A stretch of DNA of 64,000 nt, from IMG/VR virus record IMGVR_UViG_3300031987_000007, positions 1 to 64,000 of that record; one strand, given 5' to 3'. The DNA is from a virus. The notes beneath the pieces are model-generated. The model was not told the origin of the DNA, did no database searches, and was given only the letters and a program-made list of their open reading frames with translations. The translations under genes were made by a program, and so were the position numbers. Position 1 is the first letter of the stretch, and every line of letters starts with the position of its first letter. Below are positions 1-64,000 of the stretch, in pieces.

Positions 1-664
1 CGCGGTTTTTATAGACTTCCCACCCCTCCGGCACCCCGGCGCTCTGTGGCTGGGTGTCGCCAAACACCAGTGGGCGGACAGTTTCGCCGTCAGAAATCAG
101 CTCATCTGCAAACTGCCTGTCAACGGTTACCTGCATGCCGCGATTTTCCCATGACCACGCCACCGGCTCAGAGCTATAAGCGCGGGCCTGCTGCATCTGT
201 TGGCTAATGTGCTGGCTCAACTCAAACCAGCGCACCGGGCAGTCATAGTCATGGACGCCAGATCGCACTGGGCAATTACATGCTGGCTTTTCACTCATGG
301 CCGGGCCGATCTCTTTGGCGCTCTGTGGCAACGCTGGGTTAACCTTCGGCCAGCACTCGTCACAAGCATGGAGGTGCCGCTCTGTTTCGGTTGCGTAGTG
401 CCAGGGCATATAATCCATTGGGCCGCCGCAAGTGTCGCAGTCGGGATAGCTATCTGGTTCGGCGCTCTGTGGCTGGGTGTAGTGCCACGCTTGAATGCCC
501 ATCATTGCGAGAGAGTCAGCGTCTTCGCTGTACCACTCTGACAAACCAGAATAACCGACCAGACCTTCATCGTCGGTGTATCGCGTTGCCTGGAAGTGTT
601 CAACGTCGGCATCCATGAAGTTTGCCAACCAGGCCTCATACTGTGCTATTTGACACTGGTTCAT
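1..664 (-). CDS. Partial hypothetical protein with PQSA-linked modules
   Basis: Open minus-strand frame from ATG at 664 to the window edge (about 221 codons, no stop seen), so the 3' end is missing. The product has short modules separated by a recurring PQSA linker (QPQSAEP, LPQSAKE, QPQSAGV). One module has CDTCGG and CDEC cysteine pairs and another has CNCP and DCPV, suggesting small zinc-binding units. A later piece, EPVAWSWENRG, resembles the PVAW modules common in uncharacterised phage proteins. Its ATG overlaps the TGA of the upstream gene by one base, so it is translationally coupled. Function unknown. Confidence 0.75.
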   Translation of the reverse strand, partial: MNQCQIAQYEAWLANFMDADVEHFQATRYTDDEGLVGYSGLSEWYSEDADSLAMMGIQAWHYTQPQSAEPDSYPDCDTCGGPMDYMPWHYATETERHLHACDECWPKVNPALPQSAKEIGPAMSEKPACNCPVRSGVHDYDCPVRWFELSQHISQQMQQARAYSSEPVAWSWENRGMQVTVDRQFADELISDGETVRPLVFGDTQPQSAGVPEGWEVYKNR

Positions 665-951
665 CACTCTTCCTCGTCATTAAGCGCATCAATGAAGCCT
701 TTGAAGTATTTCTCTTTGGCCGAAGCCACGGTAGCCGTAGCCCGCTCTTCTGTGGTTTCAGTGAATAGTCGTTTGGCGGTTTCCCATCCTTTGTCGGTAT
801 CCACTGCGTTGATAGCAATAGAACAAACACCCAGGCTTTCTGGTTCAAAGTAGTAGCGAATCTCAGGGCCGGAGTGGTCATCACTTTCAGACTGATCCAG
901 TTTGACCAGGATCTGTCCATGTTCTTTCGTGTCATACAGTTTGGCAAACAT
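664..951 (-). CDS. Hypothetical protein, 95 aa
   Basis: Small acidic protein beginning MFAKLYDTKEHG and ending in DALNDEEE. No recognised domain, signal peptide or membrane segment. The stop overlaps the ATG of the next gene and its own ATG overlaps the stop of the preceding one, so it sits inside a tightly coupled minus-strand operon. Function not recognised. Confidence 0.75.
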   Translation of the reverse strand: MFAKLYDTKEHGQILVKLDQSESDDHSGPEIRYYFEPESLGVCSIAINAVDTDKGWETAKRLFTETTEERATATVASAKEKYFKGFIDALNDEEE

Positions 952-1208
952 CAGCGTTCACTCCGTTGTTCTTCGAGTTTGGCGTCACCAAGGTCATCGG
1001 CTTCCTGTTGTTTCATGAACAAATCTTCGGCAGCGTCTTCCTCGTCCATCAGATCAATCCGAAGGTCATCAGCGTACTCAATGACCATGCCGGTGTAGTG
1101 GTGCATCAACCGAATGCCATGGCGCCCATCAGACTGCATAACTTTATCCAGGCGATCCTGAAGGTCGTACAGTTCAGACCGGATGCCTTCGAGTTCATCA
1201 AGATCCAT
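951..1208 (-). CDS. Hypothetical acidic coiled-coil protein, 85 aa
   Basis: The first 25 residues (DELEGIRSELYDLQDRLDKV) have heptad-like hydrophobic spacing, suggesting a short coiled coil. The rest is very acidic (IDLMDEEDAAEDLF). It overlaps the end of the upstream 64-aa gene and the start of the downstream 95-aa gene. Function not recognised. Confidence 0.7.
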   Translation of the reverse strand: MDLDELEGIRSELYDLQDRLDKVMQSDGRHGIRLMHHYTGMVIEYADDLRIDLMDEEDAAEDLFMKQQEADDLGDAKLEEQRSER

Positions 1209-1392
1209 GGTTCACCTCTGGGCTTTGCTCGGGATCGTTGCTGGCCTTGTTCTCTTTGACCATGGCTCGTAGACGTTTACGGGCTGTCTTCAGGTCGTGA
1301 GAGTGGTGTGTCGAACCCTCGATAGCAAAGAGGATTTCATGGATCTGTGCTTTTGACAGGGCGACCGTTATTGTAGCGTTGTCACGTTTCAT
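1198..1392 (-). CDS. Hypothetical basic protein, 64 aa
   Basis: Start chosen at MKRDNATITV (1392) because TTGGAG lies just upstream and the longer frame would run through a strong transcription terminator. The middle is basic (KTARKRLRAMVKENK). It overlaps the start of the 85-aa gene by 11 bases. Function not recognised. Confidence 0.65.
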   Translation of the reverse strand: MKRDNATITVALSKAQIHEILFAIEGSTHHSHDLKTARKRLRAMVKENKASNDPEQSPEVNHGS

Positions 1393-1403
1393 GGTATGGC
1401 TCC

Positions 1404-1440
1404 AAATAAAAAGCCCCAGCGGCGTTAGCCAGGCTGGGGC
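1404..1440 (-). terminator. Intrinsic terminator
   Basis: In minus-strand RNA a GCCCCAGC...GCTGGGGC stem with an inner GGC/GCC pair is followed directly by TTTTTATTT. This is a strong rho-independent terminator immediately upstream of the 64-aa gene, closing whatever is transcribed from 1440-1622. Confidence 0.8.
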
Positions 1441-1472
1441 GAAGGGATAGGTTGTTGATTGGAAGACGCAAC

Positions 1473-1592
1473 CCATCGAAAAAAGAGCGAGCCTCCCGCC
1501 GTTGTGTGCCCGTATTGGGATTACGGTTGAGCCCTCGGAGAAAGGCTGCACTGGCCGGATACAGTTTTGCACGCCCGCGCTCTTTTCGATGG
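1473..1592 (-). ncRNA. Candidate structured RNA between two hairpins
   Basis: CCATCGAAAAAAGAGCG (1473-1489) pairs with CGCTCTTTTCGATGG (1578-1592), leaving a two-base bulge and enclosing about 88 bases. Inside is a second hairpin, CCGTA/TACGG with a seven-base loop. On the minus strand the unit lies between the hairpin ending the lipoprotein gene and a strong terminator, so a roughly 190-nt stable RNA is possible. No convincing ORF fills it and it does not fold as a tRNA. Confidence 0.35.
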
Positions 1593-1598
1593 ATTGAG

Positions 1599-1618
1599 AA
1601 GCCGGGTCACCCCGGCTA
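1599..1618 (-). terminator. Hairpin after lipoprotein gene
   Basis: AGCCGGG/CCCGGCT stem with a four-base loop, starting 5 bases after the stop of the lipoprotein gene on the minus strand. It is followed by TCTC rather than a long U run, so it may be a weak terminator or an mRNA 3' stabiliser. Confidence 0.5.
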
Positions 1619-1622
1619 CTGC

Positions 1623-2156
1623 TCACTGGATCTTGATTGGATCGGCATTCAGGCTTAATGGTTGATCGGCCACAAAGTAATTGAGCCCACTGAGGCCAAT
1701 GAAGGCATCGGTCTCTGCATCAAAGAAGAACGCTTCACCGTTGTCACAACCACCGGTGTAATACACACCATCCAGGGCCGGTGCCGGCATCTGGAAATCA
1801 CCGCCGTAGGAACCACGGTCACCACGCTCAAGGCGCTTAGGTGCGGTCATCAGGGCACACTCTGACACCGGCCGTGTCTGGGCTACGTAGTAACCAATCA
1901 CGTTACCTGTGTCTGCCAGGACATAGATGTAGAACAGCTTCTGCGGCTGATCCATACGCTTCAACCACTTGGCCACGGCCTTACGGGTCAGAAAGTTGTT
2001 AGTCTGAGGAACCGGCACATTGACCTGTGCTTTCTGCATGATGGATTCCTGTACCCAGGCACCACGTTCACTGGTGGTCTCGTCGGATTCCAAATTGCAA
2101 GCAGTCAGGGTCATAGCCAGACCGATGGTGAGGCAGGTAATCAGTAATTTTCGCAT
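1623..2156 (-). CDS. Predicted lipoprotein, 177 aa (possible outer-membrane spanin)
   Basis: The N-terminus MRKLLITCLTIGLAMTLTAC is a lipoprotein signal peptide with lipobox LTAC, so acylation at Cys20 is expected. The mature part has no recognised domain. It overlaps the upstream gene for a one-pass membrane protein with a coiled-coil-like tail, and a holin lies further upstream. That arrangement recalls two-component spanins, but the protein is much longer than usual o-spanins and is not proline-rich. A surface lipoprotein involved in superinfection exclusion is an alternative. The lipoprotein call is firm; the role is inference. Confidence 0.7.
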   Translation of the reverse strand: MRKLLITCLTIGLAMTLTACNLESDETTSERGAWVQESIMQKAQVNVPVPQTNNFLTRKAVAKWLKRMDQPQKLFYIYVLADTGNVIGYYVAQTRPVSECALMTAPKRLERGDRGSYGGDFQMPAPALDGVYYTGGCDNGEAFFFDAETDAFIGLSGLNYFVADQPLSLNADPIKIQ

Positions 2157-2578
2157 TGGGTACTCTCGTTTGATGGGTTGATTCGTTTGGGCAGTGATTC
2201 ACCAAGGAACCGGGCTCGGGTGTAAGCCTTGCGTGCATCGGCGTTATACCGGGCAATGTTCCGTTGGCGTTGGGAGCTGATAGCTGCAACATTGGCCCGG
2301 TACCGTTGGGCTTCGTCGCCCGATGCGGTTGCAAGCGCAGCTTGCTGGGCCGCGAGGGTGGCTTCATTACCCTGGATCACAGCACACAGATCAAAGAAGT
2401 GTTCATAATTGCCGATACGGCTTTCCTTTGATTCGATCTGCATTTCTGCTTCGGCCGTACCCTTGATCAGGGCAATGAAGTGCATCCAGGCATATCCGCC
2501 CAATGAGGCGAGAGCCAGAAATGCAATGAAACCGACAAGCACAGCAAAGCCAGAAATCCCAGCTTTGAAATGGGACAT
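2141..2578 (-). CDS. One-pass membrane protein with helical tail, 145 aa
   Basis: Residues about 8-35 form one long hydrophobic segment (FAVLVGFIAFLALASLGGYAW). The rest is a charged, Ala/Gln-rich helix (ATLAAQQAALATASGDEAQR) ending in a soluble tail. This topology fits an inner-membrane spanin or an envelope anchor. Its end overlaps the lipoprotein gene by 16 bases, as spanin pairs often do. No sequence family was recognised, so spanin is a context-based suggestion. Confidence 0.65.
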   Translation of the reverse strand: MSHFKAGISGFAVLVGFIAFLALASLGGYAWMHFIALIKGTAEAEMQIESKESRIGNYEHFFDLCAVIQGNEATLAAQQAALATASGDEAQRYRANVAAISSQRQRNIARYNADARKAYTRARFLGESLPKRINPSNESTQCENY

Positions 2579-2761
2579 ACAGATTCCTTATCTGAGGGTT
2601 GCTATAGAAAGTGACCGGTGGCCAGGGCCGGCTAAATTTTTCCATTCCTGACTTTTTTCGATGGGTCCATCGAGGCTTTGCTGCGGCTATCACCGGTCGA
2701 TCTTGAGAGACAATCACCGTCCCCTTTACAGAACGGATGGATTGAATGATGGGGAACTTCC

Positions 2762-2842
2762 CATCGGAGAGAGCCCCTGTCTGGGCCACGCAGTAGGCAT
2801 CGACCCGCCTCCTACCACTAATCACAGGGACTCTCTCCGATG
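2762..2842. other. Long nested hairpin in a 270-base intergenic region
   Basis: CATCGGAGAGAG (2762-2773) pairs perfectly with CTCTCTCCGATG (2831-2842). After one mismatch CCCTGT pairs with ACAGGG, and an inner GTAGG/CCTAC stem closes the top. It begins 9 bases after the stop of the 62-aa gene on the minus strand and is not followed by a U run. The remaining region (2579-2761) has a further palindrome, CGATGGGTCCATCG, at about 2659 and no convincing ORF. Confidence 0.5.
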
Positions 2843-2850
2843 CTCGCTGC

Positions 2851-3039
2851 TTACATCGGGGCAGCGAGTTCCCGTTTGGTTTCTTCAATCAGAAGGGTGT
2901 CCATCTCAGCATCCCAGGCGTGTGCCTCGGGAGAGTGAGCTGGGAAGGGGTTTTCATCCGGGGCTTGCCCATCGCACCAGTCTTGCTGGGCCCGGGCAAC
3001 CGCGTGTCTCTCAGACGCACTCATAGCAAGCTCATCCAT
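2851..3039 (-). CDS. Hypothetical protein, 62 aa
   Basis: Start chosen at MDELAMSASERH (3039), which overlaps the end of the holin gene by 8 bases; the longer frame reads through the holin coding region. Soluble, acidic, with one Cys and no recognised domain. Its place between the holin and the spanin-like pair makes a lysis-related role possible but unproven. Confidence 0.6.
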   Translation of the reverse strand: MDELAMSASERHAVARAQQDWCDGQAPDENPFPAHSPEAHAWDAEMDTLLIEETKRELAAPM

Positions 3040-3370
3040 TGTTGGACCCCTTGCGGTCACAGATGGCGAAATACTTACGCAACACTTCGTTCTCCACTTC
3101 CTGAAAGACACGACCCCCTGTGTGGGCTGCCAGGGCAATCGCTACAGGGAGGTTGAGCCAGTCAGGGAGATTGTGTGCAAAGTGGGGGTAGGCTTCGTAC
3201 ATCAAGTAACCGCATAGGATAGCGGTTAAAAACTCTGTGATCACCCAGATAAAGGTAGCGGGATGGCCTCTTACAATACGACGACCAATGGAAATGAACC
3301 CACTGACGGTACTGATAAGTAGTGCTGCGAGGATTCCCCACAAATCGGGTGGTGTGTTATCTACCGGCAT
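3032..3370 (-). CDS. Holin-like membrane protein, 112 aa
   Basis: Three hydrophobic segments can be seen at about residues 9-28 (WGILAALLISTVSGFISIG), 38-60 (FIWVITEFLTAILCGYLMY) and 72-86 (LNLPVAIALAAHTG), followed by a charged C-terminus (EVLRKYFAICDRKG). Size, three passes and the charged tail fit a class I phage holin, which makes the lesions in the inner membrane that time lysis. The ribosome-binding site AAGAAGGGG lies 5 bases before the ATG and is complementary to a segment 31 bases upstream, suggesting translational control. No endolysin is recognised next to it. Confidence 0.65.
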   Translation of the reverse strand: MPVDNTPPDLWGILAALLISTVSGFISIGRRIVRGHPATFIWVITEFLTAILCGYLMYEAYPHFAHNLPDWLNLPVAIALAAHTGGRVFQEVENEVLRKYFAICDRKGSNNG

Positions 3371-3375
3371 AAAAT

Positions 3376-3424
3376 CCCCTTCTTGTAATGACCAGAAAAA
3401 CTTTCGGCCATTTTAAAGAAGGGG
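3376..3424 (-). promoter_or_regulatory. mRNA hairpin sequestering the holin ribosome-binding site
   Basis: In minus-strand RNA CCCCUUCUU (3424-3416) is perfectly complementary to AAGAAGGGG (3384-3376), which is the holin Shine-Dalgarno sequence. The loop is 31 bases. Closing this 9-bp stem would hide the ribosome-binding site. Confidence 0.5.
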
Positions 3425-3442
3425 TTATTTACTTGTCGGTTT

Positions 3443-3667
3443 TTATGACCAGAGGAGGGAACAGTTAGTCCGTTTCATATTGGTTTGAATCATGGTGTTC
3501 AGGCGTCGAGCATATTCCATAGCAAAGGGTTTTGATTTGGTAAAACCCCCACCAGGTAATGCCCAATGTGTTCTTCCTCTTTTATGCACTGCATTTAACT
3601 GAGCATGACCAATGATAATTGTATCGGAGTGGAACACAGTATCTTTATGGGGAATGGATACAGCCAT
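3443..3667 (-). CDS. Hypothetical protein, 74 aa
   Basis: Preceded by AAGGTGA at good spacing. The central part reads THWALPGGGFTKSKPFAMEYARRLNTMI, with a Gly-rich turn followed by an amphipathic helix. No family recognised. The surrounding DNA is AT-richer than the flanks. Confidence 0.6.
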   Translation of the reverse strand: MAVSIPHKDTVFHSDTIIIGHAQLNAVHKRGRTHWALPGGGFTKSKPFAMEYARRLNTMIQTNMKRTNCSLLWS

Positions 3668-3753
3668 TAAGCATCACCTTGTTTAATAAGTAAGTGATGC
3701 AATACTAAACAATAGTGCTTATATATGAAACCATGTAAGCCAATAAATAACGA

Positions 3754-3975
3754 CTATTTATTCTGAGGTAGTTTTTCCATGGGTGGGTTTTGGGCAGAGT
3801 TCCTCAGTGCCTTCACCAGAAGCCTTATCTGATTCCTTTCGGACCACAATAATTGCGTGATCTCCAATATCAAGAGAGGCCATGGCCCTTTGAATCTGGT
3901 CAGCAATAGCAGAGAACTCAGGGACAGAACCCCGTCCAGCCGTTCCTGCAGACTTCTGGGCTTGCTCTTAGTCAT
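3754..3975 (-). CDS. Small ORF, probably frame-disrupted
   Basis: The ATG at 3975 overlaps the upstream gene (ATGACTAA). The first part, MTKSKPRSLQERLDG, looks like a normal start, but the same frame then gives an implausible Leu/Trp-rich tail. The frame one base back, which ends at 3758, reads like real protein (VPEFSAIADQIQRAMASLD, then GDHAIIVVRKESDKASG). Either a -1 frameshift around 3930 joins the two, or the gene has suffered a one-base change. Function unknown. Confidence 0.4.
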   Translation of the reverse strand: MTKSKPRSLQERLDGVLSLSSLLLLTRFKGPWPLLILEITQLLWSERNQIRLLVKALRNSAQNPPMEKLPQNK

Positions 3976-4213
3976 AAACTGCTTTTTGATAAAACTCTCC
4001 ATTTCTATCACCCAGAACGGTTAACCACTCCTTCACAAGAGAAAGATGGCCTATGATGTTTGAAACTGCCTTGCCTGCCTCTGGGTGCTCATCTGGATTA
4101 AGCCCCAGCAAGAACTGCTGGGCCTGGTTGCCGGCGTATTCAATGTGCTGTGCCACCTCATCTTTCATGGTGTCTGTTGTCAGGTGTAGTGCAAAACGTT
4201 CTTCAGGTGTCAT
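3968..4213 (-). CDS. Hypothetical protein, 81 aa
   Basis: Start at MTPEERFALHL (4213), just after the stop of the HTH gene; the longer frame extends back over that gene. Contains Ala/Gln-rich helices (EVAQHIEYAGNQAQQFLLGL) typical of an all-helical small protein. Its frame stays open for another 69 codons after the TAA, which is relevant to the disrupted ORF downstream. Confidence 0.6.
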   Translation of the reverse strand: MTPEERFALHLTTDTMKDEVAQHIEYAGNQAQQFLLGLNPDEHPEAGKAVSNIIGHLSLVKEWLTVLGDRNGEFYQKAVYD

Positions 4214-4215
4214 GC

Positions 4216-4425
4216 TCAAAGCAAGTTCTCCAGTTGTCGGATAGTGGGGTTCAGGCCGCAGTAATGAGCCAGCTTGGCAAACACCTTCAGGGAAGGTTTG
4301 GTGGGTGGCTGGGTACGCCAGGTCCACAGCGTCGATGGCGCCAGGCCGGTTGTGTCCACCAGGTCAGTGAAACACTCAGCTTTCAGGTGTTTATGGATAG
4401 CGGCAATCATTTGAGGCAATGTCAC
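4216..4425 (-). CDS. Small helix-turn-helix protein, 69 aa
   Basis: Contains a Cro/CI-like helix-turn-helix: CFTDLVDTTGLAPSTLWTWR followed by KPSLKVFAKLAHYCGL, the usual fold with the conserved Leu/Ala positions. A GTG start at 4425 overlaps the TGA of the upstream gene (GTGA) and has AGGAG upstream; an internal ATG at 4410 is the alternative. Likely a DNA-binding regulator of phage genes; its operator is not known. Confidence 0.6.
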   Translation of the reverse strand: MTLPQMIAAIHKHLKAECFTDLVDTTGLAPSTLWTWRTQPPTKPSLKVFAKLAHYCGLNPTIRQLENLL

Positions 4426-4655
4426 GGATTCAAATACTCCTGTTTCAGTCGTTCGTGATCGTTCATGGAGAGCTTTCGCTCCAGCCAAGGGGCCGGGTAA
4501 CCCCGACGATCCAGTAGCCGGAAGGTGAAGACAGCGGGCTCAGGTGGGTCAGCGTCTCCATAACCAGTGCCGGTGATACGCATAGGAAGTTCTTCCTGAT
4601 ACTCGTAGACCAGGCACTGACAGGGGATGCCGGCCACCGTGGTCTCAAAAACCAT
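4422..4655 (-). CDS. Hypothetical protein, 77 aa
   Basis: Beta-rich N-terminal part (MVFETTVAGIPCQCLVYEYQEEL) with a CQC pair and a helical C-terminus ending in LKQEYLNP. It is coupled to the downstream HTH gene by a GTGA overlap. No family recognised. Confidence 0.65.
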   Translation of the reverse strand: MVFETTVAGIPCQCLVYEYQEELPMRITGTGYGDADPPEPAVFTFRLLDRRGYPAPWLERKLSMNDHERLKQEYLNP

Positions 4656-4670
4656 AGTGACCTCGTTGGT

Positions 4671-5420
4671 TTACTGAATACCGAGTCGTTCGTTCAGACG
4701 TGAACGGGTGAGCGCCGGCAGTTGGATGACCTTGGCCGGGTCGGCAATGTGAGCGGGTAGGTAATCCGTCATCTCAGGCCAGCCATCACGGATCTGGCCG
4801 GTGGTATTGAACTGGTTCAAGTAGTCTTCAATTTCACCACGTACCTGATCACGGTCATTTAACCACTGTTTGTATGCGCGTTGACTATCCTTGTAAGTCT
4901 TGTACGGTTTGAAGTCCCGGGGAATAGTGAGCGTGTTCCAGCCCCCATCATTTAGCATAAGTGCAAACCGGACTCTGTTGTTTTCATCCTGATACTCCGG
5001 AAACGCAGAAGCGCCAGAGTGTGTAGTAACCGCCCCTATGTAGGGGATTTTCAGCTCATCGGCCATGGCCGTAGGTAAACAGAAGGTCATAACTGCCCCT
5101 TTGTCCCCATTCTCCAGTAAAACCTGTAGCCGGAAATCAGGCTCAGTGTTGAACGTAACGTGGTTTTTCAGATTCTCAGGAAGATCAGATCTGACTTTAA
5201 TAGCGTCCTGGGTCCGTTTGGCCAGTTGTTTCATGGCTCTCTGTTCAGCGGGGGCTTTGGCAGACACTGCCATCAAGGTACGTAAAGTCTCTTTCACAAA
5301 GGATGAGAACGTAGCACCTGCCGGAGACGGGTTAGCTTTTTCCCATTGCTTCATGACAGCACTGAGCATATCGAAGCGGTGTGTCTTGTTCAGGCGAATA
5401 GAACGAGGTTCATCGGACAT
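4671..5420 (-). CDS. Hypothetical protein, 249 aa
   Basis: Begins MSDEPRSIRLNKTHRFDMLSA. The N-terminal half is helical with Lys/Arg-rich segments (MKQLAKRTQDAIKVRSDL). The middle is beta-rich (FRLQVLLENGDKGAVMTFCL), and the end is helical. The layout loosely recalls the Nmad5-type domain seen in phages with modified bases, but I cannot confirm that from motifs. It follows dCMP deaminase across a 66-base gap holding a GGA-triloop hairpin. Confidence 0.7.
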   Translation of the reverse strand: MSDEPRSIRLNKTHRFDMLSAVMKQWEKANPSPAGATFSSFVKETLRTLMAVSAKAPAEQRAMKQLAKRTQDAIKVRSDLPENLKNHVTFNTEPDFRLQVLLENGDKGAVMTFCLPTAMADELKIPYIGAVTTHSGASAFPEYQDENNRVRFALMLNDGGWNTLTIPRDFKPYKTYKDSQRAYKQWLNDRDQVRGEIEDYLNQFNTTGQIRDGWPEMTDYLPAHIADPAKVIQLPALTRSRLNERLGIQ

Positions 5421-5456
5421 AACTATCCTATGTATGGTTGGTTAAAAGATTGGTTT

Positions 5457-5490
5457 GATTCACAGAAAAGCCCGGAGGGTTTCTGTTTAC
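5457..5490 (-). repeat. GGA-triloop hairpin, copy 1
   Basis: GATTCACAGA then AAGCCC-GGA-GGGTTT and CTGT. The inner 6-bp stem (one G-T pair) carries a GGA triloop on the plus (template) strand and the outer ACAG/CTGT also pair. It overlaps the last codon or so of dCMP deaminase. Member of a dispersed family with copies near 13,570, 18,387, 54,614 and 59,628. Confidence 0.6.
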
Positions 5491-6017
5491 AGGTTGCGTG
5501 CGGTGAATCCCGGTCCTCTGGGATCAATGAGCCTGGTATCTACTGTGGTTGGTTTAACGGCGTAGCGTTCTTCTTTAAAGACTTGGTGGATGGGTATGCC
5601 AATGGATTCCAGCAGTTTCACACCGTCATCATTTTTGTACGGTTGACGGTAATACACTGCTTTGAACCCTAAACCATGGATAGATTTGGCGCACTCGATA
5701 CAAGGGGCGTGAGACACAAATAATACAGAGCCAGCTACTGGGACACCCTGGCGAGCCATCTTGTCTAATGCGTTGCGCTCTGCATGTATGGTTTCTGGCT
5801 TGGTTCTACCAGTGTCATACCCTTTGGCGTCTTCTGGAAGATACTCACAGTTGTTAGGCATACCTGGTGGTGAACCATTCCAACCTACTGAGAGCATTCC
5901 TGTGGGTGTGACCACGATAGCCCCTACTTGAGCCCGGTTAGCCACAGATTGGGCAGCCGCGGCTTCTACCATCGACCAGTACAAGTTGTGGTACTTGGTT
6001 TTATGGGGATCAATCAT
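5487..6017 (-). CDS. dCMP deaminase (zinc cytidine/deoxycytidylate deaminase family)
   Basis: Converts dCMP to dUMP, the substrate of thymidylate synthase. The zinc site is clear: HAE at residues 78-80 (His ligand plus proton-shuttling Glu) and PCIEC at 105-109 (two Cys ligands). The length of 176 residues is normal for phage dCMP deaminases of the T4 type. The ATG overlaps the end of the glutaredoxin gene. With ThyX, dUTPase and RNR in the same window it supplies the phage dTTP pool. The motifs make the assignment strong. Confidence 0.92.
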   Translation of the reverse strand: MIDPHKTKYHNLYWSMVEAAAAQSVANRAQVGAIVVTPTGMLSVGWNGSPPGMPNNCEYLPEDAKGYDTGRTKPETIHAERNALDKMARQGVPVAGSVLFVSHAPCIECAKSIHGLGFKAVYYRQPYKNDDGVKLLESIGIPIHQVFKEERYAVKPTTVDTRLIDPRGPGFTARNL

Positions 6018-6253
6018 TGGGCGTCAGCAGTCTCCATGTACTGAACCAGGGCCTCATAACCACCGATGTGATCTGAGTTGTGGTAAACCTGTGGCACGGT
6101 CTTGAAACCGTTGGCTCTCATTTTTTCACGGGCGTCCGGGTTTTCATTGATATCAACCGTGTTGATAGCCAGTACCCCGTTTTCACGAAGTAGCTCAATG
6201 GCTTTGGTACAGAAGGGGCAACCCGGTTGGGTGTAAACGGTAAAGCTATTCAT
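6014..6253 (-). CDS. Glutaredoxin
   Basis: A 79-residue thioredoxin-fold protein with the dithiol active site CPFC (Cys12 and Cys15) after the first strand (FTVYTQPG), the cis-Pro loop TVPQVY and the GG(Y)EAL glutathione-binding turn. It probably reduces the phage ribonucleotide reductase, whose C-terminal redox pair needs a thiol partner. It lies in an overlapping operon with dCMP deaminase. Confidence 0.9.
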   Translation of the reverse strand: MNSFTVYTQPGCPFCTKAIELLRENGVLAINTVDINENPDAREKMRANGFKTVPQVYHNSDHIGGYEALVQYMETADAQ

Positions 6254-6572
6254 ATTGAAGGATTCCTATTTTGACCATGGATTCAAGGTCTTCGGTGTAC
6301 ATGGTGGCGGGTGTGGTTTCACCAGTCTCCGGATCGAAGCCGGTGATCAGCAACTTGCCCACCAGTTCTTGGGGATACCAGGACGTAATGGTGACTTGCT
6401 TGCCACTGAACAGTGTCAGAAGGCCTTCGTCGTCAGCCCAGCAGGCGTGGTACCGGTCTGGGTAACCGGCGCCTGTGACGGTGCTACAGCCGATGAGGGC
6501 GTACAGGGATTGAAGCGAACCATCGTGTTCAACTTCCTGAACGCCCTCCGTTGTTATAAGGATTGCTCTCAT
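6246..6572 (-). CDS. DUF3846-like phage protein, 108 aa
   Basis: Start at MRAILITTEGVQEVE (6572) with GGAG 8 bases upstream; it overlaps the end of the preceding gene by 44 bases. The pattern (an initial beta strand, SLQSLYALIGC, then AGYPDRYHACWADDEGLLT and a final GFDPETGETTP turn) resembles DUF3846 proteins of phages, whose function is unknown. The family match is by eye. Confidence 0.6.
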   Translation of the reverse strand: MRAILITTEGVQEVEHDGSLQSLYALIGCSTVTGAGYPDRYHACWADDEGLLTLFSGKQVTITSWYPQELVGKLLITGFDPETGETTPATMYTEDLESMVKIGILQYE

Positions 6573-6777
6573 ACGAAATCTCCGGGTGGAGAGTGACTGG
6601 GTATTCTGGTTCGCCTTCCCGGGAGCCTTTGTAATACAGCTCCGCACGGTCGGCGAGAATGTCATCAAAGGTGATGCCTTCTTCCAGAACGCAGTAATAC
6701 AGGCCCGTCTCCTTGTGCCGGCACAGTGGCCGGTCAAAGGAATCTGGGGCTTCACAGATGAAGTCACTGGGTTTCAT
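6529..6777 (-). CDS. Hypothetical protein, 82 aa
   Basis: Begins MKPSDFICEAPDSFDRPLCR. It has three cysteines and an acidic middle (LEEGITFDDILADRAELYY). Its ATG overlaps the stop of DNA polymerase by four bases and its 3' end overlaps the DUF3846-like gene, so it belongs to the polymerase operon. Function not recognised. Confidence 0.65.
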   Translation of the reverse strand: MKPSDFICEAPDSFDRPLCRHKETGLYYCVLEEGITFDDILADRAELYYKGSREGEPEYPVTLHPEISYESNPYNNGGRSGS

Positions 6778-9431
6778 GCAGCTTGTTTCTCCTGTTGTTG
6801 CTCGGCGAGTTTGGTTTGAAACGCCGCGCAGACAGCACGGATCTCCTTCTGGTCGGCATAGTTGGGAATGGTCATGTCAGAGGCCCAGGTGGGGTAGAAC
6901 ACATCGAGTTCCGCACCCAGTTTGACGGTCGGGTGTTGGATCTCAGGGAGTTCCTGCCACTGCATGGACTTGATCAACTCACGGTTGACCCACTCGACCA
7001 CTTCAATGTTGTCGCGGATCAGTAGATAGATGGCGTCATGGATCATGGCCACGGGTTTAACATCGTGACGGAACCGGGACTGCCAAACCTTCTGCATGAA
7101 CTCGTTACACGCCCGGTTGGTCAGTAAGCCGTAGGACTGGCCCAGCGCGTTGCCGGCTGTGCGTCCTTCTGCCTCTGCCTCGTAGGGTGTGTTCGACTTC
7201 CCGCGAATGGTCATGCCCAGTAGTGGGGTTCTCAGACGCAGTCCGAAAGCGACCGTGACAAAACCATCCTTGGCGGCCTGGTCCAGCTTGTCCTGTACCC
7301 ACTTGTCCGAGACCTCATAGAGAATGTGGTACTGCTTCTCGATCTGTTGGGCAGCCTCCTTGGTGAAGCCCAGGTTCTTGACCAGGGTGTGCCAGGTGCC
7401 TTGGTAGGTGAGGGCGAACGTTGGACCTTTGCTGGCGTCCCGGATGGACTTGTACAGCTTCTTGATCTGGTTCACCGAATCGGGTGTCTCCACAATGTCC
7501 GGGAACTTCTCTGGCCAATAGGTGAAGGCCCGCAGACTGTGTCCATCGTACCCTTCGGTGTAGACCTTCAGCTTGTTCGGGTCTTTGGTCGTCAGGGCTG
7601 AGATGTAGTCTTCCAGTGAATTGAAATCCGCCCCGGCAAACAACCAGCCCTTCGGTGCTTTGAAGCACGACTTGATGAGCTTGCCATAGGTGGATCCAGA
7701 TGGAATGTTCTGCAAGTTGGGGTCAGAGCTGGACAGTCGACCGGACTTGGTGCCACCTAAGTTGAACGAACCATGGAGATGAACAACGCCATCCCCTTTA
7801 TCAATGGCCTTTTCAAAGGCCGGGATAAAGGATGAGAGGATCTTGGCGGCTTGAGAAAAGCCTACCAGGGCCTCAATGATCTCCAGGTTGTCTGGATCAT
7901 CAGTGTGGTGAACCAGCTTCTCCAGGGTCTCGCCCCCGGTGGCCGGTTGTTTGGCCTTGGTTTTGTCAATAACGGGCAGGCCCATTTCCTCATAGAGCAG
8001 CTTCTGGAGCTGGGGCCCACTGTTGGGATTGAAGATTTGCTTGGGGAAATGCTTACGGTCCTTGGGCAGAATCTTGTCCGGGTTCTTGGCCTTGTCACGG
8101 CGGTCGGTGTAGTCCTTCTCCCAGGCTGTGTAGGTCATGCGATCTTCCAGCCGGGCGATGACACCCTTGCCTTGGAAAGCCGCCCTGTGGCCTTCGAGAA
8201 TGGCCTCCAGCTCTCTTCGTGCAACCTGTACCTGATCGGGGTCCAGTGGCATACCGGACAGCTCGATCTGGGTAATGGTTTTCTGGCTCGGCATCATGAG
8301 GTCGTAATACAACGCCTCTTGCTGATCCTGAACCATGATGAGGTAATAGGTCTCATACACCCAGTTGGTACACAGGCCGTCAATCAGGTTGTAGCGAAGC
8401 AACTTGTCCAAGGGGATCTTGCGAACGTCCTTGATGTTGTCGCCCATGCCGTAGTTGCCGGCAAACTCGTGTGCCAGGTCTTTCAGCGACAGGCTGTTGC
8501 CCGCGGTGGTGTTGGTGGCCAGGTAGGCAATGATCTTGGTGTCGTGGATTCTCTGATGCAGGATGTCCAGCCCGGTCAGGAGACCTTCGTTATCCAACAG
8601 GTCTTTCATCCACAACTCGTAGATCAACACCTTGGTGTCATACGTGCTGTTGTGCCACTTCAAGGTGCCTCGATAATTCTCGAAGAACGTCTTGAGCATG
8701 GCTTTGACTTCGGGATTATGAACCAGACGGCCATGGTAACCACCACGCGGCTCGTCCATAGGCACGTAATCCACCGGGAACGCGATGCCTTCGTGGTTGT
8801 TCCAGGCAAAGGTAATCGACGCCACACCGGCTTTGTCGAACTCCAGTGAACCTGCTTCGATATCACAGGACAGCTCGGGATAATCCATGAGCTTTTCAAG
8901 CCACTTAGCAATGTCCGCAGGGGTCTGGGGGTAGTCAGCGTACTGAATAACATCCTCACCCAGCGGCTGGTAGCTGCCTTGTACTTCGTCGATCAGGGTC
9001 TGAACCGACATGGTCATCTTGGGCTCGTTGCCCGGGTCGTACAGCAGGGATTTGTGGTTCACCCCCAGAATGACCTTCATGTGTTCATAGCCCGGGTACT
9101 TGCAGTCCAACACATAGCCCAGGTTCTGTTGGGCCTGTTGGCACTTGGTCAGTACCTTGAAGTAATTGGCATCGGCCACGTACAGGTACTCCACCCCGAC
9201 GCTGTCCAGTGAGGGCAGGAGATCGTCGAGGTAGGTTTTGATGTACTTGACCGGGGCTTTGTTGCTGGCGTTGTAAGCCAGGGTCATACCAATGATCTGG
9301 CCTTGGGTGATACCCCGCTTCAGCATGGGATTGACATAGTTATAAATCAATTCGTCCTTGTTGAAGGCACTGGCTTTAACCAGCAAAGCAATGGGATATT
9401 TGTCGGACTCTTCAAAAATGAGGTGTCGCAA
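6774..9431 (-). CDS. DNA polymerase, family A, with 3'-5' exonuclease
   Basis: Replicative polymerase of 885 residues, the size of N4 gp39. A DnaQ-like exonuclease begins with DIEAG (Asp190/Glu192) and continues with WHNSTYDTK. In the polymerase domain GRLSSSDPNLQNIP (about 560-580) precedes motif A, GADFNSLED (about 600), motif B, KGPTFALTYQG (about 669), and motif C, IHDAIYL (about 799). Motif C has Ala where most family A enzymes have Glu (HDE); the catalytic Asp is kept. There is no 5' nuclease domain. Next to it are a conserved small gene and the helicase, as in N4 relatives. Confidence 0.95.
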   Translation of the reverse strand: MRHLIFEESDKYPIALLVKASAFNKDELIYNYVNPMLKRGITQGQIIGMTLAYNASNKAPVKYIKTYLDDLLPSLDSVGVEYLYVADANYFKVLTKCQQAQQNLGYVLDCKYPGYEHMKVILGVNHKSLLYDPGNEPKMTMSVQTLIDEVQGSYQPLGEDVIQYADYPQTPADIAKWLEKLMDYPELSCDIEAGSLEFDKAGVASITFAWNNHEGIAFPVDYVPMDEPRGGYHGRLVHNPEVKAMLKTFFENYRGTLKWHNSTYDTKVLIYELWMKDLLDNEGLLTGLDILHQRIHDTKIIAYLATNTTAGNSLSLKDLAHEFAGNYGMGDNIKDVRKIPLDKLLRYNLIDGLCTNWVYETYYLIMVQDQQEALYYDLMMPSQKTITQIELSGMPLDPDQVQVARRELEAILEGHRAAFQGKGVIARLEDRMTYTAWEKDYTDRRDKAKNPDKILPKDRKHFPKQIFNPNSGPQLQKLLYEEMGLPVIDKTKAKQPATGGETLEKLVHHTDDPDNLEIIEALVGFSQAAKILSSFIPAFEKAIDKGDGVVHLHGSFNLGGTKSGRLSSSDPNLQNIPSGSTYGKLIKSCFKAPKGWLFAGADFNSLEDYISALTTKDPNKLKVYTEGYDGHSLRAFTYWPEKFPDIVETPDSVNQIKKLYKSIRDASKGPTFALTYQGTWHTLVKNLGFTKEAAQQIEKQYHILYEVSDKWVQDKLDQAAKDGFVTVAFGLRLRTPLLGMTIRGKSNTPYEAEAEGRTAGNALGQSYGLLTNRACNEFMQKVWQSRFRHDVKPVAMIHDAIYLLIRDNIEVVEWVNRELIKSMQWQELPEIQHPTVKLGAELDVFYPTWASDMTIPNYADQKEIRAVCAAFQTKLAEQQQEKQAA

Positions 9432-9455
9432 GGTATGGCTCCTGGTATTTGGGTA

Positions 9456-9977
9456 CTAAACCAGGAGGTTCAGCACCATGCGTTTTTTCATGAGTTCAAT
9501 GGGAATACTGTTTTTTCGTTTCAGGTCTTCGACCATTTCATCATGTAGGCGTTGTTCACGGCAGGCACACTTTTCCAACAGTTGTTTGATGGGTTTGTGC
9601 ATGGATTCAGGAAATATCTTGAAGTAATCCTGAAGACTGTTGGAGGAATTTAATACCTGGTTGATGAAGCCCAGTACATACGGGAGTTCTTTATCGTTTA
9701 ACCGTGCCAGATCCTCCAGGTATTCATCCATTAATACTTTGAGTTCTGGTTTGAGACGGTTAACCGGGCGCGGTCTGCGTTGCTCCTCTCCGGTGTGATA
9801 ATACTCGCCTTTATAAGACAGCCATAATTGACCATTACCATGTAACGTGGAGTTTTTAATGATGATGGTTTTAAGGCGCTTTGCGAAGTCTTTATTTACC
9901 GGGGCATAAAGGAAATCAAAAATCTTGTCCTTGATCATGGCCTTTGTTTTGGGGTCGTACACAAGTTCATCGGTCAT
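9456..9977 (-). CDS. Hypothetical protein between helicase and DNA polymerase, 173 aa
   Basis: All-helical, basic protein (KDFAKRLKTIIIKN, then a Pro/Arg-rich linker RRPRPVNRLKPELK and helices to the end), with one CAC cysteine pair. N4-like phages carry a small gene in this slot between helicase and polymerase, which points to a replication role. No catalytic motif is seen. Confidence 0.7.
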   Translation of the reverse strand: MTDELVYDPKTKAMIKDKIFDFLYAPVNKDFAKRLKTIIIKNSTLHGNGQLWLSYKGEYYHTGEEQRRPRPVNRLKPELKVLMDEYLEDLARLNDKELPYVLGFINQVLNSSNSLQDYFKIFPESMHKPIKQLLEKCACREQRLHDEMVEDLKRKNSIPIELMKKRMVLNLLV

Positions 9978-9988
9978 TCCAGACCTCC

Positions 9989-11239
9989 TTATACAAGATC
10001 ACCGCATAAATAAACGGTGTGCCTGGCCCGACTGATACCGACATACAACATCCTGGCAATTTGATTGCCGTTGTTGCACTTCTTGATATCGTCCAGGTCA
10101 ATAAATACTTTGTCGTAAGTTGAGCCTTGGCTTTTGTTGATGGTGCAAGCATAGGCAGCGCGTAGATCAATCCATTTATCCACTTTCTGGAGAATGGCGT
10201 AATCCTCTTCCTTGGTGGCCCGTTTGATCAGTGCCTTCTTGTCATCCAGGGAATCTGGCATGAATGCCTGAAAGACATGATCCAACGTGAACTGCCGGCC
10301 GGGTACGTCGTAGCGATCCTCTTTGGGACCAATGCCGGTGATGTGAACCAGTTGATCCGTTTTGATGCTGGCTCTCTTTCCGGCGACGAAATGATTACAC
10401 ACTGCGTAATCGCCTTCCTGAAAACCGGGCGAGCCTTTCACAATGTCACGGATGCCATGGTTGTAGGTGATCACGCACTTGTTGGTCCAGGCCAATACCT
10501 TGGATCGGCTGTAGGTCCAGGTCGGGTCGTCAAATTCCTTGACGATGGCCTGTTCAAACTCCGGGCGGGGCAGGACTTGAATGTGGTGCCCATCGGGAAT
10601 GAACGTCTGCCATTCACCGGTGTTGACCGTGTGGCGGAAGGACGTGGCCAGATCAATGATCGGGTTACCCTCTGCCTGTCGAACCACCTTGGTCAAGCGG
10701 GCGGTGTCAAAACCGGACTGGAACGCCGGCGCTGAGTTGGAACCGACTGTCAGGAGCTGAGCCGGGTCACCAATCAGGACGATCTTGCAGTCCTCTACCG
10801 AGTCCTTGGCAAGCTGTAGCAACTGACGGTCCATGTAGCTGGCTTCGTCAATGAACAGGATGGTGTCTGTGATGGTTTCAACATTGGGCTTACGGACCAG
10901 CTTGGTCTTGCCGGTACTGAAGTTCTTATGCACCCGCAGGCCCAGGGCACTGTGAATGGTGCGAACGTCATGGCCAGTGATCTGGGAGAAAGCCTCTGCC
11001 GCCTTATTGGTGGTGGCGGTCAGTTGTACGTCCCAACGTTTGGTGCGGGACGGGTCGATGAGCTTGAGGGTCTTCAGCAGCTTGGGCAGGCGGTCCAACA
11101 AGGTATGAACCAGGGTGGATTTGCCGGTACCGCTGTAGCCTTCGATAACAAAGAAGGTCTGGTTGGGGTCGTTGATGAATCTGCAGAAGGCCTCATAAGC
11201 GTCTTGTTGACCTTCTGTAAGGGTAAGTTCGGCGCTCAT
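9989..11239 (-). CDS. RecD/Dda-like SF1 DNA helicase
   Basis: Walker A GYSGTGKS is at residues 34-41, Walker B/motif II LFIDEASYMD at about 130, motif III GDPAQLLTV soon after, and the C-terminal UvrD_C_2-like end has KSQGSTYDKVFIDL and VGISRARHTVYL. At 416 residues it is close to T4 Dda and the N4 helicase. It would unwind DNA at the fork with the adjacent polymerase. AAAGGAACG precedes the ATG. Confidence 0.9.
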   Translation of the reverse strand: MSAELTLTEGQQDAYEAFCRFINDPNQTFFVIEGYSGTGKSTLVHTLLDRLPKLLKTLKLIDPSRTKRWDVQLTATTNKAAEAFSQITGHDVRTIHSALGLRVHKNFSTGKTKLVRKPNVETITDTILFIDEASYMDRQLLQLAKDSVEDCKIVLIGDPAQLLTVGSNSAPAFQSGFDTARLTKVVRQAEGNPIIDLATSFRHTVNTGEWQTFIPDGHHIQVLPRPEFEQAIVKEFDDPTWTYSRSKVLAWTNKCVITYNHGIRDIVKGSPGFQEGDYAVCNHFVAGKRASIKTDQLVHITGIGPKEDRYDVPGRQFTLDHVFQAFMPDSLDDKKALIKRATKEEDYAILQKVDKWIDLRAAYACTINKSQGSTYDKVFIDLDDIKKCNNGNQIARMLYVGISRARHTVYLCGDLV

Positions 11240-11250
11240 AAGGCGTTCCT

Positions 11251-11349
11251 TTATTTACTGGATTTGAGAATGTGTTTGCCGGTTTTGGGGTCTTTCACCC
11301 AAACGTGTCCAAACACCCGGAGGGTGTCTGCGTTGTGTTGTTGGTTCAT
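11251..11349 (-). CDS. Tiny ORF, 32 aa, between VWA protein and helicase genes
   Basis: Reads MNQQHNADTLRVFGHVWVKD then PKTGKHILKSSK. It fills the gap between two genes of the operon, starting 4 bases after the upstream stop. The ribosome-binding site is weak. The coding stretch includes a CACCC-GGA-GGGTG hairpin at 11315-11326, related to the GGA-triloop family, so the segment could be regulatory rather than coding. Confidence 0.4.
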   Translation of the reverse strand: MNQQHNADTLRVFGHVWVKDPKTGKHILKSSK

Positions 11350-11352
11350 GGG

Positions 11353-12456
11353 TCAGTCCGGGTCGAAGTGAATGACTTTCCCGTAAGGGGCGGTAAAGCT
11401 GGCGTTGCCATTGATAATCCAGATGACAGGCACACCGGGGTCTGGGGCGTTGTTATTGAACTCACCATCGGTGAAAACCAACAGTAGGTTGGGCTTGTTT
11501 TCCATAGCCCAGTCCATGACGGGTTCAATGTTGGTGCCCCCGTACCGGTGGAAGTGCATGTCCTTGAGATCGGCAGCACTGGTCACCGGGTCCACACTGC
11601 GAATGTGCGAGGTGAACTGAACCAGGGTCAGGGTGTCTGGTTTGTATTTACTCAACAGGCCGTAGCCTTCAGAGACAAACCGGTGATACTCGGTTTCTGT
11701 CACAGAGCTGGACGCATCAATGGCCATGGCAATGTCCACCAGAGATTCGGTGTACATGCTGGGCAGGTAATGCTTCGGAAAGAATCGACGGTTGGGGCGT
11801 CGAAAGGTGTAGTCGGTTTTAATGGCCTTGGTCATATACCGCTGAAGAATGCGGTGCCAAGGGAGTTTGGGGTTTAACAATCCATTGACGTACACCTGGA
11901 TTTCGCCGGGGATACTGCCGGCATCATCTTCGGCCATTTGCGATTGCAACGTGGCGCGTACCAGGATGTCGTCGATCTGGCCTTGGGTCTGTTCCAGTTC
12001 ATCAGCATCGTCAGGCGCCCTGAGATCGTCCATGGGGAGATCTTCTTTGGGCTCGTCCGGTAGCAGGTCGTAGACCTCTTCGCTGTTCATGCCGGCGTAC
12101 TGGACGTCATAGAGCCAGTCGGGGGTCATCTTGAACCCACGCTGAACCAGTATGTAATTGATGACGTAGTCGGCGGCGATGTTCCACTTGCGAGGGTCAC
12201 GACCGTTGAGTCGGGTCATGTGGAGTAGAGCCACATGGAGGGTTTCATGGAGAAGAAGGAATACCCGCTGGTCCGCGTCCTGTTGCATGAAGTAGTCAGG
12301 GTTGTAGCGGATCTCCAGCCCATTGGTACAGGCCGTGGGTATGCGTTCATCCCAGATATGCTTCATGGAGAAACAGACCGTGGTGAAGAACGCAGAATCC
12401 TTCGACGCCATGAGAGCGATCTTGGCCGTTTCAAGGGCCTTCTCATGGGCTGACAT
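11353..12456 (-). CDS. VWA-domain/putative metallopeptidase protein (DUF2201-like)
   Basis: The N-terminal half has a zinc-peptidase-like HETLH (residues 70-74) followed by the helical region WNIAADYVINYIL. The middle is an acidic linker (LPDEPKEDLPMDDLRAPDD). The C-terminal half is a von Willebrand A fold with MIDAS motif DASSS at about 236-240 and FTDGEF near 330. This is the partner normally paired with a MoxR-type AAA ATPase, which is the next gene upstream; N4 has a similar pair (gp24/gp25). Biochemical role unknown; chaperone-like remodelling of protein complexes is the usual proposal. Confidence 0.85.
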   Translation of the reverse strand: MSAHEKALETAKIALMASKDSAFFTTVCFSMKHIWDERIPTACTNGLEIRYNPDYFMQQDADQRVFLLLHETLHVALLHMTRLNGRDPRKWNIAADYVINYILVQRGFKMTPDWLYDVQYAGMNSEEVYDLLPDEPKEDLPMDDLRAPDDADELEQTQGQIDDILVRATLQSQMAEDDAGSIPGEIQVYVNGLLNPKLPWHRILQRYMTKAIKTDYTFRRPNRRFFPKHYLPSMYTESLVDIAMAIDASSSVTETEYHRFVSEGYGLLSKYKPDTLTLVQFTSHIRSVDPVTSAADLKDMHFHRYGGTNIEPVMDWAMENKPNLLLVFTDGEFNNNAPDPGVPVIWIINGNASFTAPYGKVIHFDPD

Positions 12457-12465
12457 GGTATTTCC

Positions 12466-13530
12466 TTAGAAGAGTGTGTGTCCGTTCAGGGCCACCCAGC
12501 GGTCCACAGACGTTGACTGCAGCAACTTGGGGGTCCGTTTGATGATTTCTCGCATAGCGATGATCTGGAACTCCCGGGGAATACGCTCCACGTACTGCAT
12601 GATCGGGTCGATGTTCTTGCCGTTGGCGTGGTGTCCCAGGGCGCCGGTTAGCATCCAGGAAATGGAAGGCTCATCGGGAACCGGGACTGTGGCTGGGCTT
12701 TTGCAGATTTGCTCAATGCTGGGCAGACGATCCGCGACCTGACAGTACCCGTAGAACTCCCTGGCTACGCCTTCGGAGACGGTGCCGGACAGCAGGATCT
12801 TATCCAGTGGCTCAAGCATGGCCTTGGGTTTGATCAGGTGACTGGCAAACTCCCAGGTGCGTGGGCACGCAAAGGTCTTGTCGTCATGGTCCGGGTTGAA
12901 CTTGAACAGCAGATCCGGTTTCCAGTTGATGTAACTGGTGATCCGGTGATCAATGCCTTCCTCTCGGGCCCATTCCAGCCAGGCCTTTACGTCCACCAAC
13001 ATTTCCATGTGAATCAGTCGTGATTGGATGGCGGTGGTGAGTTCCTCAACCATGGCGTTGTCAGACACCAGGTTGCCGGCAGCAACTTTGGCCACATTGG
13101 GGTGGAGCTTGAACTGGCCCACTTTGTGATCCAGCAGGATCTTGTAGCAGGCTTTTAGCACAGACTCCGGTGCCAGTGGCAGTTCATCGAAGAACAGGAG
13201 CCATCCCGCAAATTTGTGCGTGTAGGGTTTACCGTCACCGTCATAGCGGGTTTCTGTTGGAAGTGGGTCACCTTCCGTTGGGTAGGTATCCATCGGCACG
13301 TATCCGGCTTTTTTCCGGACACTGTCTATGTCGGGATACCCTTTGAGATCGGTGGGGTCACAATCGGCCAGACGCTCATCAATCAGTTTGAGGTTGTAGG
13401 CCTTAGCTATTTGATGGACGACAGCGGATTTACCGCAGCCTGGGCTACCTTCCAGGTACGGAACTAGCTTGGCTTTGAGGCACTGCTCAATCATCTCCCG
13501 GGCGTCTGGGAGCTTCACTTGGATGCCCAT
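12466..13530 (-). CDS. MoxR-like AAA+ ATPase
   Basis: Walker A GSPGCGKS is at residues 28-35 and Walker B WLLFFDELPLAP at about 110, with the sensor region (IQSRLIHMEM) after it. At 354 residues it is a typical single-AAA MoxR-type protein. It is immediately followed by its VWA/DUF2201 partner gene, 10 bases apart. In N4 the equivalent pair is transcribed early or middle; the target is not known. Confidence 0.88.
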   Translation of the reverse strand: MGIQVKLPDAREMIEQCLKAKLVPYLEGSPGCGKSAVVHQIAKAYNLKLIDERLADCDPTDLKGYPDIDSVRKKAGYVPMDTYPTEGDPLPTETRYDGDGKPYTHKFAGWLLFFDELPLAPESVLKACYKILLDHKVGQFKLHPNVAKVAAGNLVSDNAMVEELTTAIQSRLIHMEMLVDVKAWLEWAREEGIDHRITSYINWKPDLLFKFNPDHDDKTFACPRTWEFASHLIKPKAMLEPLDKILLSGTVSEGVAREFYGYCQVADRLPSIEQICKSPATVPVPDEPSISWMLTGALGHHANGKNIDPIMQYVERIPREFQIIAMREIIKRTPKLLQSTSVDRWVALNGHTLF

Positions 13531-13549
13531 ATTGAGTGTCCTTTTGGTG

Positions 13550-13588
13550 TCGGATTCACAGAGTGCCCGGAGGGCACCTGTGTCCGGT
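13550..13588 (-). repeat. GGA-triloop hairpin, copy 2
   Basis: GATTCACAGA then GTGCCC-GGA-GGGCAC and CTGTG. The inner 6-bp stem is perfect, and the outer CACAG/CTGTG and CGGA/TCCG also pair. It begins 20 bases before the ATG of the MoxR gene in the direction of transcription. Same architecture as the copies at 5,475 and 59,628. Confidence 0.65.
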
Positions 13589-13596
13589 AAGGCAGG

Positions 13597-14097
13597 TTAT
13601 TCGCTGAGGCGGTCGATCTGCTTCTGAATATCCTCGGGAGACATATTCATCATCTCCTGATCCTTTTTATGGTGCAGGATCTCAGTCAGACGCTGACGCT
13701 CGGCGGCATTAGCAGCACGCTTCTGTGCGGCATTGGTTTGTTCAATGCGGGCATTGATGATGTGCTTCACAACGTCCAGTTTCAGCTCCAGGGCAGACTT
13801 AGCCGGGTTGGTGGTGGGTGCCTCGGCTTCCTTCAAGGTCCGGACGTAGCCCTTGTCGACCTTCAGCCGGGTCTTGCTGTCCAGCTCAGAGACACCCTGA
13901 TCAAACGGTGTGGTGGCGTTAGCCCGGCCTTCGTTTTTGGCATAGGCCTGGTACTGTTTGCGCACTGGCTTACCGTCCAGCTTCTTGGCGTACTGGATTA
14001 CAACCAGTCCGTTGCCTTCAACCCACCCTTCCCAATAACCAATGGCATTGCCATGGTTTTGGTACAGGATGCGGTAACATTGTTTGGCTTCGCTCAT
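13597..14097 (-). CDS. Stand-alone WGR-like domain protein, paralogue of the ligase N-terminus
   Basis: Residues 7-97 match the first 95 residues of the DNA ligase encoded two genes upstream at about 70 of 90 positions by eye (ILYQNHG-AIGYWEGWVE, QYAKKLDGKPV-KQYQAYAKNE, DKGYVRT). The layout (an initial YRILYQ strand, a Trp-rich turn, a Lys-rich end KVDKGYV) resembles the WGR fold of PARPs and some bacterial ligases, which binds DNA ends and nicks. The remaining 70 residues are a helical tail (LKLDVVKHIINARIEQTNAAQKR) absent from the ligase. The role as a DNA-end-binding accessory is inference. Confidence 0.75.
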   Translation of the reverse strand: MSEAKQCYRILYQNHGNAIGYWEGWVEGNGLVVIQYAKKLDGKPVRKQYQAYAKNEGRANATTPFDQGVSELDSKTRLKVDKGYVRTLKEAEAPTTNPAKSALELKLDVVKHIINARIEQTNAAQKRAANAAERQRLTEILHHKKDQEMMNMSPEDIQKQIDRLSE

Positions 14098-14312
14098 TGT
14101 TGCTCCTGTTCGTATTCTTGTTCTGACATCACATCGCTACAGCTGACACCAGTTACCCGGTAACCCGGTAGTGCAGAGCAGTCCGCGCCTGTAGCCAGTG
14201 AGTCAATAAAGGGATCTGTACCGTCATCGCTGACAGGGTTTCCTGTCCGCTCAAAAACAACGGTTAGATAGTCTGTGTTTGGGCGGCCGGTGTACGGATG
14301 GGTTTTACTCAT
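14094..14312 (-). CDS. Hypothetical protein, 72 aa
   Basis: Begins MSKTHPYTGRPNTDY and ends in EQEYEQEQQ. Soluble and acidic with two Cys. It overlaps the genes on both sides by four bases (ATGA), so it is an integral part of the AAA/WGR/ligase operon. No family recognised. Confidence 0.65.
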   Translation of the reverse strand: MSKTHPYTGRPNTDYLTVVFERTGNPVSDDGTDPFIDSLATGADCSALPGYRVTGVSCSDVMSEQEYEQEQQ

Positions 14313-15127
14313 GCAACGTCCTTATTCAGTGAAAGGGTTTTCTGGAAGGTGGTTTTCTTGACTTGGGGCTTGGGCAACCCACCGTGGATGAAATACTGGT
14401 GGAGCAGTGTGTTGAGTAGCCGAACACCAATGGTGTTTTTCTCGAAGTTGTCTTCAACCACGGCCATGATTTCCAGCTCGGCCTGGTCTCGGTCTACTTC
14501 GGGGAACAGGGCTGCATAGAGATTGAGGAGTTTGGACTTGGTGAGAATGTCCCACATTTGATCCAGGGTGATCTTCTCCAGGCCATACGTGAGACCAACT
14601 CGGCCCAGGAACTCGGTTTTAATACCGAACTCCCGGAGGCGATCAATGTCCAGATCCTCTTCACCATTGAAGGCGCCAGCAAAGATGAACAGGACATTCT
14701 CACACTCAACGTCCAGGTACTTGCCGAAGTCGCCATAGACACTGGCAGTCCGGCTTTCGAGTACCTTGAGGAACTCATTCTGAACACCATTGGTGGTCTC
14801 ATGAGCCAGATCAGAATTGGTGTTGCCGCTGATGAACAGTTTGTCGAACTCATCCACAAAGCAGATGCAGGGTTGTCCGGCTTTGCGAGTGAGCGGTACC
14901 AGGGCCTTGGAGAGACTGTTGCCGGCTGTGCCTTCTTTGGTCAGGGCAGCCGCGTTGATCTCGAACATATCAATGTCGAGTTCGTCGGCCAGGTGTTCAA
15001 TGGTGTGGGTTTTACCGGAGCCAGATGGGCCGGTCAGAATAAAGTGCGGACGGATCTCTGCTTCACTGGTTCGGAAGATTTCGAAGATCCGCCGGATATG
15101 ATCCATGGATTCTTTGTTCTGGTTCAT
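14309..15127 (-). CDS. AAA+ ATPase, 272 aa
   Basis: Walker A TGPSGSGKTH is at residues 32-41, Walker B CICFVDEFDKLF at about 90, and the sensor/arginine-finger region has RLREFGIKTEFLGRVGLTYGLEK. The sequence is closest in style to ClpX/FtsH-type AAA modules, with no protease or zinc-binding domain attached. It is the second AAA ATPase in this operon and lies directly downstream of the ligase. Function unknown; it could load or remodel the ligase or WGR proteins. Confidence 0.82.
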   Translation of the reverse strand: MNQNKESMDHIRRIFEIFRTSEAEIRPHFILTGPSGSGKTHTIEHLADELDIDMFEINAAALTKEGTAGNSLSKALVPLTRKAGQPCICFVDEFDKLFISGNTNSDLAHETTNGVQNEFLKVLESRTASVYGDFGKYLDVECENVLFIFAGAFNGEEDLDIDRLREFGIKTEFLGRVGLTYGLEKITLDQMWDILTKSKLLNLYAALFPEVDRDQAELEIMAVVEDNFEKNTIGVRLLNTLLHQYFIHGGLPKPQVKKTTFQKTLSLNKDVA

Positions 15128-15136
15128 GAGAAGGCC

Positions 15137-16255
15137 TTAAACGGTTTCGTGGAAGCGGAGTGCGACGGGCAGTTGGGGAATCCCGTCGACTGAGTAGTAG
15201 TGGAATTTGACGGTCAGGAACTTACCGGGCGTGTTGTGCCGGTCTTCCCACAGTGCGTGCTTCTCCCGCATGTTGCCGGGTGCGGTCACGGTGAAGGTCG
15301 GACCATCAGGACGGTACTGGCAGGTGTACACCGGAACCCGGAACGTCCCGTTATCCGTGATGTACGGTTTGCCTTCTTCGACACTGAGGATCATGAATTC
15401 CTCGTCCTGAAACTCCTTGAGCTTGAGCAAGGTCCTGGATCGCTTACCGTCCCGGTAGGGCTCGTCACCGAATCGGATCATGGTGCCTTCGTAGCCTTGG
15501 GCCCGGAAATTCTCATGGTGTGCGATGGCTTCGTCTTCAGAGGTCACCAGAATTGTTTTCACCGGAACAATATTCGGGTGCATGTGGAAGTAGGTCGGGT
15601 CTATACGCATGACCATACCCTCGACCCGTTTCAGGAAAGGTTTTTCACTGATGTGGTCGTAAACGTGGTACTCCAGATCCAGAGTCTCGGGCCGGTGTTT
15701 CTTGATCAGTTTGGAGATTTCCTGGAGGGTTTTTCCGTGAAGGTACAGTTCACCATCCAGGTGAAGCTCTTTAAGGTTCGTGGATTCAATGGCCTCAACG
15801 ATGTGAGGCAGATCCAGTACCTTACCTTGGCGGGAGTACAGTACACCGTTCTTATAAAGAGCCCGGTGACCGTCCAGCTTGGGCTGTACGCACGCTGAGT
15901 ACCAGTCAATGTCCTTGGGCTTTACCTTCTCCAGTGGCGTGGCCAGCATCGGCTTCAGCAGTCCCAGAGAATTGGTGCTGGGTGCTTTGGCTTCTTCGAT
16001 GGTCCGGACGTAGCCTTTGTCGATTTTCAGACGGGCTTTGCTTTCCAGTTCCAAGACACCCTGTTCATAGGGTGTGGTGGCGTTGGCCTTACCTTCGTTC
16101 TTGGCATACGCCTGGTACTGTTTCTCGACGGGCTTGCCATCGAGTTTCTTGGCGTACCGGATAAACACGGTGCCCTTGGGTTCAACCCAACCTTCCCAGT
16201 AGCCAATGGCAGAGCCGTGGTTCTGGTACAAAATGATGTAGCTATCGTTTTCCAT
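15137..16255 (-). CDS. ATP-dependent DNA ligase with N-terminal WGR-like domain
   Basis: Start chosen at MENDSYIILYQ (16255), preceded by AAGGA. Residues 1-95 form a WGR-like domain nearly identical to the stand-alone protein at 13,597. The ligase core begins at LLKPMLA. Motif I is QPKLDGHRA with nucleotidyl Lys126; motif III is in EYHVYDH, motif IV is EGTMIRFG and motif V is TLLKLKEF (about 290). A C-terminal OB-fold portion follows. It seals nicks in phage DNA using ATP. The added N-terminal domain probably helps nick recognition. Confidence 0.93.
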   Translation of the reverse strand: MENDSYIILYQNHGSAIGYWEGWVEPKGTVFIRYAKKLDGKPVEKQYQAYAKNEGKANATTPYEQGVLELESKARLKIDKGYVRTIEEAKAPSTNSLGLLKPMLATPLEKVKPKDIDWYSACVQPKLDGHRALYKNGVLYSRQGKVLDLPHIVEAIESTNLKELHLDGELYLHGKTLQEISKLIKKHRPETLDLEYHVYDHISEKPFLKRVEGMVMRIDPTYFHMHPNIVPVKTILVTSEDEAIAHHENFRAQGYEGTMIRFGDEPYRDGKRSRTLLKLKEFQDEEFMILSVEEGKPYITDNGTFRVPVYTCQYRPDGPTFTVTAPGNMREKHALWEDRHNTPGKFLTVKFHYYSVDGIPQLPVALRFHETV

Positions 16256-16263
16256 GTGTATCC

Positions 16264-16416
16264 TTATTCGTCTTCTTGGGTTTGTGTGATTGGGGCTACC
16301 CACCAGTCCATATTGCCGAGTTGATCGTCAGCCCATGTCGTAGCGGTGTCTGTATCTACAAAGGGGCCATAGAACCCAATACCGTCCATCGGGTTGCCGA
16401 CAATGATGATCCACAT
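16264..16416 (-). CDS. Hypothetical protein, 50 aa
   Basis: Starts MWIIIVGNPMDGIGFYG at 16416, overlapping the TGA of the upstream gene. The pattern GxxFYGPF-(x)n-A-WAD resembles small phage proteins with a beta-beta-alpha fold. Soluble and acidic at the C-terminus. Function unknown. Confidence 0.6.
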   Translation of the reverse strand: MWIIIVGNPMDGIGFYGPFVDTDTATTWADDQLGNMDWWVAPITQTQEDE

Positions 16417-16417
16417 A

Positions 16418-16636
16418 TCAGGCCTCCATGGACGCGACACGCGCTGCCATTTCAATACCTTCCGGGGTAATAGGCCCCATGTAGAAACCCAGCATGGAAC
16501 CGGTTGGGTACAAGGTGACGAAGTGCCCTCGTGGGTCGAACCCTCGGTCCTGCATACGGTTGACCCATTGCTGAGGCAGGGCAGTGTCGAAGGTTTTGTT
16601 GGGGTAACAGGCTTTGGCCAGGTCATCGACGGTCAT
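16418..16636 (-). CDS. Hypothetical protein, 72 aa
   Basis: Begins MTVDDLAKACYPNKTF and ends in AARVASMEA. Mixed alpha/beta with a Gly-rich centre (YPTGSMLGFYMGPI). It fits exactly between neighbours in the operon. No family recognised. Confidence 0.65.
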   Translation of the reverse strand: MTVDDLAKACYPNKTFDTALPQQWVNRMQDRGFDPRGHFVTLYPTGSMLGFYMGPITPEGIEMAARVASMEA

Positions 16637-16638
16637 AG

Positions 16639-16878
16639 TTAATCTCCGAGGTCATCCCAGTAAAGGATGCTGACGTTGCCATCGGCAATGCCCAGTAAAT
16701 GGATGGTTTCAATGTCGTCCCGGCCCCAGTCAGCCGCACATTGTTCTTTGGCAGCTTCTTCGATAACTCCGGTAAGACAGTTACCGTTTTTATCGGTAGT
16801 GACCTCAACGGTGCTGATCCAGATGGTTCCGGTACCACACTCGTCCTGACAAAAGACGGTGCATGTTTTCTTAGGCAT
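16639..16878 (-). CDS. Hypothetical cysteine-containing protein, 79 aa
   Basis: Begins MPKKTCTVFCQDECGTGTIW. Four cysteines lie at residues 6, 10, 14 and 34, and a fifth is in KEQCAADWG, so a small metal-binding or disulfide-containing fold is possible. The end is acidic (LYWDDLGD). Two bases separate it from each neighbour. No family recognised. Confidence 0.65.
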   Translation of the reverse strand: MPKKTCTVFCQDECGTGTIWISTVEVTTDKNGNCLTGVIEEAAKEQCAADWGRDDIETIHLLGIADGNVSILYWDDLGD

Positions 16879-16879
16879 A

Positions 16880-17044
16880 TCAGGCTTCCTTGTTCATCAG
16901 GTACAGCAGGGTGTTGTGATACATCGCCAGTGCCGCGGTGAGATCGTTGGGGGTTTCGATGGGGAGTTGGGACTTGAGGTGTTCCTCAGCGTCTTCGAGA
17001 CTGTCTCTGTGAGGAAACAGAGATTTACTGGATGGTTCAGCCAT
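16880..17044 (-). CDS. Hypothetical protein, 54 aa
   Basis: Start chosen at MAEPSSKSLFPHRD (17044), overlapping the end of the HTH gene by 8 bases; a longer frame would overlap it by about 75. Mostly helical (LTAALAMYHNTLLYLMNKEA). It carries the string KSLF near its N-terminus. Function unknown. Confidence 0.6.
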   Translation of the reverse strand: MAEPSSKSLFPHRDSLEDAEEHLKSQLPIETPNDLTAALAMYHNTLLYLMNKEA

Positions 17045-17543
17045 TGGCGGCCTCGCGTTGTTTGTTCTGTTCTGCCGCGGTCCGGTCCTGCATCTTGATG
17101 CGAACCAGTCCAATGACGTAGGTGAGTTTGGCCAGCTCGTCTTCTGGTAGCCGGGTGAGGTACAGCTCCACGTTACGGCGAGAGAGTGTCGGCTTATCCA
17201 TGAGCTGCTTCAGAGTGGTCGGTGTATGGCCTTTCTCACGCAGCATCCGAACCATGGCATCATCGTCATTGAACTGACGTAGCTGCCGGGTTGACGGTGG
17301 GATCTGGGTTTTGAGGTCCATCTTTTGCTGACTGCCACGATGGAACAGGCTGTTTTCCTGGGCTGGCTTGGGCGCCGGTGGACGTTCGTTGTAATGGATG
17401 ACGCCGAAGTTCAGTAGGACACGCTGAATGGTGCGGCGAGATACGTGAAAGTCTTCTGCCAGGTCGGTTTGACTGACTTTCTCTTGCGTGGTGAGCCGGA
17501 CTATTTCGAGCTGATCGAAGTGGCTCAGGCATTTTACGGTCAT
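17037..17543 (-). CDS. Helix-turn-helix protein, 168 aa
   Basis: An N-terminal HTH is clear: EIVRLTTQEKVSQTDLAEDF then HVSRRTIQRVLLNFGV, the resolvase/transposase-like arrangement. A Pro-rich linker and a second helical region (KQLMDKPTLSRRNVELYLTRL) follow, perhaps a second winged helix. Of two nearby ATGs, 17543 has the better spacing from GAGGG. Probably a phage transcription regulator at the head of this small-gene operon, just downstream of the homing endonuclease insertion. Confidence 0.7.
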   Translation of the reverse strand: MTVKCLSHFDQLEIVRLTTQEKVSQTDLAEDFHVSRRTIQRVLLNFGVIHYNERPPAPKPAQENSLFHRGSQQKMDLKTQIPPSTRQLRQFNDDDAMVRMLREKGHTPTTLKQLMDKPTLSRRNVELYLTRLPEDELAKLTYVIGLVRIKMQDRTAAEQNKQREAANG

Positions 17544-17564
17544 GGTCATACCCTCGGATTTGTT

Positions 17565-18179
17565 TTATAGTGAAATGGATAACAAACCTTGTTGTACTCT
17601 GGGGTCTGTTTCCATTCTTGCTAATTCTTTGATGTGACTTAATTTAGCGTTATTGTATGCAGTAGCCGCTTCATGCGGTGTTTTGAAGTAACCTATTAAG
17701 ACTTTCTTACCAAACATCCTGCATTTTGCGACGTAATAGATGTTCTCTTTTATAACGACCCTAGATACCCCTACCGGGTAGTCACCTCTTTTATTATTTC
17801 GAGAGGTTAGTAAGTTATTAAGCTCTTTGGAAATGAATAGACACGTATTAGGGCCGTAGTGTTTTTGTCCTTTCCCAAGTATGTCTTTATCCAGAGCTTT
17901 ACCTTCCCAATTTTGTTTGATCATCCACTCCCTAAAGTTGCTAAAAAGTAGCCATGAACTTTCTACAGTAGATCCCAAATAGGTAGGTCTATGAGTCAAT
18001 GATTGCTCACTAAAACAACGTGTTAGAAGAGCAACCCAGGTTCTGTAATACGGGCATTGGTACCGCTTACCGTCCTGGGATACATAATAAACATTGTATG
18101 GAGCATCATTTACTCCTACACCGTGGATTAATTTCCTACGGTTGACTGAAAAACTGGTTACAGGTGTCTCTATAAACAT
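17565..18179 (-). CDS. HNH-type homing endonuclease with AP2 domain
   Basis: The middle has the phage HNH-variant signature WLLFSNFREWM, LDKDILGKG, YGPNTCLFISKELNNLL. The C-terminal 55 residues are an AP2-like DNA-binding module (YPVGVSRVV, YYVAKCRMFGKKVLIGYFKT, EAATAYNNAK). Such genes are free-standing homing endonucleases. Base composition is clearly AT-richer than its neighbours, consistent with recent arrival. The start is uncertain: ATG at 18203, 18188 or 18179 (the last has AGAGG upstream). Confidence 0.8.
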   Translation of the reverse strand: MFIETPVTSFSVNRRKLIHGVGVNDAPYNVYYVSQDGKRYQCPYYRTWVALLTRCFSEQSLTHRPTYLGSTVESSWLLFSNFREWMIKQNWEGKALDKDILGKGQKHYGPNTCLFISKELNNLLTSRNNKRGDYPVGVSRVVIKENIYYVAKCRMFGKKVLIGYFKTPHEAATAYNNAKLSHIKELARMETDPRVQQGLLSISL

Positions 18180-18324
18180 GGCGAACATACCTCTGGTTAT
18201 CATATAGGCGCTGTATCGCCAGAAAAGTCGAATTTTGGGAAGTTAGAATATCGGTAAGAACTTTGGGAGAAGTCGGGGAGAAGTCTTAACTAACTGTCTT
18301 TTTCTGTCTGTGTTGTAGAGGAAT

Positions 18325-18361
18325 GCAGAAAAAATAAGACCAACCCCAAAGGGCTGGTCTC
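18325..18361 (-). terminator. Intrinsic terminator
   Basis: Minus-strand RNA forms AGACCAGCCC/GGGTTGGTCT with a TTTG loop, then TATTTTTT. It ends the transcript carrying the RNAP genes and the Lar-like gene before the homing endonuclease. Confidence 0.85.
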
Positions 18362-18365
18362 TGTT

Positions 18366-18400
18366 TCAAACTCGCAAGAGTGGCCGGAGGCCACCTGTTA
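18366..18400 (-). repeat. GGA-triloop hairpin, copy 3
   Basis: CTCGCAAGA then GTGGCC-GGA-GGCCAC and CTGTTA. Perfect 6-bp stem with GGA on the plus strand. It sits directly after the stop of the Lar-like gene and before the intrinsic terminator. Confidence 0.6.
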
Positions 18401-18401
18401 T

Positions 18402-18587
18402 TTACTGTTCTGTAGGTCGATACTCCCACAGGGTTATTGCCATACTGTAGCTGTATCCGGTAGGCCCCATTGCACCGCAATGCTGACACACTACAGAGAA
18501 CTCTCCGTTCTCTGCATCTTGTTCCATGGTTACGAAATCATGCTTACAGAATGGGCAGATTGCGTTTGTAAACCGTATAGGTTCCAT
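18402..18587 (-). CDS. Lar-like small zinc protein, 61 aa
   Basis: Two cysteine knuckles, CPFC (NAICPFCKHDF) and CQHC (VVCQHCGAMGP), followed by a helix containing ITLWEY. This is the pattern of the Lar restriction-alleviation family and related phage zinc ribbons. If Lar-like it would blunt host type I restriction; that is inference. Preceded by AAGGA, and 9 bases downstream of RNAP2. Confidence 0.65.
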   Translation of the reverse strand: MEPIRFTNAICPFCKHDFVTMEQDAENGEFSVVCQHCGAMGPTGYSYSMAITLWEYRPTEQ

Positions 18588-18596
18588 CATTAATCC

Positions 18597-19862
18597 TTAT
18601 GAGAGGAAGTAGTTCGATTGTCTGATCTTGGCTGAGAGGTTGGGTGACTTCTTCGGGAAGGTTCCCTGTACGCCGTAGAGCTGGCTCAGAATGTCATTCA
18701 GCAGGGTGCTATCGGCCATCTCTGCGAAGATGTCCCGGTAGTGCATCCGTAGGAAGTTCATGTTGTTGGCATGGCACTTGAACTCGTCGTGTACCGAAAT
18801 CATGTGGAACGGTTTGTGAGTGAGCATCTGGTTCAAGATTGCTGCCAGTTGCTTCAGGTGAGTGGTAGATAAAGCTCCCAACGCCGATTCATCAGCGTAA
18901 TCAAGAATACGAATATCCGGCATTACTGTGGCTGTGTACCGGTCCTGTAATCGTAAGAAGTCTGGATGACACTCATCTTCATAAGCTATGTGGTTGATAC
19001 CCATGGAACGTTCCAGAAGAACAGCTTCAATGGCTTGAGAAGCCCATGCCACTTGTTCTGCATCGTAGCTACAGCGCCGTATCAGGCATCTGAGTACATA
19101 GGCGTCAATGCTATGGATCACATTGGCGACGTTGCTCAGGCCTTTCTCAGTGCCTTCGTTGACGTAGTATTCGTACTCGAACGTGGCGTGATCCAGCTCA
19201 TCCACTTCGATGCGGGTTTCCACCTTCTCCATGACCTTAACGCGAGCGTGGCCACCGTCAGGCAGATCCCATGAGTGAACCAAGGCGTAAGGCGTCCATG
19301 AGTTCAAGAGGTCTTCCAACAGCTCACAGGCGCCCGGAGCAAGCTCGTACATGGCCTTGTAGAACGCCTGTAACTCAGGTGTATCTTTGCCGAACAGGTT
19401 CTTGGGCTCTTTCTTGGAGCCGTACAGCGAGGTCATAACCGCCTGCTTTACGTCGGACCTATCGGCCTCTCGGCCGGCAGCATCTTTGTTCAGGTAGTTA
19501 CCGATTCGCTTTTTCATCAGTGTCATGCAGTCAGTGTACGCATCAGCACGCCGGTTGGGATCGACCAAGCCAGTGGCATTGGCACCAGATTCACAGCCGG
19601 TGATAGCCGACATGATCTGCATCCCAGAACACACCGCATCGAAGCCGACTTGGTGACCGGTAGGCAGGCCTTGCTGGGCTTTGCGAATGGCCTGAACAGC
19701 TTTCATGTACAGCGCAGGTTCATCGGCCTGTTCCGCCAAACTCTCGAGAGATTTGAGGTTGTCCGTGGCCCACTGGATACGGTCACCGAACAGGTCTTTA
19801 TCATTGCCGAACTGATTCGCGGCATCAATCAATAGGTACTCATAACCTGTAAAGGTTTGCAT
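18597..19862 (-). CDS. RNA polymerase large catalytic subunit, N4 gp16-like (RNAP2)
   Basis: Carries the catalytic motifs of T7-type single-subunit RNA polymerases. Motif A is GFDAVCSGMQ (Asp75), matching the T7 D-x-x-C-S-G-I-Q. Motif B is RSDVKQAVMTSLYGS (Arg135, Lys139, Tyr147). Motif C is SVHDEF (Asp359), with NVIHSIDAYVLR before it. The N-terminal domain and the DxxGR region are missing here and are found in the separate RNAP1 gene upstream, exactly as in N4 RNAPII. It would transcribe middle genes. At 421 residues it is close to N4 gp16. Confidence 0.93.
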   Translation of the reverse strand: MQTFTGYEYLLIDAANQFGNDKDLFGDRIQWATDNLKSLESLAEQADEPALYMKAVQAIRKAQQGLPTGHQVGFDAVCSGMQIMSAITGCESGANATGLVDPNRRADAYTDCMTLMKKRIGNYLNKDAAGREADRSDVKQAVMTSLYGSKKEPKNLFGKDTPELQAFYKAMYELAPGACELLEDLLNSWTPYALVHSWDLPDGGHARVKVMEKVETRIEVDELDHATFEYEYYVNEGTEKGLSNVANVIHSIDAYVLRCLIRRCSYDAEQVAWASQAIEAVLLERSMGINHIAYEDECHPDFLRLQDRYTATVMPDIRILDYADESALGALSTTHLKQLAAILNQMLTHKPFHMISVHDEFKCHANNMNFLRMHYRDIFAEMADSTLLNDILSQLYGVQGTFPKKSPNLSAKIRQSNYFLS

Positions 19863-19888
19863 GGTCTGTTCTCCGTATGAGGTATGGG

Positions 19889-19921
19889 CACCACGGAACC
19901 GCCTGTAAGGCGGCTGTGGTC
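19889..19921 (-). terminator. Hairpin between small gene and RNAP2
   Basis: CCGCC/GGCGG with an outer CCAC/GTGG, in the 65-base gap between the 85-aa gene and the RNAP2 ATG. No clear U run follows in the minus-strand direction, so it may be a processing or attenuation hairpin. Confidence 0.4.
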
Positions 19922-19927
19922 ATGGGA

Positions 19928-20185
19928 TTACTGGGAGTTGATCAGTTGATGTAAGCGGTTCTGGTATGTCTTATAGTGCTGCGGCTGTATATATGTGTAC
20001 CCGGATTCTGAGTGAAACCAGTTCATCAACTCCTGATTGAATACAGCCAGTTGCTTTTCAGACATTTCATCCATCAAGAGTCTGATAATCTCCTGATAGA
20101 CGCTACTTTCGTCCTCCAGATCAAAAGTACCTTCCTGACCGAGATCACGTATGAACTCAGCGGTTTCTTCTGTGTATTCAGACAT
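19928..20185 (-). CDS. Hypothetical protein, 85 aa
   Basis: Acidic helical N-terminus (MSEYTEETAEFIRDLGQEGT) and an aromatic C-terminal part (YTYIQPQHYKTYQNRLHQL). It lies between the two RNA polymerase subunit genes. The leader AACCAAGGAAT is shared with the gene at 52,699. Function unknown. Confidence 0.65.
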   Translation of the reverse strand: MSEYTEETAEFIRDLGQEGTFDLEDESSVYQEIIRLLMDEMSEKQLAVFNQELMNWFHSESGYTYIQPQHYKTYQNRLHQLINSQ

Positions 20186-20199
20186 AGGGATTCCTTGGT

Positions 20200-20844
20200 T
20201 CAGTCAGATCCGCGGATCAGGACGACATCGGTGGAAACGATGGTGGGTTCTTTATCGAGGTCTTCACGCAAGACGTTGAGCTTCTCAGTGTATTCGTACT
20301 GAAGATCCTCATCGTCGTTCAGCTTCAGCATCTGAAGGTAGTGATCCTCGAAAGGGTTTCCGTCAGCGAGTGGGTTGAATTGGGCGTACACCTTGTCGCG
20401 GGCCTGTTCCACAGTTTCAGCCATCACGATAATGTCGCCTTCGCTGTAGGCCTTGAGGCTTTCGGAACTCCAGTGGTAGAGGCTTTTCATACCGTAATTC
20501 CTTAAATCTTTGCGGCGTTCACCCATGGTGAGGGCGTTGTAGAACTTGGTCTCATCTTCTGGACCAGGTTCTTCATCCAGAAAGGTCATTCCCGGTTCAG
20601 GGATGACATCGTCCACAACCACGCAGTCAGGCCGAAACCCTGACTTACCACGGATACCCGGTTCCTGAAATGGAAAACCTTTTAGATCCTCAGCTTTGAT
20701 GCTGTTGGACGGTGTGCTGAAATCGACAACTGTCCGGCCATTACCAACAGGGAAGCTGTGTGGCTCAGGATTGGGTTTGGTGAGCCGACCGGTGGAGGTA
20801 CCTTTCACCGTCATGCCTGTGGTCATTTTGTGGTCTTTACTCAT
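20200..20844 (-). CDS. Hypothetical protein between RNAP1 and RNAP2, 214 aa
   Basis: Begins MSKDHKMTTGMTVKGTSTG. The N-terminal half looks extended and Pro-rich; the C-terminal half is helical and acidic (KLNDDEDLQYEYTEKLNVLRED). It overlaps RNAP1 by four bases (ATGA), suggesting co-production with the polymerase. No catalytic motif seen. Confidence 0.7.
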   Translation of the reverse strand: MSKDHKMTTGMTVKGTSTGRLTKPNPEPHSFPVGNGRTVVDFSTPSNSIKAEDLKGFPFQEPGIRGKSGFRPDCVVVDDVIPEPGMTFLDEEPGPEDETKFYNALTMGERRKDLRNYGMKSLYHWSSESLKAYSEGDIIVMAETVEQARDKVYAQFNPLADGNPFEDHYLQMLKLNDDEDLQYEYTEKLNVLREDLDKEPTIVSTDVVLIRGSD

Positions 20845-21758
20845 AGTCCGGGTACTCCAGTGACCACCTCTTCATCGGCAAATTCTATTGATGCCTTTTT
20901 GAAGCCGGTGGCTTGCGTGTTGATGTGATACCCCTGTGAATACAGGCGTAGGCGTTTGTCGGCTTTGTTGGTAAGCCAGAAGCGATTGCCCTGGCCCGCG
21001 ATCAACCGGTACCGCTGATAGGACTCCCGCTTGAACTGGCCCCATTGTTGGATCTTCTCCGGTGTGTCCAGATCGAAGGTAGGCTCCTCCTCTACGGTGC
21101 AGAGGAAGTCCAGATCGAGCTTGAGAGGCACTGCATTCTGTTTGTTGATGACATCCAGACAGATGTCTTCGCTGTGTCCGTTGGCTTTGCCAAGGATCAG
21201 ACAGTCGTTGTGGGTGAGGTAGCCGGAGTCGTAGTTGGTACGGGCTTCTCGCGGCTCACACACCATCGGTGGCAGGTAACCGGACTGCACAACATAGCCA
21301 ATGAGGTCTTGGCTCAGAGGTATCCGAGACTGGATCACCAGAGACGCAGAGCGGTCTGTCTTCACAATGTCAAAGGCATCGGTCAGGCAAAGTACCGCCA
21401 TCATCTCGGCAACGGTCGTGATTGAGTCGGCTTTGTCGTCGAACTTCAGTCTACCGGCCAGTTGTGCGGTAATGCTGGTGAACAGCTCAGGGGTCTGGCA
21501 GTAGGCCACACCAACAAACAGGGCCCGTACCAGCTCCTCCAGATCAATGTCTTGGATCTGGGCCAGACGGTTGTTCTTCTGAGGGTAGCCATGGTCCTTG
21601 GCCAGCCAGTCTTCCAGCAAGGTAATGCCTTCGGCCACCTTGGCTTCCATGCTTGGGTTGGCACGGATTTCCATATCAATGTAACGGTCGATGAATTTAC
21701 GTGAGTACGTGTACTCGTTGGCGAACTGGATATCCCGCGGTGGCAGGCGCTTGGTCAT
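20841..21758 (-). CDS. RNA polymerase small subunit, N4 gp15-like (RNAP1)
   Basis: A 305-residue protein whose C-terminal part matches the T7-type template/NTP-binding region: WLTNKADKRLRLYSQGYHIN, then TQATGFKKASIEFA, the equivalent of D-x-x-G-R-x-Y...N-x-Q-G. The N-terminal part is helical, as expected for the promoter-binding domain. With RNAP2 it reconstitutes a split single-subunit polymerase. GAGGAG precedes the ATG. The Gly of DxxGR is replaced by Leu (DKRLR). Confidence 0.85.
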   Translation of the reverse strand: MTKRLPPRDIQFANEYTYSRKFIDRYIDMEIRANPSMEAKVAEGITLLEDWLAKDHGYPQKNNRLAQIQDIDLEELVRALFVGVAYCQTPELFTSITAQLAGRLKFDDKADSITTVAEMMAVLCLTDAFDIVKTDRSASLVIQSRIPLSQDLIGYVVQSGYLPPMVCEPREARTNYDSGYLTHNDCLILGKANGHSEDICLDVINKQNAVPLKLDLDFLCTVEEEPTFDLDTPEKIQQWGQFKRESYQRYRLIAGQGNRFWLTNKADKRLRLYSQGYHINTQATGFKKASIEFADEEVVTGVPGL

Positions 21759-21770
21759 TAGAGGGTCTCC

Positions 21771-21947
21771 TCAGAGGTCACAGGCATTGCGTGAGAGTAG
21801 AAAGGGCGACTTGCATAGGTCACGAGCGGGTCTACCTGTCATGCGATAGGCGTAGAACACAGCCTCTGTCTTGGTGGTAATGCACATATACCGCAGGCCC
21901 CGGCGTTGCAGGTGCCCACGGATATTGATGCGTTCATGTAGCCCCAT
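21771..21947 (-). CDS. Small basic protein, 58 aa
   Basis: Starts MGLHERINIRGHLQRRG at 21947 with an excellent AAGGAG. Very basic N-terminus, then FYAYRMTGRPARDLC. Early region, directly upstream of RNAP1. No family recognised; the charge suggests nucleic-acid or host-target binding. Confidence 0.65.
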   Translation of the reverse strand: MGLHERINIRGHLQRRGLRYMCITTKTEAVFYAYRMTGRPARDLCKSPFLLSRNACDL

Positions 21948-21957
21948 GGACCACTCC

Positions 21958-22401
21958 TTATTTGAAGGCCCACACTTGGACGTTGTCAGGTAGTTTCTCA
22001 AGGATGGGCTGGACAGCCTCTTTGTCGAGACTGCCATTGCCAATGCCCGGGAAGTTCATGGCATACGTGGTATCAGGGTTGGCTCTGGCATGGGCTGCCA
22101 GTGCTTTTGCGGACTGGTCAATCAGGTACAGGTTGGCCATGTGCTTGAAGTGATATTTCACCTGAAACACACCGATCTTGTTGCCAAGGATCAGACCATA
22201 TTCACCGCCAGAAGGGCAGACCTTCTGAATGCCCCGGCCAATCTCAATGTCAATTCCGGGCCACTTGTCACGCACCTGCTTGGCAATACCAGCACCCATG
22301 ACAACGGCACCATTGTTCTTGATGATTGCGTTGGTGGTGATCACAAAGTAATCGACTTCATCGAACACAGACCACATATCACCGGTCTTGAATACAGGCA
22401 T
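21958..22401 (-). CDS. Macro-domain protein (ADP-ribose binding/hydrolase)
   Basis: A 147-residue single macro domain. The ADP-ribose site has VDYFVITTNAI, the catalytic-loop-like GAVVMGAGIAKQV and the phosphate loop FPGIGNGSLDKEAV. Macro domains remove ADP-ribose from proteins, nucleic acids or ADP-ribose-1''-phosphate. In an early phage operon it could reverse host ADP-ribosylation defence (DarT-type) or recycle ADP-ribose from tRNA splicing or NAD-depleting systems; the target is inference. Confidence 0.85.
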   Translation of the reverse strand: MPVFKTGDMWSVFDEVDYFVITTNAIIKNNGAVVMGAGIAKQVRDKWPGIDIEIGRGIQKVCPSGGEYGLILGNKIGVFQVKYHFKHMANLYLIDQSAKALAAHARANPDTTYAMNFPGIGNGSLDKEAVQPILEKLPDNVQVWAFK

Positions 22402-22404
22402 GGG

Positions 22405-22593
22405 TTACTCCTGATTAGCGACGGCAGCACGTTTGGCTTTCTTACGGGCACGCTTGAGCTTTGCTTGCATGATGGCGTGCTGTGCCTGGTCATGCGACTG
22501 CTCGACGACAGGCTTTGGGCCAGTACGTCCGGACCTCTTCTTGGTACCACCAAAGGCGTCAGCTAACAGTTTGATCAGAGGGTATTTATTCAT
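22405..22593 (-). CDS. Hypothetical basic protein, 62 aa
   Basis: Starts MNKYPLIKLLADAFGG at 22593. The C-terminal half is strongly basic (KAKLKRARKKAKRAAVANQE pattern), likely a nucleic-acid-binding tail. Early operon position between the vRNAP-promoter-proximal gene and the macro-domain gene. No family recognised. Confidence 0.6.
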   Translation of the reverse strand: MNKYPLIKLLADAFGGTKKRSGRTGPKPVVEQSHDQAQHAIMQAKLKRARKKAKRAAVANQE

Positions 22594-22619
22594 GGTTTGA
22601 TTCCAGTTTTGAGAGACAC

Positions 22620-22653
22620 AAAAGAAAACAGGGACACCCGAAGGCATCCCTGT
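22620..22653 (-). terminator. Intrinsic terminator with TTCG loop
   Basis: Minus-strand RNA: ACAGGGATGCC-TTCG-GGTGTCCCTGT, then TTTCTTTT. Closes the short transcript of the 98-aa gene that starts at the vRNAP-like promoter hairpin. Confidence 0.85.
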
Positions 22654-22674
22654 TGTTGGCACTGACAGGCTCGC

Positions 22675-22971
22675 TTACAGGTCGAGTTCAGAGCCGTTGT
22701 TGCCGTCAGCACGCTGGAAGTCCAGCACGATACGGTCTTTGATCTGGTCCAAGACAGTGTCCAGATCGTCAGCATCTGCGATGTGATCGAGCAACTGCTT
22801 ATCCAGAGGCTTGTTCGTCTTCAGAGGGATGTAGCCCAGCTTGCGACGGCCCCCATCACGAGTGGGTAGATAGATGTTCACGAAGGCGTCAGCCTTCCAC
22901 TGGTCATTACGACCGGTGATTGGTGCGACGTTACCCATTTGTTGTGCAGTATTTTCAGTTTGAAAAGCCAT
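22675..22971 (-). CDS. Early protein, 98 aa, first gene after the vRNAP-like promoter
   Basis: Starts MAFQTENTAQQMGNVAPITG at 22971 with GGAG upstream. The middle, ADAFVNIYLPTRDGGRRKLG then YIPLKTNKPLDKQLLDHIAD, is a beta-hairpin then helix pattern seen in small phage proteins of unknown role. It lies 73 bases downstream of the predicted vRNAP start and is bounded by its own terminator, so it is probably strongly expressed very early. Confidence 0.75.
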   Translation of the reverse strand: MAFQTENTAQQMGNVAPITGRNDQWKADAFVNIYLPTRDGGRRKLGYIPLKTNKPLDKQLLDHIADADDLDTVLDQIKDRIVLDFQRADGNNGSELDL

Positions 22972-23043
22972 GGTAATTCTCCAAGATTCAAAGGGATGAC
23001 CCACCCAAATGGCAGGTCAAAAGGTTGTTAGGTATTTCGTTCA

Positions 23044-23060
23044 CTACTCAAGCGGAGCTT
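23044..23060 (-). promoter_or_regulatory. vRNAP-type early promoter hairpin
   Basis: The plus (template) strand reads CTACTCAAGCGGAGCTT: a 4-bp AAGC/GCTT stem with a GGA triloop. AAGCGGAGCTTCTT is the same string as the N4 P2 vRNAP promoter hairpin as I remember it. Placing the loop centre (23055) at -11 puts +1 at 23044, a template C as in N4 P2, with transcription leftward into the 98-aa gene. Confidence 0.7.
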
Positions 23061-23067
23061 CTTTGCT

Positions 23068-23208
23068 TTACACAGAAGAGCCACAAACCCCGAGGGTCGG
23101 CTCTTCACAATTCGGGCAGGTACATTCGCCAGTTAGCACTGGCTCAAAGGCGAGGCTGTCGTCCGTCCATGAGTAACCACAGACGGGACAGGTGTAGGAA
23201 ATGCACAT
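23068..23208 (-). CDS. Zinc-ribbon microprotein, 46 aa
   Basis: Translates from ATG at 23208 (GGGGTG upstream) as MCISYTCPVCGYSWTDDSLA...CTCPNCEEPTLGVCGSSV. Two knuckles, CPVC and CPNC, form a rubredoxin-like zinc ribbon. It is shorter than usual ORF cut-offs. Its end overlaps a GAAGAGCC/GGCTCTTC hairpin, and the vRNAP-like promoter of the next gene lies just beyond. Confidence 0.65.
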   Translation of the reverse strand: MCISYTCPVCGYSWTDDSLAFEPVLTGECTCPNCEEPTLGVCGSSV

Positions 23209-23305
23209 AGGTGTCACCCCAAAGGGTTGGTGAGGTGCCTACTTTTTTCGGCACAGGGTATATACGTTTTGGCGACAGGTCACTAGCCATATTAAAAACA
23301 AGGGC

Positions 23306-23488
23306 TTACCAGCGATGGATCACCCGGTTGTTGTCCAACACGGAATGTCGGTACTTGTTGCGGAGCTTTCGACGGGCTGTGCAGTCGACGTACAGGCTGA
23401 TTGCCATAAGGACAAGGCAGCCACCGAGAACGATGGCTATGTCCGCATGGGTCAGCCAGTCAAACGAGATGACCGGCTGCACATTCAT
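23306..23488 (-). CDS. Small one-pass membrane protein, 60 aa
   Basis: Starts MNVQPVISFDWLTHADIAIV at 23488 (GGGGTG 8 bases upstream; ATGA overlap with the upstream stop). Residues about 17-38 are hydrophobic (IAIVLGGCLVLMAISLYV), followed by a basic tail (ARRKLRNKYRH), giving a cytoplasmic C-terminus. Early membrane-targeted phage peptide, possibly superinfection exclusion; role unknown. Confidence 0.65.
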   Translation of the reverse strand: MNVQPVISFDWLTHADIAIVLGGCLVLMAISLYVDCTARRKLRNKYRHSVLDNNRVIHRW

Positions 23489-23679
23489 CGAGCAACACCC
23501 CAACGTGAAGGACGCAGTGGCCCCATCTCGTAGTGGTAGTTGAGATCATCCGTATCGTGAGAGAAACGGAAGTCGTCGAACTCCTCACGGGTGAGGTTCT
23601 CGGTCGGCAAGGTAGCCCCTGACTCATCGAAGACTTCGACATGGAAACGTTGTTCAAAAGACATGTGTTCGCGTGGCAT
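23485..23679 (-). CDS. Early hypothetical protein, 64 aa
   Basis: Start at MPREHMSFEQRFHVEVF (23679) chosen for the strong GGGAGAAG; the longer frame would begin exactly at the predicted transcript start. Acidic, with NLTREEFDDFRFSHDTDDLN. First gene after the second vRNAP-like hairpin. Confidence 0.65.
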   Translation of the reverse strand: MPREHMSFEQRFHVEVFDESGATLPTENLTREEFDDFRFSHDTDDLNYHYEMGPLRPSRWGVAR

Positions 23680-23726
23680 AAGACTTCTCCCAAAGTTGCC
23701 GGTGTACACACTGGGTTGTGTGTCCA

Positions 23727-23745
23727 TTACTCAAGCGGAGCTGTC
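23727..23745 (-). promoter_or_regulatory. Second vRNAP-type promoter hairpin
   Basis: The template strand shares TTACTCAAGCGGAGCT with the promoter at 23044 apart from the first bases (TACTCAAGCGGAGCT is identical, 15 bases). The AGC/GCT stem has only 3 bp here because the next base is G, so it should be weaker. With the loop centre (23738) at -11, +1 falls at 23727, 48 bases before the ATG of the 64-aa gene. Confidence 0.6.
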
Positions 23746-23764
23746 TTTAAGAGAAGGGAAGTAC

Positions 23765-23790
23765 AAAGAAAAAGACACCCGAAGGTGTCA
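23765..23790 (-). terminator. Intrinsic terminator with TTCG loop
   Basis: Minus-strand RNA: GACACC-TTCG-GGTGTC followed by TTTTTCTTT, 8 bases after the 62-aa zinc-finger gene and just before the second vRNAP-like promoter. Confidence 0.85.
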
Positions 23791-23797
23791 AGGAAAG

Positions 23798-23986
23798 TTA
23801 GTTGATAGACCATGTCTCTTTGTATTGCTCAATGAACTCAGCATCGAACTGAGAACGCCAACCACAACAAGAACATTTGAACTGTTCACCATCAAACGTA
23901 GTACGTGGCATACGTACACATGTAGCACCACCACAGTAGGGTGAGTAGTGTTCTTGGGTAAGTAGGTTGTGTCTTACTGTACTCAT
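23798..23986 (-). CDS. Small zinc-finger protein, 62 aa
   Basis: Starts MSTVRHNLLTQEHYSPYCGG at 23986 with GGAGAA upstream. Cysteines in YCGGATC and KCSCCGW give a likely zinc-binding ribbon. Bounded by a terminator, so apparently its own transcription unit. Function unknown. Confidence 0.65.
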   Translation of the reverse strand: MSTVRHNLLTQEHYSPYCGGATCVRMPRTTFDGEQFKCSCCGWRSQFDAEFIEQYKETWSIN

Positions 23987-24292
23987 AAAGAAGTTCTCCA
24001 AAGAGTGTGTGACATAACCAACAGAGTATCGGCTATGTATCGGATTAGGGTAGAGATATAGGTAAGGTATCGGAAGAGGGATAACCGAAAGTAAACAGGC
24101 AATAAACAGCAAAAGTTAGTAATTCAACGAGCATCTCTCACCCTCAGCTCTCTATAAGTAGAGAGAGTATTGAGGGCGTATAAGAGAGAATAGAAGGGTG
24201 GAATAGAGTCAGGCTGATGGGTTGATAACTGAAGTAATCAGTTAGACAGTGGTGTTCCAATAAAGTTCCCGAGAATATGAATTTATTTTCCC
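23987..24292. other. 306-base AT-rich gene-free region with hairpin
   Basis: No convincing ORF. CCCTCA (24141) pairs with TGAGGG (24171), and CTCTCTA pairs with TAGAGAG inside, giving a 36-base hairpin without a U run. The motif GTATCGG occurs three times (about 24027, 24038 and 24068) and TATAAG-AGAG twice. It probably holds the promoter or regulator of the 62-aa zinc-finger gene. No AAGCGGAGCTT hairpin is present. Confidence 0.4.
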
Positions 24293-24481
24293 TTACTTCA
24301 CAACACTGAATCGTGGTCGAACACTGTGACTCTGTTTGGTTTGCACTGTCTGTTCAGACACAGGCACACAGTCTGGGTCATTGGCACTGGTTGACGGGAA
24401 CATTGGGCGTATTGACTCCGGCAAGGTATACGCATTGAAACCAGCAACACGACGTAACTTGAGCTTGGGTTGAGTGTTCAT
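24293..24481 (-). CDS. Early hypothetical protein, 62 aa
   Basis: Starts MNTQPKLKLRRVAGFNAYTL at 24481 with GAGG upstream. Mostly extended and polar (SANDPDCVPVSEQTVQTKQS). Basic overall, no domain recognised. Early region. Confidence 0.55.
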   Translation of the reverse strand: MNTQPKLKLRRVAGFNAYTLPESIRPMFPSTSANDPDCVPVSEQTVQTKQSHSVRPRFSVVK

Positions 24482-24624
24482 AAATACCTCATGGTTTGAT
24501 TGTAAGTAAGCCATAGCACACACGGTAGTGAGTTGCTTATTGTCATGGGTAGGCTGAGTCCATCTGTCTTGCCCTGCACCCATTCTGTCTTACCATGTGT
24601 AGGTGTGTAGATTCTTTATTGTGT

Positions 24625-24653
24625 AGAAAGAAGTAAGCTCCCCGAAGGGAGCT
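24625..24653 (-). terminator. Intrinsic terminator with TTCG loop
   Basis: Minus-strand RNA: AGCTCCC-TTCG-GGGAGCT then TACTTCTTTC, 6 bases after the first leftward gene. It isolates that gene from the rest of the early region. Confidence 0.8.
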
Positions 24654-24658
24654 GGTTG

Positions 24659-24877
24659 TTATGTATTGGATTGCTCAACAGCAGGCGTGGTACCTGCATT
24701 GAGTTTGGCTTCAAGGTCAGCCAGTTGTTTCTTACGTTCAACGCGTGATTCGTTGACGAAGGATGCGGTGCCCTCTTCAGTCCATGTGGCCAGGTCGTCG
24801 AGAGATTTGGCGAACTTCTCGGTAGCTGAGAATAGGACAGTGAGTGCTGAGAACAGTTGACGGATTGCTTGCATCAT
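24659..24877 (-). CDS. First leftward early gene, helical protein, 72 aa
   Basis: MMQAIRQLFSALTVLFSATE with GGAG 8 bases upstream. An amphipathic N-terminal helix is followed by EKFAKSLDDLATWTEEGTAS and a charged coiled-coil-like stretch (VERKKQLADLEAKL). It is the gene closest to the divergent region and is followed by its own terminator. Function unknown. Confidence 0.7.
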   Translation of the reverse strand: MMQAIRQLFSALTVLFSATEKFAKSLDDLATWTEEGTASFVNESRVERKKQLADLEAKLNAGTTPAVEQSNT

Positions 24878-25154
24878 GAGAGTAGCTCCATTGATTAAGG
24901 TGATTGCTACAGCCCACGCGGCAGCGTATGAGTAGTGGGGTAGGTGGTGCGAGGAGAGTGAGAGATTAGACCCCCCGGGGGGGTGGTTTTGTTTTTAGTT
25001 CGCCCTACCGTCAGTAATGTGATCGTCTCCAATTATTGTGTTTCTGAAAAAGTTGCCAAAAAATTCTGAGTAACTTTTCCCTTACTTTTTTCAGAATAAT
25101 TAAACCAGTGTTGTTATACAGAACTCTTCGTTTATGTATTACTTGTGAGGAGTT
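24878..25154. promoter_or_regulatory. Divergent intergenic region between early (left) and late (right) genes
   Basis: 277 bases without a gene. It contains a run of six C and seven G (24970-24982), an ACGC-GGCA-GCGT hairpin at about 24918, and an AT-rich stretch with nested inverted repeats (AAAAAGTT/AACTTTT and ATTCTGA/TCAGAAT, 25044-25096). It must hold promoters for both directions. I cannot assign them to a polymerase; no P2-like GGA hairpin is present. Confidence 0.5.
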
Positions 25155-25610
25155 ATGTCTAACAATCTTGTTTTGACCCGCAATGCGTTTACACCTTGGG
25201 GTGTGTTTGGTGAACTTGAGTTCCCGACGTATGAGAAGTTCTTTACCATTGAACGTCCTTGGTTGAACAACAAACCATTCAAGTCTTGTATCCCTGATGG
25301 TGTGTATTACCTGGAGAAGCGGCATTCACCGGTGGTTGGTCGAACCAGTGGCCAAGAGTTTCAGGAAGGTTGGGAAGTAACAGATGTGGTCGATCGCACG
25401 TTCATTATGATTCACCCGGCCAACTGGAAAGAAGACCTGGCAGGTTGTATTGGTGTTGGTTTGGACTATGCCATTACACGCAATCGGAAGAATGAAAGTG
25501 CGTTGTCTGTATTGCGTTCGCGTGATGCGTTCCGGGAAGTAATGGCACTGTTGGATGAACAAAGTTCGTGGACGTTGGATATTCGTCCTTTCATTATGGA
25601 AACCTTCTGA
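25155..25610 (+). CDS. DUF5675-family protein, 151 aa
   Basis: Begins MSNNLVLTRNAFTPWGVFGE with GAGGAG upstream. The family core is visible: GELEFPTYEKFFTIERPW, then CIPDGVYYLEKRHSP, FIMIHPANWKEDLAGCIGVG and ALSVLRSRDAF. The H-x(8-9)-GCI-x-G pattern is characteristic of DUF5675. The family occurs in many phages near lysis or structural genes; its activity is not established. First rightward gene. Confidence 0.8.
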   Translation: MSNNLVLTRNAFTPWGVFGELEFPTYEKFFTIERPWLNNKPFKSCIPDGVYYLEKRHSPVVGRTSGQEFQEGWEVTDVVDRTFIMIHPANWKEDLAGCIGVGLDYAITRNRKNESALSVLRSRDAFREVMALLDEQSSWTLDIRPFIMETF

Positions 25611-25646
25611 TAAGCTGGTTTTGTTGTGTTCTTCCTCTGATTACTT

Positions 25647-25676
25647 AGCCCCGTTAATAGCGGGGTTCTTTTTTCT
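25647..25676 (+). terminator. Intrinsic terminator
   Basis: CCCCG-TTAATAG-CGGGG followed by TTCTTTTTTCT, after the DUF5675 gene. Confidence 0.88.
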
Positions 25677-25739
25677 CTGCAATAAATAATTATCCCCTCT
25701 ATAGTCGGCCGATATAGTAACTCACACTATGAGGTATGT

Positions 25740-26435
25740 ATGAGTGTGTTATCGACCGAAGACTTTAAGAAGGCTCTTCCGGATAAACTGAAGAAGAATG
25801 TAAACCAGAGTGTCATCGACAAGGTGAACTTGTTATTAAGTGATCCGGATATGCACGAGACATATCGGGAGAACCTTCTTAGCTACGCCAATGTCATGCA
25901 GGATGGTCGATTCAAGATTACGTCTTACATTGATGCCGTTAAGTATGTGAGCCACAAGCTCCGTGACAAAACCAATATGTCAGCGTTCTCCCTGACCTTC
26001 CCAGACAAGATTGCCGACTGGACTGCCCGGGGTGTGGCGCCCAAAGACATGGCCAGTTACGTGACGGCTTATAACAAGTCGAAGCTGGTGAATCTGATCC
26101 TGGGACAAACGCTCACGCCCATGTGGATTCTGAACCAGGACTTACACCAGCGGGCCCTCAATAAGCAGGCCTGGCTGATGGATAACGCCAAGTCCGAAAA
26201 GGTCGCCTCTGATGCGGCCAACTCCCTGTTGACCCACCTCAAGCAGCCCGAGACCCAGAAGATTGAACTGGATGTGGGCGTCAAAGAAGACAGCTCGATT
26301 CAGGCCCTGCGAGAGTCCACACAAGAACTGGTCGCCCAGCAGCGAAGGATGATCCAGTCCGGTGCCATGAATGCTCAGGAAGTGGCCCACACCCGGGTGA
26401 CTGTCGATAACGCCAGTGGTGATGTGGATGACTGA
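25740..26435 (+). CDS. Putative terminase small subunit (N4 gp69 position), 231 aa
   Basis: Mostly helical: MSVLSTEDFKKALPDKLKKN at the start, a central region KIADWTARGVAPKDMASYVT, and a C-terminal coiled-coil-like part (ALRESTQELVAQQRRMIQ). Its end overlaps the large terminase gene by 8 bases. In N4-like phages the gene in this slot is a packaging partner. No HTH is obvious, so the small-terminase call rests on position. Confidence 0.65.
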   Translation: MSVLSTEDFKKALPDKLKKNVNQSVIDKVNLLLSDPDMHETYRENLLSYANVMQDGRFKITSYIDAVKYVSHKLRDKTNMSAFSLTFPDKIADWTARGVAPKDMASYVTAYNKSKLVNLILGQTLTPMWILNQDLHQRALNKQAWLMDNAKSEKVASDAANSLLTHLKQPETQKIELDVGVKEDSSIQALRESTQELVAQQRRMIQSGAMNAQEVAHTRVTVDNASGDVDD

Positions 26436-28041
26436 TGCCGTAACTGAGGCGTTCGACGATCTGGAACTACAGGTAGACGATTACCTGAACCAGATTGACT
26501 ACAACGTGCCGGCCGATTACATGCCCAGTGAATTTGCCCTGGATTTTGTCACATTCATCAAGCTGGTCAACGGTGAGGAAGGGGAAGAGAACCAGACGCC
26601 CCTGGTCCACTACTACATGCTCGATACGATTACCGATGGTGGCCGGCGCATTATCAACCTATGTCACCGGGGCGTGGCCAAGACCACCGTCATGGGGGAA
26701 TACCTGTTCCTGTACATCGCCTGTTATGGCGAGATCCCGGGCTTTGGCCGTATTGACCTGGCCCTGTATGTGTCGGACTCCATTGAGAACGGCGTGAAGA
26801 ACATGCGTAAGAACCTGGAGTTCCGGCATGACGCCTCTGAGTTCCTCAAAGAGTATGTGCCGGTGGCCAAGTTCACTGATATCCGATGGGAGTTCCACAA
26901 CGCCGATGGCAAGATTTTCATTGTCAAAGGGTATGGCGCCAAGACGGGTGTCCGGGGTGCCAAGGAGATGGGTAAGCGCCCGGGCCTGGCCGTACTCGAT
27001 GACCTGATCTCAGACGAAGATGCCCGCTCTGCGACGGTAATTTCCGCGGTGGAAGACACGGTGTACAAGGCCGTGGATTACGCCCTACACCCGACCAAGA
27101 ACATGATCATCTGGTCCGGTACCCCGTTCAACGCGAAAGACCCTTTGTACAAAGCAGTGGGCTCCGGCGCCTGGGCGGTCAACGTGTTTCCGGTATGTGA
27201 GAAGTTCCCCTGTACCCGGGAGGAGTTCCGGGGCTCCTGGCCAGACCGGTTCACCTATGACTACGTGAGAAGCCAGTACGACAAGGCGGTGAAGCTCGGA
27301 AAACTCGAGACCTTCAACCAAGAGCTGATGCTCCGGATCATGTCGGATGAAGACCGGCTGATCCAGGACAGTGACATTGGCTGGTATCGCCGGGCCAATG
27401 TGCTGGCCAACATGCCGCTGTTCAACTTCTACATTACCACCGATTTTGCCACCAGTGAGAAAGAGAAGGCGGACTTCTCGGTAATCAGTGTCTGGGCCTA
27501 CAACAACAATGGCGATTGGCTGTGGGTAGACGGCATCTGTAAGCGCCAGTTGATGGACAAGAACGTAGATGATCTGTTCCGTCTGGCTCAGCAATACCGG
27601 CCACAGTCCGTGGGGATCGAAGTCAGTGGTCAGCAGGGTGGTTTCATACCCTGGATCATGGGCGAGATGATGACCCGTAACATCTATTTCCCCTTGGCGT
27701 CCGAGAACAACAATGGACAGCCTGGCCTACGGCCGGCGTCCAATAAGCTCGAACGATTCAACGTCGTGGTGCCGTGGTTCAAGTCGCACAAAATGTTCTT
27801 CCCGATTGAGTTGAAGAACTCTCCAGAGATGGTGGAAGCCAAGAATGAGCTGTCCCTGGCGTCCCGCTCAGGGTTTCGCAGCAAGCATGATGACTTCATT
27901 GATACCATCTCCCAGTTGGCGGTACTCAAGCCCTGGAAGCCCACAGAAACCGGCGATCTGAGCCAGAAAGACGACAGTGGTATCTGGGATATGGAGGAAG
28001 AAGCCGACGAGGGTAGCCCCATGGGGTCTTATGTTGTTTAA
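26428..28041 (+). CDS. Terminase large subunit (N4 gp68-like)
   Basis: Packaging motor ATPase plus headful nuclease, 537 residues from the ATG at 26428. Walker A is HRGVAKTT (residues 80-87), Walker B is LAVLDDLISDEDA (about 186) with its acidic pair, and the coupling motif is WSGTPFN. The RNase H-like nuclease has TTDFATSE (about 333), GIEVSGQQGG and KHDDFIDTIS, giving the metal-binding acids. The start choice avoids a longer frame inside the upstream gene. Confidence 0.93.
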   Translation: MTDAVTEAFDDLELQVDDYLNQIDYNVPADYMPSEFALDFVTFIKLVNGEEGEENQTPLVHYYMLDTITDGGRRIINLCHRGVAKTTVMGEYLFLYIACYGEIPGFGRIDLALYVSDSIENGVKNMRKNLEFRHDASEFLKEYVPVAKFTDIRWEFHNADGKIFIVKGYGAKTGVRGAKEMGKRPGLAVLDDLISDEDARSATVISAVEDTVYKAVDYALHPTKNMIIWSGTPFNAKDPLYKAVGSGAWAVNVFPVCEKFPCTREEFRGSWPDRFTYDYVRSQYDKAVKLGKLETFNQELMLRIMSDEDRLIQDSDIGWYRRANVLANMPLFNFYITTDFATSEKEKADFSVISVWAYNNNGDWLWVDGICKRQLMDKNVDDLFRLAQQYRPQSVGIEVSGQQGGFIPWIMGEMMTRNIYFPLASENNNGQPGLRPASNKLERFNVVVPWFKSHKMFFPIELKNSPEMVEAKNELSLASRSGFRSKHDDFIDTISQLAVLKPWKPTETGDLSQKDDSGIWDMEEEADEGSPMGSYVV

Positions 28042-28053
28042 CGAGGTGTGTCT

Positions 28054-28704
28054 ATGAACTTGCAAAATGTGTTTGACCAACTGATAGCCGGTGAATTACG
28101 CACCGCCTTCTTGGGGGAGTTGGTGGAGGGTGAAATTCCGGAGGATCGTAAAAAGACCTTCCTGATTCACCTGAATATGGGGCTGAATGCGTTGCATCAG
28201 CGGTTCTTGCTCAAGGAGCGTTTTGAGGTTGTCAACCTGACGCCGGAGAAATACCGGTATCGGCTGGAAGCCAAAGACCTTTTGCGGATTGAGGCGGTCC
28301 GGGATCTGGCAGACAACGAATACTTACTCAATATCCTGAACGATCCGGAATCCCTACATACGCCGGATCACCAGACCTTGGATATCCCCAAAAACCTACA
28401 GGAAGAGAACGATGTCCACGCCCTGCAAGTGTTTTACCGAGCCAAGCACCCAGAGCTACCGGTCACGGCGCTGTACCTACCACCCAACATGGTTCAGGTG
28501 GATCTGCCCGAAGTGTTTCTGGAAGCGTTGGTGTACTTCATGGCCAGTCGCATTCTTAATCCCGTGGGTATGACCAACGAGTTCCACGAAGGCAACAATT
28601 ACGCCCAGAAATACGAGATGGTGTGCCAGCGCCTGGAGCTGGGTGGGTTTGGGATTCAGCAGGATTATGTGCAGGATCAATTCCGAGCCAACGGCTGGGT
28701 GTGA
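28054..28704 (+). CDS. Virion protein next to terminase (N4 gp67-like position), 216 aa
   Basis: Starts at ATG 28054 with GAGG 7 bases upstream. Sequence features: LIHLNMGLNALHQRFLLKER, VNLTPEKYRYRLEAKDLLRI and EALVYFMASRILNP, a helix-rich pattern like head-tail connector/adaptor proteins. The context after TerL matches N4 gp67, a virion component. Assigned by context. Confidence 0.65.
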   Translation: MNLQNVFDQLIAGELRTAFLGELVEGEIPEDRKKTFLIHLNMGLNALHQRFLLKERFEVVNLTPEKYRYRLEAKDLLRIEAVRDLADNEYLLNILNDPESLHTPDHQTLDIPKNLQEENDVHALQVFYRAKHPELPVTALYLPPNMVQVDLPEVFLEALVYFMASRILNPVGMTNEFHEGNNYAQKYEMVCQRLELGGFGIQQDYVQDQFRANGWV

Positions 28705-28708
28705 GGGA

Positions 28709-28726
28709 AGGCCCCTATCGGGGCCG
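28709..28726. terminator. Bidirectional hairpin between convergent genes
   Basis: GGCCCC-TATC-GGGGCC between the plus-strand gene ending at 28704 and the minus-strand gene ending at 28736. U runs are poor on both sides. Confidence 0.55.
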
Positions 28727-28735
28727 AACCCTGCC

Positions 28736-29272
28736 CTACACCGGTTCTAAGTGTCTGCCACCGTTGGTATCTTCAATAACAACTACATCAGGCACAAAAG
28801 TAAGAGCCTCTGCTATTGAATACGAACCATCCGGATTACGTTGCTGGGTGGTTACCTGAACCAGACAACCTATACCGGTATCCATAGCCTTGGTGGATTT
28901 CATCCAACCCTCGGCTTCACTGGAGGCTTTAGCCAAAAGCTGGAACAGATCCCCGTTACCAACCACCGCGATATCCCGAACGTTCTTACGGGCGCCGGAT
29001 ATGTCACTGTTGTGGAGTGTTTTCGTGGGAGCCTGGCTCACATGGTTCCGTTCCAGGAACACGTTACGCGGGCAGTGATAGATATCATGGTCACTGATGT
29101 AAACAATGAAGTCACCCGCATATATCTGAGCATTGGCAGTGAATTTGATGAACTCCCCATCAATGCGAAGACCATACATATCTGTCACTGAGTCCGTTTT
29201 GATCTCATCGCCGCGCTGGATCTCATAGGCCTGGCGAGTTACCGGTCTGCTTTCATAGTTCTGGAAGCTCAT
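28736..29272 (-). CDS. Hypothetical protein of the dUTPase island, 178 aa
   Basis: Starts MSFQNYESRPVTRQAYEIQR at 29272, with an ATGA overlap on dUTPase. The first 75 residues read like the phage domain in which a GDFIVYISD turn is followed by DIYHCPRNVFLERN (the GDYIV/VF pattern of many small phage proteins). The C-terminal half is Ser/Thr-rich then beta-rich. Function unknown. It runs opposite to the surrounding structural genes. Confidence 0.7.
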   Translation of the reverse strand: MSFQNYESRPVTRQAYEIQRGDEIKTDSVTDMYGLRIDGEFIKFTANAQIYAGDFIVYISDHDIYHCPRNVFLERNHVSQAPTKTLHNSDISGARKNVRDIAVVGNGDLFQLLAKASSEAEGWMKSTKAMDTGIGCLVQVTTQQRNPDGSYSIAEALTFVPDVVVIEDTNGGRHLEPV

Positions 29273-29697
29273 ACGCCTGTACTCCCCCAACCACCGTCAC
29301 CGCGGGCTGTGTCGTCCAGATCCTCAACCACGTTGAGGTCCACCGATTCGGCTTTCACGAACAACACCTGCAACAAGCGATCGCCGGCTTCCCAGCTCAT
29401 GGGACGGTGGTTCTGCAGACGCAGGGCGGCCATCCACTCACCCCGGTAATCGGCATCAATGACACCCACGGTGTTGTTCAGGGCCAGGCCATTCTTCACG
29501 CCTTTACCAGAACGCGGAACAATCAAGCCCACATACCCTTCCGGTACTTCTGCCGCAAAACCCAGCTTTACAATAAGTGCAGCCGGTTCGTCGTAATAAA
29601 GATTACCGGCTTCGGGCATAAATAAGTCATACCCTCCGGATAAGTCTGTTCCCTTCTCAGGGCATTTAAATGCTTCGTGCATTGGTTTGATATTCAT
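29269..29697 (-). CDS. dut: dUTP diphosphatase (dUTPase)
   Basis: Hydrolyses dUTP to dUMP and PPi, protecting DNA from uracil and feeding ThyX. All five trimeric-dUTPase motifs are present in 142 residues: DLSGGYDLF, PRSGKGVKNG, GVIDADYRGEW, GDRLLQVLF and the flexible C-terminal arm RGDGGWGSTG. It is placed as a minus-strand island inside the virion block instead of with the other nucleotide genes. Confidence 0.95.
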   Translation of the reverse strand: MNIKPMHEAFKCPEKGTDLSGGYDLFMPEAGNLYYDEPAALIVKLGFAAEVPEGYVGLIVPRSGKGVKNGLALNNTVGVIDADYRGEWMAALRLQNHRPMSWEAGDRLLQVLFVKAESVDLNVVEDLDDTARGDGGWGSTGV

Positions 29698-29763
29698 TTC
29701 AGCAATCCTCTATTTTATTAAATACCATGTACTGAATTATACATGGCCCAGGGTTGGACACTT

Positions 29764-31935
29764 ATGAACCAAAGTGAACAAACACAAGAATATGAACTGG
29801 AAGTTTCTCATAAACCACTTACCAAGTGGGAAAAAGAACCTTCAGTTCGTGATTTGAAACTCGACTTACAAGAAGCACAGCCAGGACACGCTGCCCAGGT
29901 AACTGTGGTCGAGGGATATTTGGATCATCTCAATGTGGAAGGCACGGCCAAAGTTAAAACGCCGGAAGGCCGTTCTGAGATTGTTCCCAAACTGATTCGT
30001 AAACAAGCCGAGTGGCGTTACGCAGCCTTGTCCGAACCATTCCTTAGCACACCGGATATGTTTACCGTTTCCCCGGTTACTTGGGAAGATAAAGACGGCG
30101 CCATTCAAAACCAGTTACTTCTTAACCACCAACTCAATACCAAAATCAAGAAGACTCAATTCATTGATGAGTACGTCCGCACAGGTGTTGATGAAGGCAC
30201 GATTATTTGTCGTGTGGGTTGGGACTTTGAAGAAGAAGAATATGAAGCAGAGATCCCGGACGTAGAGTTCTCTGTAAATCCGGAGCTTGGTCCTCTGCAC
30301 GAAGAACTGGCTCAGATGAAGGCAGCCAACCCAGCCCAGTATTACGCGGAAGTGCCCGAAGAGCTTCGGGATGCCCACGACCTGACACTGGAAAACGGTG
30401 CCCCCATTGAGCCGGAGATTGTCGGATACACCCAGGGTACCAAGACACGCACTCTGAAGAATCACCCCACCGTAGAAGTCTGCAACCACCGCAATGTCAT
30501 TATTGATCCGACCTGTAATGGGGATCTGGAGAAGGCAGGCTTCGTTATCTACAGCTTTGAATCCTCAAAGTCGGAGCTAGAAAAAGATGGCAAATACTCG
30601 AATCTGGATCAAATCAGGGCCAGTGATAACTCACCGTTGTCACAACCCGATCATGACTCAAGCGAAGCATCTAGCTTCAATTTTAGCGATGAGGCCCGTA
30701 AGAAAATTGTCGTTTATGAGTATTGGGGATATCGCGATCTTGACGGGTCTGGTGTTGTTCAGCCTTTTGTAGCGGCCTGGGTAGGCGACACGATGATCCG
30801 GATGGAGGAGAACCCTTTCCCGGATAAGAAGATTCCGTTTATCAAAGTGCAGTACCTCCCGAAACGTAAAGCGATTTACGGCGAGCCTGATGGGGCTTTG
30901 CTGTTGGATAATCAGAAGGTTCTGGGCGCCGTCACCCGCGGTATGATTGATCTCATGGCTCGCTCTGCCAACGGTCAGATGGGTACCCGTAAAGACGCAC
31001 TGGATGCCGTGAACAAACGGAAGTTCAAGTCCGGCCAGGATTACGAGTTCAACCAGAACGTCGACCCCCGCCAGGGGATGTACATGCACACGTTCGCGGA
31101 GATCCCGAACAGTGCCTACTCCATGCTGCAACAGCAGAACATGGAAGCCGAGTCTCTTACCGGTGTGAAGTCCTTCTCTCAGGGCGTCTCAGGACAGGCT
31201 CTGGGTGAGGTTGCGGCCGGTGTGCGTGGTGCGTTGGATGCCGCCAGTAAGCGTGAGCTTGGCATTCTGAGGCGCCTGTCGGATGGCCTGGTTGAGATTG
31301 GCAAGAAGTTCGTCAGCATGAGTGCGGAGTTCCTGGACGAAGAAGAAGTGGTCCGGGTCACCAACGAGCTGTTTGTCCCAGTCCGTCGGGATGAGCTGGC
31401 CGGTGAGTACGATCTGAAGCTGGCGATTTCAACCGCCGAAGAAGACGACAACAAGGCCAAGGAACTGTCGTTCATGCTCCAAACCATGGGCAATAGCATG
31501 GACCCCAAGATGTCGAACATGATCCTGACCGACATTGCCCGTCTGCGGAAGATGCCCGAGCTGGCTCACAAGATTGAGAACTACGAGCCACAACCAGATC
31601 AGCATCAGCAGGAAATGCAGCAGCTTGAGAAAGCCAAGCTACAAGCTGAAATCGCTGAGATTGAATCCCGCACGATTGAGAACCAAGCCGAAGCACAACT
31701 GGATATGGCCAGGGCAGGTTCCGAAGGTGCTAAAACACAGAACCTGCAAAGTGATACCGATAAAAAGAACCTGGATTATGTCGAACAGGAGTCCGGTGTC
31801 ACACAAGAACGTGAATTACAAAAGCATGGGGAACAAGCAAAGGCTCAAGGCAAGTTGAAGTTGCTGGACTTTAAGTTGAAAGAGAAACAAGAGAGCGACA
31901 AAGAGCTGAAGAAGTATTTAACACAACAGGAGTAA
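29764..31935 (+). CDS. Portal protein (N4 gp59-like)
   Basis: Large portal of about 723 residues (N4 gp59 is similar in size). Motifs seen include KKTQFIDEYVRTGVDEGTII, VEVCNHRNVIIDPTCNGDLE, FIKVQYLPKRKAIYGEPDGA and a long C-terminal coiled coil rich in Gln/Glu/Lys (about 610-720), plausibly a barrel or scaffold contact. It is followed by two small genes and the capsid gene as in N4. The start may be ATG 29743 or 29764; neither has a strong ribosome-binding site. An inverted repeat CCATGTA/TACATGG lies at 29727-29748. Confidence 0.88.
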   Translation: MNQSEQTQEYELEVSHKPLTKWEKEPSVRDLKLDLQEAQPGHAAQVTVVEGYLDHLNVEGTAKVKTPEGRSEIVPKLIRKQAEWRYAALSEPFLSTPDMFTVSPVTWEDKDGAIQNQLLLNHQLNTKIKKTQFIDEYVRTGVDEGTIICRVGWDFEEEEYEAEIPDVEFSVNPELGPLHEELAQMKAANPAQYYAEVPEELRDAHDLTLENGAPIEPEIVGYTQGTKTRTLKNHPTVEVCNHRNVIIDPTCNGDLEKAGFVIYSFESSKSELEKDGKYSNLDQIRASDNSPLSQPDHDSSEASSFNFSDEARKKIVVYEYWGYRDLDGSGVVQPFVAAWVGDTMIRMEENPFPDKKIPFIKVQYLPKRKAIYGEPDGALLLDNQKVLGAVTRGMIDLMARSANGQMGTRKDALDAVNKRKFKSGQDYEFNQNVDPRQGMYMHTFAEIPNSAYSMLQQQNMEAESLTGVKSFSQGVSGQALGEVAAGVRGALDAASKRELGILRRLSDGLVEIGKKFVSMSAEFLDEEEVVRVTNELFVPVRRDELAGEYDLKLAISTAEEDDNKAKELSFMLQTMGNSMDPKMSNMILTDIARLRKMPELAHKIENYEPQPDQHQQEMQQLEKAKLQAEIAEIESRTIENQAEAQLDMARAGSEGAKTQNLQSDTDKKNLDYVEQESGVTQERELQKHGEQAKAQGKLKLLDFKLKEKQESDKELKKYLTQQE

Positions 31936-32024
31936 TAAAAAGTTGTGATAAATGTTTTTGATTGGTTTATTGTCCGTTGAAGTCAGAACCTATTAACTAA
32001 AACCAGCAATGATATGGGACTTAT

Positions 32025-32369
32025 ATGAGCAACCATGAAGTAAAAGAAATTGAGATGAACATTAAGCAAGCACGAGAAATCGTGGACCTTAATAAATCAC
32101 TGGAGCGTTTGGAGAAGAACAAAGACTTCAAAAAACTGATCCAGGGAGAGTATCTGCATAACGAAGCAGTACGTCTGGTTCATCTCAAATCTGATAGCAA
32201 CATGCAACACGCGGACAAGCAACGTGATGTAACCCGCGATATTGATGCCATTGGTTCTTTTGCCCAGTTCCTGAACATGATTGGTTTCAAAGCTCAGATG
32301 GCGCAAGACGCTATTAACGAGTGTGAAATGTCTCTGGATGAGCTTCGTGCCGAAGGAGCTGATGAATGA
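32025..32369 (+). CDS. Small virion-module protein (N4 gp58 position), 114 aa
   Basis: Highly charged helical protein (MSNHEVKEIEMNIKQAREIV, DLNKSLERLEKNKDFKKLIQ) ending MSLDELRAEGADE, overlapping the next gene by 4 bases. Between portal and scaffold-like genes, the place of N4 gp58. Function unknown. Confidence 0.7.
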   Translation: MSNHEVKEIEMNIKQAREIVDLNKSLERLEKNKDFKKLIQGEYLHNEAVRLVHLKSDSNMQHADKQRDVTRDIDAIGSFAQFLNMIGFKAQMAQDAINECEMSLDELRAEGADE

Positions 32370-33595
32370 GCCAGTCGGTAGAAAGCGAAGTTACCACTGA
32401 AGATAACTTCCTGGGCATGTCCGATGAGGACTTTGCCAACATGGACCCGGCCGATTACGAAGAGCCGGTAATCCATGACGAGGAAGCGGAGGAGGACGAT
32501 CTGGGTGCGGTGGAAGACACCACCGAAGACGCCGACGAAGAAGAAAACGACACCGGTACCAACGAGTCTGGTGACGCGGAAGAAGATGGTGAGACGAACG
32601 AAGACACCACCGACGATGAAGACGCCGAGGGTGAGACGGACAAAACCGATTCAACCGAAGACACAGACACCGAAGAAACTGGTGAAGACGAAAAAGAAGA
32701 AAAAGACGAAGACGGTAAAGCGGATTCTGAGAAGGACGAAGAGACCGACAAAGAATCCGAAGTCGATTACAAGGCGGAATACGAAAAGCTCATGGCGCCG
32801 TTCCGGGCCAATGGCAAGGATATGTCCGTCAGCAACATCGACGAAGTCCGTCAGCTCATGCAAATGGGCGCCAATTACAACAAGAAGATGGCCGCACTCA
32901 AGCCGTCTTTGAAGACTCTGAAACTCCTTGAGAACAACGATCTCATGGGAGAAGAAAAGCTCAGTTATCTGATCGACCTCCACAAAGGTGACAAAGGCGC
33001 GATCCAGAAACTGATCAAGGACAGTGGGATTGACCCACTGGACATGGACGTTGAGACCGACAGCGACTACGAGCCCAATACTTACACTGTGGATGATCGT
33101 GAATTGGCTCTGGACGAGGTGCTGGAGAAGATCCAGGACACGCCTACGTACTCAGACACCGTGAACGTCGTCAGCAATAAGTGGGACAAAGCCAGCAAGC
33201 AAACGGTAGCGGATAACCCCCAATTACTCGAAGTCATAAACAGCCACATGGCCAACGGCATTTATGAACGGGTCAGTAACGAGGTTGAAAAAGAACGCAC
33301 CTTTGGTCGCTTGAATGGGCTGTCGGATTTGGAAGCGTATCGCCAGGTAGGTGACTCCATGGCTGAACGTGGCGCGTTCAATGATCTGTCTCAGAACGAG
33401 CAGAACACACCGCCCGCGGAGAAGCAGAAAGTTGCCCCCAAGCCAAAGGCGAAAGCCCCAAGCCGGAAGCTCAAGGATAAGAAGCGAGCTGCAAGCTCCA
33501 CGAATGCCAAACCCGCTGCGACGGCTCCGGATCTGAACCCACTGGGTATGTCAGACGAAGAGTTCGACAAGCAGTACAACACAGACTTCTTGTAA
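32366..33595 (+). CDS. Acidic scaffold-like protein (N4 gp57 position), 409 aa
   Basis: The first 140 residues are almost entirely Asp/Glu/Thr (EEDDLGAVEDTTEDADEEEN and onwards), then a helical middle and a basic C-terminus (KPKAKAPSRKLKDKKRAASS). NPLGMSDEEFDKQY at the end echoes FLGMSDEDFANMD at the start, an internal repeat. Acidic disordered proteins directly before the capsid gene are typically scaffolds. It lies 13 bases from the capsid gene. Confidence 0.75.
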   Translation: MSQSVESEVTTEDNFLGMSDEDFANMDPADYEEPVIHDEEAEEDDLGAVEDTTEDADEEENDTGTNESGDAEEDGETNEDTTDDEDAEGETDKTDSTEDTDTEETGEDEKEEKDEDGKADSEKDEETDKESEVDYKAEYEKLMAPFRANGKDMSVSNIDEVRQLMQMGANYNKKMAALKPSLKTLKLLENNDLMGEEKLSYLIDLHKGDKGAIQKLIKDSGIDPLDMDVETDSDYEPNTYTVDDRELALDEVLEKIQDTPTYSDTVNVVSNKWDKASKQTVADNPQLLEVINSHMANGIYERVSNEVEKERTFGRLNGLSDLEAYRQVGDSMAERGAFNDLSQNEQNTPPAEKQKVAPKPKAKAPSRKLKDKKRAASSTNAKPAATAPDLNPLGMSDEEFDKQYNTDFL

Positions 33596-33608
33596 GTAAG
33601 GATATTCT

Positions 33609-34778
33609 ATGTCTCGTTCCTATAACGATCCGGCCGGTGGTACTCCCTCCGGTGTTGGTAAGCAGATCCGCACCGACAGTTACATCAAAAAGGCGCTGAT
33701 CGAAACCCAGAAAGAACGCTTCTTCGGCCAACTGGCGAACGTCCAGTCCATGCCGAAAAACATGGGTAAAACCATGAAGAAGTACCACTACCTGCCGCTG
33801 CTTGATGACGCAAACATCAACGACCAGGGTATTGACGCCTCCGGTGCCACCATTGCCAACGGTAACCTTTATGGTTCCAGCAAAGACATTGGCTCCATCC
33901 CGGGCAAGATGCCGGTGCTGTCTGAAACCGGTGGTCGTGTCAACCGTGTGGGCTTCAAGCGTAAGGAAATTGAAGGCTCTATCAGCAAGTTTGGTTTCTT
34001 CGATGAGTACACCCAGGAATCCCTGGACTTTGACACCGACGCAGACCTGATGATGCACATTAATCGGGAAATGCTGTACGGCGCCAATGAGATCACCGAA
34101 GACCTTCTGCAGATTGACCTGCTGAACTCTGCCGGCGTGGTGAAGTTTGCCGGCGATGCGACCACCAACCTGGAAGTGGATGCTGCCGACACGATCACGT
34201 ATGACGATCTGTTGCGCCTGTCTATCGACCTGGACAACAACCGCACACCGAAGCAAACCAAGATCATCACCGGTACCCGCATGGTCGACACCAAGACCAT
34301 CCCAGGTGGCCGCGTCATGTACGTGGGCTCTGAGCTGCTGCCACTGATCGAGGGCATGGTGGATCTGCACGGCGAGCGTGCCTACATCCCCATCGAGAAG
34401 TACGCCGCAGGCGGTACCGTTCTGAACGGTGAGGCCGGCACAGTCGGTAAGTTCCGCATCGTGGTTGTTCCGGAAATGATGAAGTGGGAAGGCGCGGGTG
34501 CGACTGACGCAACCAACACCACTCACTACACCACCGGTGACAAGTTCGACGTATTCCCGATGCTGGTCGTGGGCGATGCTTCCTTCTCTACCATTGGTTT
34601 CCAGACCGACGGTAAGACTGTGAAGTTCAAGATCACTCACAAGAAGCCTGGCGAGGAAACAGCGGACCGTACCGACCCGTATGGTGAGACTGGTTTCATG
34701 TCCATCAAGTGGTACTACGGCTTCCTGCTGGAACGTAGTGAGCGCATTGCAGTAGCGAAGACTGCCGCGACCCTGTAA
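33609..34778 (+). CDS. Major capsid protein (N4 gp56 family)
   Basis: A 389-residue HK97-fold capsid protein of the N4-gp56 family. It shows family-like stretches: YIKKALIETQKERFFGQLAN, GKTMKKYHYLPLLDDANIND, INREMLYGANEITEDLLQID, TITYDDLLRLSIDLDNNRTP and the C-terminal MSIKWYYGFLLERSERIAV. Codon use is optimised and a terminator follows, as expected for the most abundant virion protein. Confidence 0.93.
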   Translation: MSRSYNDPAGGTPSGVGKQIRTDSYIKKALIETQKERFFGQLANVQSMPKNMGKTMKKYHYLPLLDDANINDQGIDASGATIANGNLYGSSKDIGSIPGKMPVLSETGGRVNRVGFKRKEIEGSISKFGFFDEYTQESLDFDTDADLMMHINREMLYGANEITEDLLQIDLLNSAGVVKFAGDATTNLEVDAADTITYDDLLRLSIDLDNNRTPKQTKIITGTRMVDTKTIPGGRVMYVGSELLPLIEGMVDLHGERAYIPIEKYAAGGTVLNGEAGTVGKFRIVVVPEMMKWEGAGATDATNTTHYTTGDKFDVFPMLVVGDASFSTIGFQTDGKTVKFKITHKKPGEETADRTDPYGETGFMSIKWYYGFLLERSERIAVAKTAATL

Positions 34779-34797
34779 TCCAGGGCCCGTGAAAACG

Positions 34798-34827
34798 ATG
34801 TAGGGGTGGGGCTTCCGCCCCTACATT
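34798..34827 (+). terminator. Hairpin terminator after capsid gene
   Basis: TGTAGGGG / CCCCTACA with an inner GGGGCTTCC-G loop, then ATTCCTG. Strong stem, weak U run; probably partial termination. Confidence 0.6.
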
Positions 34828-34850
34828 CCTGACTGATTGGAGACATTGTA

Positions 34851-35492
34851 ATGAGCGAAGATAACACTACCCCGACTGAGACCCGCTTGGATGCCCTGAA
34901 AGAGCGTGCAAAGACGCTGGGTATTAGCTTTCACCCGAGCATTGGTGAAGACAAGCTGGCAGAGAAAATCAAAGAAGCCCTGTCCGACAAACCGGCTGTG
35001 AATGACCCCGATCCTGATGCCGGGGAAAATGAAGGCACAGGTGACTCTACAACTACCAAACCTGCACCGGCCAGTGTTGGTGAAGACTCTGAGTTCTCGG
35101 ATGCCAAGGCCTCCAAGGACGAAACCAAGGATGGCCAGCGCCGTCGTAAGCAGCGTGAAGCCTCTGAACTGGTTCGGGTGATCGTCACCTGTATGAACCC
35201 AAACAAACGTGAATACGACGGTGAAATCTTCTGTGCCGGCAACCGTGTCATTGGTACCCACAAGAAGTTCGTGCCTTTTGATGTGGAATATCACGTACCG
35301 CGTGTGATCTACAACATGATCAAGGAACGCCAATGCCAGGTGTTCGTCACCCGTCGTGATGACAAAGGTCGTCAGATCCGTGAAGGCAAGCTGATCCGTG
35401 AGTTCAACGTGACTGTACTGGACCCGCTGACTCAGACCGAGCTGACCGAACTGGCTCAACGTCAAGCGATGGCGAATGGCACTGCCGCGTAA
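34851..35492 (+). CDS. Virion-module protein with HeH/LEM-like N-terminus (N4 gp55 position), 213 aa
   Basis: Residues 10-45 (TRLDALKERAKTLGISFHPS, IGEDKLAEKI) form a HeH/LEM-like helix-extension-helix, used by phage proteins to bind nucleic acid or partners. A Pro/Asp/Ser-rich linker leads to a basic C-terminal domain (RRRKQREASELVRVIVTCMN, QVFVTRRDDKGRQIREGKL). The position between capsid and next gene corresponds to N4 gp55. Confidence 0.7.
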   Translation: MSEDNTTPTETRLDALKERAKTLGISFHPSIGEDKLAEKIKEALSDKPAVNDPDPDAGENEGTGDSTTTKPAPASVGEDSEFSDAKASKDETKDGQRRRKQREASELVRVIVTCMNPNKREYDGEIFCAGNRVIGTHKKFVPFDVEYHVPRVIYNMIKERQCQVFVTRRDDKGRQIREGKLIREFNVTVLDPLTQTELTELAQRQAMANGTAA

Positions 35493-35518
35493 TTCACTGA
35501 AGCATTGAGGTAGGCCTT

Positions 35519-36154
35519 ATGGCAGCGATTACAGTAACCGACCTGACCAATGGTGCCATAGACGGTACTGGCGTCTTCGACCAACTCATGCGGACCAATA
35601 AGGCCCATCTGGACGAAGAGTATTCCAAGAGCCGGATCAAGGGCGGGGAATATGCTGAGGTCTACCTCGGGATGATGCAGGCGACCATGGACCGGTCTCT
35701 GCAATTCCTCCTCTCCCAACAGAAGACGGACCTGGAAGCCCAGCTTCTGGAGCAACAAGTGGCCAATGCCGTTATTGAAGGTACGGTGCTTGAGGCACAA
35801 CGCTGCAAGCTGACAGCGGAATACGATCTGGTCATGGAACAGAAACTGAAGACCGTGGCTGAGACCGCACTACTGGGACAGAAGAAGGTCACAGAGCAGG
35901 CCCAGACCTCTGGCACCAACATTGACCCAGACAGTGTCGTAGGCAAGCAGAACCAGTTGTATGACGCCCAACGGGACGGGTATCGCCGGGACGCAGAACA
36001 GAAGGCAGCCAAGTTGTTGGCGGACTCCTGGAACGTGCGGAAAACCATGGACGATACAACGCCGGTGGACAGTATCAACAAATTGTCCGATCCGTACATT
36101 GGCTCTGCAGTACAGCGGCTGCTGGACGGGATCAACGCTACCCCAGTCGTATAA
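35519..36154 (+). CDS. Virion-module protein (N4 gp54 position), 211 aa
   Basis: Long Ala/Gln/Glu-rich helices (LQFLLSQQKTDLEAQLLEQQ, TVAETALLGQKKVTEQAQTS) suggest a coiled-coil structural protein. The start MAAITVTDLTNGAIDGTGVF is beta-like. The place in the operon matches N4 gp54, a tail-tube or connector-associated virion protein. The assignment is positional. Confidence 0.68.
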   Translation: MAAITVTDLTNGAIDGTGVFDQLMRTNKAHLDEEYSKSRIKGGEYAEVYLGMMQATMDRSLQFLLSQQKTDLEAQLLEQQVANAVIEGTVLEAQRCKLTAEYDLVMEQKLKTVAETALLGQKKVTEQAQTSGTNIDPDSVVGKQNQLYDAQRDGYRRDAEQKAAKLLADSWNVRKTMDDTTPVDSINKLSDPYIGSAVQRLLDGINATPVV

Positions 36155-36179
36155 AGACGGGCTGGTGTATTACCACTCA

Positions 36180-36212
36180 AGAGGGGGCCTGATGGCTCCC
36201 TCTTTTTGTTTG
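36180..36212 (+). terminator. Intrinsic terminator
   Basis: GAGGGGGCC-TGAT-GGCTCCCTC followed by TTTTTGTTT, between two virion-module genes. Confidence 0.85.
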
Positions 36213-36228
36213 AGAACAGGAGAACTGT

Positions 36229-38505
36229 ATGGGCTGGTTCAGTAGCAAGAAAAAGACCTACGTATCTACGGAAGTGACCCGGTTGTACAAGGACAAAGAC
36301 ATTCCAGACATGCATCAGAAGAACGTCATTGATTCGGTCTTAAAGGACAAGAGACTGACCAACACCATCATCAACAACGCACTGAACAGTCAGACCCTGA
36401 AACTGGAACGGGCGTACCGTAAGGCCGCGAGAGGGGATTACTACTATGGGGCACCAAACCATAACATTCGGAATGCGGCCGATGGTAAGGACGTTCTCCA
36501 GAATATCCTGGGGATTGAACATAACGCACCAGTGACGTTGGCCTACTTCCACTTTGCGCCCCTGAATAATCTGCACTATGCCTGGCAGCAGTTAGTGAAT
36601 GACTATGGTTATGACGAGTTCTCAAATACCCTGACTATGAATGGGGTCTCTTACTGGGTTCATGACGTTGTTGGTCAAATCAACACCCAGGCCATTACCT
36701 CGGATGCAACAGCAGAAGAAGAACAGGAGTTGCTACCAGACGAAGGCACACTGGATAACTGGGATCGACACCCTCAAGACCGGTATACACCTTTCCGGAC
36801 AGGTGCTGAAAAGACGCCCATCTGGTTGTTCGGTGAAGATGTCCCAGACGGTGCTGAGGTTACCTTGGTCGACGCTGCCGGCGAAGCAACCACGTTGTTC
36901 ATAGACACCATTGGGTTTGACCGGGATCTGGAGTGCTTCCAAGCCAAGTACCATTACACCGTGGATGGCCAACGCAACCTGGGATACTTCACCTATGAGT
37001 ACAATCACGGCGAGTACCCAAGTCTGGATGCCGTTCATAACAAGACGGCGGTAGGTAAGGGCACCTTCTTCCCCTTGTTCCTGTTCCGAGCAAATGGACG
37101 AAACCTCACGGCAAGTTCTCAGCACGACACAGAGGCCTACAAGTCTTCGGTCAGGCTGGCTCGGAGTGTGGGACTGGATTACCAGTACCTGGGTGACATG
37201 GTGAACGAGAACGAAAGTGCTGATGACTTGGACCAGGCTGTATTGATGATGGGGGTGCCGGCCAAAACCAGTGATCCTGATGAGGCGGAATACCTGTTCC
37301 GGTTTTTTGACTGGCTCTACAAGGAGAGTGGCCGAACGTCTGCCCCAGCCGGTACCGGACTGTTTAATACCACCCGGCCTGGTAAATCCATTCAGATCAG
37401 TGAACGTGATTTTGATTGTACGCTGAGCTTCTCAAGCATTAATCGCCGGTATAAGTCAGGTGTTATAGGGGAAGTGGGTAGCTATACCTGCCAGGAGATC
37501 ACGCTCACTAAATACCGGACATTATCCCGCCGTGTATCAAGAGCGGTTGACGGGGATGTGGTGTATACAACGGAACACTTCCAAATTCCGTATGAGGTCT
37601 CTGGTTTGGAGTACCGGTACCAGGTAAATGCAGGAAACTATCAATCCCTGCTCGTTGATAGTTTGAAACTTCGTTACAACATTTACGGTAGCAAAGGTGT
37701 GGATGCCAATGTGGGTAACAGCAAACTGCTTGTTCCACTGGATTACTTCATTACCCGGTCTATGCGTTATGCCAAAAAAGATCGTTTGTATTACCGGTCT
37801 TTGCACTTTGTATTTAATGCCCGTGTAACCGAAACCGTTAAGTGGTATCAGCGAGGTGCTTTCCAGATTGTCCTGGTTATTGTCGCGGTTGTTGTCTCAT
37901 TTCTAATTGCTGGTTCTGATGGGGGTAGTTTAATAGGCGCTGCATTGTCGGCGGGTGCTTACGGCGCGGCAGCTATGTTGATGTTAACTGCCCTTATTGA
38001 AGCCGTGATTATTAATATGGTGGTTCAAGAAGCCATTACTTTTGTAATAAAAGAATTGGGTGCTGAGTTCGGAGCGGTCCTCGCGGTAGTCGCTTTTGTT
38101 GCGGCTATCTACGGCGCCAATACAGGTGCTTCGTGGAGTTCTTCTGCAATCCAAGCCAGTAATAACCTGGCCAGCGCCAGCATGTCCCAATATCAGAAAG
38201 ATCAGATGGCGGAATATAATGCCGAACAGCAGGCGTTTGATTTACTTAAATCAGAACAGTTAGAAGATTTAGAGGAAGCAGAAAACTTACTTCAACAATA
38301 CCCATTATTGGATGCGCGGTCGTTTATTGCTAAGGAACCTGTAATAATGCCTGGAGAAACGCCAGACTCTTTATATGAAAGAACCGTGCATGTGGGAAAC
38401 CCCGGCATTCTTCAATATGACTATATAGAATCGTATGTAGCATTAAACACACGATTACCGACTTTCAATGAGCTTGTAGGGGATACTTTCTATGGCCGGA
38501 TTTAA
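36229..38505 (+). CDS. Large virion protein with membrane-insertion region, 758 aa
   Basis: The first ~530 residues are mixed alpha/beta (start MGWFSSKKKTYVSTEVTRLY) and read like a phage structural protein. Residues about 543-634 hold several hydrophobic segments (FQIVLVIVAVVVSFLIA, LIGAALSAGAYGAAAMLMLT, FGAVLAVVAFVAAIYGA) able to cross a membrane. The end is acidic and helical. Located in the internal-protein/vRNAP block; a likely ejection or membrane-channel protein that helps inject vRNAP. Function inferred from topology. Confidence 0.75.
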   Translation: MGWFSSKKKTYVSTEVTRLYKDKDIPDMHQKNVIDSVLKDKRLTNTIINNALNSQTLKLERAYRKAARGDYYYGAPNHNIRNAADGKDVLQNILGIEHNAPVTLAYFHFAPLNNLHYAWQQLVNDYGYDEFSNTLTMNGVSYWVHDVVGQINTQAITSDATAEEEQELLPDEGTLDNWDRHPQDRYTPFRTGAEKTPIWLFGEDVPDGAEVTLVDAAGEATTLFIDTIGFDRDLECFQAKYHYTVDGQRNLGYFTYEYNHGEYPSLDAVHNKTAVGKGTFFPLFLFRANGRNLTASSQHDTEAYKSSVRLARSVGLDYQYLGDMVNENESADDLDQAVLMMGVPAKTSDPDEAEYLFRFFDWLYKESGRTSAPAGTGLFNTTRPGKSIQISERDFDCTLSFSSINRRYKSGVIGEVGSYTCQEITLTKYRTLSRRVSRAVDGDVVYTTEHFQIPYEVSGLEYRYQVNAGNYQSLLVDSLKLRYNIYGSKGVDANVGNSKLLVPLDYFITRSMRYAKKDRLYYRSLHFVFNARVTETVKWYQRGAFQIVLVIVAVVVSFLIAGSDGGSLIGAALSAGAYGAAAMLMLTALIEAVIINMVVQEAITFVIKELGAEFGAVLAVVAFVAAIYGANTGASWSSSAIQASNNLASASMSQYQKDQMAEYNAEQQAFDLLKSEQLEDLEEAENLLQQYPLLDARSFIAKEPVIMPGETPDSLYERTVHVGNPGILQYDYIESYVALNTRLPTFNELVGDTFYGRI

Positions 38506-38968
38506 TCAACAACCGCGTTTCAACATGGACTGGTTGAACCAGTATCAACAATCCAACACGCCCAGCAATTTTATGGGCCTGGGAAATACGCCCATGGTGG
38601 ATTCCGCCGTCAATCAAACCGGTACGCAAATCACGCCTTACACACAATCCAGTGTCTCTTTGAGTAACGGCGCCTCTGCAGGCGCTGGTGAAGGCGGCAT
38701 GTTCGGCAACATGCTCGGCCAGGACGGTTGGGGCAACCTGGCTCTGGGTGGTCTGAAGACGGGTGTGGGCGCCTACATGGGTTTCAAGCAACTGGGTATG
38801 GCCAAAGACCAGCTCGACTTCCAGAAGAAAGCCTACACACAGAATTATGAGACACAGAAACAACGGACCAACACACAGTTGGAAGACCGTCAGAAGCGCC
38901 GGCACTACGAAAAGCCTGGGTATTATCAAAGCCCGAGCGAGTACATGAACAAAAATGGGGTGAAGTAA
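38492..38968 (+). CDS. Virion-module protein (N4 gp52 position), 158 aa
   Basis: Asn/Gln-rich N-terminus (MAGFNQQPRFNMDWLNQYQQ), a Gly-rich amphipathic middle (GEGGMFGNMLGQDGWGNLAL) and a basic Gln-rich C-terminal helix (QTQ/KQRTNTQLEDRQKRRHYE). The overlap with the upstream gene and 1-base gap to the next indicate co-translation. This composition is usual for internal/ejected podovirus proteins. Confidence 0.68.
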   Translation: MAGFNQQPRFNMDWLNQYQQSNTPSNFMGLGNTPMVDSAVNQTGTQITPYTQSSVSLSNGASAGAGEGGMFGNMLGQDGWGNLALGGLKTGVGAYMGFKQLGMAKDQLDFQKKAYTQNYETQKQRTNTQLEDRQKRRHYEKPGYYQSPSEYMNKNGVK

Positions 38969-38969
38969 T

Positions 38970-40472
38970 ATGGCGAATCCAATCACTTGGCGGAATATTG
39001 CCGCCCCGAACTTCTCCGGTGCCTCCGACATGATGGGCCGGGCTCAAGAGTCTTTCACCGGCGCTTTGGATGCCTTGGGAGATACCAAGGATCAGTTTGA
39101 ACAGGGCCGTACCAAACGCAACACACAGGACTTCATGGCAGAGCTGTCGAAGTACCGGACGCCGGAAGAATTGGCCGCGGCACAGGAGAGTGGTGCCATT
39201 GACGCCTTGCGTCAGCAGTACAGTGGTAATGGTTTGATCGACACGGATAAGACCGATGCCGGTGCCATCCGAGACACCCTCACAGGCCTTAGACAGACTC
39301 GTGTGGCTGACCGGGAATACGCGGACAGTGAGACAGAGTTTGGCAACCGTGAGGCCCGTGACAACGCTCAGGCAGCTCTGGCTTCTGGGAACCTGGTTCG
39401 TTTTGACGAGATCGTGGCAAACAACGATTTCCTGAACCAAGGAGAACTGGCTCAGGGCCGTGCCGATGCAGCAGAACGTATTCGTCAACGTGGTATTGCG
39501 GATGAACAACGTGCCTTCACACAACGCAAGCAGGGACGGTTGGAAGACCAGTGGGGGCGTGACGACGCTTTCCGTGAGTCTATTGCCGCTGCCCGCACGG
39601 CGGGTGCAGAGCGTAGACTGCGGGATAACCGGGCCTCTGAAGGTCTGGTAGCCGCCGCCACAGAGATGGGCTTACCGGTCGTCGATGGGGCTGTGGATTT
39701 CTCCAATGCCACACAAGAGCAACAAGCCCAGCTTCGTGGCATGGTTCAGGAACAGGATCTACTGGATCGAACCAGTGATACCCAGTACGTCAACCAGACC
39801 ATGGCCAAGTTGTTGGAAGCCAATCCGGGTATGTCACCGGAACGTGAGCTGAATCTACGGGAAATGCTGGTGAATGAGACCTCACAAGGATCCTCTCTGA
39901 CACCTACGGACCAGGCCAAGATTGTCTCGGCACAGGAAGCTCTCAAAGAAAGTTCCAATATTGCCCAGAACCCTTTTAACACTCCACGGGAATCCTCTGA
40001 TGTAGAGGCAGCCGATATCCTGGCACAAGATCCCCGATTCCTGGAATGGAATGCTGGTGAACGTGAAAAAGCCACACGCCAGGTTACCCAGGCAATGTCC
40101 GACGGTGTGAAGGTGGGTAATAAAACCTTCCCGGTGACCCCGGCCATTGCTCGTATGGCTTTGCAAATCTCAGGTAACGCATGGACTGAGGTTGATGGCA
40201 CTTTCAATGATGCAGTCAAGAAGCTAGTTGCCGACAACAACCTGGCCGACAAACTGGAAGAGTACGAAACCTGGAAGAAAGCCGATAAGGAGTTGGTTGC
40301 TGCCGGGAAAGCCGAGTTTGGGTCAGGGCGTAAAGCTCCGGCTCGCCAGTCTCGCTTTCGCAACTTCCTGGATAGTGACCTGTCAGCGCCTACCCAATCC
40401 CGCCCCGATCTACCGAAGCCTAGTTCATCCAATGGTCAACGCAATGACCGTCCCCAACGTGGAGGCCTTTAA
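38970..40472 (+). CDS. Internal virion protein (N4 gp51 position), 500 aa
   Basis: Long, polar, helical protein with many Gln/Glu/Arg (FTQRKQGRLEDQWGRDDAFR, AAARTAGAERRLRDN style) and a disordered Pro/Ser-rich end (PTQSRPDLPKPSSSNGQRND). The TAATG overlap places it in one operon with vRNAP. Composition and position match internal proteins ejected with DNA. No enzyme motif seen. Confidence 0.7.
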   Translation: MANPITWRNIAAPNFSGASDMMGRAQESFTGALDALGDTKDQFEQGRTKRNTQDFMAELSKYRTPEELAAAQESGAIDALRQQYSGNGLIDTDKTDAGAIRDTLTGLRQTRVADREYADSETEFGNREARDNAQAALASGNLVRFDEIVANNDFLNQGELAQGRADAAERIRQRGIADEQRAFTQRKQGRLEDQWGRDDAFRESIAAARTAGAERRLRDNRASEGLVAAATEMGLPVVDGAVDFSNATQEQQAQLRGMVQEQDLLDRTSDTQYVNQTMAKLLEANPGMSPERELNLREMLVNETSQGSSLTPTDQAKIVSAQEALKESSNIAQNPFNTPRESSDVEAADILAQDPRFLEWNAGEREKATRQVTQAMSDGVKVGNKTFPVTPAIARMALQISGNAWTEVDGTFNDAVKKLVADNNLADKLEEYETWKKADKELVAAGKAEFGSGRKAPARQSRFRNFLDSDLSAPTQSRPDLPKPSSSNGQRNDRPQRGGL

Positions 40473-43400
40473 TGTCCGAGTTTAACGCAAGCCGGTACTT
40501 TGACAACTTGGCGGCTAAAGAGGCCGATACCACTCTGAGTCCGAACGCCTGGCAGGGTGTCCAGAACCGCCTGACCAAAAAGCAACAAGATGTGGCTGAA
40601 ACCAGCCGGCGTAAGGTCGAAGCCATGCGTGAAAACGAACGGACCGTGAACCAACAAGACCAGTGGGACAGTGTCGCCGGTGATCTGGGTACTGGTTCGG
40701 ACATTGTCAGGGAAACCGTTGAAGGTGGTGTCAAGGGTGTTGGCGCTGTCTTTGGGGGTATTGGTGATGGTATTGAAGCGGCGGGTAAGGGTATCGAGGA
40801 TGTCCTCGGCGCCGTAGGTCTGGGCGATGAAGTCCAGGCTGCTAATGAGTTTCTGGGTGGATTGGGTGTTAATGCCCCAAGCGAGGGCTTTCAGGGTGTT
40901 GAAAACTGGATGAACCAAGGTGCTGAGAACATAGACCAGTCTCAGGACATGGATTATCGACAGTCCCTGATCGACAGCACGCCAGGTGGTGATGTAACCG
41001 ATCCAAGCACATGGACCCTGGGCGAGAACCCGAGTGCCGAGGGGTATGCGGGTCACATTGCCGGCATTATCGGTGGGTTCGCACCACAGGCCGCTACCTT
41101 ACTGGCGGGTTCTCCTACACGGGTGGCCACAGCCATGGCGACAGTGGGCGGAGCCCAGGTAGGTGGCAGCCAAGCCAACGAAGCAGAAACCCGGATCAAA
41201 GCAGCGTCTCAGGAAGAGCTTTCTCAGATCGGTATGTATCAGGATCTTATTAAAGAAGGCGTCAGTCACGAAGACGCAGTTGAGCAGACCTCCAAAGCGG
41301 CAGGAGCGGCTGCGTTCATGGCGGCAGCACCTGTTGGTGCTGTTGGCGGTGCTGCCACCAGTTACATTCTGGGTCCACTACAGAAGCAGTTGGCCGGTAA
41401 CATCGCAGGCCGTACTGCCGGGTCGGTCGCATTGAGTGGTACCGAAGAAGCCACACAGGAAGTCAGTGAAACAGTCGCCGCCAGGGCCGGTGTGAATGCA
41501 GCCATTGGTGATGACCAGGATCTGACCGCGGATACCTTTGCCGATGCCTTATTGGGCGGTGGCTTTGGTGCGGGACTGGGTGTTGCTGGTACCACAGCGT
41601 CCGAGTTGCAGCGTGCCGGACAAAAGAGAGCCGATAAGGAAGACAAGAAAGCCGCGGAGCGTCGGGCGACCAATGGCACCATTTCCGAGCTGATGGCGGC
41701 CGGGGATGTGGATACCTTGGTTGATCCGGAAGCAGGTAAACGCTTCAAGGCAGAAGATGTGGCCCAGGCTGCGGTAGTTGCAAGCACCACTGCGGAACTG
41801 GATCAGGAAGTACAGAACAATGGTAAGAAAATTCTGCCGAAGATCGGTGAACGTCTGGAGACAGAGCTGGAAAACCTGAAAGCTGATGAAGCTTTACGGT
41901 CTCCGGAGGCGGAAACCAAGAACAAAGGGTTGCTGAAAAAAGCCCAGCAGCTCAAGGCCAGGGAAACAAAAGCGGGCAACAGCGTCGGGGTAGAGCAGGC
42001 CAACGAGATGATTGGTCAGTTGACTGAAGAACTGAAAGCCACCCGGGACGAAGACAAGGCCGTAAAGAAAGAACGGACAGACCGGATCGAGGCGATGGAG
42101 TCGGCGATTGCCCGGGTCAACGTGGCCCAACGCAACCTGTCAGCCAATGCCTCCAAGTCGGTGGATGTGGATTCACTGATTTCTATAGTGGAAACGCCAG
42201 AGACGGATGCTGTTGAGAAATCCTCGGCTGCACAGGAAATCATTACCCAGGCCATGGCCAATCCTGATGTGCTGACAGAAGACACAGCACTACGTCTGGC
42301 AGATGACTCGGCCAACGGATTGACTGAGAAGCAACGTGGTTATCTGCGGTCCTTGTCCCAGAGCAAGGTGGCCGCCAATGAGTTGAAGGACTACACCGAT
42401 GTGGTCAAAGACATCTTCTCGGCCAACCCTTCAACCGGTTTTAAAAGCCTTCCTCAATACCGTTCATCTGTTCAACGTGGTCTGACCAATGGCAGCACCG
42501 ACCGGGTAGCTGCAGAGCTGGCTCAGCTCGGTCGCTTCTCTGAGTCACACCAGGCCAAGGCCGCACTGGCACGCCAGGCCTTTGACGGTATGGAACCAGG
42601 ACAGAAGCAAGCCCAGATCGTCCACAGGGACGGTGGCTGGGAGATGAATACCGGTAAACCCATGAGTGACAAACAGCTCCGTGAGAACGGTGGCCTGTCT
42701 ATCTCTACTGGTTCGCAACGTCTTGTCGAGGGGATCGAGCGTGAAGCTCAGGTGATTGAAGCCGCTCGCCAGGAACTGGAAGCGGCTACGGCCGTGACTA
42801 CACCTACAGAACAGCCGGAGGCTGTCTCAGATAATGAGACCGCTGATGTTGATGCTCAAGCCGATCAGAACGCTGACCAGGAGACTGAGAATGAAACAGA
42901 CCAGACGCAAAGCGACCAACCTGCAGAAGAAGCTACAGCGCCAGAAACTTCAACGGAAGCGGAACCAGAGACGGGAACAGTCACTTCAGCAGAGCCTGAA
43001 CGAGCCAGTGAAGATACTGAAGTTCGGGACAGAGCTGACGACGGTACACGGGATTTCGGAACAACTGTGGAAGGACGCGGTGGAGACACTGGGCGTGAGG
43101 AATCTGTAGAGCCGGAAGCTCCGGCCAAGTCTGTCCTGTTTGTTGATCAGGGCACCTTCGAGCCGTATATCGGACAAACCACAGTGACTGAGTTCACCAG
43201 TATGAATCTGGTTCAGGCTTACTTCACCACGAAGAAAGGTCTACCACTGACCGCGAACAAGGACTTCCTGAGTGAAACCTTGGCTACGAACCTGGATAAC
43301 CCCGAAGCGTTGCCGGTTGAGTTCAGTGATAGGAATGACACCCGGGACAAGCAACAAGGTCTGGTGCGGTACTTTGCTGAAACCGCGACCAAGTGGAACC

Positions 43401-46400
43401 AGACCGTTGATGCGTTGTTCCAGGACAAGAAGCGTAAGGACTTCCGCCATGAAAATCTGGTGACCTTCTTTGCTGAAAATGGTCAGTTGGATGAAAACAC
43501 TAAGACTGCGATCAGTACCGCTGCGTTCACCTGGGCCGTCGAGAATGGTAATGACCTCTGGTACAACGATGAGGACGCTATCCGTAAGATCCTGGGTCTG
43601 GGTCCGCAGGATGTAGTAACGGACAACGACCGGTTACTGGTGGGTGATGTGGGTACCCGAGATAAGCTGGTGATTCAGGATCTGGGTCAACGAGTAACAC
43701 AGGCCTTGGGCCAGCGGATCAGTAAAGACGCGCCGATCAATCACCAGGCCCAGTTGGAAGGGGCCTTTGGTGCCATAGCTTTGGCGGTGTTACAGGAGCA
43801 AGGGTATGTCCAGCGGATAGCCCGTCAAAATGCGGCATTTGGTACCGACCAGGTAAATGAAGAGGGGAAACTCCCCCTTAATTGGTTTGTACGTAGCAAC
43901 CGGATCACAGACAGCGAGGGGAATACCCAGTTCAACCCGATGATTACCGGACTGACCGACCGTGCCAAAGGTACTCAACAGATCGTTCATGACCTGTTCC
44001 GGGTGGAATCCCAGAAGACCGGGCCGGTGGACACAGCCCCGAAAAAAGTACAGGACACCACACGCCGGACGGACCAGAAAGTACCGAAAGAGCAGCGGAA
44101 GATCCTTGAAGCGGCCATGGCCCAGGAACACTGGCTCAGGGCGGATATGCTCGATGCAGAGACCGGTATTCTGAATAAGCTACCAAGGGCCTTGGTCGAT
44201 GCGATCAGTGGTGTAGAGGCCACTGAGGACCGTCTGATCCATAAAGCAAACCGGTCCAGCCTGGATGCCAAGAATGAGTCGATTGTCCGCGGTAATGATT
44301 ATATGTATGAACTGGCCAACGACCGGTCTGATCGAATGGATCAGCCGTTCTTCTTTGATCGCTCGGTGTGGCGCCAGCAGCGTGTGGGTATCAAATCCAA
44401 CACGTTCAACCCCCAGGCCAGCAAGGTCCATCGTTTTGTAATCAAGATGGTTGGATGGGATTACGATGTGCCAGTAGCCCTGACAGGTGAATCTGGACAA
44501 CGATTCAAACTGGCTGTACTGGAATCCCTGGGTGTGAAGACAGACAAGCAGGGCAACGCCAAGTCACTAGGTCAGTGGGATACCACCGTCAACGATCCGG
44601 AAGTCCGGGCAGCGGTCGAGGCGTTGAAGAAGTTCAGCACCGGGCAGACCACCACACAGGCAGATCAGGATGCAATCCTGGCCGGCGTACAACGTGGCGG
44701 GGAAGACTTCCACAGCTTTGATGGCCTGTGGCACTTGGCTCAGGTAGAACTGGCTGAGACCACCGGCGAAACCAACTTCACAGCCACACTGGTTCGGGAA
44801 GGTGACGGTGTCACCAACGGACCAATGTTTGCACAGCTCCAGACCGGTGCTCTGTTTGGTCGTGACGGTATGGGCGCCAAGGGCGGGTTCTTCACCAAGG
44901 CAGACGCGGTGCAGGATTATGGGGTATGGGCCCAGGAAGGCAGCAACCACGATTTGTACGAAACCCTGGCCAACGCTGTGGCTGAAAAGATGGAAGGTCA
45001 GAGAAGTGTGGATAGTGGTAGTGAGCCTTTCTACAACTTCCTGGATAAGATCCTTGGTCAGTTCCGGGATGTGGACACAGACGCGGTGACCGGTAAAGGC
45101 CGCAAGCGTGTGAAGACACCCCTGACGGCCATGGTATTTGGTGCCGGCAAAGAGAAGTCGATTGCCAACATGGGGCATGAGTTCGTAGACCTGATCTATG
45201 ACAACATCCAGGACATTCTGGACACCCATGACAATGACCGGGATGCCCGGGCTTCAATTGAAACTTTGTTCAGTGAGCTGAATGGATTTCTCCCGAAGAG
45301 CCAGCAAATCGGTATCCGGCCTACCCGTAAAAACGCAGCGGACCTGGAGTTCTCTGCGGGTCAGCGTGAAACCTTGGTTGGGTTGTTTGAAGGCACGATT
45401 GGTCAGCACATTGATAATGCTCTGGAAGATCAATATGGCGAGTTCTTGTCTCGGCGTAAGCGGTTGAACGATGCCGCTGGCCTGTCTTTCAAACTGTACA
45501 AGCTGGTGTATGACGCGGAGCGTCGAGCCATGATGCAGGAACTGGAAGGCGCCGGGACTATGCCGGTAAATAAAAAAGGCGAACCGCTTCAGGATCTGAC
45601 CAAGGCTCAGGAACAGGAGCTGAACAAACGGGTTGAGGCCTTATCGCCACTGGTCCACACCGCCTTGTCAAAAGGTGGTAGCCGGGATGCGGGCCTGAAG
45701 ATGGCCAAGATCCAGCGGTCCATGGCACCGGCCGACCAGCCACGTTGGAACGGTAAGGTCACGTTCAAGAAGCATGTACCGCTAAATGCCGATGCCAACG
45801 TGGACACGTTGCATAAGAGTGTGCGTAAGGATTCTCGTAAGGAGATGGACTTCCGGGCAGTGGTTCAGGAAGAGACCGATCCGGGTGTGGCGCCATTGAT
45901 CATGCTGATTCACTCCATGGACAGTGCCATCATCTCCCGGGTGTACAAGAACGCCAACATCCTCAACGTTCACGATGCGGCCATTGGCTCGCCGGAACAG
46001 CTTGAGACAGTGATGAGGTCGATGAACCAGGAAACCCTGAACGCCCTGATTGAGTATTCGGTACCAGAAGAAGTTATGCAGGCGCTCTATCACACCTTGT
46101 TGAGCTTCAACGAACGGGCCGGTGATTTTGAACAGGATGCCCAGTTCCAGGCCGATTACAAAGCCCTCAAGAAAGAACTGAAGGCTGAGCCCGGTGAAAA
46201 AGCTGGGGAGTTGTTGAAAGCTGCTACGGATATGGACCAGGAAGCCATGCAGTGGGCCCAGGATCTGGAGTATGTGAACCAGTATGGATATGAAGGCAGT
46301 GCCTATCATGTTCAGGATTCCGATAGGCAACGCATTAAAGATCGTCTGAAAACCCCGATGAAAGACCGGATCATTGCCCGGTTGGGTAAGGCCAAGTTGG

Positions 46401-49400
46401 CCAATCCGGAACAGGTATCTGGTGATCTGGCTCGGTACTTGGAGAAGCAGGAAGCGGCGTTTGTGGCACAGGTCGAGGCCGGCAACAACATGACCGCTTC
46501 CCAGCGTAATGAAGTCCGCGTCTTGAGGTTGGTCAATGAGGTGTTTATCCAGACCGGTGATCTCAACCAGGCACTGGGCCGGGTACTTCCCGGGACCAAA
46601 AACAAGGCCGAAAGGGGCCGGTTACGTGGTCAACTGATCCAGATATTGGGTAGCAACAATGCCAAGCGCCGGGATGTACGTCATGCTCCAGCCGGCCGTG
46701 TTGTAGACATGATTCAGTCTGCCGAAGCTGGTAGCTGGTTGAGTGAGTCTGTAAAGGCGGATCTGGGCCGAGTCAAAGAAGCATTGCTGGAGAACCCGAT
46801 GGATGTGGCCGGCACTCTCCGGGCATCCACACGTACAGACGCCGATCACGCCGCGGTTATGGCCTACTTGCAGCGGGCCTACAACGGTCGCCGGGAAACC
46901 TCCTGGGGCACGTTGGGCACGCCACGGTCCAATTCCAGTGAGGCACTGGTTCAGGCAATGACGCAGACTCCGGTCATGAAAGCCAAGGATCTGTACCCCC
47001 ATCTGAGGAAGGCCTTGCAGGAAATGCCGAAAGGCCCTTCACGCAGCGCCTTGGGACAGGTGTTGCTAGAGCTGCGGGACCGAATTGATCCAGAGCTTGA
47101 GGTTCGTTATATCACTCAGGATACCCCGGCTAGCTTGGCGCCCGAGAGTGTCACTGGTGCCCGAGGGTTCTTCCACCAGGGTGAGGGTGGTCGGTACATT
47201 GCCGTCAAGGGTCCGGACTTTGTAGAGTCGAACCTGACGCCTGAACTACTGGCTCACGAATTGATCCATTCGGTGGTGTCAGCGGATATCAAGAAAGAGC
47301 TGGCTGCCCAGAAGCGGAACAAGAACCACAAAAGCAACCTGACACCCCTGGTCAATGACCTGGAGCGGGTGCGTCAGAAAGCGGAAGAGTTGGTGGTGAA
47401 TGACACCGCACTGCAAGCCAAGTATGGCAATGCCGTGAAAGATGTCGATGAAATGGTGGCCTGGGGTATGTCAAACGCTGGCTTCCAGCAAGAAGTCTTG
47501 AGCCAGTTCGAGGTTGAGACCCAGACCCAGAACAACCGGTTTGTTACCGGGATGCAGTCGTTCATTAAGACTCTGGCCAATATCCTGTTCCGTAAGTCGG
47601 CAACCCCGGCCCAGCAGAACGGCCTGAACGTGGTAATCAATAACGCATCTGGCTTGTTTGCAGCCGTAGCAGATTCCAAAGCAACCACCGTCGAAGTGAC
47701 TGCCAAGCAGGAAACACCGGATCCGTTCGGGGAAGTGGACAAGTACACCACGGAAGATATTTACAATGCTTTGGACGGTGAGCCCGATGGACGGCTGCAG
47801 TCAGTTATGGATCAAGTTATCACCCATCTGCACGGTCCTTATGGGGGCATCAAGGCTTTGGTAGACCGTCAGACCGGGAACACGGCTGAGGATGTGTACC
47901 TCAATGCGATGATCACCGGGGAGTTACCGTTCGCGTCTCGGGCCATTGCCTCTGGACTGGTGCTGTCTGACAAGCAGGCGTTTGTACTGGAACAGTCAGA
48001 AGTTACGATGCAGACCCTGATGGATGGTAAGAGCCTGGCGTCTAAGGACATGGTTCGTCTGTTCCGGAAGACCCGTAGCGAGCTGTCTGCCAAGGACTTT
48101 CACGATGGTGATTGGGCGCTTGCAACGGATACGGAAAAGGCCAAGGCGCATCAGACCTACGACTTCATCTTCAAGCTGAATGCCACTGATACTGAATCCC
48201 GATCGGACCACTTGAGCCGGTTTGCGGCCCTGGCACTGACTTACCCGCCGTTGTACCAGAAAATGAACTTCCCGGTAACACCGGAGCAAGGGTCATCCAG
48301 TGCCAAGATGGGTGAGCGTATCCAATCCTGGTTTAATGACCAGGTGCAGCGTTTTGCTAATGAAATCAACAAGACATACAGCGGCCAGGAAGGTCGTGCC
48401 CGTATGGATGCGTTGGTGAAACGTCTGGTACAGATTGAGGCCCGTAAAAAGGCGAAGATCGCCAGTGGCAAAGTGTCACTACTGGATCAGATTGAAGAGG
48501 CCAATAACAACGCAGCCGGTAGTGTCCGGTCTCGTGTGGCCAACCTGGCACGGTCTGAGCGGTTTTCCAACTCAGACAGTCCGATTGTACGTGCTGCTAG
48601 TAAAACAACAGCACTGGGCGCAGAGAACCGGCTGGGTGAGTTGTTGAACACCATGGAAGACTTCCGTAACAGTCGGTTCCCCGGGCGTCAGGGACTGGCG
48701 GCTTCTGCGATGTCCGAAGTACGGGGTACCACGGAATCCAACAAAGTGTTCCATGAGCTACTCAACGAAGCCGGCAAGAATGAGCGAGAGCGTAAGCAGC
48801 GGATTGAAAGTGTGAAGCAACAAATCCTCGAGAGTTTTGGTGAGGATGGGGAATCACTGACTGATACCCAACGCTCGGACCTGACTCGGGTACTGTTGAA
48901 AACGGATCTGTCAGCGTTGCTGGCTGACGACCGCTTTACCGTGAAGCAGTTGACCAATTTGGTAGACAACACACAGAATCTGGACACAACCATTGCTGAG
49001 GCCGAAGGGGATCTAGCGGCACTGGGCCCGAATGCGGCGTATTACAAAAATGCAGCCGAGGCCTTGGGGCATTTCATGGCCACCGGTGAAGTGCTGAGCC
49101 CAAACCTGATGCTGAATGTTCACAACATTGCTAATAAGGTCGGTATGTCTGACGCCAACACTGTGGCGCCACAGGACGTAGAGGCGGCTAAGGCAATTCT
49201 CGATCCGTTGGTAAGCCTGTACGCCTTGCGTGCCACCGGACAGACCCAGCAGCAAACAGTTAAACGTTTGATGCAGCATCAACAGGAGCGTGGTCAACAA
49301 AGTGGTGTGTTCTTTATGCTGAAGCTGCATCAATCCATGAAGGACGAGGCCAAGCGGGAGCTGTTTGATAATGACCCGGCGCTATTCACCAAGGGGTACA

Positions 49401-51214
49401 TCAAGGAAATCTACAACCCACACCATTCGGTAGTGGCGGCGGATTCCGTAGACGGAGAAGCCCTGGAAAAAGCCGGGTACAGTAAAGGTGCTGAGGTGCC
49501 TCGTGATCCGGCAGATCCTGACCAGACTGTGAAGCACTTGTATATGACTCGGGATGGCGGTCTGCAAGGCTTTGTGACTGGCTCCATCTCGTATACTGGC
49601 TCACGCGCCAAGGGCAGTAAGTTACACAGCGGACTGACTCGGGTGACCGAAGAAGGGGTCCACAGGAAGAACCAGAAAACCAACGCCGAGATTCAGCAGA
49701 ACAAGGCAGCAGCCATTGCCTCACTGAATACGCCGGGTGCGTTCGCCAGGGCCAAGAAGGATGCTCAAGGTAATCTGGTCCCCATCGTGAACCCGGCTGG
49801 TGATGTGGTGAACTACCGGTATTTGATGTCTGAGGGAAACAAGGATTCTTTATTGGATCGTGACCTGCGGGTAGACAATGTGATGGGAGCCATGGCCGGT
49901 AGCATCTACGACAAGCCGAAGTCTGCGGACCAGAACCGGGAAGTGATCCAGGCGTTGAAGGATCAATTTGACGCAGAAGGGGCCAACAACCCCAACGCTT
50001 ACATGGAGTTCTCCCCAGACAGTGACGATCTACAGATCCGTGAGACCTATGCCCTGTTGCCGGACTCCACCAAGAAAGCCATCAAGGATACCTGGGGGCG
50101 TAATGGTCTGATGGTTCGTAGTGATGTAATGGACATGGTGTTTGGATATCGTAAAGCCAGCCTGGCCAACGTGTACGATCGACAGGCAGCCCATGATGGC
50201 ATTATGGATGAACTGACTAATGGGCTGGCCAATGCGTTTGTTACCGGCACCACAGCGGTGTTTGGAGACAAAGCAGCGTACCGTATCCGACAAGGTGAGG
50301 ATGTCTGGCAAGAATTGGTCAAAGAGCTGAAAGACATCTACGTGATTAAAAACTTGTGGACCTTACTGGGTAACATTTCCAGTAACGTCAGCCTATTGCT
50401 CTGGCACGGGGTTTCACCCTCGGATCTGGTTCGGGACCACAAGATCGCTATTGAAGGATTGCTCAACTACCAACGCAACCATGAAGAACTCATGAAGCTA
50501 GAGCGTCTCCGGGATACCGGAACATTCTCAGGTAACCAGAGTGACGTTGATCAACGGATTCTGGAGTTACAACACAGCATGAACAACAACCCGGTTAAAG
50601 AGTTGTTGGATGCCGGTCAGTTCCAGACCATCATCGAAGACATTGATGCGGAAACCGATCAGTTTTCCTACAAGTCGAAACTGGTGGACTGGACTGAAAA
50701 CAAGACAGCGAAGCTACCCAGTTCAGTGAAGACAGCCGGTAAAACATTGTTCATGGCCCATGACACACCATTGTACAAGCTGCTTCACCGCAGCACGGCC
50801 ATGAGTGACTTTGTGGGTCGGTACACGTTGTATCAGCACCTGACCACCAAAGCATCGAAAGGGAAGGAGCCCATGGAAAAAGGCGAAGCCATGCACAAGA
50901 TCAAACAGGCCTTCGTCAACTATGACGTACCGACACACCGGACTCTGCAATACCTGAATGACACTGGTTTGGTGTTCTTCACTAAGTATTACATGCGAAT
51001 CCAACGTGTCTTGATGGAGCTGTACCAGGATAAGCCGGTGAGGGCCTTGCTAATGATCCTGTTCTCCCAGTTTGTGAGTAACGTTCCAGCGGTACAGGAC
51101 TCGGCGTTCTTTGGTCGGATCGGAAATAACCCATTCGACACTGGCGCCCTGGGATTGCCAGGTGGGTTGGATGAAACGATCGTGATGCAAACGGCACTGA
51201 GTCCGTTCAACTAA
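40472..51214 (+). CDS. Virion-encapsidated RNA polymerase (N4 gp50-like) with metallopeptidase and ejection domains
   Basis: 3,580 residues, near N4 vRNAP (3,500). The N-terminus has Gly/Ala-rich membrane-active segments (about 190-360), then coiled coil, and a Glu/Thr-rich disordered linker at about 770-900. The polymerase domain (about 1280-1850) has RVGIKSN (Arg1304), motif A EGDGVTNGPM (Asp1445), motif B RKRVKTPLTAMVFGAG (Arg1544, Lys1548, Phe1556) and motif C NVHDA (Asp1835). These spacings (141, 99, 291) parallel N4 R424, D559, R666, D951. A zinc-peptidase motif HELIH (2262-2266) with downstream DEMVAWG (about 2327) follows. The C-terminal 600 residues look like large-polyvalent-protein ejection domains (IYVIKNLWTLLGNISSNVSL). 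It is injected with the DNA to transcribe early genes. Phe replaces the usual Tyr in motif B. Confidence 0.92.
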   Translation: MSEFNASRYFDNLAAKEADTTLSPNAWQGVQNRLTKKQQDVAETSRRKVEAMRENERTVNQQDQWDSVAGDLGTGSDIVRETVEGGVKGVGAVFGGIGDGIEAAGKGIEDVLGAVGLGDEVQAANEFLGGLGVNAPSEGFQGVENWMNQGAENIDQSQDMDYRQSLIDSTPGGDVTDPSTWTLGENPSAEGYAGHIAGIIGGFAPQAATLLAGSPTRVATAMATVGGAQVGGSQANEAETRIKAASQEELSQIGMYQDLIKEGVSHEDAVEQTSKAAGAAAFMAAAPVGAVGGAATSYILGPLQKQLAGNIAGRTAGSVALSGTEEATQEVSETVAARAGVNAAIGDDQDLTADTFADALLGGGFGAGLGVAGTTASELQRAGQKRADKEDKKAAERRATNGTISELMAAGDVDTLVDPEAGKRFKAEDVAQAAVVASTTAELDQEVQNNGKKILPKIGERLETELENLKADEALRSPEAETKNKGLLKKAQQLKARETKAGNSVGVEQANEMIGQLTEELKATRDEDKAVKKERTDRIEAMESAIARVNVAQRNLSANASKSVDVDSLISIVETPETDAVEKSSAAQEIITQAMANPDVLTEDTALRLADDSANGLTEKQRGYLRSLSQSKVAANELKDYTDVVKDIFSANPSTGFKSLPQYRSSVQRGLTNGSTDRVAAELAQLGRFSESHQAKAALARQAFDGMEPGQKQAQIVHRDGGWEMNTGKPMSDKQLRENGGLSISTGSQRLVEGIEREAQVIEAARQELEAATAVTTPTEQPEAVSDNETADVDAQADQNADQETENETDQTQSDQPAEEATAPETSTEAEPETGTVTSAEPERASEDTEVRDRADDGTRDFGTTVEGRGGDTGREESVEPEAPAKSVLFVDQGTFEPYIGQTTVTEFTSMNLVQAYFTTKKGLPLTANKDFLSETLATNLDNPEALPVEFSDRNDTRDKQQGLVRYFAETATKWNQTVDALFQDKKRKDFRHENLVTFFAENGQLDENTKTAISTAAFTWAVENGNDLWYNDEDAIRKILGLGPQDVVTDNDRLLVGDVGTRDKLVIQDLGQRVTQALGQRISKDAPINHQAQLEGAFGAIALAVLQEQGYVQRIARQNAAFGTDQVNEEGKLPLNWFVRSNRITDSEGNTQFNPMITGLTDRAKGTQQIVHDLFRVESQKTGPVDTAPKKVQDTTRRTDQKVPKEQRKILEAAMAQEHWLRADMLDAETGILNKLPRALVDAISGVEATEDRLIHKANRSSLDAKNESIVRGNDYMYELANDRSDRMDQPFFFDRSVWRQQRVGIKSNTFNPQASKVHRFVIKMVGWDYDVPVALTGESGQRFKLAVLESLGVKTDKQGNAKSLGQWDTTVNDPEVRAAVEALKKFSTGQTTTQADQDAILAGVQRGGEDFHSFDGLWHLAQVELAETTGETNFTATLVREGDGVTNGPMFAQLQTGALFGRDGMGAKGGFFTKADAVQDYGVWAQEGSNHDLYETLANAVAEKMEGQRSVDSGSEPFYNFLDKILGQFRDVDTDAVTGKGRKRVKTPLTAMVFGAGKEKSIANMGHEFVDLIYDNIQDILDTHDNDRDARASIETLFSELNGFLPKSQQIGIRPTRKNAADLEFSAGQRETLVGLFEGTIGQHIDNALEDQYGEFLSRRKRLNDAAGLSFKLYKLVYDAERRAMMQELEGAGTMPVNKKGEPLQDLTKAQEQELNKRVEALSPLVHTALSKGGSRDAGLKMAKIQRSMAPADQPRWNGKVTFKKHVPLNADANVDTLHKSVRKDSRKEMDFRAVVQEETDPGVAPLIMLIHSMDSAIISRVYKNANILNVHDAAIGSPEQLETVMRSMNQETLNALIEYSVPEEVMQALYHTLLSFNERAGDFEQDAQFQADYKALKKELKAEPGEKAGELLKAATDMDQEAMQWAQDLEYVNQYGYEGSAYHVQDSDRQRIKDRLKTPMKDRIIARLGKAKLANPEQVSGDLARYLEKQEAAFVAQVEAGNNMTASQRNEVRVLRLVNEVFIQTGDLNQALGRVLPGTKNKAERGRLRGQLIQILGSNNAKRRDVRHAPAGRVVDMIQSAEAGSWLSESVKADLGRVKEALLENPMDVAGTLRASTRTDADHAAVMAYLQRAYNGRRETSWGTLGTPRSNSSEALVQAMTQTPVMKAKDLYPHLRKALQEMPKGPSRSALGQVLLELRDRIDPELEVRYITQDTPASLAPESVTGARGFFHQGEGGRYIAVKGPDFVESNLTPELLAHELIHSVVSADIKKELAAQKRNKNHKSNLTPLVNDLERVRQKAEELVVNDTALQAKYGNAVKDVDEMVAWGMSNAGFQQEVLSQFEVETQTQNNRFVTGMQSFIKTLANILFRKSATPAQQNGLNVVINNASGLFAAVADSKATTVEVTAKQETPDPFGEVDKYTTEDIYNALDGEPDGRLQSVMDQVITHLHGPYGGIKALVDRQTGNTAEDVYLNAMITGELPFASRAIASGLVLSDKQAFVLEQSEVTMQTLMDGKSLASKDMVRLFRKTRSELSAKDFHDGDWALATDTEKAKAHQTYDFIFKLNATDTESRSDHLSRFAALALTYPPLYQKMNFPVTPEQGSSSAKMGERIQSWFNDQVQRFANEINKTYSGQEGRARMDALVKRLVQIEARKKAKIASGKVSLLDQIEEANNNAAGSVRSRVANLARSERFSNSDSPIVRAASKTTALGAENRLGELLNTMEDFRNSRFPGRQGLAASAMSEVRGTTESNKVFHELLNEAGKNERERKQRIESVKQQILESFGEDGESLTDTQRSDLTRVLLKTDLSALLADDRFTVKQLTNLVDNTQNLDTTIAEAEGDLAALGPNAAYYKNAAEALGHFMATGEVLSPNLMLNVHNIANKVGMSDANTVAPQDVEAAKAILDPLVSLYALRATGQTQQQTVKRLMQHQQERGQQSGVFFMLKLHQSMKDEAKRELFDNDPALFTKGYIKEIYNPHHSVVAADSVDGEALEKAGYSKGAEVPRDPADPDQTVKHLYMTRDGGLQGFVTGSISYTGSRAKGSKLHSGLTRVTEEGVHRKNQKTNAEIQQNKAAAIASLNTPGAFARAKKDAQGNLVPIVNPAGDVVNYRYLMSEGNKDSLLDRDLRVDNVMGAMAGSIYDKPKSADQNREVIQALKDQFDAEGANNPNAYMEFSPDSDDLQIRETYALLPDSTKKAIKDTWGRNGLMVRSDVMDMVFGYRKASLANVYDRQAAHDGIMDELTNGLANAFVTGTTAVFGDKAAYRIRQGEDVWQELVKELKDIYVIKNLWTLLGNISSNVSLLLWHGVSPSDLVRDHKIAIEGLLNYQRNHEELMKLERLRDTGTFSGNQSDVDQRILELQHSMNNNPVKELLDAGQFQTIIEDIDAETDQFSYKSKLVDWTENKTAKLPSSVKTAGKTLFMAHDTPLYKLLHRSTAMSDFVGRYTLYQHLTTKASKGKEPMEKGEAMHKIKQAFVNYDVPTHRTLQYLNDTGLVFFTKYYMRIQRVLMELYQDKPVRALLMILFSQFVSNVPAVQDSAFFGRIGNNPFDTGALGLPGGLDETIVMQTALSPFN

Positions 51215-51227
51215 AAGGAAGTAGACA

Positions 51228-51268
51228 CAAGAAAGCCCCTGTACGAAAACGTAGAGGGGCTTTCTTCT
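51228..51268. terminator. Bidirectional intrinsic terminator
   Basis: AAGAAAGCCCCT pairs with AGGGGCTTTCTT across a 14-base loop, with T/A runs on both sides. Separates the rightward vRNAP gene from the leftward block. Confidence 0.85.
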
Positions 51269-51280
51269 ATGTACTGTAGA

Positions 51281-51523
51281 TCAGGTCCAGTGTTCTGTAG
51301 TCATGAGAGCAAAGGCTACTACAAACCCAATGATGATACCGGAGGTCGCGCCTTGTTCACTTTTCTTACGGCCTATAACGCCGCCCAGTAAACCAATCAA
51401 AAGGGCAGAGATCATGAAGCCCACAGATCCAGAAATATTGCTGGAGCCGGTGAGGCCTGTATGGATGAAGACACCGATGATGTAGAGCGCGCCTACAATA
51501 AGCCACTGCGTTCGGTTAAACAT
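51281..51523 (-). CDS. Small membrane protein, 80 aa
   Basis: Starts MFNRTQWLIVGALYIIGVFI at 51523 (AGGA upstream). Three hydrophobic segments: residues about 6-24, 33-50 and 61-74, separated by short loops with a GRKKSEQ cytoplasmic stretch. Could be a second holin/antiholin or a membrane-association peptide. Function not recognised. Confidence 0.65.
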   Translation of the reverse strand: MFNRTQWLIVGALYIIGVFIHTGLTGSSNISGSVGFMISALLIGLLGGVIGRKKSEQGATSGIIIGFVVAFALMTTEHWT

Positions 51524-51540
51524 AAAGAATCCTGTTGGGT

Positions 51541-51578
51541 AATAAAACAAAGCCCCGGAGACTCCCCAGGGCTTTGTG
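51541..51578 (-). terminator. Intrinsic terminator
   Basis: Minus-strand RNA ACAAAGCCC...GGGCTTTGT with a GGGGAGTCTCC-type inner hairpin, followed by TTTATT. Ends the operon after the 64-aa membrane gene. Confidence 0.82.
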
Positions 51579-51587
51579 CTGCCGACA

Positions 51588-51782
51588 CTATTCGTCGTCG
51601 TTGTCTTTCTTGTGCTGGGCCGCTTCCCACAGGATGTAATACACCAGTGCGAAGACGCTGAGTACAGCGAGGACGACGGCCACTATAGCGGAGACGACGG
51701 AGAATACAAACCCGCCGAAGAAGGACAACGCAGTGATCAGTGCGGCAAGTAAAGCCAGCCCGATGGACTTGAGGAAGGCCAT
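51588..51782 (-). CDS. Small two-pass membrane protein, 64 aa
   Basis: MAFLKSIGLALLAALITALS starts a nearly continuous hydrophobic stretch (to about residue 52, including FVFSVVSAIVAVVLAVLSVF), ending with the charged tail EAAQHKKDNDDE. Two transmembrane helices are likely. Position at the end of the replication operon; function unknown. Confidence 0.7.
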   Translation of the reverse strand: MAFLKSIGLALLAALITALSFFGGFVFSVVSAIVAVVLAVLSVFALVYYILWEAAQHKKDNDDE

Positions 51783-51791
51783 ACAGCCCCC

Positions 51792-52178
51792 TTAGCCAAA
51801 CAGGCTCTTGCTGTCCGTGGCTGGCTTTTCTGCTTCTTGCTCATCATCGTCGTTGGCCGATGCTTTGTCTGCGTCCGGAGTGAACGGAGGGGTGTCTTCT
51901 TCCTCTTCTTTTTCTACCGCAGGCTCCGGCTTGGGATCTGGTTTTGCCTTAGCTTTGGCCTTTGGCTTTTCGGCCGGCTGTTCCGTAGTTTCCGGTACCT
52001 GGGCCACGGACTCAATCGGTGCCTCGGACACTTCGACTTCAGCCGACAGGTTGAAACCGCCTTTACGGGCGACGGCAAAGTTAATTTCACGCACCGGGGT
52101 GGTGATGCCTTTGGAGGCCACGTAGTCTTTGATGGCCTGTTCGATATCGTCTTGTTTAATGCTGAGCTTAATTTCCAT
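51792..52178 (-). CDS. Replication-module protein ending in KSLFG, 128 aa
   Basis: A folded N-terminal half (MEIKLSIKQDDIEQAIKDYV, INFAVARKGGFNLSAEVEVS) is followed by a long disordered Lys/Pro then acidic linker (EKPKAKAKAKPDPKPEPAVE) and the terminal peptide SKSLFG. The same five-residue C-terminus ends the SSB-like protein two genes upstream, suggesting a shared docking peptide. No known family. Confidence 0.72.
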   Translation of the reverse strand: MEIKLSIKQDDIEQAIKDYVASKGITTPVREINFAVARKGGFNLSAEVEVSEAPIESVAQVPETTEQPAEKPKAKAKAKPDPKPEPAVEKEEEEDTPPFTPDADKASANDDDEQEAEKPATDSKSLFG

Positions 52179-52207
52179 TGGTTTTTCCTATTGGTTCGGT
52201 GGTGGCA

Positions 52208-52702
52208 TTACGCCGCTTTGGGAATGGATTGGTGATACTTGTGAATGCCATAGAGACCGATGAACAAGGCATCGGCAATGGCCTGACCCTTGGCCTTGGT
52301 ATCGAGGATACGCAAGCCAGGGAAGAGCTGAGTGGCTCTGGATCGGGCTATGTCTTTATCCGTCCCGATCAGGTTGGTGTGTTTCTTCCAGGCTTGGGGC
52401 GTGACCATCGTGAGGGGAATCCCCATACCGGCAATGATGCCGTGGACAACGCCGGCAGAGTGACCAAAGGAGAAGGCCCGTGCGGCCCCGTCTTTGGGCA
52501 TACTGTGGACGTTCTCGACATAGGCATGGGAGAGCCCGGGCCACTTCTCAAGCCAGGCCACAATAGCCGCACCGTTGACGCGGTTCTTGGAGCCTATCTT
52601 GATGCCTGGCATGAACAGGTGATCGACGTATTTGCCATGCTCATTGAGGATGACCAGGGCCCCAGTGAGGCCCGGATCAACGGCGAGGAACCCTCGACTC
52701 AT
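52208..52702 (-). CDS. RuvC-like Holliday junction resolvase
   Basis: A 164-residue RNase H-fold nuclease. The first strand has the catalytic Asp in FLAVDPGLTGALV (Asp9), the second acid is in HAYVENVH (Glu63), and the C-terminal helix gives IADALFIGL (Asp144); TDKDIARSRATQLFPGLRIL is typical of the RuvC/phage resolvase family. It would cut branched DNA before packaging. Overlaps the small gene upstream by four bases. Confidence 0.88.
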   Translation of the reverse strand: MSRGFLAVDPGLTGALVILNEHGKYVDHLFMPGIKIGSKNRVNGAAIVAWLEKWPGLSHAYVENVHSMPKDGAARAFSFGHSAGVVHGIIAGMGIPLTMVTPQAWKKHTNLIGTDKDIARSRATQLFPGLRILDTKAKGQAIADALFIGLYGIHKYHQSIPKAA

Positions 52703-52965
52703 GACAGCTTTGCCTTTGCCGTAGAGCTTGGCTTGGCGGTCCCAGGTGGGATCTCCAGGTAACCCTCTTCAAAGGCTGCTTTGGGTGACCATGAGTGGTA
52801 TTCCTCGGCAGTGCCTTTGGCGTAGACCACATGATAGCCAGGCGCCATCGGATCCATGTTGCCAAGATCCCGGAAGTTACGGACGCTGAGTTTAAACTCA
52901 CCGTAAGGCATGGGTTCGGCATGGACCTGCTTGATGCACTGGTAGAATTTGAGGCGATCAGCCAT
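52699..52965 (-). CDS. Hypothetical protein, 88 aa
   Basis: Begins MADRLKFYQCIKQVHAEPMP; the middle is GYHVVYAKGTAEEYHSWSPK and the tail is Ser/Lys-rich. The sequence style (GY-V-Y-DGY-SWSPK--FE) is seen in small phage proteins of unknown function. Leader AACCAAGGAAT. It overlaps RuvC and is translated with it. Confidence 0.65.
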   Translation of the reverse strand: MADRLKFYQCIKQVHAEPMPYGEFKLSVRNFRDLGNMDPMAPGYHVVYAKGTAEEYHSWSPKAAFEEGYLEIPPGTAKPSSTAKAKLS

Positions 52966-53032
52966 TCAATATTCCTTGGTTCAGTTAATGGCCGGAGCCG
53001 CCGTAGCAGCCCCGGATGTTATCGAGCCAGGA

Positions 53033-53776
53033 TTAACCGAACAGGGACTTGGTCGGCTTGGCGGTAGAACCACCACCTGTGGCTGCCGGGGCACCTGCAG
53101 AACCACCGTTGCTGTCATTGGCAGCGGAGGCTTTGTTACGGGTCTGGCCGGTCCACTTCTTGTCCCAGGTGTGGTAGAACGCCGGCTCTTCGGCCTGGGC
53201 ACGGATCTCGGCCGTGGTCATCTGATCCTTCTCACGGAAGAACTTGTCGATCTCGTTGGTTTCACGAGTCTCGCCGGTCGGACGGTAAACACCGTCATCA
53301 CCTTTCTGGTTCTTATCCACGATCTGCTTTTGCAAACCAACAATGACACGCTGACCCAGCAGCTCAGTGACCACCTCGGCCTTGGTCATGACATCCTTGC
53401 CCTGGTCGAAGTTGTAGATGGCAATGGTCTTCTCTTCGGTATCGACTTCAGAGAGTTCTTTACCAACGGTCAGCAGCGCCAGTGAGTTGGCGTGGTTGAA
53501 ACCAGGCAGGTACTTACGATCACCATTGGCGGTTTCGTAGTAGTTCTTGTTGCCTTTGGCATCGCCGGATGCCAGGCACAGGCCTTCCTTGTACTCACGA
53601 CCTTCGTCGCTCTTGAGGGTCAGATTCAGGAACAAGGCACCGGACTGTTTCTTTTCCAGGTACGCCATGGAGACTTCCATCGGGTACAGCGCGGAGTCAA
53701 ACGGACCACCACCGCCTGCAAAGTCCTTTTCGTTTTCAATGGATTCGTCGGTTTTTACTGTATTGAGAAGTGACAT
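53033..53776 (-). CDS. Probable single-stranded DNA-binding protein (N4 gp45-like role), 247 aa
   Basis: N-terminal acidic/Gly region, then a beta-rich OB-like core (MEVSMAYLEKKQSGALFLNL, KEGLCLASGDAKGNKNYYET, ALLTVGKELSEVDTEEKTIA), a charged region and a Gly/Ala/Ser-rich disordered tail ending KSLFG. Core plus flexible tail with a short conserved tip is the SSB architecture. It is located beside the RecA-like ATPase and helicase-primase, as SSB is in N4. The identity is inferred from architecture and place. Confidence 0.7.
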   Translation of the reverse strand: MSLLNTVKTDESIENEKDFAGGGGPFDSALYPMEVSMAYLEKKQSGALFLNLTLKSDEGREYKEGLCLASGDAKGNKNYYETANGDRKYLPGFNHANSLALLTVGKELSEVDTEEKTIAIYNFDQGKDVMTKAEVVTELLGQRVIVGLQKQIVDKNQKGDDGVYRPTGETRETNEIDKFFREKDQMTTAEIRAQAEEPAFYHTWDKKWTGQTRNKASAANDSNGGSAGAPAATGGGSTAKPTKSLFG

Positions 53777-53837
53777 AAGGTATTTCCTTTTTCGTTTCGA
53801 TTGGGGTTAGGTAATCAGAGCTACAGGGACTGGGGAT

Positions 53838-54572
53838 TCAGTCCGCGTAGTATTCGTGAAGTCGGTCGAAGACCAACTGGATGTTGTTGTCGATGAAGGT
53901 TTCTTCGGTTTCAAACAGGCCCATGGGACCACGCAGCCGTTCGTTGACGGTCTCTTTGGTCAGGTCTGTCTGGAACACGTACTTGAAGCCCAGGGCCTCT
54001 TCTTTCGGGGTAACGGTCAGAAGGTCTGAACCATAGTCCTTGAGATCCTTCAGCTTCACTTTCTTGGCGGCAATGATGCATGAGAAGTAGCTCTCAATGC
54101 CGTTGTTCTTCAGGGCACCTTTGACCGGTACCTTGGTGTCCATGACCATCTCGGCTTCGTTGTAACTATCCAGGGTGTGGGCAATGAACACGACGTTCTT
54201 GGTGGAGTTGGCCACGTTCTGTGACATCAGGGTTTTGAAGAACTGTGCGAAATCGCCCCAGGCTTTCATGGTGTTTGCGGAGTTCAGTACAAACAGGGAT
54301 TCGTACATATCCATCATGTAGGTGAGGGAGTCCACCACGATGGTATGAACGTCTGGCATGTTCTCGGCTTCATCAAAAGCCTGGAACACTTGATGAGGGT
54401 CGGTGATAGTGAACTGCTTGAACTTACTTTTGAACGGTAGTTTCTTACCGGACTCGGTGTTCAGGTAGATCACGCCTTCCGGGTTCTTGATCTCCCGAAG
54501 GGATGCCGATTTGCCGGCTGAAGATTTACCACACAGTAGAACGAGATTGTCGTTCACATGATCCTGTGACAT
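53838..54572 (-). CDS. RecA-like P-loop ATPase (phage AAA_24/Sak4-like)
   Basis: Walker A CGKSSAGKSAS is near residue 14-24 and Walker B TIVVDSLTYM at about 85, followed by FIAHTLDSY (a sensor-like stretch at about 130). 244 residues with a compact RecA fold. Such phage proteins (Sak4-type and AAA_24 ATPases) act in recombination or replication. It lies between SSB-like and helicase-primase genes. Confidence 0.82.
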   Translation of the reverse strand: MSQDHVNDNLVLLCGKSSAGKSASLREIKNPEGVIYLNTESGKKLPFKSKFKQFTITDPHQVFQAFDEAENMPDVHTIVVDSLTYMMDMYESLFVLNSANTMKAWGDFAQFFKTLMSQNVANSTKNVVFIAHTLDSYNEAEMVMDTKVPVKGALKNNGIESYFSCIIAAKKVKLKDLKDYGSDLLTVTPKEEALGFKYVFQTDLTKETVNERLRGPMGLFETEETFIDNNIQLVFDRLHEYYAD

Positions 54573-54595
54573 AGAGGGTTCCTATTTTTCTGGTT

Positions 54596-54627
54596 GGTTC
54601 GCAGAAGGGCCCGGAGGGCCCCTATAC
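54596..54627 (-). repeat. GGA-triloop hairpin, copy 4
   Basis: TTGGTTCGCAGAA then GGGCCC-GGA-GGGCCC and CTATA. Perfect 6-bp stem with GGA triloop on the plus strand, between the helicase-primase stop and the RecA-like ATG. The left flank TTGGTT-CGCAGA parallels TTGGTTTGATTCACAGA of copy 1. Confidence 0.6.
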
Positions 54628-54634
54628 ACTGAGG

Positions 54635-56821
54635 TTATCGCTTGGCAATCGCCTTTGAGGCTGTGACCATCACAGTGCCCATTAGCTCTTGCTCGGTGAG
54701 GTTGTCGGGCAGCTTTTCGTTGAACGACATGACCTTGTTGCGGACGCCTTCAAAGTCGTACCCGGCATCGACCAGGATCATTGCGTAACGCATGATCTGA
54801 TTGTTGCGGTTGCCATCCCCGGTGTTGGAAACGAACCAGCGTTCCAGGTTGTCCAGCGATTGCTGAGAGTCCACCACCTTGCGGCGTTCTTCGTTCTTGG
54901 CGGTCTTGGGAATGAAGGGCAGCACATCGAGCAATTCACCGTCCTGGTACTCGAAGTTGCCGTTATGGCTCATCCACTTGCGAGCCCGTTGGCTGGTGGC
55001 ATCATCGACCTCGAATGGGAGCCAGTCGTAGATGTTGTGCATGAACTCCTTGAAGTCCTTCGCATCCAGCTTCAGCTCATAGTTCATCGGGAGGATGATG
55101 CGGAAGCGATCCTGCCCGTTCTCACCGTGACGCTTGGTGGTGTAGAACAGGGCCTTGTAGTCTTCCAACAGCTTCTGAGCCAGGGCCATGGGCACACCGC
55201 CGTCCACATCAATGACAACCATGTTGAAGCCAGTCAGTGCGTTATCTTCCTGACGGTGGCCTTCGCCAATGTCGCCGGCTTTGAAGTGGTGGTTTACCCA
55301 GTGGATACCGGGCGCCTGGGTCATCTTGTGCATGACCTCAAAGGGCGCTCGCTCGTTCTTGTAACCCACCGCAATGTCCTGGCTGTAGCTGACAATCATC
55401 TGGCTCAGGTCGGTTTGCTTGAGTGTTTCGCCCCTCAGGAACTCAATACCGTCGCTGAACGACTTCTTGATGATGATGTTGTTCTGGTAGCCATGGGCAA
55501 TGGCCAGGCTCATCATGTCCCGCTGTTGATTGGCTGCCTTGGGGTAGAACGGCAGGTCTTCGACCAGATCCGCCTGGGTCACATTCCGGTTGATGTTGGC
55601 AATGTACTTCGCCAGCTTCACGTAATTGCGATCCCGGGTCAGGATGGCCTCAAAGGCTTCGCCGGATTCCTCGACCAGTTTCACCGCTTGCTCGAAATGG
55701 TCCTCTGTGATCTCCGGTGAGTCATCAACGAAGGCGTAGGCGCCGGCCAGTTTCGTGGCCTTGAAGTACCGGTGAGACAGTTCCGCACTCTTCATTTCTT
55801 CGTGTTCAGACAGCTTGGCAGCGGCCTGTTCACAGTTGAGGCGGTACAGGATAAAGAGCTTGGCCACACGTTCGGTCATCACCAATTTCTTATTGATGTT
55901 GATCATGTCTGCCAGAGCTTCCAACTGATCCCCGACCTGTTCCAGATAAGCATCGGTGTCGTTGTTGGTCAGCAAGTCGTAGACCTGGTGAACGTCTGTG
56001 TCCAGATTGCGTTCATGGCCCTTGGCGTAACCAAACAGACAGCGACGGGCATACCCGGTATCGAGCATGGAATAGAAAGCCTCTTCCACACTGCTACCGT
56101 TAAGCAGCTTGGACGGTGTCCCAAACAACATCATGTTGCAGGGTGTCCGGCCGTGGAGGTCTTCTGTCCGCCGGTTCTCCCGGGTGTTCTTCACCATCTT
56201 GGGCTTGATCTTGCCTACGTCGTACATCTCCAGATAAGCATCCAGAGCTTCGGTCGCCCCGGTGAGGTTGTTGCCAATCTCGTCAATCTGAAGGTTCAGT
56301 GCCGCGGCGTCGGCCAGTTGAAGCTTGTGGCGTGCCTGCTTGAGTGCTGACTCGGTCCCGTTGTCAAAGCTGAACAGGAACTGGCCCTGTTCTTTGAACT
56401 CGGTGACCAGGCCCTGAAGCTCTTCGTCAGGATCGGTGGCGTTACGGGCCGCCCGCTTGGTGGCGATCTTCGGGAGGTTCTCCTCGGCCAGCATCAGGAA
56501 CGTCTCTTCTGAGAAGCGTTCCCGGAACTGTTTGATCACCTGATCTTCCATGACGTTGGTGGACAGGCCTTTGCCGGCACCTGACGTTGCCAGGTTAATG
56601 GCGTACAGGTTCACCGGTATGTCGCCCCGGTCATGCGTCTTGATCTTGCAACGCATCATGGAGGCACACACGGAGAAGTAGTAGGCCACCAGAACCCGGA
56701 AGAACAGTGGGTTGGTGTTCTGCGTTTTGTTGCACAGAATGGCAGCAAGCCTGTCTGCTGTGGGGTGGTGAGCCATCTCGTTAAAGGGACGGATCGTGAG
56801 TTTTTCGGGTTCGGTGGACAT
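54635..56821 (-). CDS. Helicase-primase fusion (N4 gp43-like), 728 aa
   Basis: Start MSTEPEKLTIRPFNEMAHHP at 56821, preceded by AGGAG. The N-terminal half resembles DUF3987-type helicases: P-loop ATSGAGKGLST (78-88), LNLQIDEIGNNLTG as Walker B-like, and MLFGTPSKLL. The C-terminal half resembles archaeo-eukaryotic primases: MVVIDVDGGVP (about 535) with the acidic pair, then TTKRHGENGQDRFRIILPM and FEVDDATSQRARKWM. A replicative helicase-primase is the best reading; both halves are remote matches made by eye. Confidence 0.78.
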   Translation of the reverse strand: MSTEPEKLTIRPFNEMAHHPTADRLAAILCNKTQNTNPLFFRVLVAYYFSVCASMMRCKIKTHDRGDIPVNLYAINLATSGAGKGLSTNVMEDQVIKQFRERFSEETFLMLAEENLPKIATKRAARNATDPDEELQGLVTEFKEQGQFLFSFDNGTESALKQARHKLQLADAAALNLQIDEIGNNLTGATEALDAYLEMYDVGKIKPKMVKNTRENRRTEDLHGRTPCNMMLFGTPSKLLNGSSVEEAFYSMLDTGYARRCLFGYAKGHERNLDTDVHQVYDLLTNNDTDAYLEQVGDQLEALADMININKKLVMTERVAKLFILYRLNCEQAAAKLSEHEEMKSAELSHRYFKATKLAGAYAFVDDSPEITEDHFEQAVKLVEESGEAFEAILTRDRNYVKLAKYIANINRNVTQADLVEDLPFYPKAANQQRDMMSLAIAHGYQNNIIIKKSFSDGIEFLRGETLKQTDLSQMIVSYSQDIAVGYKNERAPFEVMHKMTQAPGIHWVNHHFKAGDIGEGHRQEDNALTGFNMVVIDVDGGVPMALAQKLLEDYKALFYTTKRHGENGQDRFRIILPMNYELKLDAKDFKEFMHNIYDWLPFEVDDATSQRARKWMSHNGNFEYQDGELLDVLPFIPKTAKNEERRKVVDSQQSLDNLERWFVSNTGDGNRNNQIMRYAMILVDAGYDFEGVRNKVMSFNEKLPDNLTEQELMGTVMVTASKAIAKR

Positions 56822-56835
56822 CGTGTTCTCCTGGT

Positions 56836-57807
56836 TCATAGTTTGAGAGAACCGTCCGCGATCAGGGCATCCTTCTGGGTGCAAACTGGGAACCCGGCGC
56901 AGTATTTACAGGCCATGACTTCGCCAGGGATTTCCCGGACGATGCCTTTACCTTTACTGGCCAGATGGGCATAGGCCCCGGCGCGGTCGGTTTTGAAATC
57001 TTTGGTGGCCCGCTTGGAGTCTTCTTTGGCGTAATACTTCCAGACGGTGTCGGAGCGCCACAGATCCTTGTCGGAACAGTGGGGAATCTCTTCCTCGGGC
57101 GCGTCCTGGTATTTGGCAACCTGAGCCAGTTTGTGAGACACAAAGGCTTCGGTTTCATCGACGGACAGCAACGGGATGCGTTTTTGTGGCGTCGGTGAGT
57201 TGGGGTAGCTGGGGTCGTTGGCAGCCCGGCCCGGCATGAAGTCGGTCAACAGGAAGTTAATGGCGATCTCATCGGAGGTGATGATTTTCGGATTGAGCCA
57301 ACGATAGATAGAGCCCTGTAGCTTGTAGTCTTCGTCCTTGGTGCCTTTGGTGAACATGAACACAGAGGTGGATTTGAAATCTTCCACCCGGCCTTCTGCC
57401 ACGAAGTCAAACTTGCCAGAGACGCGCTTGCCCTGAATGTCCTTGTACGACCGGATTTCCAGGTACACCGGAATGTCACCCTTGGCCAGCTCGTCGGGAT
57501 TGGGGTTGACGCGGATCTTCTTGATCAGACCGTTGGGGTAGCCCAGGTCTTGCATGGCCTGCTTGTAGTTGTTGAGCCAGGCCCCCTCAATGGAGTCGTG
57601 CAGGGCGGTGCCCATACGAGATTTGAACAGGCCGGCAATGTCTACCAGCGATTCGGACTGAGGCACTCGGCCTGCCAATACCAGTTGTCGTACTGGTTTG
57701 ATCAATGCGGTGGCACTGACTGTGTCCGGGTCGTAATCGTATTTATCCGTCGCTAAAAATACAGCAACGGACAGGGGTACGTTTGTCCCGTTGAGATACT
57801 TACGCAT
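56836..57807 (-). CDS. PD-(D/E)XK exonuclease (RecB/Cas4-like)
   Basis: Catalytic residues of the RecB-type nuclease fold: TALHDSIEGAW (His70), GKFDFVAEG (Asp134) and VEDFKST (Asp143-x-Lys145), then a Gln helix region KLQGSIYRW. The C-terminal CKYCAGFPVC provides three Cys, like the iron-sulfur-bearing Cas4/AddB group. 323 residues. Acts on DNA ends in recombination or host DNA degradation; the exact polarity cannot be read. Confidence 0.85.
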   Translation of the reverse strand: MRKYLNGTNVPLSVAVFLATDKYDYDPDTVSATALIKPVRQLVLAGRVPQSESLVDIAGLFKSRMGTALHDSIEGAWLNNYKQAMQDLGYPNGLIKKIRVNPNPDELAKGDIPVYLEIRSYKDIQGKRVSGKFDFVAEGRVEDFKSTSVFMFTKGTKDEDYKLQGSIYRWLNPKIITSDEIAINFLLTDFMPGRAANDPSYPNSPTPQKRIPLLSVDETEAFVSHKLAQVAKYQDAPEEEIPHCSDKDLWRSDTVWKYYAKEDSKRATKDFKTDRAGAYAHLASKGKGIVREIPGEVMACKYCAGFPVCTQKDALIADGSLKL

Positions 57808-57828
57808 AACAGGTTCCTGATGTGTTGT

Positions 57829-57861
57829 GGGTAAATAAATAACGGGGTTGGGTACCCGTTA
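57829..57861 (-). terminator. Intrinsic terminator
   Basis: Minus-strand RNA AACGGG...CCCGTT then ATTTATTTAC, overlapping the stop of the 73-aa gene and lying just before the PD-(D/E)XK nuclease gene. Confidence 0.65.
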
Positions 57862-58080
57862 CTTTTTACGGAAAGTGAATGTGATCGTAGGGAAGAGAAT
57901 GAAACCAAACAGGTTTAGGTATTCCACTTCAGCGAGGAAGTTCCCGGGTGCTGTGGGGTAGGTTACTTTGCCCGTTAATAAACGGTAGGAATACACACCC
58001 GGCTTACAACCTGGTTTGGATTTAACCAGAAATAACCCTGTCGAGAATCGGGGCAGGTATTTATAAATTATTGTTGGCAT
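57859..58080 (-). CDS. Hypothetical protein, 73 aa
   Basis: Begins MPTIIYKYLPRFSTGLFLVK. Beta-rich (GVYSYRLLTGKVTYPTAPGN, FGFILFPTITFTFRKK) and basic, perhaps a small beta-barrel. Overlaps the upstream gene by 13 bases. Function not recognised. Confidence 0.65.
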   Translation of the reverse strand: MPTIIYKYLPRFSTGLFLVKSKPGCKPGVYSYRLLTGKVTYPTAPGNFLAEVEYLNLFGFILFPTITFTFRKK

Positions 58081-58475
58081 TCCAATGCTCGTAGTTCCAT
58101 GACTTCCATGCGACCACCAAAGTGTCCGACTTTCTCTGCATTACGCAGATGACTGTCGCCAGGTTTACCATTTCCAATCCGCATCTGGCCTTTACGCCAT
58201 AATGCTTTGAAGGCTTCCCCTTCTTGGAAAGTCATCTGGAAGTGTTCAATCAGGTCTTCACACTCGGCGCTGTACGGCTTGAGCCGTTTGGGCTGAGTGA
58301 TCTCGGCAACCCAGTAGTCATTGTCTTTACCGGAAGATGTCTGCAAAACAGTCCCTGTTTTTTGTTCAAAGCCCATCTCATTGTCATTGCTTGCTTGTTT
58401 ACTTAAACAAGAAGGGCAGTAATCAGTTACTCCACTTACAGCATGAGAACAGGAAATCGTTTTACATTGGGTCAT
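58068..58475 (-). CDS. Hypothetical zinc-knuckle protein, 135 aa
   Basis: The N-terminus has MTQCKTISCSHAVSGVTDYC-PSC, a likely zinc knuckle. The C-terminal half, AECEDLIEHFQMTFQEGEAF then KALWRKGQMRIGNGKPG, resembles the EF-DUF3310-style 'GEAFKALWRKG' helices of phage proteins that bind nucleotides, but this is weak. Function unknown. Confidence 0.62.
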   Translation of the reverse strand: MTQCKTISCSHAVSGVTDYCPSCLSKQASNDNEMGFEQKTGTVLQTSSGKDNDYWVAEITQPKRLKPYSAECEDLIEHFQMTFQEGEAFKALWRKGQMRIGNGKPGDSHLRNAEKVGHFGGRMEVMELRALECQQ

Positions 58476-58550
58476 GGATAACCTTGGTTGAATGAGTGGT
58501 GGGTTTATTATTTAAACAGAAATGTGATTAAAAGAGAACCAACTAAAAGA

Positions 58551-58940
58551 TTAAACCAGTCCAGTAATATGAGGCATGGCAAATTTAACCGCCCGTACAT
58601 ATCGCTGAGCTTGTCGTTTTTCCAGGCCAGTCATTTTACTTACTTCGCGTGTGTTAATGGTTTCAACAGATTGAAGGATGTTGTAAAGCCGGTTCACACT
58701 TAATGGGATTGCTTGGTTTGAATCTATATTGGCCGCACCATAAAGCACATCGGCAATCGGACACCCGTAATCGTGAGGCTGTTTAAACTGCATTTGCTGG
58801 ATAAGGGTGTTGGTAATGTTGGTGGCCCCTTTCTCTTTGCGGTTATCACCAGTGCCGGCGTACCGCACCCGGTCTGTCCGGGCTTTCCCCAATCGAGCCT
58901 TGAGGTGAGGCATGTCGTCAATACTGGGTATTTCCGTAAT
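58551..58940 (-). CDS. Helix-turn-helix protein, possible AUU start, 129 aa
   Basis: C-terminal winged-helix HTH: VNRLYNILQSVETINTREVS then KMTGLEKRQAQRYVRAVK, a MarR/IclR-like arrangement. AAGGAG stands 8 bases before an ATT at 58940 that opens the same frame as the ATG at 58913 (adding TEIPSIDD). The downstream ATG has no ribosome-binding site. Probably a transcription regulator of the replication block. Confidence 0.65.
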   Translation of the reverse strand: MTEIPSIDDMPHLKARLGKARTDRVRYAGTGDNRKEKGATNITNTLIQQMQFKQPHDYGCPIADVLYGAANIDSNQAIPLSVNRLYNILQSVETINTREVSKMTGLEKRQAQRYVRAVKFAMPHITGLV

Positions 58941-58962
58941 AGAATCAGCTCCTTATCTGTGA

Positions 58963-59469
58963 TTAATTGGTATGCCCGTAGTTACCATGTAATTCCTGGC
59001 TTGCTTGGCAGTAGGCATAATGGGCTTCTTTAGGTGTGTCGAACTGCCCAAGGTATCGGGTCTTATTGGATACCTGAATTTGTGCAAACCATTTCTGATT
59101 GGTCTTGCTCCAGGAAACGCCCTTGAACCCTGATGTATTGTTCAAAGGTTTTCGTTGGTTGTGGGTGTTCTCGACATTGGTACACTCTCGTAAGTTTGAC
59201 CTGGTGTTATTCAACCCATCATGGTTTTTGTGATCAACCTGTTGAGATGTAGAGGTATCAAGAATGACTCGGTGCATTAGAATCATCCCAGGTTTTCCAT
59301 CAGCCTTTCGGGCTGTGCGGGCAGCGTATACAGTGCGTTTGGTGACTGCTGCAAACCAACTGTAGTCTTTAACTAAGTCAATGTCGGTAGCATCTATTCT
59401 TGCTATATATCCCCTGGTGAGTGGTACATAAGCAAACTTCCCTATTTTTCTGATTTTTCGTGGTCTCAT
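58963..59469 (-). CDS. HNH homing endonuclease with AP2 domain, 168 aa
   Basis: N-terminal beta part (FAYVPLTRGYIARIDATDID), then the HNH core MILMHRVIL...QQVDHKNHDGLNNTRSNLRE (His-Asp-His-Asn pattern) and a C-terminal AP2 module (TSGFKGVSWSKTNQKWFAQI, GQFDTPKEAHYAYCQ). A free-standing homing endonuclease. It lies between the HTH gene and a GC-rich structured region next to RNR. Confidence 0.9.
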   Translation of the reverse strand: MRPRKIRKIGKFAYVPLTRGYIARIDATDIDLVKDYSWFAAVTKRTVYAARTARKADGKPGMILMHRVILDTSTSQQVDHKNHDGLNNTRSNLRECTNVENTHNQRKPLNNTSGFKGVSWSKTNQKWFAQIQVSNKTRYLGQFDTPKEAHYAYCQASQELHGNYGHTN

Positions 59470-59855
59470 ATCAAGTCCTTGTTTTTAATATGAAATAAGG
59501 TCTATTCAAAACGACTTATAGAATAGGGGGGAACACCCCCGAGGCCCTGACGGACCCCGGGTGCGTCCCCTGAAATCTTCTCGGCGTTGCCTCGAACATT
59601 TCCCTGACAGATTCACAAGAGGGTTCGGAGAACCCCTGTTATTTTCTGTTGTGGTAGGGGAGGGATTGGAATTACCTGAGTCCGCGTGGGCGCAGCCCAA
59701 AGCGGCGAAGGGTAAACCAGAGAGATAAAGGTGTGTTGGTTTTGTTTGGTACGTTAAGTCAGCAAGCTGGCGTGGTTGATTGGTTTTCTCCTCTTGAATA
59801 TGCCGGCACCCTGCCGCTGACGCTACGGGTGCCGACGATTCCCTGGGTTAGTGGG
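59470..59855 (-). other. 386-base GC-rich structured region without a clear gene
   Basis: Between RNR and the HNH gene. It contains CGGCACCC/GGGTGCCG (59804-59834), a TGGGC/GCCCA hairpin with triloop inside CCGC/GCGG (about 59685-59705), a GGA-triloop hairpin (59609-59642), a CAGC-TT-GCTG hairpin and a run of G/C-rich inverted stretches near 59,530. One minus-strand frame (59,506-59,700) is open but its product is Arg/Ser/Pro-rich without domain features. Could be a structured RNA, part of an intron or a decayed gene. Confidence 0.4.
59609..59642 (-). repeat. GGA-triloop hairpin, copy 5
   Basis: GATTCACAAGA then GGGTTC-GGA-GAACCC and CTGTTA. Perfect 6-bp stem. The left flank GATTCACA and right flank CCTGTTA match other copies although the stem sequence differs, so stem changes are compensatory. 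Confidence 0.65.
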
Positions 59856-62174
59856 TTAGAAGCTGATCTCGCAAGCACCCCCGGCACAGGCCTGGGCGCC
59901 CATGGTGCCAACGTCCGTGTACTCCTGTTCCCCCATTTCCTTGGTGAAGTCGATGGGCTGAATTTCCCGGGCAATGGTCTCCCACTTGTGCAGTAGGTGA
60001 ACGTCCTTGAGGCATTCAGTCATGGTTTGCATGGCGTGGCTTACCAATTCAGCGCCTGGGTCTACACCCATGAAAGAGCCATCCTTAAAGAATTGCTTTT
60101 CCGCAGGTAGGAAGTTGTTACGTGCGAACTTCTTGGCTCGACGTACCCAGTCCCGCTTCAGGAGATCGTGAGAGCCATGCGGGCTCAGATCCTTGCCATC
60201 ATTCATGGCCACAGAACAGGCGTTCCACAGGTCACCTGAGAAGGCGTGAAGCCCATCCACAACCAGTCCAGAGGCGAGGATAGCGGCAGCACCATAGGTT
60301 TCCTGGATCTGCTTGGCTGTCTTCACTTCAGTGAACGGGGATTGCGGGTAGGCCTTGTCACCGGATTCACTCATCAAGCTGATGCCGGCAAACCACTGAC
60401 GGTTCTCCCAGATGTAATCGAACACCTCGTCCCAGTCATCCACCGAAATGGTGTTGGATACGTTGTGACGATTGCGGGAGTCGGTACATAGGTCTTCATT
60501 GGTTCCGTATTCAATCCAGTTCTGTTGAGCCAGCTTGACGAACTCCAACTGCTTCACACCCTGAAGGCTGTCTTTGTAGATCGAGCCTTCGTCCGAAACG
60601 ATGGGGAAGCTGACAATGCGATCGGTCCCGTTGGGATTCCAGACACTGGTTTCGACCATGTCGGGGTTCTGTTTCTCCAATAGGGCCAGGGCGCCGTCAG
60701 CCTCGTTCATTTGCACGTTACGGAAGTACCGGGGTGAATGTTCCCCATGAATACCAGAGGCCGTGCCGAGCAGCACAGAGGCGTTGCCGGAAGGCTTCAC
60801 ACAAGTGGTTCGGGCAGCCGGGTTGATACCGATGAGATGAGCCACTTCCTTATTCACATTGCGGACAATGTGGGCACCGGTTTGCATGTTGAGCTTGTCG
60901 AACAGTACGTCCGGGCTATTCATCCAACCGGTGATCGAGACGCCAATGAGAGCTTCTCTCTCAACGATCTGGCGGGTGGCATCTGTGAGGTAGGTGAAGT
61001 TGGTGTAACCGGCCTGGAGTGTTCCCAGGATGGCACCAGCACGGCAAGCATTGAAGAACTCATCGGGTGTGTTGCACATGCCACCGTTGATTTCGGTGAG
61101 GTTGCACATCTGGAAACCAGACTGACCATCTTCGGTCACGGGCAACATGCCGATCTCAACACAGGGGTTGTAGCAGAACTCGATGTTATCGGTCCAGACG
61201 AACCCGGGCTCACCAAAGCCTTTGACGGACTCCTTGATGCCTTGCCATTCCTCATAGGTCGTGGTGGCTCGGTCCAGTACCACGGAGTTGTTGGAGCGCC
61301 CACGCTGAGGGTTGTCGATGAACCAGTTATCGGTCTTGGCGTTCAGCATCTCTTTGTCGTCTTTCGAGAACATACAGATGGTGGCGCTTCGACGGACACC
61401 GCCTGACAGCACGGCATCGGCCATGTGCATGACAAAGTCATAGGCGTTGATCGGGCTCAGGACATTGGTCTGTGTCTTGACGATACCGTTGAGCAGGGTT
61501 TCACACTTGATCAACGAGGCGCGAAGACCGTCCGGACCGGGTGCCTTGAAGCCACCTGAGATGTATGAGCCTTGCGGACGGATCTGGGAGAAGTCATACG
61601 ACACATGCTTACCGGAGAACTCCGGGAAAGGGGCATTACGTGGGTCAGTGATGAAGCTGGAGATCAGCACACCAAACGCATCCGACCAGCCTTCAATGGA
61701 GTCGGGTACCACAAAGGTCTTGGCTTCCTGGCTGCGGGGGTGGATGGTAGGGAGTTTGTTGATGTGATGTTTCTGTACGGAGAAGCCGACACCACAGCCA
61801 CACAGCAGCAGGTACATGGCTTCCTGGAAGAACTCAGGGCGATCCAGATGCGAGGCACTGCAGTTGTACAAGCGGCCTTCGTGTTGGAATATCTGAGGCC
61901 CACCAAATTGCAGAGCCCGTTGGGCACCCAGTACAGACTGGTTCGCGTAATGATCCTCTGCAAACTGGATCAATTCGTCCAGCTCCGGAGACATTACATG
62001 CGCGTATTTATCTCGGTGCATTTGCATGACACGGCCGACAGACTCTTTCCAGGTCTCATAACGGTCATTGTCATCCAGCCACCGGGAATACCCCATGAAG
62101 AATTTACTTTCCGACATCATTTCTTTGCCGGCCAGTAAACGATTCTCTACAGGGAGTGTTACAACATTGGACAT
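59856..62174 (-). CDS. Class II (B12-dependent) ribonucleoside-triphosphate reductase
   Basis: A 772-residue monomeric reductase of the Lactobacillus RTPR type. Active-site cysteines: LYNCSASHLD (about 103), NPCVEIGM (about 338, the thiyl radical Cys with Glu at +2), and QMCNLTEINGG (about 356). The C-terminal redox pair is CAGGAC (Cys763 and Cys768). Motifs VRRSATICMFS and EHSPRYFRNVQ are typical. No small subunit gene is present, as expected for class II. Requires adenosylcobalamin from the host. AAGGAACC precedes the ATG. Confidence 0.93.
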   Translation of the reverse strand: MSNVVTLPVENRLLAGKEMMSESKFFMGYSRWLDDNDRYETWKESVGRVMQMHRDKYAHVMSPELDELIQFAEDHYANQSVLGAQRALQFGGPQIFQHEGRLYNCSASHLDRPEFFQEAMYLLLCGCGVGFSVQKHHINKLPTIHPRSQEAKTFVVPDSIEGWSDAFGVLISSFITDPRNAPFPEFSGKHVSYDFSQIRPQGSYISGGFKAPGPDGLRASLIKCETLLNGIVKTQTNVLSPINAYDFVMHMADAVLSGGVRRSATICMFSKDDKEMLNAKTDNWFIDNPQRGRSNNSVVLDRATTTYEEWQGIKESVKGFGEPGFVWTDNIEFCYNPCVEIGMLPVTEDGQSGFQMCNLTEINGGMCNTPDEFFNACRAGAILGTLQAGYTNFTYLTDATRQIVEREALIGVSITGWMNSPDVLFDKLNMQTGAHIVRNVNKEVAHLIGINPAARTTCVKPSGNASVLLGTASGIHGEHSPRYFRNVQMNEADGALALLEKQNPDMVETSVWNPNGTDRIVSFPIVSDEGSIYKDSLQGVKQLEFVKLAQQNWIEYGTNEDLCTDSRNRHNVSNTISVDDWDEVFDYIWENRQWFAGISLMSESGDKAYPQSPFTEVKTAKQIQETYGAAAILASGLVVDGLHAFSGDLWNACSVAMNDGKDLSPHGSHDLLKRDWVRRAKKFARNNFLPAEKQFFKDGSFMGVDPGAELVSHAMQTMTECLKDVHLLHKWETIAREIQPIDFTKEMGEQEYTDVGTMGAQACAGGACEISF

Positions 62175-62196
62175 ATTGGTTCCTTACAAGGGTGAG

Positions 62197-62223
62197 ATAA
62201 AAAGAGCCAGGTAAACTGGCTCA
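62197..62223 (-). terminator. Intrinsic terminator after thyX
   Basis: Minus-strand RNA GAGCCAG-TTTAC-CTGGCTC followed by TTTTTATC. Stands between thyX and the RNR gene. Confidence 0.88.
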
Positions 62224-62268
62224 GGGGTTTAATACATTACTGAGGAACAACAATGTCTGCGGGATTAT

Positions 62269-63450
62269 TTAATCAACAAGTGCTGCCCAACTTACGGGGA
62301 ACAACGGGCGGATAATGCTATCCCATTGTTCTGCCAGTTCTTGAATCTCAAGTTGAGCATGGGCATCGCTGCGTTGAATGTACGCATTGGCCCAGGCATA
62401 CAACGAACCCGTTACCCAGTAAGTCGTGAGCATGGATTGAGGCAGAACCATACGGGCTTGTTCAGGCGAATAGCCGTCTTGGATCATGTTCTCATATAGA
62501 TTCTTGGCGCTTTCAAGAAGCCCTTCGTAGGTATTACTTTTGCTCGGAACGCACCCTTTATACTTTAGTAGTACGTGTTCAGCCATCTTGATCTGTTCGT
62601 CCCGGCTGGCATCACTTTTCATTGAATTGGCCCGGTTACTGATAATCTCAACATTACCGGGAACGTAGTCCTTTGTTGAGTCTTTTCGATCAAATGATGG
62701 GCTGTCTGGTTGAATCTTCCCCTTACCAAGTGAGTAGTCTAACTTGACCCCTAGATATGGGCAGTACTCTGGAAAGTCGAAGGTATCAAAGTCGAGTGAC
62801 CATTCTCGCTTACCCTCCCTTTTTACCCTGGCTTCAGCATTTGAGAAACATGCTTTATAGGGATTACGATTCCTGTTGGTGTAGTGATATTTACATTCAT
62901 CAGAACAGTACTTCTTTTCTCTCCCACCACCCTGAGCACGAACGTTCTGCGTGGTTTCTTTACCGCACACCGGACAAAAGCCTTTAACAAATTCCGGGGC
63001 AGGTAGTTTTGTTGTGCCTGAGCCTTGCTTAATATTCCCTTCAGGGCGTGTGCGCCACTCATCAGGAATGTGAAACTCAGGCGTATCATCCACATACCTA
63101 CGAGAAACTTCATTGTAGGTGAAGCCAACGCAATGCTTGAAGCGCTGACGAGCCACAAAGATCGGGACGGTTTCCCGCATAGTGATCATGCAGTGGCTGA
63201 AGGGTGTCCAGTGGGTGGGCATATTCTTGGCCCACTTCAAAGCCTTTTCGACCTCTAAGGTAGATAAACCGCCTTCAACAAGGGGTTTAACTGTGTTGTC
63301 CCAATCAGACTTCATACAGCCACGGGCCAGGAATTGAATTAAGCCTTTGTCTTTTTCAGTCAGTTCATTGGACACAACGGAGAATGAAACTCTTGCGGCA
63401 TTTACGCACGTAAGGTCATTGCCCATGTGATCTAAGTATTCGGCTTTCAT
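62269..63450 (-). CDS. thyX: Flavin-dependent thymidylate synthase with an internal HNH domain
   Basis: Converts dUMP to dTMP using FAD and methylenetetrahydrofolate. Start MKAEYLDHMGNDLTCVNAAR at 63450 (AGAGG upstream). The ThyX signature is ARQRFKHCVGFTYNEVSRRY (residues 100-119), continuing EFHIPDEWRTRPEGNIKQGS; the C-terminal half resumes with YEGLLESAKNLYENMI, GYSPEQARMVLP and RSDAHAQLEIQ. Between residues about 145 and 303 an HNH-type domain is inserted in frame: zinc knuckles CPVC/CSDEC, then DFPEYCPYLGVKLDY, SFDRKDS, GNVEIISNRANSMK. Usual ThyX length is 220-260 residues, so the extra 160 residues equal the insert. The canonical RHR is RQR here. Confidence 0.9.
   Translation of the reverse strand: MKAEYLDHMGNDLTCVNAARVSFSVVSNELTEKDKGLIQFLARGCMKSDWDNTVKPLVEGGLSTLEVEKALKWAKNMPTHWTPFSHCMITMRETVPIFVARQRFKHCVGFTYNEVSRRYVDDTPEFHIPDEWRTRPEGNIKQGSGTTKLPAPEFVKGFCPVCGKETTQNVRAQGGGREKKYCSDECKYHYTNRNRNPYKACFSNAEARVKREGKREWSLDFDTFDFPEYCPYLGVKLDYSLGKGKIQPDSPSFDRKDSTKDYVPGNVEIISNRANSMKSDASRDEQIKMAEHVLLKYKGCVPSKSNTYEGLLESAKNLYENMIQDGYSPEQARMVLPQSMLTTYWVTGSLYAWANAYIQRSDAHAQLEIQELAEQWDSIIRPLFPVSWAALVD
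62542..63018 (-). mobile_element. In-frame HNH endonuclease insert within thyX
   Basis: About 160 codons inside thyX with no counterpart in ThyX enzymes. They read as a zinc-finger plus HNH homing-type nuclease domain (CP-C...CSDEC; CP-LG; DSPSFDRKDSTKDYVPGN; SNRANSMK). DNA is AT-richer than the flanking thyX. Neither intein splice residues nor stop codons are seen at the edges. Confidence 0.7.
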
Positions 63451-63532
63451 AAGTACCTCTGGATTATTTGCGATAGGCAAATAGGGATTGTGTAGAATCG
63501 CTGGAACAGTGATCTACAAGGTTGGTTTATTT

Positions 63533-64000
63533 ATGTCTACTTATTGCGGTACAAGCGGGGGATTAGGGCCACTACCCAGTGATCCGGACAGTAACCTGAT
63601 ATTAACGGCAAAGCCAGCCTTTGGTGGAATTGATGTTACCTGGACTTATCCGGAAACCAATCCACAAGCTGTGGCTCATACCATTATTTTCCGTAGTACC
63701 AATGCTGACCCAGCAACAATGATTAAACATCAGATTGCTACGGGTGATTTCTACTACGACAAAGTGAACCCAACCCAGAACATTGAATACTTCTACTGGG
63801 TTCAGTGGGTGTCTATTAACGGGACGTATGGGGATATTGTCGGGCCGGTGTCTGCAATAGCTCGGCCAACAGTTTCCCAGACTCTGGAGATGCTGACCGG
63901 TCAGATCGAAGCAGGTGCTTTGGGACAAGCCTTGCAAGAGGAGATGGCAGGCATTGATCTGAACCGGGAAGCGGTGCTGCAAGAGCAACAAGCCCGCATC
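63533..64000 (+). CDS. Partial tail/receptor-contact protein
   Basis: Plus-strand gene starting MSTYCGTSGGLGPLPSDPDS, open to the window end (156 codons seen). Residues about 20-105 form a fibronectin-III-like beta sandwich (LTAKPAFGGIDVTWTYPETN, HTIIFRSTNADPATMI, EYFYWVQWVSINGTYGDIVG). After it, IARPTVSQTLEMLTGQIEAG then LNREAVLQEQQARI starts a helical/coiled region like those in tail-tip and fibre proteins. Likely the start of a tail module not seen elsewhere in the window. Divergent from thyX with an 82-base gap. Confidence 0.75.
   Translation, partial: MSTYCGTSGGLGPLPSDPDSNLILTAKPAFGGIDVTWTYPETNPQAVAHTIIFRSTNADPATMIKHQIATGDFYYDKVNPTQNIEYFYWVQWVSINGTYGDIVGPVSAIARPTVSQTLEMLTGQIEAGALGQALQEEMAGIDLNREAVLQEQQARI

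Follow-up and report, generated by a model that had tools for sequence, protein, structure and literature searches.

A putative homing-type HNH endonuclease carried in frame within the flavin-dependent thymidylate synthase (ThyX) of a metagenome-derived virus

The thyX gene and its embedded nuclease

The window, i.e., the whole stretch of 64,000 nucleotides that was analysed (positions 1 to 64,000 of the IMG/VR virus record IMGVR_UViG_3300031987_000007), carries on its minus strand a thyX gene, an open reading frame with no stop across an N-terminal ThyX part, an insert and a C-terminal ThyX part. The likely start is the ATG at 63450 (MKAEYLDHMG, with AGAGG upstream), which yields a protein of 393 amino acids; the mechanical start, an upstream TTG at 63480, yields 403 amino acids, and residues are numbered in this 403-aa frame throughout. 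The following features were assigned:

62269..63450 (-): thyX, encoding a flavin-dependent thymidylate synthase that contains an HNH domain (393 aa, ATG start)
63019..63450 (-): ThyX N-terminal part, up to KQGS, with the VARQRFKHCVGFTYNEVSRRY flavin/dUMP motif (alignment to seven insert-free ThyX; AlphaFold2)
62989..63018 (-): N-terminal junction/linker GTTKLPAPEF (alignment; edge uncertain)
62554..62988 (-): inserted nuclease, with a zinc knuckle CPVC...CSDEC, then CPYLG...SPSFDRKDSTKDYVPGNV...NRANSMKSD and a C-terminal helix AEHVLLKYKG (phrog_3322; alignment; AlphaFold2)
62536..62553 (-): C-terminal junction/linker CVPSKS (alignment; pLDDT <50 at residues 309-313)
62269..62535 (-): ThyX C-terminal part, from NTYEGLL, with PEQARMVLPQ and YIQRSDAHAQLEIQ (Thy1 residues 306-396; alignment)

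The flanks of the insert are matched in two stretches by Pfam Thy1 (7.8e-33, 114.3 bits against a cut-off of 24.8) and also by NCBIfam thyX (TIGR02170, 90.1 bits against a cut-off of 87.9). Motif residues of the N-terminal part are conserved in the alignment to seven insert-free ThyX, and the flavin/dUMP-binding columns ARQ, KH, SRRY, AR, R(370) and Q-E are kept in this protein, in the six other fusions described below and in the insert-free relatives, the canonical RHR motif reading KHx in the phage subfamily of the window. With profile cut-offs passed and binding residues conserved on both sides of the insert, the gene is, as judged from its sequence, a thyX. Neither a ThyA nor a second ThyX was found in the 73.6-kb virus record. 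A sequence-only reading of the locus had described ThyX as complete up to KQGS (residues 151-154 in the present numbering) and again from NTYEGLL (from about residue 316), with neither stop nor frameshift at the junctions, and both statements hold.

Its proposal to fold the protein was followed with AlphaFold2 on the fused ThyX-HNH chain (62 sequences), and the ThyX core is predicted intact, mostly at pLDDT >90. The mean pLDDT is 82, with 69-98 in the N-terminal ThyX block (residues 11-150), 79-92 in the HNH core and <50 in two linkers (179-187 and 309-313). A pTM of 0.66 would fit two domains whose relative position is not fixed. In a Foldseek comparison the predicted model matches the ThyX of T. 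maritima over its whole length. A model of the insert alone, run without an alignment, was uninformative (pLDDT 38).

The nearest relatives of the gene, L005 and L006 from IMG/VR, are 70-74% identical and insert-free. Between KQGS and the next conserved AR the window protein has 187 amino acids, compared to 32-60 in 209 other distinct ThyX, and the guest therefore occupies a loop of naturally variable length, in agreement with the earlier placement of the insert in a ThyX loop. In L005 this loop has 37 amino acids, so that the net gain of the window gene is 150 residues, with nuclease making up 435 of the roughly 450 bases gained. Alignment with insert-free relatives places the beginning of the insertion between G155 and about V165 and its end between about G309 and N316; because the KQGS-AR loop is hypervariable in all ThyX, the insertion point cannot be fixed to the base. 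The alignment that had been suggested for mapping the exact edges thus brackets them and yields no base-exact junction, and the span first given for the insert (62542-63018) is a fair outer limit around the nuclease proper at about 62554-62988. The open frame of the insert is not due to chance, since its other two forward frames hold 6 and 22 stops.

Residues 188-303 are matched by the PHROG family phrog_3322, annotated “endonuclease” (E about 1e-23 to 8.7e-23). From its first cysteine to its last helix the guest aligns with free-standing HNH genes of the phages Bobbio and ventosus, and because this alignment runs end to end, the guest corresponds to a whole gene product that lacks a start and stop of its own. 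Across the nuclease family twelve columns do not vary, among them the Asp, Tyr and Asn of SPSFDRKDSTKDYVPGN, and all twelve are retained in the window, leaving the catalytic core complete. The first HNH histidine is replaced by Arg or Lys throughout the family. The insert had been read as a zinc knuckle followed by an HNH endonuclease, and the knuckle and the phrog_3322 match agree with this, but the catalytic histidine is replaced and the Asp/Tyr/Asn set is that of PacI. PacI (3ldy) is the best solved relative and shares with the window nuclease the pattern D-R-x6-Y-x3-N, although the sequence similarity, aligned over VDRSDSFEGYSPQN, is only weak (profile E 0.065). In PacI the metal is bound by Asp and Asn, with Tyr acting as general base (PMC4081073). 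That the guest belongs to a PacI-like group is a lead rather than a result. The guest is best read as a phage homing-type endonuclease of the beta-beta-alpha-metal/HNH superfamily with a putative PacI-like Asp-Tyr-Asn site.

Recurrence of the fusion and the histories of host and guest

An HNH lies in frame in this loop in at least seven distinct viral thyX genes, namely that of the window and those of L102, L235, L165, L300, L301 and L302. An HNH alignment search of IMG/VR led to L102 and L165, and a DNA pattern together with a further alignment search brought the total to seven; the window insert used as a lone query gave no match in IMG/VR, where an alignment query was required, and a later scan found no additional fusion among the matches listed. 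In all seven, two Thy1 stretches enclose a phrog_3322 match. Loop lengths are bimodal, with 32-60 amino acids in insert-free and 158-187 in fused ThyX, and 52-53 amino acids separate the HNH “MK” from the ThyX “AR” in the three fusions in which this was measured. No fused gene was recognised among isolated phages, where none of 50,697 records covered at least 80% of the fused queries (tblastn, with the limits used), except one for the full L165 query; with the L165 junction segment as query no record reached 80% coverage. Bacterial and archaeal genomes yielded HNH without ThyX only. Two loci that looked like fusions in the hit table (L315 and L390) were rejected as such, and in four others (L410, L416, L418 and L424) the HNH is free-standing. 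The 508-aa ThyX of the isolated Roseobacter phage RD-1410W1-01 (KU885989; L397:17962-19488, plus strand), a Foldseek match considered as an isolate with insert, is a different ThyX fusion, with a dNMP-kinase-like N-terminal extension instead and no HNH.

Host and guest tell different histories. The ThyX of L102 and L302 are 71% identical and their inserts 37%, whereas for the pairs L102/L235, L102/L300 and L235/L300 the ThyX are 57-61% identical and the inserts 70-72%. In the ThyX tree, in which branch support was assessed by SH-aLRT alone and many forks are open, the seven fusions are dispersed among insert-free relatives, which amounts to seven changes, at least five of them forced by starred branches. 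In the HNH tree, built on 99 columns only, the seven guests cluster (three changes; none of 500 shuffles was as low): L102, L235 and L300 form a starred clade (100/99), L165 and L301 pair (100/84), the support for L302 joining this pair is mixed, and the guest of the window stands alone. A single clade of all seven guests gave p = 0.261 in the AU test, and on these alignments a single origin is neither shown nor rejected. The GC3 of the insert differs from that of its flanks in L301 (0.43 vs 0.62) and in L235 (0.22 vs 0.36). Lateral movement into one site would predict such host-guest discord and such a shift in GC3; vertical descent with losses is disfavoured, because guests and hosts would then have to agree. 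Occurring sporadically at one conserved site and with a history unlike that of its host gene, the nuclease follows the pattern of homing endonucleases.

The guests of L102, L235 and L300 have diverged with a dN of 0.22-0.27 against a saturated dS, which indicates that they are under purifying selection and kept as protein in the host frame. This selection would also be expected if the gene were a bifunctional ThyX-HNH fusion, mainly inherited vertically, whose nuclease is useful to the phage and not a homing element, be it through breakdown of host DNA that feeds dNTP synthesis or by attacking thyX in rival phages. Such a reading, which fits part of the data equally well, draws further support from the location of thyX near genes of nucleotide metabolism and from a report of an intron endonuclease that attacks a competitor phage (PMC11620839). 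We nevertheless consider it unlikely, given the dispersal of the seven fusions among insert-free relatives, the contradiction between guest and host similarity, and the state of two guests: in L302 (2150-3259, plus strand) the embedded HNH has the catalytic Asp replaced by Asn (SVNRIN) and ML for MK within an intact ThyX frame, and the guest of L165 has no zinc knuckle, losses that a mobile element in decay would be expected to show. The HNH of L302 is probably inactive, and both guests look decayed, as they might in a homing cycle.

Splicing, separate initiation and assembly

The sequence-only reading had left room for an intron whose open reading frame stays in frame with both exons, and had named a known intron or intein as well as an assembly error among the findings that would count against it. 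At gathering thresholds no Rfam intron was detected in the whole window or at the six other fused loci, and at E up to 10 the window thyX gave only a chance snoRNA match and no intron. The same search scored the group I intron RF00028 at 100 bits (2.9e-26) in the thyX of a sister phage, L009, which served as positive control, and this argues against the intron option in all seven fusions. In L009 (5010-6578, plus strand) thyX is broken at VARQR/FKH by this intron (RF00028 at 5839-6100), which holds an HNH_3 open reading frame at 5397-6068. Host gene and the presence of a mobile element with an HNH are thus common to both cases, but L009 has an element of a spliced class at another site and with an HNH of another family. 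The earlier remark that intein splice residues are absent from the junctions is also borne out: no His-Asn stands at the C-edge of the window insert, and the HINT/intein models of Pfam and NCBIfam do not match the fused ThyX, so that no known intron or intein was recognised by any of the three databases.

An element that splices by an unrecognised mechanism, either a minimal in-frame intron filled by its open reading frame or an intein-like insert, might still be considered, as spliced elements are known to target thyX, with the group I intron in L009 and the inteins in two mycobacteriophage ThyX (PMC5050341), and as KSN-T at the C-edge faintly resembles the Asn-Thr at intein ends. We hold this to be improbable. 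Apart from the negative Rfam, Pfam and NCBIfam searches, the nuclease accounts for nearly the whole net gain and leaves no space in which either a ribozyme core or a HINT domain could fit; moreover the host frame is open through the insert in all seven cases, where the other frames hold 2-29 stops.

The nuclease could also be made separately, by internal initiation or by proteolysis, the in-frame fusion then being incidental. The window has a GTG at residue 171 with AAAGG about 10 bases upstream, and start codons precede the nuclease core in L300, L301 and L302. No in-frame start codon lies between KQGS and the core in the window, L102, L235 and L165, which disfavours separate initiation in these four, and a start at the GTG of the window would lose the first cysteine of the knuckle; taken together, this leaves separate production a slim chance. 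That the frame was created by an assembly or sequencing error is hardly credible: all seven fusions do come from metagenome-derived virus records, but arrangement and frame recur in seven separate IMG/VR records whose sequences have diverged, which contradicts the assembly error envisaged earlier.

Proposed mechanism, known systems and neighbouring endonuclease genes

Homing endonucleases in conserved genes are thought to require an intron or an intein in order to spare the host gene. The present data rather point to a homing endonuclease that probably invaded thyX in frame, at a loop that tolerates it, and was retained as a ThyX-HNH fusion, with splicing neither of RNA nor of protein. Two of the options raised by the sequence-only reading, a homing nuclease and an unspliced fusion, are hence favoured jointly by the seven in-frame inserts, the intact motifs and the conflict between host and guest. 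A whole phage endonuclease, minus its own start and stop codons, would have landed in the length-variable loop that follows the invariant KQGS, the loop allowing the ThyX core to fold around the guest, and a single ThyX-HNH polypeptide would be translated in the cell and stay unspliced. The nuclease would then recognise insert-free thyX near the conserved KQGS codons and nick or cut it, and recombination during co-infection would copy the nuclease into the cut gene. Both the ThyX and the nuclease domain would be active. The broader proposal, of a class of mobile elements that home as DNA and never splice, appears evenly balanced to us: a nuclease domain would insert in frame into a loop where a metabolic enzyme tolerates it, work as a part of that enzyme and be exchanged between divergent thyX at one site, the ThyX oligomer possibly presenting multiple copies of the nuclease.

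Several known systems share some of these traits. The ShiLan domain is an HNH with zinc fingers embedded in a mycobacteriophage DNA methylase gene, with no detectable intron or intein, an open host frame and a disjunct distribution that was taken as homing, but there the HNH is out of frame, has its own GTG start and leaves an in-frame peptide that is not a nuclease (PMC11855218). The window does not hold such a hidden HNH: its nuclease lies in the host frame, as part of the enzyme chain and in ThyX as host, and the other frames carry stops. The lone LAGLIDADG domains in phage F-cluster methylases, e.g., of Taj, are also homing-type nucleases within an enzyme with no detectable splicing domain; they belong to another nuclease family and are reported to be mostly inherited vertically, with one exception, whereas the thyX host and guest trees conflict (PMC9957025; PMC11855218). 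In rps3 of fungal mitochondria a LAGLIDADG homing endonuclease is fused in frame to a protein-coding gene; nuclease and organisms differ, and the thyX guest is internal, with conserved host sequence on both sides (PMC7902536). Finally, mobE in nrdA of Aeh1 and mobA in gene 60 of T4 are free-standing phage HNH genes that invaded a still-working gene of nucleotide or DNA metabolism, but each divides its host gene so that separate polypeptides are made, whereas thyX is one continuous open reading frame (PMC2988022). In the open-access literature we came across no description of an HNH within ThyX. What appears to be new here is a homing-type nuclease that lies in frame in ThyX, apparently unspliced, recurrent and laterally mobile. 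It suggests that a length-variable loop can spare the host gene as an intron or intein does, and that a selfish nuclease can persist as a normal domain of a protein. The case offers a testable path by which a parasite could become a fused domain, and the seven natural fusions together with their insert-free relatives provide material for measuring the burden on the enzyme, the site targeted and the transfer.

Free-standing HNH genes of the same family adjoin insert-free thyX in L307, L311, L312, L314, L315, L319 and L356, with gaps of -21 to +47 bp; these loci come in part from searches that favoured thyX and thus give no estimate of frequency. In Streptomyces phage Targaryen a match overlaps an annotated HNH gene and the adjacent thyX. 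These arrangements suggest a possible path from a homing gene that flanks thyX to an embedded one. In many phages free-standing relatives lie beside genes for ribonucleotide reductase (RNR), DNA polymerase, exonuclease or phosphoesterase. On the contig of the fused L165 a second HNH gene from this family stands on its own 3.3 kb downstream of thyX (L193:9399-9851, plus strand), and in CRP-7 (MK613349; L097, record positions 36482-36955) a same-family HNH lies between two pieces annotated as adenosylcobalamin-dependent RNR.

In the window a free-standing AP2/HNH_3 endonuclease gene (58963-59469, minus strand) is found downstream of nrdJ, with an AP2 match at 8.5e-11 and an HNH_3 score of 21.9 bits, just below the cut-off. 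The NrdJ encoded in L009 (6681-9836, plus strand; 1051 aa) contains an apparent intein-like insert (CFDEAEQFV...VVTGNC) that is absent from the NrdJ of the window.
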